From the NCBI GenBank assembly GCA_030622125.1, contig JAUXGM010000027.1:1-18353 (forward strand): a DNA stretch of 18,353 bases, read 5' to 3'. This DNA is from a bacterium (lineage in GTDB: Bacteria; AUK180). The translations under genes and the position numbers were made by a program. This document shows positions 1-18,353 of the stretch, piece after piece. The notes under the pieces are model-generated. The model was not told the DNA's origin, searched no databases, and was given only the letters and a program-made list of their open reading frames with translations. Position 1 is the stretch's first letter; every line of letters begins with the position of its first letter.

Positions 1-1
1 A

Positions 2-355
2 GCTTTTTCCATTTATAGCAAAAATGATAAATTGGAGATTGTAGGTTATACCACATGTGATGGGTGCCCGGGCGGGAATATTGAGTATGCACCGGAAGAG
101 ATGATAAAAAACGGTGCCACGGTTATCCACTTTGCCACAGGGATGGTAGTCGGCTATTCCCCGTGTCCATATATAACATATTTCCGTGATTTTATTGAAA
201 AAAGATATGGAATTAAGGTGGTGATCGGAACCCACCCCATTCCACAAAAATATTATGGTATACATAAAAAATTGGGAACATGGAAAGGATCTCAATGGAA
301 AGAATTGATTAAGCCTACCATGACAGATAAGAAAACTCGGCTACTATATGATTAA
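2..355 (+). CDS. CGGC domain-containing protein, C-terminal part (5' end outside window)
   Basis: The reading frame is open from base 2, so the gene continues leftwards beyond the window; the TTG at 32 is an internal codon rather than a likely start. The visible part reads EIVGYTTCDGCPGGN, then a stretch ending in GYSPCPY, then GIKVVIGTHPIP. This spacing of C-x2-C-P-G, a second C-P and a late T-H-P/Y motif is what I recognise as the CGGC domain of small cytoplasmic proteins thought to bind metal. Family members are usually a little over 100 residues, so only a short N-terminal piece is missing. The usual CGGCPG motif is CDGCPG here, so one cysteine-adjacent position differs while both cysteines remain. 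Its function is not established. It ends well before the tetR promoter, so it is probably not part of the efflux operon. Confidence 0.75.
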   Translation, partial: AFSIYSKNDKLEIVGYTTCDGCPGGNIEYAPEEMIKNGATVIHFATGMVVGYSPCPYITYFRDFIEKRYGIKVVIGTHPIPQKYYGIHKKLGTWKGSQWKELIKPTMTDKKTRLLYD

Positions 356-366
356 GTTTAGGGAAT

Positions 367-391
367 AAAAAGCAAAATATATTGCATTTTT
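367..391 (+). terminator. Weak AT-rich hairpin, possible terminator of the CGGC gene
   Basis: AAAAAGCAA (367-375) can pair with TTGC-A-TTTTT (382-391) around a short AATATA loop, with one bulged A. The right arm ends in five Ts. It begins 12 bases after the stop codon, the right place for an intrinsic terminator, but the stem has only two G-C pairs. Confidence 0.35.
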
Positions 392-638
392 ATGGAATAA
401 TTGTTAGGAGTAAAGACAAGATACACAAATCCCTCTTTATTTGATATTTTCAAAATAAATATTTTTTAAATTTTTTCTATCGGAGTATCGGTAATATGCA
501 AAAATTTAAGACTATATTTTTAAAATTATTCCACAAATAAATTTTTATTTAATACAATAATATGTTAAACATCCTGTTATAGAAAGGAAATTAAATATAA
601 AATGACAAAAAGACAAGCACTGTCCCCCCCAAAAAAAC

Positions 639-667
639 TTGACATTAAACTGACTGGTCAGTATAAT
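639..667 (+). promoter_or_regulatory. Consensus-type sigma-70 promoter of the tetR-efflux operon
   Basis: TTGACA at 639-644 and TATAAT at 662-667 are both perfect consensus hexamers and are separated by exactly 17 bases. Transcription should start near 674, giving a leader of about 120 bases before the tetR ATG at 798. Such a strong promoter with a palindrome across its spacer is typical of a tightly repressed operon. Confidence 0.9.
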
Positions 668-669
668 GT
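642..669. promoter_or_regulatory. TetR-type operator overlapping the promoter
   Basis: ACTGAC-TG-GTCAGT (649-662) is a perfect inverted repeat. The symmetry extends outwards to a 28-bp palindrome with a single mismatched pair (648/663). It covers the spacer, the end of the -35 box and the whole -10 box, so bound protein would block RNA polymerase. Size and symmetry fit a TetR-family dimer-of-dimers or dimer site, and the first gene downstream encodes a TetR-family protein, so autoregulation is the natural inference. Confidence 0.85.
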
Positions 670-715
670 AGTAAATGCAGTGAATAGTAAAATACAGATG
701 TTAGAGGTTAGAAAT

Positions 716-758
716 ATGAGATTATTACGCTTTTGATGAATCAAAAGCTCATAATGAC
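716..758 (-). repeat. REP-like palindromic element, copy 1 (minus orientation)
   Basis: Read on the minus strand this begins GTCATTATGAGC and ends GCGTAATAATCTCAT, flanking an inner hairpin. The hairpin arms are GCTTTTGAT (729-737) and ATCAAAAGC (740-748) around a 2-base loop. The same outer sequences, in the opposite orientation and with a different inner stem, occur at 6946-6987. It sits in the expected 5' leader of the tetR operon, between promoter and ribosome binding site. Confidence 0.8.
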
Positions 759-797
759 TTCGTCTCTTTTGCCATTGAACTCTTTAAAGGAGAATGT

Positions 798-1334
798 ATG
801 CGAACCAAAGAAAGAATCATTAAAGCGGCATTAGACCTCTTTTCTAAAAAAGGGTTTACTAATGTTTCAATGGATGAGATAAAAGATAAAGTAGGTGTTG
901 CAAAAGGAACACTCTATTATTATTTTAAAGATAAAATGGAACTTTTTAATTCTGCCTGTAACTATTTTTCAGATCAAATAGAAAAGGAAATAAAAGAGAC
1001 GGTAAAAGAAATAGAATCACCAAAGAAAAGGTTTAAGGTCGGAATAATTACACTAATAAGATTTTTGTATCAAAGAATTGACACGATAAAACTTTTTTTT
1101 ATGGTAAAAAAGGGACCACCTCACGATTTTAAATTGGTTGATAAGGTCTTTAGCGAAATCAAAATGGGGCTTCAAAACTGCGGTTTTGATGAAAATGAAG
1201 CAAGAAATATTACACCATTGATCATCGGACTATGGACACCGCTTTTCCCTGCTGTTATAAAGGGATATTTAACCGATATTGATCTTTATATTGAAAAGGT
1301 CAATAATATTTTGGATTATTTAATAGGAGATTAA
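798..1334 (+). CDS. TetR/AcrR-family transcriptional repressor of the efflux operon
   Basis: This is a 178-residue protein, a normal length for the family. Residues 1-50 form the TetR DNA-binding domain: helix 1 in RIIKAALDLFSKKGF, then the helix-turn-helix MDEIKDKVGVAKGTLYYYFKD. The family hallmarks G-x-LYYYF-x-x-K and the early A-x-x-LF-x-x-KG are both intact. The remaining helices would form the ligand-binding and dimer domain, which varies too much to suggest an inducer. The start is supported by AAAGGAG six bases upstream of the ATG. It is the first gene of the operon, two bases ahead of the tolC-like gene, and the promoter upstream overlaps a large palindrome. The likely role is self-repression and repression of the pump genes, relieved when a pump substrate binds. 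Family assignment is secure; target and ligand are inferred. Confidence 0.93.
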   Translation: MRTKERIIKAALDLFSKKGFTNVSMDEIKDKVGVAKGTLYYYFKDKMELFNSACNYFSDQIEKEIKETVKEIESPKKRFKVGIITLIRFLYQRIDTIKLFFMVKKGPPHDFKLVDKVFSEIKMGLQNCGFDENEARNITPLIIGLWTPLFPAVIKGYLTDIDLYIEKVNNILDYLIGD

Positions 1335-1336
1335 AT

Positions 1337-2620
1337 ATGAAACGATTATTTCTAATCTTATGCTTATCTTTTATTCTAATACCAGTGTTTTCAAGGGATA
1401 TTACATTGGATGAAGCAATTAGTATTGCTACAAAGAATAATTTGGACATTAAAATGGCGGGTATTGATACATCATTGGCAAACATAGATAAATGGAAGGC
1501 GTTTTCCGGATTTCTTCCAATCTACAATATTAAATATACAAAAATGAATCAGGAGATCCCGCAGTCCCTTCAAGGATTTATTACGATGATGGGAGGTTCC
1601 GCTGCATCTATGGGACTTGGAGAAGAGATAAACAACATTGATCTTTCATTAACATTTCCGATTATTACAGGCGGTGCCAGATTCTTCGGTACTAAAATGG
1701 CACTAAGAGCTGTAAAAATAAACAAGATGAAAGAATCATCAGAAATAAATTCTGTTGTTTTTCAAACAAAGATAAATTTTTATACCTTACTTTTTCTAAA
1801 AAAGAAAATAGAACTTGATAAAGAAACATTAGAATTTTCGGAAGATGAATTTGATATTATGAATGCAAGATACCAAAATGGGGAAATTCCCGAACTTTTA
1901 TTAGTAACACAAGGAATAGATGTCCAAAATAAAAAAAACAGACTCTTGCAATCAAAAGGTGAATTTGAGGTTGCTAAAATAAAATTCCAGCGATTTTTAA
2001 AAATGAACGAAAATATAGAACCGGTGGGACAATTTTCGGAGGATATTCCCGAGATAGATCGAAAAAAAATAACCGATAAATTAAACTCATCAAAAAATCT
2101 AAAGATATTAGAGGAACAAATCAAACTCATTAATAATACAAAATATTTAGCATTCTCATCTTTTTTACCGTCCCTGATATTTAACTGGAATGCAAATCAT
2201 AAGGCGGGAGAATTTTCATGGACGGGAAGTGATTGGGAAAGAACATGGAGAACGGTATTGATATTGGATTTTCCTATCTTCGACCAATTGAACGGTATTT
2301 GGGAACATAAAAAGGCAAAGGAAAATATAGAAAAAATAAAATTAGGTAAAGAAAAATTGCAAGATTCACTTAAAACGGAATTGGAATCCTCTTTTATTGA
2401 TCTGGAAAATATTAAGTCCAATTTAAATCTCATTAAATCCACTTATGAGCAGGCGGGAAATAATTATCAAATGACAAAAAAAGCTTATGAAAAGGGAGAA
2501 ATGAGCTATCAGGATCTTGAGAAAGCACAACTCCTTTTAAATCAAACAAAATTTGCATATTGGGGTATTCTGCTAAAAAAAGAGATTACCCTTTTTAAGA
2601 TAGAATTTTTAACAAAATAG
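1337..2620 (+). CDS. TolC-like outer membrane efflux protein
   Basis: A 427-residue exported protein with a signal peptide at residues 1-19 or 20 (hydrophobic core LFLILCLSFILIPVF). The mature protein begins with ITLDEAISIATKNN, the standard start of outer membrane efflux proteins. Two long alpha-helical repeats follow; each half is rich in E/K/L/Q heptads, and the motif NRLLQSKGEFEVAKIKFQR and later LNQTKFAYWGILL are typical helix regions of the tunnel. Three copies would form the outer-membrane channel and periplasmic tunnel. The ribosome site AGGAGA lies inside the end of tetR and the start is two bases after its stop, so translation is probably coupled. The adaptor and RND permease follow directly. 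The family is clear; the transported compounds cannot be deduced. Confidence 0.93.
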   Translation: MKRLFLILCLSFILIPVFSRDITLDEAISIATKNNLDIKMAGIDTSLANIDKWKAFSGFLPIYNIKYTKMNQEIPQSLQGFITMMGGSAASMGLGEEINNIDLSLTFPIITGGARFFGTKMALRAVKINKMKESSEINSVVFQTKINFYTLLFLKKKIELDKETLEFSEDEFDIMNARYQNGEIPELLLVTQGIDVQNKKNRLLQSKGEFEVAKIKFQRFLKMNENIEPVGQFSEDIPEIDRKKITDKLNSSKNLKILEEQIKLINNTKYLAFSSFLPSLIFNWNANHKAGEFSWTGSDWERTWRTVLILDFPIFDQLNGIWEHKKAKENIEKIKLGKEKLQDSLKTELESSFIDLENIKSNLNLIKSTYEQAGNNYQMTKKAYEKGEMSYQDLEKAQLLLNQTKFAYWGILLKKEITLFKIEFLTK

Positions 2621-2630
2621 GGAGGTATCT

Positions 2631-3452
2631 ATGAAAAAGATATTTTTAACGATTTTAATGACCTTTATGGGATTAGTCCTGTTTGCTATTCAAAATGTTG
2701 AGATTATAAATCCTAAAATGGGGACAGTAAAAATAGAAAACAGATATTGGGGAATGGTAACATCAGACGAAATAGTATCGGTTGTTTCAAAATTCCCCGG
2801 TAGGATCAGTAGTGCCTATAAAAACGAAGGCGACCGTATTGAGAAAGGTGAACTTTTATATAAGGTAGATCGGGAATTAACGGGAATGAAGTATAATCTA
2901 ATAGAAGAACGATCTCCGATCTCTGGGATCATTATTAAAAAAAGTGCCAGTGAAGGACAATTGATTGGTCCCTCTATGCCGGTTTATACAATAATCAATG
3001 ATAAAAAGTTATTTATTTCAATATCTATTTTTTCAGAGGAAATAGAAGAAATAAAGAATGCAAAAGGAATAATTCTAACAAAAAATGAGAAGAAATATTC
3101 AGGAAAATTATATAGGATCGTTCCATTTGGTGATCCGATGACGGGAATGATCACTGCAAAATTCAATTTTAATAAATTAAAACTTATTCCTTATGAAAGG
3201 GTTGCTGTTGATATTATTCTAAAAGAAAAAAAAGGGATTACCCTTCCTATTTCCACTATTTTGACGGATAGAGATGATAATTACTATGTTTTTACGGTAA
3301 GGAATGGCAAAGCAGTAAAAACAATTATTACACTCGGACTTCAAAATGAATATGCTGCCATTATAGAAACGGGGATCACCACAAAGGATAAAGTGATAAG
3401 CATCGGTGCGCACATTGTCAAAGACGGCGAAGAAGTTAATATTGTTAAATAA
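2631..3452 (+). CDS. RND periplasmic adaptor (membrane fusion protein) lacking the alpha-helical hairpin
   Basis: A 273-residue protein with a signal sequence (about residues 1-19, no lipobox cysteine). The first lipoyl half-motif is at about 47-80 (SKFPGRISSAYKNEGDRIEKGE, shown in part), and the second at about 94-122 (SPISGIIIKKSASEGQLI). Only some 13 residues separate them, whereas usual adaptors place a coiled-coil hairpin of tens of residues there. The beta-barrel and membrane-proximal domains follow (ILPISTILTDRD-type region near 200-215 and a C-terminal strand ending GEEVNIVK). Usual adaptors are about 350-400 residues, and the difference is mostly the hairpin. GGGAGGT lies five bases upstream of the ATG. 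The position between the TolC-like and RND genes confirms the role. With no hairpin, contact with the TolC-like tunnel must be made differently, as described for Borrelia BesA. Confidence 0.9.
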   Translation: MKKIFLTILMTFMGLVLFAIQNVEIINPKMGTVKIENRYWGMVTSDEIVSVVSKFPGRISSAYKNEGDRIEKGELLYKVDRELTGMKYNLIEERSPISGIIIKKSASEGQLIGPSMPVYTIINDKKLFISISIFSEEIEEIKNAKGIILTKNEKKYSGKLYRIVPFGDPMTGMITAKFNFNKLKLIPYERVAVDIILKEKKGITLPISTILTDRDDNYYVFTVRNGKAVKTIITLGLQNEYAAIIETGITTKDKVISIGAHIVKDGEEVNIVK

Positions 3453-3461
3453 AGGTAATAT

Positions 3462-6400
3462 ATGAAAATATCCGAATTTAGTGTTAAAAAACCTATCACA
3501 ACCATAATGATATTCTTACTGATTTTGATTTTAGGTATACTTGCCTTTAAAAATCTGCCGCTTGATATTATGCCTGATGTAGAGCTTCCTACAATTACGG
3601 TAATGACATTATATCCCGGGGCAAGTCCGGAGGATGTTGAAAAGAAAGTATCGGAACCACTCGAAAGAATATTATCAACAGTAAGCGGGATAAAATATGT
3701 AAGTTCTACTTCAATGGAAAATATGTCTATGATAATGATCTTTTTTAATTGGGGAACGAATACTGATGAGGCAGCAAACAATTTACGAGCGAACCTTGAT
3801 ATGTCAAGTTTCTTTCTTCCCGAAGAGGCACAAAAACCAATGCTCTTTAAATTTGATATGTCAATGATCCCAATCAATTTTTGGGGCATAGAGATTGATA
3901 GATCAGTAAAGCATCAATATAGTTTTATAAAAAAGAATATAGTTGATCGATTAATGCGTTTGAAAGGAGTTGGTTTTATTGCAATAGATGGTATTGAAGA
4001 AGATATGGTTGCTATTTCTCTTTCTCAGAAAAGACTTGAAAAATATGGACTTTCACTTGGAATGGTTCAGCAGCTTTTATCCGAATACAATGTTTCTATT
4101 CCCGGCGGCAGTATGGATATCGGCAGAAAATATATTGTATTAAGAACATCCGGTGAATTTGATAATATTTCCGATATTGGGAAAATACCACTTATTAGAA
4201 TGGGACCGAAAACCGTTTTTTTAAAGGACATTGCAAATGTTAAATTTACTCCGAAAAGAGATATTATTGCAAAAGCATATATCAATGGAAAACCGGGAGC
4301 AGTTTTAATGGTACAAAAAGCCAGCGGTGAAAATACAATTCAAGTTTCCGAAACAGTACAAAAAGAAGTAAAAGAAATTGAAAAGGACCTAAGTGGTAAG
4401 GCAAAACTAAATCTTGTAATGGATATGGCGGAAATAATTAGTATGAGATTAAATAATCTGAAAAACACACTTATAATCTCAATTATCCTGATCATTCTCA
4501 TTGTTACGATCATGTTAATGAATTTTCGGGGTTCAATTATTATTGCATTATCCCTACCTTTTTCTTTGATCATTTCATTTGTTTTTATGTATATCTTCGG
4601 GTACACAATCAATATGATGACAATGGCGTCTCTTATAATAGCAGCAGGTATGATCGTTGATTCGGCAATCGTTATATTTGAAAATATCTATCGTCATCAT
4701 TATGTTATGGGAGAACCGTTAAAAGCATCTGCAATATTTGCCCCAACAGAGGTTGGTATGGCGGTAACCGCTTCTATTATAACGACAGTTGCAATATTTT
4801 TCCCGTTAACATTTATGGGCGGATTGATAGGTGTAATGTTCAAACAATTAGGAATGATGGTTACAATAGTTCTTTTGGCATCACTTATTACAGCATTAAC
4901 ATTGATCCCTGCACTTACTTTCTTTATACTTCCCAAAAAGAAAAAAGAGACAAATACGCAATTAAAAGTTAGAACATTCTGGACTAATTTTGGAGAAAAA
5001 ATAGGTACATTTGTTAAGAAAACATTAAATAAAGGCGGTCTCTGGATCAGTGGTTTTGCCTTGATTTTTATTATTTCTCTTGCTTTACTTATAAAGATTC
5101 CAAAGGAATTTATGCCGACAATGGATATGGGACGAATTCAGGTAGATGCGGATCTACCGACATTTGTAAATATTGATGAAACAGAAAAAATCGCTGTAAA
5201 GATTGAAAAACTTATTGAAAAAAATATACCGGAAAAAAATATATATTTAACTTCAATAGGTTCAAGTCAAAGCGGCATGATACCCATGATGAATCCGAAT
5301 AAATTATCGATTTCAATAAAACTTCTTGAAGATCAAAATAAAAGACGAACGAGTGATGAGATATCCAATCAGTTAAAAGAACTCATTAAGAAAAATATTC
5401 CCGGAATAAAAGATTTTTCCGTTGATTCCGGCGGAATGGCTTCTATGCTTATGGGTTCGGAAAGTGGTGCAGTATTAGAGATATATGGCGAAGATTTGGA
5501 ATATATGCACAAGGTCGCAAAGATATGGAAAGAGAAACTGTCAAAAAATAAAATGGTTCGAAATGTTGATATAAATTATGAAACAGGAAAAAAAGAGATC
5601 CAAATAATACCAAAATACGGAAGAACGGCAGAATTAGGACTAACGCCCGCTCAGATCGGAAGGGTTATCAGAACGGTACTTTACGGTTCAAAGGTTGGAA
5701 CATACAGAAAGCAGGGTGATGTTTATGATATCCTTTTAAATTATGATAGAAATGAATTTCCTGATATTTCACATTTGAAAAATCTTATAATTACATCCCA
5801 GTCGGGCAAAAAATTTCGTCTGGGAACCCTAATTGACATAAAGGAAAAAGTAGGACCTGTTTCTATTGAAAGAAAAGATAGAGAAAGAATGATCAAGGTA
5901 ACAACAATCCTTAAAAATTCAAAATATACCGGAAAGATTACAAAAATAATTAAAAATGAAATGAAAAAAGAAAAATTTCCGGGTATAATCTATAAAATTG
6001 GTGGTGCGGCAAAGGATATGCAGGATTCATTCAAAACACTTTTCCAAATACTTGCATTTGCAATATTATTGGTCTTTATGGTAATGGCTTCACAGTTCGA
6101 ATCGTTTAAAGAACCTTTTATTATTATGTTCTCGGTGCCCTTTGCTTTTACGGGGGTTGTATTATCTCTATTGATCACAAAAACAACATTGTCGGTAAAT
6201 GCAATGATGGGGCTTATTATGCTTGTGGGAATCGTTGTCAATAATGCCATTGTTCTTGTTGATTATATAAATATTTTACGAAAGCGGGGAATGGAATTGA
6301 AAGAATCTATACAAATAGGTGTGCAAACTAGATTAAAACCTATTCTGATGACCGCTTTGACAACTATTTTCGGAATGCTCCCGCTGGCACTTGCAACCGG

Positions 6401-6545
6401 AAGAGGGTCTGAAATATGGAAGCCGATAGGTATTACGGTTATCGGTGGTCTTTTAGTTTCAACTCTTATTACACTTATATTGATCCCGAATATTTATTAT
6501 ATATTTGAGAAGAAAAGTAAAGTAAATAAGAAAGCAATTTATTAG
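3462..6545 (+). CDS. RND-family efflux permease (HAE1/AcrB-like)
   Basis: A 1027-residue inner-membrane transporter, close to the usual 1030-1050. It has the expected duplicated layout: TM1 (about 11-30), a first periplasmic domain containing YPGASPEDVEKKVSEPLE, TM2-6 (about 330-485), a loop, TM7, a second periplasmic domain, and TM8-12 near the C-terminus. TM4 contains GMIVDSAIVIFENI: Asp400 is kept but the next residue, an Asp in AcrB, is Ser401. TM10 has GIVVNNAIVLVDYI, with Asn928 at the position of the AcrB lysine. RLKPILMTALTTIFGMLPLAL is a hallmark near the end. It works as a trimer with the adaptor and TolC-like protein to expel compounds using an ion gradient. It starts nine bases after the adaptor stop, with AAAGG upstream. 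Substrates are unknown; the clade looks drug/lipophile-type rather than heavy-metal. Confidence 0.95.
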   Translation: MKISEFSVKKPITTIMIFLLILILGILAFKNLPLDIMPDVELPTITVMTLYPGASPEDVEKKVSEPLERILSTVSGIKYVSSTSMENMSMIMIFFNWGTNTDEAANNLRANLDMSSFFLPEEAQKPMLFKFDMSMIPINFWGIEIDRSVKHQYSFIKKNIVDRLMRLKGVGFIAIDGIEEDMVAISLSQKRLEKYGLSLGMVQQLLSEYNVSIPGGSMDIGRKYIVLRTSGEFDNISDIGKIPLIRMGPKTVFLKDIANVKFTPKRDIIAKAYINGKPGAVLMVQKASGENTIQVSETVQKEVKEIEKDLSGKAKLNLVMDMAEIISMRLNNLKNTLIISIILIILIVTIMLMNFRGSIIIALSLPFSLIISFVFMYIFGYTINMMTMASLIIAAGMIVDSAIVIFENIYRHHYVMGEPLKASAIFAPTEVGMAVTASIITTVAIFFPLTFMGGLIGVMFKQLGMMVTIVLLASLITALTLIPALTFFILPKKKKETNTQLKVRTFWTNFGEKIGTFVKKTLNKGGLWISGFALIFIISLALLIKIPKEFMPTMDMGRIQVDADLPTFVNIDETEKIAVKIEKLIEKNIPEKNIYLTSIGSSQSGMIPMMNPNKLSISIKLLEDQNKRRTSDEISNQLKELIKKNIPGIKDFSVDSGGMASMLMGSESGAVLEIYGEDLEYMHKVAKIWKEKLSKNKMVRNVDINYETGKKEIQIIPKYGRTAELGLTPAQIGRVIRTVLYGSKVGTYRKQGDVYDILLNYDRNEFPDISHLKNLIITSQSGKKFRLGTLIDIKEKVGPVSIERKDRERMIKVTTILKNSKYTGKITKIIKNEMKKEKFPGIIYKIGGAAKDMQDSFKTLFQILAFAILLVFMVMASQFESFKEPFIIMFSVPFAFTGVVLSLLITKTTLSVNAMMGLIMLVGIVVNNAIVLVDYINILRKRGMELKESIQIGVQTRLKPILMTALTTIFGMLPLALATGRGSEIWKPIGITVIGGLLVSTLITLILIPNIYYIFEKKSKVNKKAIY

Positions 6546-6554
6546 GAGAATATT

Positions 6555-6845
6555 ATGAGTAAAAAGGGAATTCTTATTATTTATAACATTGTTTTAGGTG
6601 AACAAATAGAGGATATGATCAAAAAATGTGATATTGATGAGTTCACAATATTTAATAATGTTATTGGAAAGGGTACCGGGGGCGGTGCCCGATTCAATAA
6701 TGATGTTTACCCGGGAATGAATAATGCGTTATTTATTGCCCTTGACAAAAAAGATAAGTTCGAGGAATTCAGAAAATCGGTAGATGAATTTAAGAAAAAA
6801 TACAAAAAAGATGGAATAACCTATTTTATTTTACCGGTAGAATAA
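6555..6845 (+). CDS. PII-like small protein, last gene of the RND operon
   Basis: A 96-residue soluble protein with no signal peptide. The predicted order is beta (4-11, GILIIYNI), alpha (14-25), beta (28-36), a flexible Gly/Asn-rich loop (37-56, containing GKGTGGGARFNND), beta (57-63), alpha (65-84) and beta (87-95, ITYFILPVE). This ferredoxin-like order, the length and the end resembling the PII strand ending in -FVLPVE point to the PII/CutA-like superfamily. The loop falls where PII proteins carry the T-loop, which touches membrane transporters, and Tyr52 lies within it. AGGAG overlaps the RND stop codon, so it is cotranslated with the permease. An accessory or regulatory contact with the pump's cytoplasmic face is an inference. 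DUF3240-type PII-like proteins beside metal RND pumps are the nearest analogy I recall; the exact family is uncertain. Confidence 0.7.
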   Translation: MSKKGILIIYNIVLGEQIEDMIKKCDIDEFTIFNNVIGKGTGGGARFNNDVYPGMNNALFIALDKKDKFEEFRKSVDEFKKKYKKDGITYFILPVE

Positions 6846-6860
6846 ATACAAAGGTTAATC

Positions 6861-6886
6861 GTAGGGGTAAACCTATGTGTCTACCC
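6861..6886 (+). repeat. GTAGGGG-type intergenic palindromic element
   Basis: The sequence GTAGGGGTAAACC, then TATGTG, then TCTACCC can fold with GGGTA pairing to TACCC. It matches, from memory, a widespread intergenic motif of the form GTAGGGGCGAACC-t-TGTGTTCGCCC found in many unrelated genomes. It starts 15 bases after the PII-like gene's stop codon. I found only one copy in the window. Confidence 0.5.
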
Positions 6887-6945
6887 AATGGAAATGGTGG
6901 GAATACAGAGGGTGAAGGTGAAGGTACTGAGGCTCGCCCCATTCT

Positions 6946-6987
6946 GTCATTATGAGCTTTCACGGAGTGAAAGCGTAATAATCTCAT
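6946..6987 (+). repeat. REP-like palindromic element, copy 2 (plus orientation)
   Basis: Starts GTCATTATGAGC and ends GCGTAATAATCTCAT. The inner hairpin is GCTTTCAC (6956-6963), loop GGA, GTGAAAGC (6967-6974). Outer bases ATTAT (6949-6953) and ATAAT (6978-6982) can also pair. It is followed directly by a T run (6987-6992), so it might also end transcription of the efflux operon. It resembles the widespread GTCATTGCGAG...GCAATCTCAT element known from memory. Copy 1 is at 716-758 in the opposite orientation. Confidence 0.8.
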
Positions 6988-7008
6988 TTTTTATTTGATT
7001 GGCGTAGA

Positions 7009-7056
7009 CATATATGCGAATATGCGAATATGCATATATGCGAATATGTGCATATA
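7009..7056. repeat. Array of six degenerate 8-bp repeats
   Basis: The 48 bases divide into CATATATG, CGAATATG, CGAATATG, CATATATG, CGAATATG, TGCATATA. The 16-mer CATATATGCGAATATG occurs exactly twice (7009-7024 and 7033-7048), 24 bases apart, which is three octamers. Several units are self-complementary (CATATATG, TGCATATA/ATATGCATAT). Confidence 0.8.
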
Positions 7057-7075
7057 ACGAAATTATAAAATTCCC

Positions 7076-7104
7076 TTGAATTAATTTCCAAAAAGTCTTA
7101 TAAT
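7076..7104 (+). promoter_or_regulatory. Possible promoter firing toward the minus-strand gene (antisense)
   Basis: TTGAAT (7076-7081), 17 bases, then a perfect TATAAT (7099-7104). No credible gene follows on this strand; a transcript starting near 7111 would run antisense into the gene that ends at 7214. In AT-rich DNA such a match may be chance. Confidence 0.35.
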
Positions 7105-7213
7105 AATAAAACAAATATTTAACGGGATATTGGAGTTCATTGATACGGGGATTAAAGAAGTAGTAATGATTAGAAGTTATCTGAAATCAATTCTGGAAAT
7201 CGGGGACGGTGAT

Positions 7214-8377
7214 TTACAAATCTTTCTGATCTGCCGTAGGACACAATTCTTTATATATCCTTTTTACCCGTGCAATGTTGAACTTACCTTGTCTTGTTAT
7301 TACAGTTACTTTTGTTATTCCAATTTTAACCGTGTCGTAAATATCTTTGTTTATCTTTATTTTTTCCGTTTTTCTATTTGTTCTCCACGATTGGGTTATG
7401 AGATAATAGGTATTGCCGGAATCTTTGCTGTGTTTATAATCTTTATCCAGCACCACTATTGTATTAATGGAATCACTTGACTTATCAAGGTAACCATTTA
7501 AATTCCTTACTGCTGTATAGGTTAGTATGGTAAACATTATCGGAACCAACAATAAAAGTGGTAATATTGTTTTATGAGCATCCGACCTGCCTTTTAGTTT
7601 TAATACTGCAAAGGCAATATAAAAAATGGAAAGAGATATAGATATTTTCAATGTAAATAAAATAAGTTCCATCCAATTAAGTGGTGTCCACCCATCGTTA
7701 AATAAAGCCAGGACAATTACTCCGGGTACTATAAGAAGTATTGGTATTAGAAGGAAAAGAACCTCAACAGGGGTTTTTATTTTAGTATCTTCTGGTGAAA
7801 TTTCTTTGGACATTCCTTTAACATTTTTTAAACCGTCGGCAAGTGTATATAAATTGGAAATGATATTTTGAACATCTTCATTATTGATATCTTTAATATT
7901 AGCCGGGCTTTTTGATATCCTTATCTGCGAAACATTACCTGTATGTCCAAATGAAATGTGATTATATCCCAGAGCATAAATAGATTTGATTGCTTCTCTT
8001 ACTTTCTGATCAAGGTAATTCAAAACAATATCTCCATCCATAGTATTAAGGTAGAACATCTTATCAAAATCAGGATCATTGACCTGAATTTCTTTTGAAA
8101 ATGCTATCTTTTTAAAAAAGCCGTCAACTTTTGATTCAGCTGTAATTTCAAGATTAAAATTTACCGGTATTTTCAGTATAAGTGAAATGGATGATGGAAC
8201 ATTTTTACTACCGGGAGAATAGCTAAATGAATATTCATTGCCTTTATAATTTCCATTATAGTTTTTCAATTTTTCAGATAAAGCTTTCATTCTCTTGTTT
8301 GCTTTTACGACAAAAAAGATTGCAAGACCAATGCACAAAGGCATAGTGATAAATACCATTATCAAATACATTTCCAT
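7214..8377 (-). CDS. Four-TM membrane protein of unknown function
   Basis: A 387-residue protein I do not recognise by name. Residues 4-24 form an N-terminal membrane segment, followed by a charged linker. A soluble alpha/beta domain (about 45-190) contains NDPDFDKMFYLNTMDGDI and YLDQKVREAI; this D-P-x-FD-x-x-F pattern followed by a helix resembles regions of large uncharacterised bacterial membrane proteins of the DUF3137 kind, a similarity from memory only. Three more membrane segments lie at about 203-226, 236-260 and 269-290. The C-terminal part (about 300-387) looks like a small beta-rich domain (YYLITQSW, IKINKDIYDTV, KVTVITRQGKF). The start has a good promoter 20 bases upstream but only a weak ribosome site; the third codon, also ATG, is an alternative. 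It is a single gene, divergent from lptD and convergent with the efflux operon. Confidence 0.8.
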   Translation of the reverse strand: MEMYLIMVFITMPLCIGLAIFFVVKANKRMKALSEKLKNYNGNYKGNEYSFSYSPGSKNVPSSISLILKIPVNFNLEITAESKVDGFFKKIAFSKEIQVNDPDFDKMFYLNTMDGDIVLNYLDQKVREAIKSIYALGYNHISFGHTGNVSQIRISKSPANIKDINNEDVQNIISNLYTLADGLKNVKGMSKEISPEDTKIKTPVEVLFLLIPILLIVPGVIVLALFNDGWTPLNWMELILFTLKISISLSIFYIAFAVLKLKGRSDAHKTILPLLLLVPIMFTILTYTAVRNLNGYLDKSSDSINTIVVLDKDYKHSKDSGNTYYLITQSWRTNRKTEKIKINKDIYDTVKIGITKVTVITRQGKFNIARVKRIYKELCPTADQKDL

Positions 8378-8397
8378 AGCATCTACTTTTTAAATAT

Positions 8398-8426
8398 ATT
8401 TTAACAAAAGAAAGAGTTGAAGTCAA
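8398..8426 (-). promoter_or_regulatory. Promoter of the minus-strand membrane protein gene
   Basis: On the minus strand TTGACT (8421-8426), 17 bases, then TAAAAT (8398-8403). The expected start is about 8391, leaving a leader of only about 13 bases before the ATG at 8377. Its -35 box lies 18 bases from the -35 box of the divergent lptD promoter. Confidence 0.75.
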
Positions 8427-8444
8427 GAATCTGTCGTAATGAAT

Positions 8445-8473
8445 TTGACAAAAAACCCAATATTTTGTAGAAT
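8445..8473 (+). promoter_or_regulatory. lptD operon promoter, placed for a leaderless or near-leaderless mRNA
   Basis: TTGACA (8445-8450), 17 bases, TAGAAT (8468-8473). Only seven bases separate the -10 box from the ATG at 8481, so transcription would start at or beside the start codon. No purine-rich ribosome binding site precedes this ATG, unlike tetR, the adaptor gene and the deaminase gene. Confidence 0.8.
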
Positions 8474-8480
8474 TTTAGAT

Positions 8481-11400
8481 ATGAAGCGGATTATTACCAT
8501 TATTATTTTATCTCTGTTTATTATTTCGACAGCCGAAGAGATTGAATTTTCCGGAAAGAATATAAAAATAACAGAACTCAAAGATGGATATAGATATTTT
8601 ATTTCTTCCGGTGTTATCGAATCCGAACTCAATTACACTGTCCACGGCAATGACATTACCATAATCACCGATCAAGAAAATAATTACAAATTCTCCACCG
8701 CTAAAAAAGTAATTTATGAAAAAAAAGAGGAGCATTATCTTGCGGTATCCAATGGTATCTCTTATAATTCAGCAAAAAAACGGGGGAAATTGTTTGCACC
8801 CGTTAAGGTATCAAATCCCGATGGGGTTTTAAACACCAAAGAAGATATTGATATTATAGGTGAAAAACTTCATGGCAATGGCAAATTTACTTATCAGGGG
8901 AAAGATCAAATCTTTGGAAGCGGAGAAAAATTTTCTTACGACGGTTCAACGATAATTGTAAAAAAAAATGGTTACTTCAAAAATAAGGATACGGAATTTT
9001 ATTCGGATGATGCAACCTACAAAATTAAAAAACAAATTTTAAAAATAAATAAAAACGGCATCGCAAAATTAAAGGATGGAGATCTCAAATTTAAAAATGG
9101 GATTTACAATTTTAGAAACGGGAGATTAAGAGGAAATAACTTTTCATTTACCGGAAAGATCAAGCTCATCGGAAATGATTTTGACGGCATTTTAACTGAT
9201 GGGAAATTACAAAAATTCAGTATAGAAAAGGAACCGAAGATCTATATTGATAAAGCGGAGATCACGGGAGATAAGATAAAAGGAAATGAGGAATTCGCAG
9301 AGGTTATCGGAAACCCTAAAATAGATATTGTTAATGATACTTTTTTAATTACCCTATATCCGGAAGACCTGATCTATGATATTAAGAAAGGTAATTCTTA
9401 TTGTAAAGGTAAAATTTTAGGAGAGGACAGCGACAATAATATCTACTATGGAAGGGATCTCACTTTATACAGAGATAGTCATTTTGTTATTGAAAAAAAC
9501 TTTTATATGTATAACAACGATATGCTGATTTCCGCAAAAAAGGTTATCGGTGATAGCACCAATTTTACTCTTTTAAATGACGGTTATCTCTACTATGATA
9601 AGGATCAAAGCGAGATATTCTTTGAACGGGCGGAAATTCCTGATATTAAAAAAAAATATGTTCGATCTCCTAATATACTCCTAATAAAAAAAGATGAATT
9701 CGCAAAAGCTGAAAATGTTGAAATAAAGGAAGAAAAGAATGAAAAAAGGGTCATCGGTGAAAAGCTTAAATTCTATTCAAAAAAAAATAATGTTTTCATA
9801 AAAAGCGATAGATTCAAACTTTACAATGATATAATGGTTTTTCCGGAAAAAGCAGTTGTATACCAGACAAAAAGCAAATTGACAACCGATTTTGATACAT
9901 CAACAATGAAGGTAGATCAGCGAATTGATGTGGAAAGAGGTTACTATGACAGTAAAGAGAAAAAATTAGTAGGAAACGGCATACGCACAAAGCAAGATCA
10001 ATGGTATATAAGATCAAAAATCGTTGATATTGTCGAAAATTCTACCCTTTATCTTAAAGATGCAATAGTAACAACCTGTGAACTTGATGTTCCGCATTAC
10101 TATTTTTTTGTTAAGAACCTAAAAATTATTAAAGATGACAAATTGATGTTCAAGAACGCTTTTTTATATGTTGGCAATCTTCCTATTCTCTATCTTCCAT
10201 TTTACATAAGAGATATAAATCCGGATAACGGACCGCTTGTTACATATATCGGTAGAGATGCTTATAGGGGTTATTTCGTAAAAAATGTATATACAATAAG
10301 ACCGAAATTTTGGGGGTTCAGACCGAAACTAAAACTTTTTCTTGATTATATGACAGAAACTGATATTGGAAGCGGATTCAATTTTGATTATAAATTAAAA
10401 ACAGGCAATGGAAGGCTTTTCTATTACTTTAATCGGGATTGGAATAATCTTTTTATAAAGAACAGCAGCTATCGGGATATTAGCAAGATACAGGGAAACA
10501 TAAATCAGAATGTAAAGGGTTTTAAGATCATCGGAACTATTGACAAATCGAATTCAACCTTTATAAATAAATACTTTTCAGAATTCGAGCAGGTGATAAA
10601 TCAAAAGGAATTCGTGAATCAGATTACTATAACTCGAAATTTTAAAAAATATCTTTACTTTTCATTGGGCTATCGGGAAAGAAAATATATTTATGATACG
10701 GGAACAACAATAGATAAGACACTTCCCGATGTTCGGCTTAATATGAAAACACAAGACCTAAAAATCATTAGGATATCTGCAAATAGTTCATACTATATAA
10801 AAAATGATATTGATAGAGGCGGTCTTGGAGCCAATATAGGATTCAAATCTTTTAATGCACACTATTTTACATTAACTACACGGGTAAATTTTAATGCTAC
10901 ATATACGACATCTACTATAAATGATAAAATTGAATGTTTTACCTATATGCCGCTCTCGGCATCACTTTCATCTTCTGCCTATCGAATTTTTCATCTTGGA
11001 AGTATCAAGTTAAAACATACCATCTCTCCGACAATTTCATTCTCGTATAACGAACCATTGTTTATCCCCGATAGTGAGAACTTCATAGTTGGAAATTCCC
11101 TTTCCTATTTTGAAACAGCGACAAAAGGATTAAACTTTGCTCTCAACAACAGATTTAGTTTAAAGGACGGTAACGGGCAGATAAAAAATATAGGGCAGTT
11201 AAATCTTTCCGGCAATTATGATTTCAAATTAAAAAAGATACCGGCGATAAATGGCTATGCAACATTTATTCCTTTGCACCTGAATTTAAGAGCAGGATAT
11301 AGTTTTCTTACCGAAAAGATCACAAGTTGTAATTTGAGTTTTAATAAGACCTTTCCGAATGGGTTTTCCCTGTATTCCAGTCTAAGCTATTATACACAAT

Positions 11401-11711
11401 TTGTTCAAACTATGCGGCTGAGTTATAAATGTAAAAACTTGACTTTAATGACGAATTTAAGTTACAATTACTATGGGCATAATATTATGAAACGATTTAA
11501 TAAAAGGGAATTATCTGTAAATTTCCCGCTTCACTGTTTTAATCTTAGGTTTCTTTATCAACTTCAATATTATGGGGATTTACCGACCTTAAATAAATTT
11601 TTATTTACGATCTCGATAGGGAAAGTATCGGGTAGTGATCTTAAGATAGAAAGCGATTTTAAAAATAAGGTTTTGAGCATTCTTGGAAATCGTGAACCGA
11701 TGCCGATGTAA
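8481..11711 (+). CDS. lptD: LptD-like outer membrane LPS-assembly barrel with a long N-terminal OstA-like region
   Basis: I place the start at 8481, not the upstream ATG at 8439: the 8481 start gives a signal peptide MKRIITIIILSLFIISTA, and 8439 lies upstream of the promoter. The product is 1076 residues, against roughly 780-900 for many LptD proteins. Residues about 20-530 are a beta-rich repetitive stretch (recurring G-x-x-F/Y strands, e.g. GNGKFTYQGK, LKFKNGIYNF) like concatenated LptA/OstA jelly-roll units. The LptD signature region follows: TTCELDVPHYYF (Cys533) and FLYVGNLPILYLPFYI (about 565-573), then a C-terminal beta-barrel of about 480 residues with alternating aromatic strands. 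It would insert LPS into the outer leaflet together with an LptE partner, not seen here. It heads a co-directional cluster. Some homologues are described as OstA-family proteins; the LptD assignment rests on the signature and layout. Confidence 0.85.
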   Translation: MKRIITIIILSLFIISTAEEIEFSGKNIKITELKDGYRYFISSGVIESELNYTVHGNDITIITDQENNYKFSTAKKVIYEKKEEHYLAVSNGISYNSAKKRGKLFAPVKVSNPDGVLNTKEDIDIIGEKLHGNGKFTYQGKDQIFGSGEKFSYDGSTIIVKKNGYFKNKDTEFYSDDATYKIKKQILKINKNGIAKLKDGDLKFKNGIYNFRNGRLRGNNFSFTGKIKLIGNDFDGILTDGKLQKFSIEKEPKIYIDKAEITGDKIKGNEEFAEVIGNPKIDIVNDTFLITLYPEDLIYDIKKGNSYCKGKILGEDSDNNIYYGRDLTLYRDSHFVIEKNFYMYNNDMLISAKKVIGDSTNFTLLNDGYLYYDKDQSEIFFERAEIPDIKKKYVRSPNILLIKKDEFAKAENVEIKEEKNEKRVIGEKLKFYSKKNNVFIKSDRFKLYNDIMVFPEKAVVYQTKSKLTTDFDTSTMKVDQRIDVERGYYDSKEKKLVGNGIRTKQDQWYIRSKIVDIVENSTLYLKDAIVTTCELDVPHYYFFVKNLKIIKDDKLMFKNAFLYVGNLPILYLPFYIRDINPDNGPLVTYIGRDAYRGYFVKNVYTIRPKFWGFRPKLKLFLDYMTETDIGSGFNFDYKLKTGNGRLFYYFNRDWNNLFIKNSSYRDISKIQGNINQNVKGFKIIGTIDKSNSTFINKYFSEFEQVINQKEFVNQITITRNFKKYLYFSLGYRERKYIYDTGTTIDKTLPDVRLNMKTQDLKIIRISANSSYYIKNDIDRGGLGANIGFKSFNAHYFTLTTRVNFNATYTTSTINDKIECFTYMPLSASLSSSAYRIFHLGSIKLKHTISPTISFSYNEPLFIPDSENFIVGNSLSYFETATKGLNFALNNRFSLKDGNGQIKNIGQLNLSGNYDFKLKKIPAINGYATFIPLHLNLRAGYSFLTEKITSCNLSFNKTFPNGFSLYSSLSYYTQFVQTMRLSYKCKNLTLMTNLSYNYYGHNIMKRFNKRELSVNFPLHCFNLRFLYQLQYYGDLPTLNKFLFTISIGKVSGSDLKIESDFKNKVLSILGNREPMPM

Positions 11712-11723
11712 TCAGGAGAGAAA

Positions 11724-12197
11724 ATGGAGAAAAAGGAAAGACCGAACTGGGATGAATATTTTATGAGAATTACAATAGATGTTGCAAAAAGGTCAACCTG
11801 CCTAAGACGACAGGTCGGGGCAATTATTGTTAGAAAAAATAGAATCGTTGCGACAGGTTATAACGGTGCTCCGAACAAATTACAACATTGTCTTGATCTC
11901 GGGTGTCTAAGGGATCAGTTGAACATTGAATCCGGAACACATCTTGAAATCTGTCGCGGACTTCACGCTGAGCAAAATGCTATTGTGCAAGCAGCACGAT
12001 TTGGTATTTCAACAGATGATGGAATCTGTTATGTCACTCATCATCCCTGTATAATCTGTACAAAACTTTTAATAAATGCAGGTATAACGAGAATTGTATA
12101 TAATGAAGGGTACCCTGATAAAATGGGGCTTTCGGAAAAATTTATAAAAGAAGCAGGAGTAAAAATTGAACAATTTAAAGACAATCTTGATCTATAG
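11724..12197 (+). CDS. dCMP deaminase (ComEB-type cytidine/deoxycytidylate deaminase)
   Basis: A 157-residue cytosolic enzyme, normal for the family. It deaminates dCMP to dUMP, feeding dTMP synthesis. The zinc site is complete: His81 with catalytic Glu83 in GLHAEQNAI, and Cys109 and Cys112 in [12 protein letters not shown]. The substrate-side motif ATGYNGAP and the insert with [16 protein letters not shown] are typical of dCMP deaminases rather than tRNA adenosine or riboflavin deaminases. AGGAG lies a few bases upstream of the ATG, 12 bases after the lptD stop. Its 3' end overlaps the next gene by 32 bases. A nucleotide enzyme inside an envelope cluster is probably a matter of shared transcription rather than shared pathway. 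Confidence 0.95.
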
Positions 12198-13287
12198 TTT
12201 GTTGTTATTTTTCTTTTTCGGTTGTGCAATAAATGAGAAAAATATCAAGAAAGGACCGCAAAATATTCTTAATATTAAAAAAGTATCGCAATTCAATGAT
12301 GAGATTTATTTTTTAGAACCCACGAAAAACTATCTGGCTATCGTCACAAAAAATGGTTTCTATATTAGAAAAAATGAGAAATTAAAGGATATTTCTTTTT
12401 CTATATCGGCATTAACACCACAGGTAAAAACCATAAAAAATATTAATGGGAAGGTTTGTATTTGTAGCTTAAACGGTTTTTTTATTATTGGCGAAAACGG
12501 TGAAAAGATTGATTCGTATTATTCTTCAACTCAAACCCTAACATCTGATTTTATCACCGATGTTGTCGGGAATAACGATTTTCTTCTCATTGGCACGGAT
12601 CAGGGAGTAACACTTCACCTTTTTGATCAGGCACTCTATATCAGATTTGAAAAATATAAAGAAATGAGAACAATTTCGGGGTGGTATACACTTAATTCCG
12701 ATAACAGCCCGATTTTAGACAATAATATCCTAAAAGTAAGATTCTACGATGATAAGATGTTCATTGTCTCAAAAAACGGACTTACGATCTATTATTGGCA
12801 GCTGGATTATTTTGAGACATTTTCAATAAAGGAATACTTCGGCAACAGTATAATTACCGATGTTGTAAAATACCAAAATACCTTTTATTTTTCAACATAC
12901 AATGGTATCATTTCTTATGATGAACTTACAAAAATGTGGAAGATTTACGATAACGGCGGAATTTTTGAAGACAAGAGAATCGATAAGATACTTATCGCTG
13001 AGAATAAAATTTATTTTTCTACACCATCCGCCATATATTCCTTTGATATCCTATCTGAAACTTACGATAAAATAATTCTTGCATCGGATATTTTTGGTTC
13101 CAATTTCACTTCATTATGTTATTTTAGGGGTTCACTTTTTATTGGTACTTCTAATGGGCTTTTACGATATAACAAAATGGAATTCGAACTCGAACAAATA
13201 ATAAAAGATAAGACCATTACCGATTTAAAGGTTTATGACAATACTCTTATAGCAGCGACCTCAAATGAGATATTCAAAATATTTTAA
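12166..13287 (+). CDS. Beta-propeller lipoprotein
   Basis: The start is the TTG at 12166: AGGAG at 12155-12159 sits six bases upstream, and this start gives a lipoprotein signal with hydrophobic core [11 protein letters not shown] and lipobox ending FFGC (Cys20). The rest of the 373 residues is made of about seven repeated four-strand blades of the two-component-regulator propeller type, e.g. [39 protein letters not shown] and [20 protein letters not shown]. The pattern is S-x-x-x-TD-V/L, a small gap, then F/L-x-IGT-x-x-G. No kinase or other catalytic part is attached, so it is a stand-alone periplasm-facing propeller anchored by lipid. It overlaps the deaminase gene by 32 bases and the next gene by 23. 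A binding or scaffold role in envelope assembly is a guess from context. Confidence 0.85.
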
Positions 13288-14902
13288 ATTCGCCGCTTAT
13301 GTCCTTATAATATTTTCCTCTATTTATTTTTCGTTTTTTAGACCGTCAGATGACCGAATATACGGAAATATCATAACAAAACAAGTCCTTTCAAATTTTA
13401 ATTATCATATCACAAGCGGTGTAAATGGAATACCATTTCATTTTGGTATTCTTTCATCCTTAACGGCAAATTGGTTTTTGAGATCAATTCCTATTTTACT
13501 TACGATTTTTCTTGTCTTTTTAGGAATATATCTTCTTTTGCAAAAAAAATATTTTATGGGCGCATTTATTCCGCTTATCTTTCCAATACTCTCCTTTTTC
13601 GGATATGAGAATCTGAATTTTATCTCTTATCTCCTTTTTCTAATTTTGCTTTACTTGATCAAAAAAAATCTTTTTCCAATCTTACAGATGGCTTTTTCCC
13701 TATTATTGGTCAACACAAACCCCTTATTATTTTTACCATTGATTCTGATCTTTCTTTTTGAGAAAAAACGATGGTATTTTTTTCTATTTACAATTCCACT
13801 CAATATCCTCTTTCTTTTAATTCAAAAGATGTATTACATTCCTTCGCTTGCACAATTTATGAATTATTCCCCATTTATTATATTTTACATTATTCTTTTA
13901 TCCCTATTATCAATTCTTGTAATTGAAAAGAGCCGAAATAATTATATTCTATTATCCGTTTTTATTCTATTTTCTATCTTTGAACCGCCGCTATTACCGT
14001 TTATGATCCTTTTTGTTATCAATAAAAGTAAAAGAAGCAAATTCAAGAAATGGTTTCCGATAGTTTCTTTCTTATTTATTCTTATTTTTTTTAGGGGTGT
14101 GCCGCTTGGAAATGATGTAACAATAGCCAAAGGTAATCATATTCCAAAGATATACAGTGAGTTTAAAGAACTTCCACGAATGCCGCATTTTGGAAGGATA
14201 TTTAATTACATTGAAAACGGTTATCTTATCGATACTGTTTTTTACCCGAATATTGCTTCAACAAGGGCATTTTTCGCAAAGCATAACAAAAAACAGACCT
14301 CTAATTCATTTTTAAAACGAGATGCTAAAAGTATGGAAAAAGATGACATCGGGGTTGTGATCATTCCGGTAAAAGAAATTTACAATGACGGCTCATTGCT
14401 TTACAAATTATTGAAAACCAATAATTGGCTTTTAACCTACATAGACGGGGGTTTTATGGTTCTTGATTGGGATCCGAAGTTACACATAGTAAAATATTAT
14501 GAACCCTACTATCTGCAAAAATTACTCTTCAACGAATCCGTATCCGACCATCAAAAAGAATCACTTTGGTACTATGTGGATAAATGCTATGAAGATTACA
14601 GGGATATTGATAGTGCGAACCTCTCACTCTTTATCGCTTATAAATTAAAAGACCAATATAGAATTGATAGTGTTGAGAAAAGATTTTCGGTATTGAAGAA
14701 AAATAAGGATACTGATTATATTCTTACTTTAAATGGAAAAATTTCTATTGCAAAATTTATAAAAAAATATCCTTATGACAGCAGGGGTTGGTATTTAGCA
14801 TACGAACAAACACATAAAAAAATATTTTTAGGTATAGCAAAACTGCTTGGAAGACGGGACACACCAAAATGTGCTAAAATATCATTATATGAAAATTATT
14901 GA
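13265..14902 (+). CDS. Polytopic membrane protein, GT-C-like layout, function unknown
   Basis: A 545-residue protein with about ten or eleven hydrophobic segments in the first 280 residues (first at about 9-25) and a soluble C-terminal part of about 265 residues. The first loop, after TM1, carries an acidic pair in RPSDDRIYGN (Asp29, Asp30). GT-C glycosyltransferases have catalytic acids in the same place. The soluble part includes GVVIIPVKEIYND and NNWLLTYIDGGFMVLDW (Trp388), resembling the W-x-x-x-Y-x-D...V stretch after the membrane part of many hydrophobic glycosyltransferase-like proteins. Helical, TPR-like sequence follows. These are resemblances, not a firm family match; a flippase- or polymerase-like protein is possible. 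It overlaps the propeller gene by 23 bases and the LptF/G gene by 14, so it belongs to the cluster. Confidence 0.75.
   Translation: MRYSKYFKFAAYVLIIFSSIYFSFFRPSDDRIYGNIITKQVLSNFNYHITSGVNGIPFHFGILSSLTANWFLRSIPILLTIFLVFLGIYLLLQKKYFMGAFIPLIFPILSFFGYENLNFISYLLFLILLYLIKKNLFPILQMAFSLLLVNTNPLLFLPLILIFLFEKKRWYFFLFTIPLNILFLLIQKMYYIPSLAQFMNYSPFIIFYIILLSLLSILVIEKSRNNYILLSVFILFSIFEPPLLPFMILFVINKSKRSKFKKWFPIVSFLFILIFFRGVPLGNDVTIAKGNHIPKIYSEFKELPRMPHFGRIFNYIENGYLIDTVFYPNIASTRAFFAKHNKKQTSNSFLKRDAKSMEKDDIGVVIIPVKEIYNDGSLLYKLLKTNNWLLTYIDGGFMVLDWDPKLHIVKYYEPYYLQKLLFNESVSDHQKESLWYYVDKCYEDYRDIDSANLSLFIAYKLKDQYRIDSVEKRFSVLKKNKDTDYILTLNGKISIAKFIKKYPYDSRGWYLAYEQTHKKIFLGIAKLLGRRDTPKCAKISLYENY
14873..14880 (+). promoter_or_regulatory. 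Possible extended -10 element just before the LptF/G gene
   Basis: TG-C-TAAAAT (14872-14880) lies eight bases ahead of the ATG at 14889, with no ribosome binding site between and no good -35 box. It could give an internal, nearly leaderless transcript, but such A/T hexamers are frequent here. Confidence 0.2.
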
Positions 14903-15971
14903 ACGGTATCTATTAAGAGAATCACTTAAAACCTTTCTTTTTGGAATTGCCCTTTTTACAACTGTTTTGGTCATTTCAAAGGTACAAGAGCTCCTCGCTT
15001 TTATCCTAACAAAAGGCATAAGTCCGTTAATTATTATTAAATTGATTCTTTTACTTTTACCGGCATTACTTTCCATTGCAATACCAATGGCATTTACTTT
15101 GGGAATAATTCTGAGCATCGGACGGCTAACGGAACAAAGGGAAATGGTTGCAATTAAAACGGTAGGCATAGGAAAGGTTGAGATCATTAAACCATTTATT
15201 TTCTTTTCAATATTTCTAATAATTTTTTTGATCTTCTTTAATTTTCATATTATGCCGCTTTCAAATAAACTCTATGTAAAAACGATCTTCAACACAATGA
15301 CACAAAAGGTGCAGCTTATCATAAATGAAAGGGAATTTTCCGAGATAACAAATAATATCACTCTCTATACCGATTATTATGATAGAAAAAATAATCTGTT
15401 GAAGAATATAAATTTAAGAATAAAAGATAAAGATGGAACTCTTTTTCTCTTTGCTAAAAAAGGGAGTTTCTATAAGGATACGGATAAATTCCTTTATCAA
15501 TTTATAATGAAAGACGGAACTTTTTCCAAACTATTAAAAGATGAACGATTTTTTAATGGACAATTTGGTAGTATGACCATCAATGTAGATCTTTCAGAAA
15601 AAATGGCAAAGAGTAATATAATGAATTTCGGTCCAAGAAGTTTAACCCGTAGTGAGTTAAAAAAACGAATTTTTGAAGAGAAAAATGAAAAATATAAAAG
15701 GAAACTCCTTATAGAATACTACAAGAAATTTTCCATACCATTGGCAACATTCGCATTGTTCGGGGTAGCCTTTTTCTTTGCATTAAAGCTCAAGGTCGGC
15801 AGTAAAGCAATAGGAATATTTGCAAGTGTCTGTCTAATTTTTACCTATTATATCTTTATGATCATCGGTTTTAATCTCGGTGAGAACGGTAAGTTATCTC
15901 CTCTTATTGCTGTAAATCTGCCTAATTTGATCTTCATTATACCTTCAATTATCGGGTTGGTAAAGATATGA
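14889..15971 (+). CDS. LptF/LptG-type LPS export permease
   Basis: I choose ATG 14889, giving MKIIERYLLRESLKTFLFG, the standard N-terminus of this family (cytoplasmic amphipathic helix then TM1); the more upstream ATG at 14847 adds 14 atypical residues. The protein is 360 residues with three N-terminal membrane segments (TM1-3), a periplasmic beta-jellyroll domain (about 130-255) and three C-terminal segments. Family signatures are present: LTEQREMVAIKTVGIG in the first cytoplasmic loop (coupling helix to LptB) and the late helix with FALFGVAFFFALKLKVG. With LptB and a second LptF/G subunit it would pull LPS from the inner membrane. Only one such gene is here; its partner and LptB must be encoded elsewhere, or it pairs with itself. 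Which of LptF or LptG it represents cannot be told. Confidence 0.9.
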   Translation: MKIIERYLLRESLKTFLFGIALFTTVLVISKVQELLAFILTKGISPLIIIKLILLLLPALLSIAIPMAFTLGIILSIGRLTEQREMVAIKTVGIGKVEIIKPFIFFSIFLIIFLIFFNFHIMPLSNKLYVKTIFNTMTQKVQLIINEREFSEITNNITLYTDYYDRKNNLLKNINLRIKDKDGTLFLFAKKGSFYKDTDKFLYQFIMKDGTFSKLLKDERFFNGQFGSMTINVDLSEKMAKSNIMNFGPRSLTRSELKKRIFEEKNEKYKRKLLIEYYKKFSIPLATFALFGVAFFFALKLKVGSKAIGIFASVCLIFTYYIFMIIGFNLGENGKLSPLIAVNLPNLIFIIPSIIGLVKI

Positions 15972-16819
15972 TCAAAATAGAAAATTTATCAAAGATCTAT
16001 AAAATTCATCGTATATTTGAAGGATTAAATATCAAGAAAGAAAAATCCGTTACCGCACTGAATGATGTTTCTTTTACAATCGACAATAATAAGATCATCG
16101 GGCTTTTGGGTCCGAATGGTGCGGGAAAAACAACTCTTCTTAAAATACTAACGAATATCTTACTACCGGAAAACGGTGAAATTGAATTCAATGGAATTAA
16201 ATTATCTCAAAATCCCGATTATTTTAAGAACAACAGCGGTATCGTCAACAGTGAAGAGAGAAGTTTTTATTGGCGCCTTTCCGTTTTAGAGAACCTTAGA
16301 TTTTTTATGGGAATCTTTCAGGATAAGCCAGATGAAGATAAAATCCTTGAGATATTAGGACTTCTTGGAATTGAGAATATTAAAAACAGACCATTCAGAA
16401 TGCTCTCTTCCGGAATGAAGGCAAAGATTCAAATTGCAAGGGTGCTTTTAAAGTTGCCGAAGTTACTTGTTTTAGATGAACCGTTTTCCAATATAGATTT
16501 TAATTCCCGTGAAGAAATAAAGGCATTTCTTTTAAAATGGGTCAAAGAGGAAGATAGAATGATCATAATAACATCCCATCATTGGGAAGAGATCATTGAA
16601 TGGATAGATGAAACCGTTCTGATAGATCAGGGACAAATCGTTGGGAAACAAAAGAAAATAGAAGGGAAAAAATATATAAGGATATGCTACAAATCCGGTA
16701 TAGAAAAACGGATACCGCTAAATGATGTGAAGGAATCAATAGTAATAGATCCTAATTTTACATCCATTGAGATAGAAAATGAAATGCTCACCGATATTAT
16801 CAAGAGGTTAAAAAAATGA
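15968..16819 (+). CDS. ABC transporter ATP-binding protein (ABC-2 exporter type)
   Basis: A 283-residue ATPase with all motifs: Walker A GPNGAGKTT (48-56), Q-loop region, the ERSFYWRLSVLENLRFF segment (a hallmark of ATPases paired with ABC-2 permeases), signature LSSGM (146-150, in place of LSGGQ, as in this subfamily), Walker B LLVLDEP (Asp170, Glu171) and switch His204. The C-terminal 60 residues form a small beta extension. The ATG overlaps the stop of the LptF/G gene as ATGA, and its own stop overlaps the permease start in the same way, so the three are translationally coupled. Although it follows an LptF/G gene it does not look like LptB: the SFYWRL segment and the tight coupling to an ABC-2 permease make it the motor of that permease. 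Confidence 0.94.
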   Translation: MIKIENLSKIYKIHRIFEGLNIKKEKSVTALNDVSFTIDNNKIIGLLGPNGAGKTTLLKILTNILLPENGEIEFNGIKLSQNPDYFKNNSGIVNSEERSFYWRLSVLENLRFFMGIFQDKPDEDKILEILGLLGIENIKNRPFRMLSSGMKAKIQIARVLLKLPKLLVLDEPFSNIDFNSREEIKAFLLKWVKEEDRMIIITSHHWEEIIEWIDETVLIDQGQIVGKQKKIEGKKYIRICYKSGIEKRIPLNDVKESIVIDPNFTSIEIENEMLTDIIKRLKK

Positions 16820-17619
16820 GAATAACAAAAGTAATACCTTTTATTAAAAGGGATTTTAAAATATTTATCTCCTATCCTATTTCAATGCTCTTTTCATTAT
16901 TATCTATTTTTATAACACTTTTTATCTTTTATTTTCTATCAAAGGTTATCTCGGTCGGCGAAGTGATGGTAAAGTATTCCTCCGATTATTTCTCTTTTGT
17001 TATCATTGGGATTGCCTTTTCCTCCGCTGTTTCAACAGGATTAAATACCATTGTTAGTTCTCTTAGAAATGAGCAGATGAAGGGAACATTTGAAATGCTT
17101 CTTACGGGAAGGTTATCAACGGATGAATTATTACTCGGTTTTCTCTCTTTTAATACACTTTTTGAGGTTGTAAGGCTCATTCTTACACTTCTCTTTGCGA
17201 TACTGTTTTTTGATCTTAAATTGCAGTTTCGGTATTCGTATATATCCGTAATATTTTTGATTTTTACTTTTCTCACCTTTCTCTCTTTTGGTATTATATC
17301 AGCGGGTATAATTCTAATTACAAAAAGGGGAAATCCGCTTGCATTTCTTATAAATCAGTCAATGGTTCTATTTTCCGGCGTTTATTTTCCTTATGAGATA
17401 CTACCGAAATGGTTACGGGTGTTCAGTTATATGTTCCCGACGACTTATGCACTAAAAGGTATTCGCCTAAATCTCTTGAAAGGATATGGATTCTCAATGG
17501 TTTATAAGGAACTTATTATTATGATCATTTTAAGCTTGATTCTTTTTCCACTTTCAATACTCTTTTTCAAATATGCACTTAAAAAAGGCAAAAAATGGGG
17601 CACAATAACCACATACTAA
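16816..17619 (+). CDS. ABC-2 type transporter permease
   Basis: A 267-residue protein with six membrane segments. The family signatures are RNEQMKGTFEMLLTGRLS in the cytoplasmic coupling region (about 90-107) and GVYFPYEILPKWLRVFSYMF followed by PTTYALKGIR (about 190-220), the classic ABC-2 reentrant/TM5 region. A dimer of this protein with two copies of the ATPase encoded upstream would export a lipid-linked, glycolipid, polysaccharide or drug-like substrate. The start overlaps the ATPase stop by four bases. Substrate cannot be read from the sequence; the neighbourhood (LptD, LptF/G, GT-C-like protein) favours an envelope component. Confidence 0.92.
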   Translation: MRITKVIPFIKRDFKIFISYPISMLFSLLSIFITLFIFYFLSKVISVGEVMVKYSSDYFSFVIIGIAFSSAVSTGLNTIVSSLRNEQMKGTFEMLLTGRLSTDELLLGFLSFNTLFEVVRLILTLLFAILFFDLKLQFRYSYISVIFLIFTFLTFLSFGIISAGIILITKRGNPLAFLINQSMVLFSGVYFPYEILPKWLRVFSYMFPTTYALKGIRLNLLKGYGFSMVYKELIIMIILSLILFPLSILFFKYALKKGKKWGTITTY

Positions 17620-18257
17620 TAACTTTATTCTTATTTCTTGCATTAAATTTATCTGCCGACCAGGTTGCGATACCAAGATTAAAATATTCCGGAGGCGGGG
17701 ATTGGTACAATGGAAAAACAGAGATACCGAATCTTTTAATGCGTTTCAAAAAAGAATTCAAGGTTGATGTAAATACCAGAGATTTTTTTGTAACACCCGA
17801 TTCAAAGGAAATATTTAATTATCCAATTGTTTTTGTAACAGGACACGGAAAGATCTCTTTTTCAAATATTGAACGGAACAACCTTAGAAAATACTGTGAA
17901 AATGGCGGCCTTCTTTATATAGACGACGATTACGGAATGGATGAATATATTAGATATGAACTTAAAAAGATATTCCCGTCGAAGGAACTTATTGCTCTTT
18001 CTTCCGATTTTGAACTTTTTCATATCCGGTATAAATTCAAAAAAGGGATACCGCAGATCCATACCCATTATGAAAAACCGCCTATTGCTTACGGAATCTT
18101 CGATGATGACGGCAACTTGATCGTTTTATATACCTACAATACAAATATCTCAGATGGATGGGATTCAAAGGGAGTTCATCCTGAGGATTCTAATGAAAAC
18201 AGAGAACTCGCCATAAAAATGGGAATAAATATTTTACTCTATGCATTGCTGTATTAG
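17595..18257 (+). CDS. Exported DUF4159-family protein
   Basis: A 220-residue protein with a signal peptide (about 1-21, core ILITLFLFLALNLSA, cleavage before DQ). The mature part matches what I know of DUF4159 throughout: PRLKYSGGGDWYNGKTEIPN near the start, PIVFVTGHGKISFS, RKYCENGGLLYIDDDYG, RYELKKIFPSKELIAL, HIRYKF, a late SDGWDSKGVHPED and a closing MGINILLYALLY. The fold is expected to be flavodoxin/glutamine-amidotransferase-like; no function is established. It overlaps the permease gene by 25 bases and ends the cluster. DUF4159 proteins often sit in MoxR/VWA-type envelope operons, so its coupling to an ABC-2 exporter is notable. Its final base is shared with the repeat that runs to the window edge, so the stop codon might be created by that junction. 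Confidence 0.88.
   Translation: MGHNNHILITLFLFLALNLSADQVAIPRLKYSGGGDWYNGKTEIPNLLMRFKKEFKVDVNTRDFFVTPDSKEIFNYPIVFVTGHGKISFSNIERNNLRKYCENGGLLYIDDDYGMDEYIRYELKKIFPSKELIALSSDFELFHIRYKFKKGIPQIHTHYEKPPIAYGIFDDDGNLIVLYTYNTNISDGWDSKGVHPEDSNENRELAIKMGINILLYALLY
17712..17808 (+). repeat. 97-bp exact direct repeat, copy inside the DUF4159 gene
   Basis: Identical, base for base, to 18257-18353. This copy is in-frame coding sequence (residues about 40-71 of the DUF4159 protein). The flanking base on the left differs (T here, A at 18256), so the match begins exactly at the GG. Confidence 0.97.
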
Positions 18258-18353
18258 GAAAAACAGAGATACCGAATCTTTTAATGCGTTTCAAAAAAGA
18301 ATTCAAGGTTGATGTAAATACCAGAGATTTTTTTGTAACACCCGATTCAAAGG
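18257..18353 (+). repeat. 97-bp exact direct repeat at the window edge (probable assembly artefact)
   Basis: Starts on the last G of the TAG stop of the DUF4159 gene and runs, with no mismatch, to the last base of the window. Offset from the first copy is 545 bases. Perfect identity, position at the sequence end and a length close to assembler k-mer sizes suggest a contig that looped back on itself rather than a natural duplication. Confidence 0.95.

Follow-up and report, generated by a model that had tools for sequence, protein, structure and literature searches.

A tripartite RND efflux operon and a fifth, PII-like gene

The stretch of DNA analyzed here, hereafter the window, comprises 18,353 nucleotides of a bacterial contig (GenBank JAUXGM010000027.1) and carries on its forward strand five genes in the order TetR regulator, TolC-type channel, adaptor, RND permease, and PII-like gene. 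The operon's first gene encodes a TetR-family transcriptional regulator (798–1334; Pfam TetR_N, E 1.7e-16) and is followed by genes for a TolC-type outer-membrane efflux protein (1337–2620; Pfam OEP, E 1e-39), a periplasmic adaptor or membrane fusion subunit (2631–3452; NCBIfam RND_mfp, 104.9 bits with a cut-off of 94.9), and an RND efflux permease (3462–6545; Pfam ACR_tran, 778 bits), the gaps from TetR to permease being 10 nt or less. Upstream of the five genes, a sigma-70-type promoter-like site on the same strand (TTGACA-17-TATAAT, 12 of 12 matches, 639–667) was placed by a consensus scan only, which is no evidence of function.

The permease ends in a basic C-terminal tail, KKSKVNKKAIY (6510–6542). 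Its TAG stop codon (6543–6545) is overlapped by an AGGAG ribosome-binding site (6544–6548), an overlap already noted in an initial sequence-only reading of the locus, and this site sits 6 nt before the ATG of the fifth gene (6555–6845), which encodes a PII-like protein of 96 residues. As the next large ORF (7214–8377) lies on the opposite strand, the PII-like gene is probably the last of the operon. That ORF, which faces the operon end, apparently encodes a membrane protein and gave no significant Pfam family.

The PII-like protein belongs to the PG0541 family

A search of NCBIfam with the PII-like protein returned a single match, NF045581, the "PG0541 family transporter-associated protein" (E 6.6e-20). 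The score of 70.9 bits exceeds the curated cut-off of 45, and residues 5–93 of 96 align with positions 2–90 of the 91-position model. Given this match and above-cut-off homologues in 42 other genomes, nearly all directly after an RND permease, the ORF is not a chance reading frame. The Pfam search that the sequence-only reading had proposed gave a divided answer: the window protein itself scores below the gathering cut-off of P-II (PF00543; 19.9 bits, cut-off 25, E 9.5e-4), while, of 36 family members, 23 reach E 0.01 or better with P-II, and relatives in genomes G006, G030, and G153 pass the cut-off. The window's genome carries a second, separate P-II gene (G000:C27, 64.5 bits), and direct comparison of its product with the window protein gave a weak match.

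Against solved structures, a profile search found a P-II chain at E 6.5e-4. A single-sequence phmmer search of the same set returned mainly FtsZ, which we rejected as chance matches through the glycine-rich loop. Scanning the genome contigs with the PII-like protein alone gave no match, and in alignment A2 no segment was conserved enough to serve as a scan query; scanning with the permease gave eight loci only, four of which were relatives already in the set.

Predicted fold and a distinctive T-loop motif

Using 36 family members as input, we built an AlphaFold2 model of the window protein (mean pLDDT 91.9, pTM 0.82). Its predicted order is strand 3–11, helix 12–24, strand 31–36, loop 37–55, strand 56–63, helix 66–82, and strand 88–95, the same β-α-β-loop-β-α-β arrangement that had been proposed from the sequence. 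Strands 2 and 3 are joined by a loop that is similar in length to the canonical PII T-loop and contains two short strands in the model; the Gly/Asn-rich segment that the sequence-only reading had placed at the T-loop position indeed forms this loop. A short loop leads into the final strand, right after which the modeled protein stops.

Comparison of the model with solved structures pointed to PII-type proteins throughout. In Foldseek, SbtB and CPII lead, the best SbtB being 7r31 (E 3.2e-6). With VIA-align the top match was CPII 5d4n (Z 12.0, rmsd 1.7 over 83 residues), with SbtB and PII next; the best 50 entries were all PII or PII-like, including the DUF3240 protein 3ce8, and GlnK scored Z 11.0 (1gnk) and, in the GlnK–AmtB entry 2ns1, Z 10.4. 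A ferredoxin-like PII fold is thus supported, as a prediction rather than a solved structure, by the P-II matches of relatives, the model, and both structural searches.

Column conservation across the 36 members identified the T-loop (residues 37–56, positions 6663–6722) as the most conserved segment of the family, with G38, G40, R46, V51, W/Y52, P53, G54, and N56 standing out and P53 present in all 36. The resulting motif, GxG...R....[VI]WPGxN, is the family's own and unlike that of canonical PII. Neither the uridylylation-site nor the C-terminal B-loop signature of GlnB/GlnK, in patterns approximating PROSITE PS00496 and PS00638, occurs in any of the 36 members. As the canonical B-loop and the C-terminal PII signature are missing throughout, the family is not predicted to bind ATP and 2-oxoglutarate in the classical way. 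Inspection of the family alignment revealed no conserved set of Cys or His residues.

PG0541 genes recur directly downstream of RND permease genes

In the window's own class, the PG0541 family is present in all seven sampled genomes. Wider samples yielded 42 genomes, besides the window's own, with a match above the cut-off; one was left out because its homologue lies at a contig end. Of the 41 testable genomes, 39, from 26 taxonomic families, have an RND permease gene immediately upstream on the same strand, so that the linkage to RND genes expected by the sequence-only reading holds far beyond the window's genome. The gap between permease and PII-like gene is 45 nt or less in 36 of the 39 linked genomes, and in 19 the two genes overlap; in one linked genome (G169) the permease reading frame is split in two. 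A same-strand TetR gene heads the operon in about 30 of the 39, the permease thus being the more constant neighbor, and among the nine operons without one, some lie on cut contigs. The identical TetR–TolC–adaptor–RND–PG0541 operon is already annotated in records of Bacteroides finegoldii and Parabacteroides distasonis. That reading had named beforehand a non-PII fold and homologues never found with RND genes as outcomes that would speak against it; neither was found, since a PII fold and RND linkage are both supported.

The two exceptions differ from each other. In G153, a strong PG0541 member lies right after a TetR gene (L060, oriented 8016–9189) with no RND pump in the stretch read, while the genome has several RND permeases. 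In G037, a divergent member above the cut-off is flanked by a pair of oxidoreductase genes on one side and a radical SAM/SPASM gene on the other (L024, 5902–9684). Two further, weak matches below the cut-off (G281 and G306) have no RND neighbor.

The pairing is also specific to certain permeases: of 37 other RND permease genes in 24 genomes that carry the PII-like gene, 33 with at least 899 nt of downstream sequence, none has an adjacent PII-like gene.

Gene order varies in a few loci. In L084 (G136, 5214–11925) the PII-like gene is flanked by two RND permease genes and touches both, and in L078, L079, and L080 (G339, G102, and G225) the gene for the outer-membrane channel comes after the PII-like gene rather than ahead of the adaptor gene.

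Type and descent of the partner permeases

The sequence-only reading had called the pump drug-type, and the window permease does score higher with the multidrug (HAE) model NF033617 (687 bits, cut-off 1250) than with the CusA/CzcA heavy-metal model TIGR00914 (402 bits, cut-off 701). As both scores lie below their cut-offs and both models also hit each of the 40 PII-linked permeases scanned, "multidrug-type" denotes a sequence class here and not a substrate.

In a tree of 79 permeases, 25 of the PII-linked ones fall in a fully supported clade of 27, the two clade members without the link being L131 and L132. The PII-link label is clustered on the tree, requiring 11 changes as against a mean of 26.3 in shuffles; smaller groups of PII-linked permeases elsewhere in the tree indicate that the link was gained or lost more than once. 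Within the main clade, PII and permease distances are correlated (r 0.60, with 0 of 5000 permutations as high), which bespeaks shared descent of the two genes and is not by itself proof of contact, as RND and PII also share the species tree.

The last three permease residues, AIY (6534–6542), are invariant in the window's taxonomic family (L018, L019, L020, L021, and L132), while their codons vary. We noted this end as a candidate docking tail for the PII-like protein and do not claim it as such: it is restricted to that taxonomic family and also occurs in L132, a paralogue in G003 with no adjacent PII gene. Its presence in L132 may reflect a docking tail used also in trans.

A proposed mechanism and its alternatives

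RND permeases of the multidrug type are trimers. Control of transporters by PII proteins appears limited to those able to function as trimers (review, PMC10710835), and the SbtB trimer inserts its T-loop into the cytoplasmic face of trimeric SbtA along a shared threefold axis (PMC8352866). By analogy with SbtA–SbtB and GlnK–AmtB, we favor, with some confidence, the reading that the pump is tuned by a PII-like trimer docked on the cytoplasmic side of the trimeric permease; that the protein forms trimers, docks, and responds to a ligand, and in which direction it acts, are all inferred from these two pairs. The PII-like protein would be made by translational coupling from one mRNA with the pump and would be cytoplasmic and probably trimeric; its T-loop would most likely dock on the cytoplasmic face of the permease, along a threefold axis common to both, and the pump would be slowed or freed depending on a small ligand held between the PII-like subunits. 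An adenine nucleotide is a first guess for this ligand, since CPII and SbtB, the nearest solved folds, bind AMP, ADP, or cAMP. Such docking fits the conserved T-loop as well as the coupled order and joint inheritance of the two genes, and allosteric control of the pump from the cytoplasm, which the sequence-only reading had thought conceivable, stands as an analogy with these known pairs.

The PII-like protein could instead act on the operon's own TetR repressor, sequestering it once ligand is bound, much as GlnK sequesters the TetR-family regulator AmtR. TetR genes do head most of the linked operons, and the G153 member, which directly follows a TetR gene with no pump adjacent, fits this reading and counts against docking on the permease. 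We nevertheless regard action on TetR as quite improbable: nine operons (some on cut contigs) lack a same-strand TetR gene while the permease is always present, and the PII-like gene sits at the operon's far end, coupled to the permease.

A role as an accessory of the CutA/DUF3240 kind, that is, a cytoplasmic binder of metal or substrate or a factor for pump assembly or stability and not a nucleotide-gated regulator, would agree with the missing canonical nucleotide motifs, with the shared fold of DUF3240 structure 3ce8, and with the cobalt sensing proposed for PII-NG beside CzcABC (PMC7726332). Set against this, the partner permease scores as multidrug-type and not as CusA/CzcA, and the family alignment holds no conserved Cys/His set, which leaves this role an unlikely one. 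That the gene is an ordinary housekeeping PII copy placed in the operon by chance was disfavored after the neighborhood survey and strikes us as highly improbable; the PII superfamily fold would suit such a copy, but the genome has its separate P-II gene, the RND linkage recurs across 26 taxonomic families, and the canonical signatures are missing in all 36 members.

The retention of the pairing in many unrelated bacterial lineages suggests that such pumps are controlled from inside via a sensor. Whether this widespread family in general gates or governs multidrug-type RND pumps from the cytoplasm, tying efflux to a metabolic or second-messenger signal, we judge to be evenly balanced.

Relation to known systems

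Multidrug resistance is caused in large part by RND pumps, whose known control is mostly transcriptional. If the proposal is true, rapid metabolic control exerted on the pump itself would add a new level of regulation, and the family would gain a mechanism-based name. Its present NCBI name labels it only "transporter-associated," with no mention of the PII fold. The window protein, which scores above the family's cut-off, does not differ essentially from the family, whose operon in B. finegoldii and P. distasonis is the same; the PG0541 gene is present in culturable Bacteroides and Parabacteroides. In the literature searched, PG0541 appears only as a hypothetical protein with no tested function.

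PII-NG proteins have their genes next to those of the heavy-metal RND pumps CzcABC (Sant'Anna 2009, as cited in PMC7726332). They resemble the window protein in being PII-superfamily members encoded with a tripartite RND pump and differ, by gene context, in that their pump carries a metal-exporter annotation and the PII gene comes first, whereas in the window the pump is multidrug-type and the PII-like gene last. SbtB, from the SbtB–SbtA pair, and CPII of Thiomonas are the best structural matches to the model, and the SbtB gene shares an operon with that of its trimeric transporter, on which SbtB docks by its T-loop (PMC8352866). Identity to the window protein is about 15–22%, the transporter is of another family, and the window protein, ending right after its last strand in the model, has no C-terminal R-loop, unlike SbtB/CPII. 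GlnK–AmtB shares the PII fold (predicted here) and the transporter linkage; GlnK has the canonical uridylylation and B-loop signatures that the PG0541 family lacks. AcrZ, YajC, and WatS1 are small accessory proteins that alter RND pump activity (PMC10710835), and AcrZ is a single-helix membrane protein, whereas the window protein is predicted to be soluble and PII-folded.

No work on a PII-like protein acting on a multidrug RND pump turned up in the literature searched, and the portion consulted of a large review of tripartite pumps mentions no PII protein. The sequence-only reading went too far in calling such control "not described" for non-metal RND pumps, given the NCBI name, the annotated operon, and the published PII-NG–CzcABC case (PMC7726332); with the association already annotated and PII-NG beside CzcABC published, novelty is moderate. 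What the present analysis adds is the fold, the extent of the linkage, the permease clade, and the T-loop motif.

Two further ORFs lie outside the operon. A small one upstream (32–355) has a Cys-rich start, TTCDGCPGGN, and possibly encodes a CGGC-type protein, and another near the window's end (17595–18257) encodes a DUF4159 protein (E 3.6e-54) and adjoins apparent ABC transporter genes.
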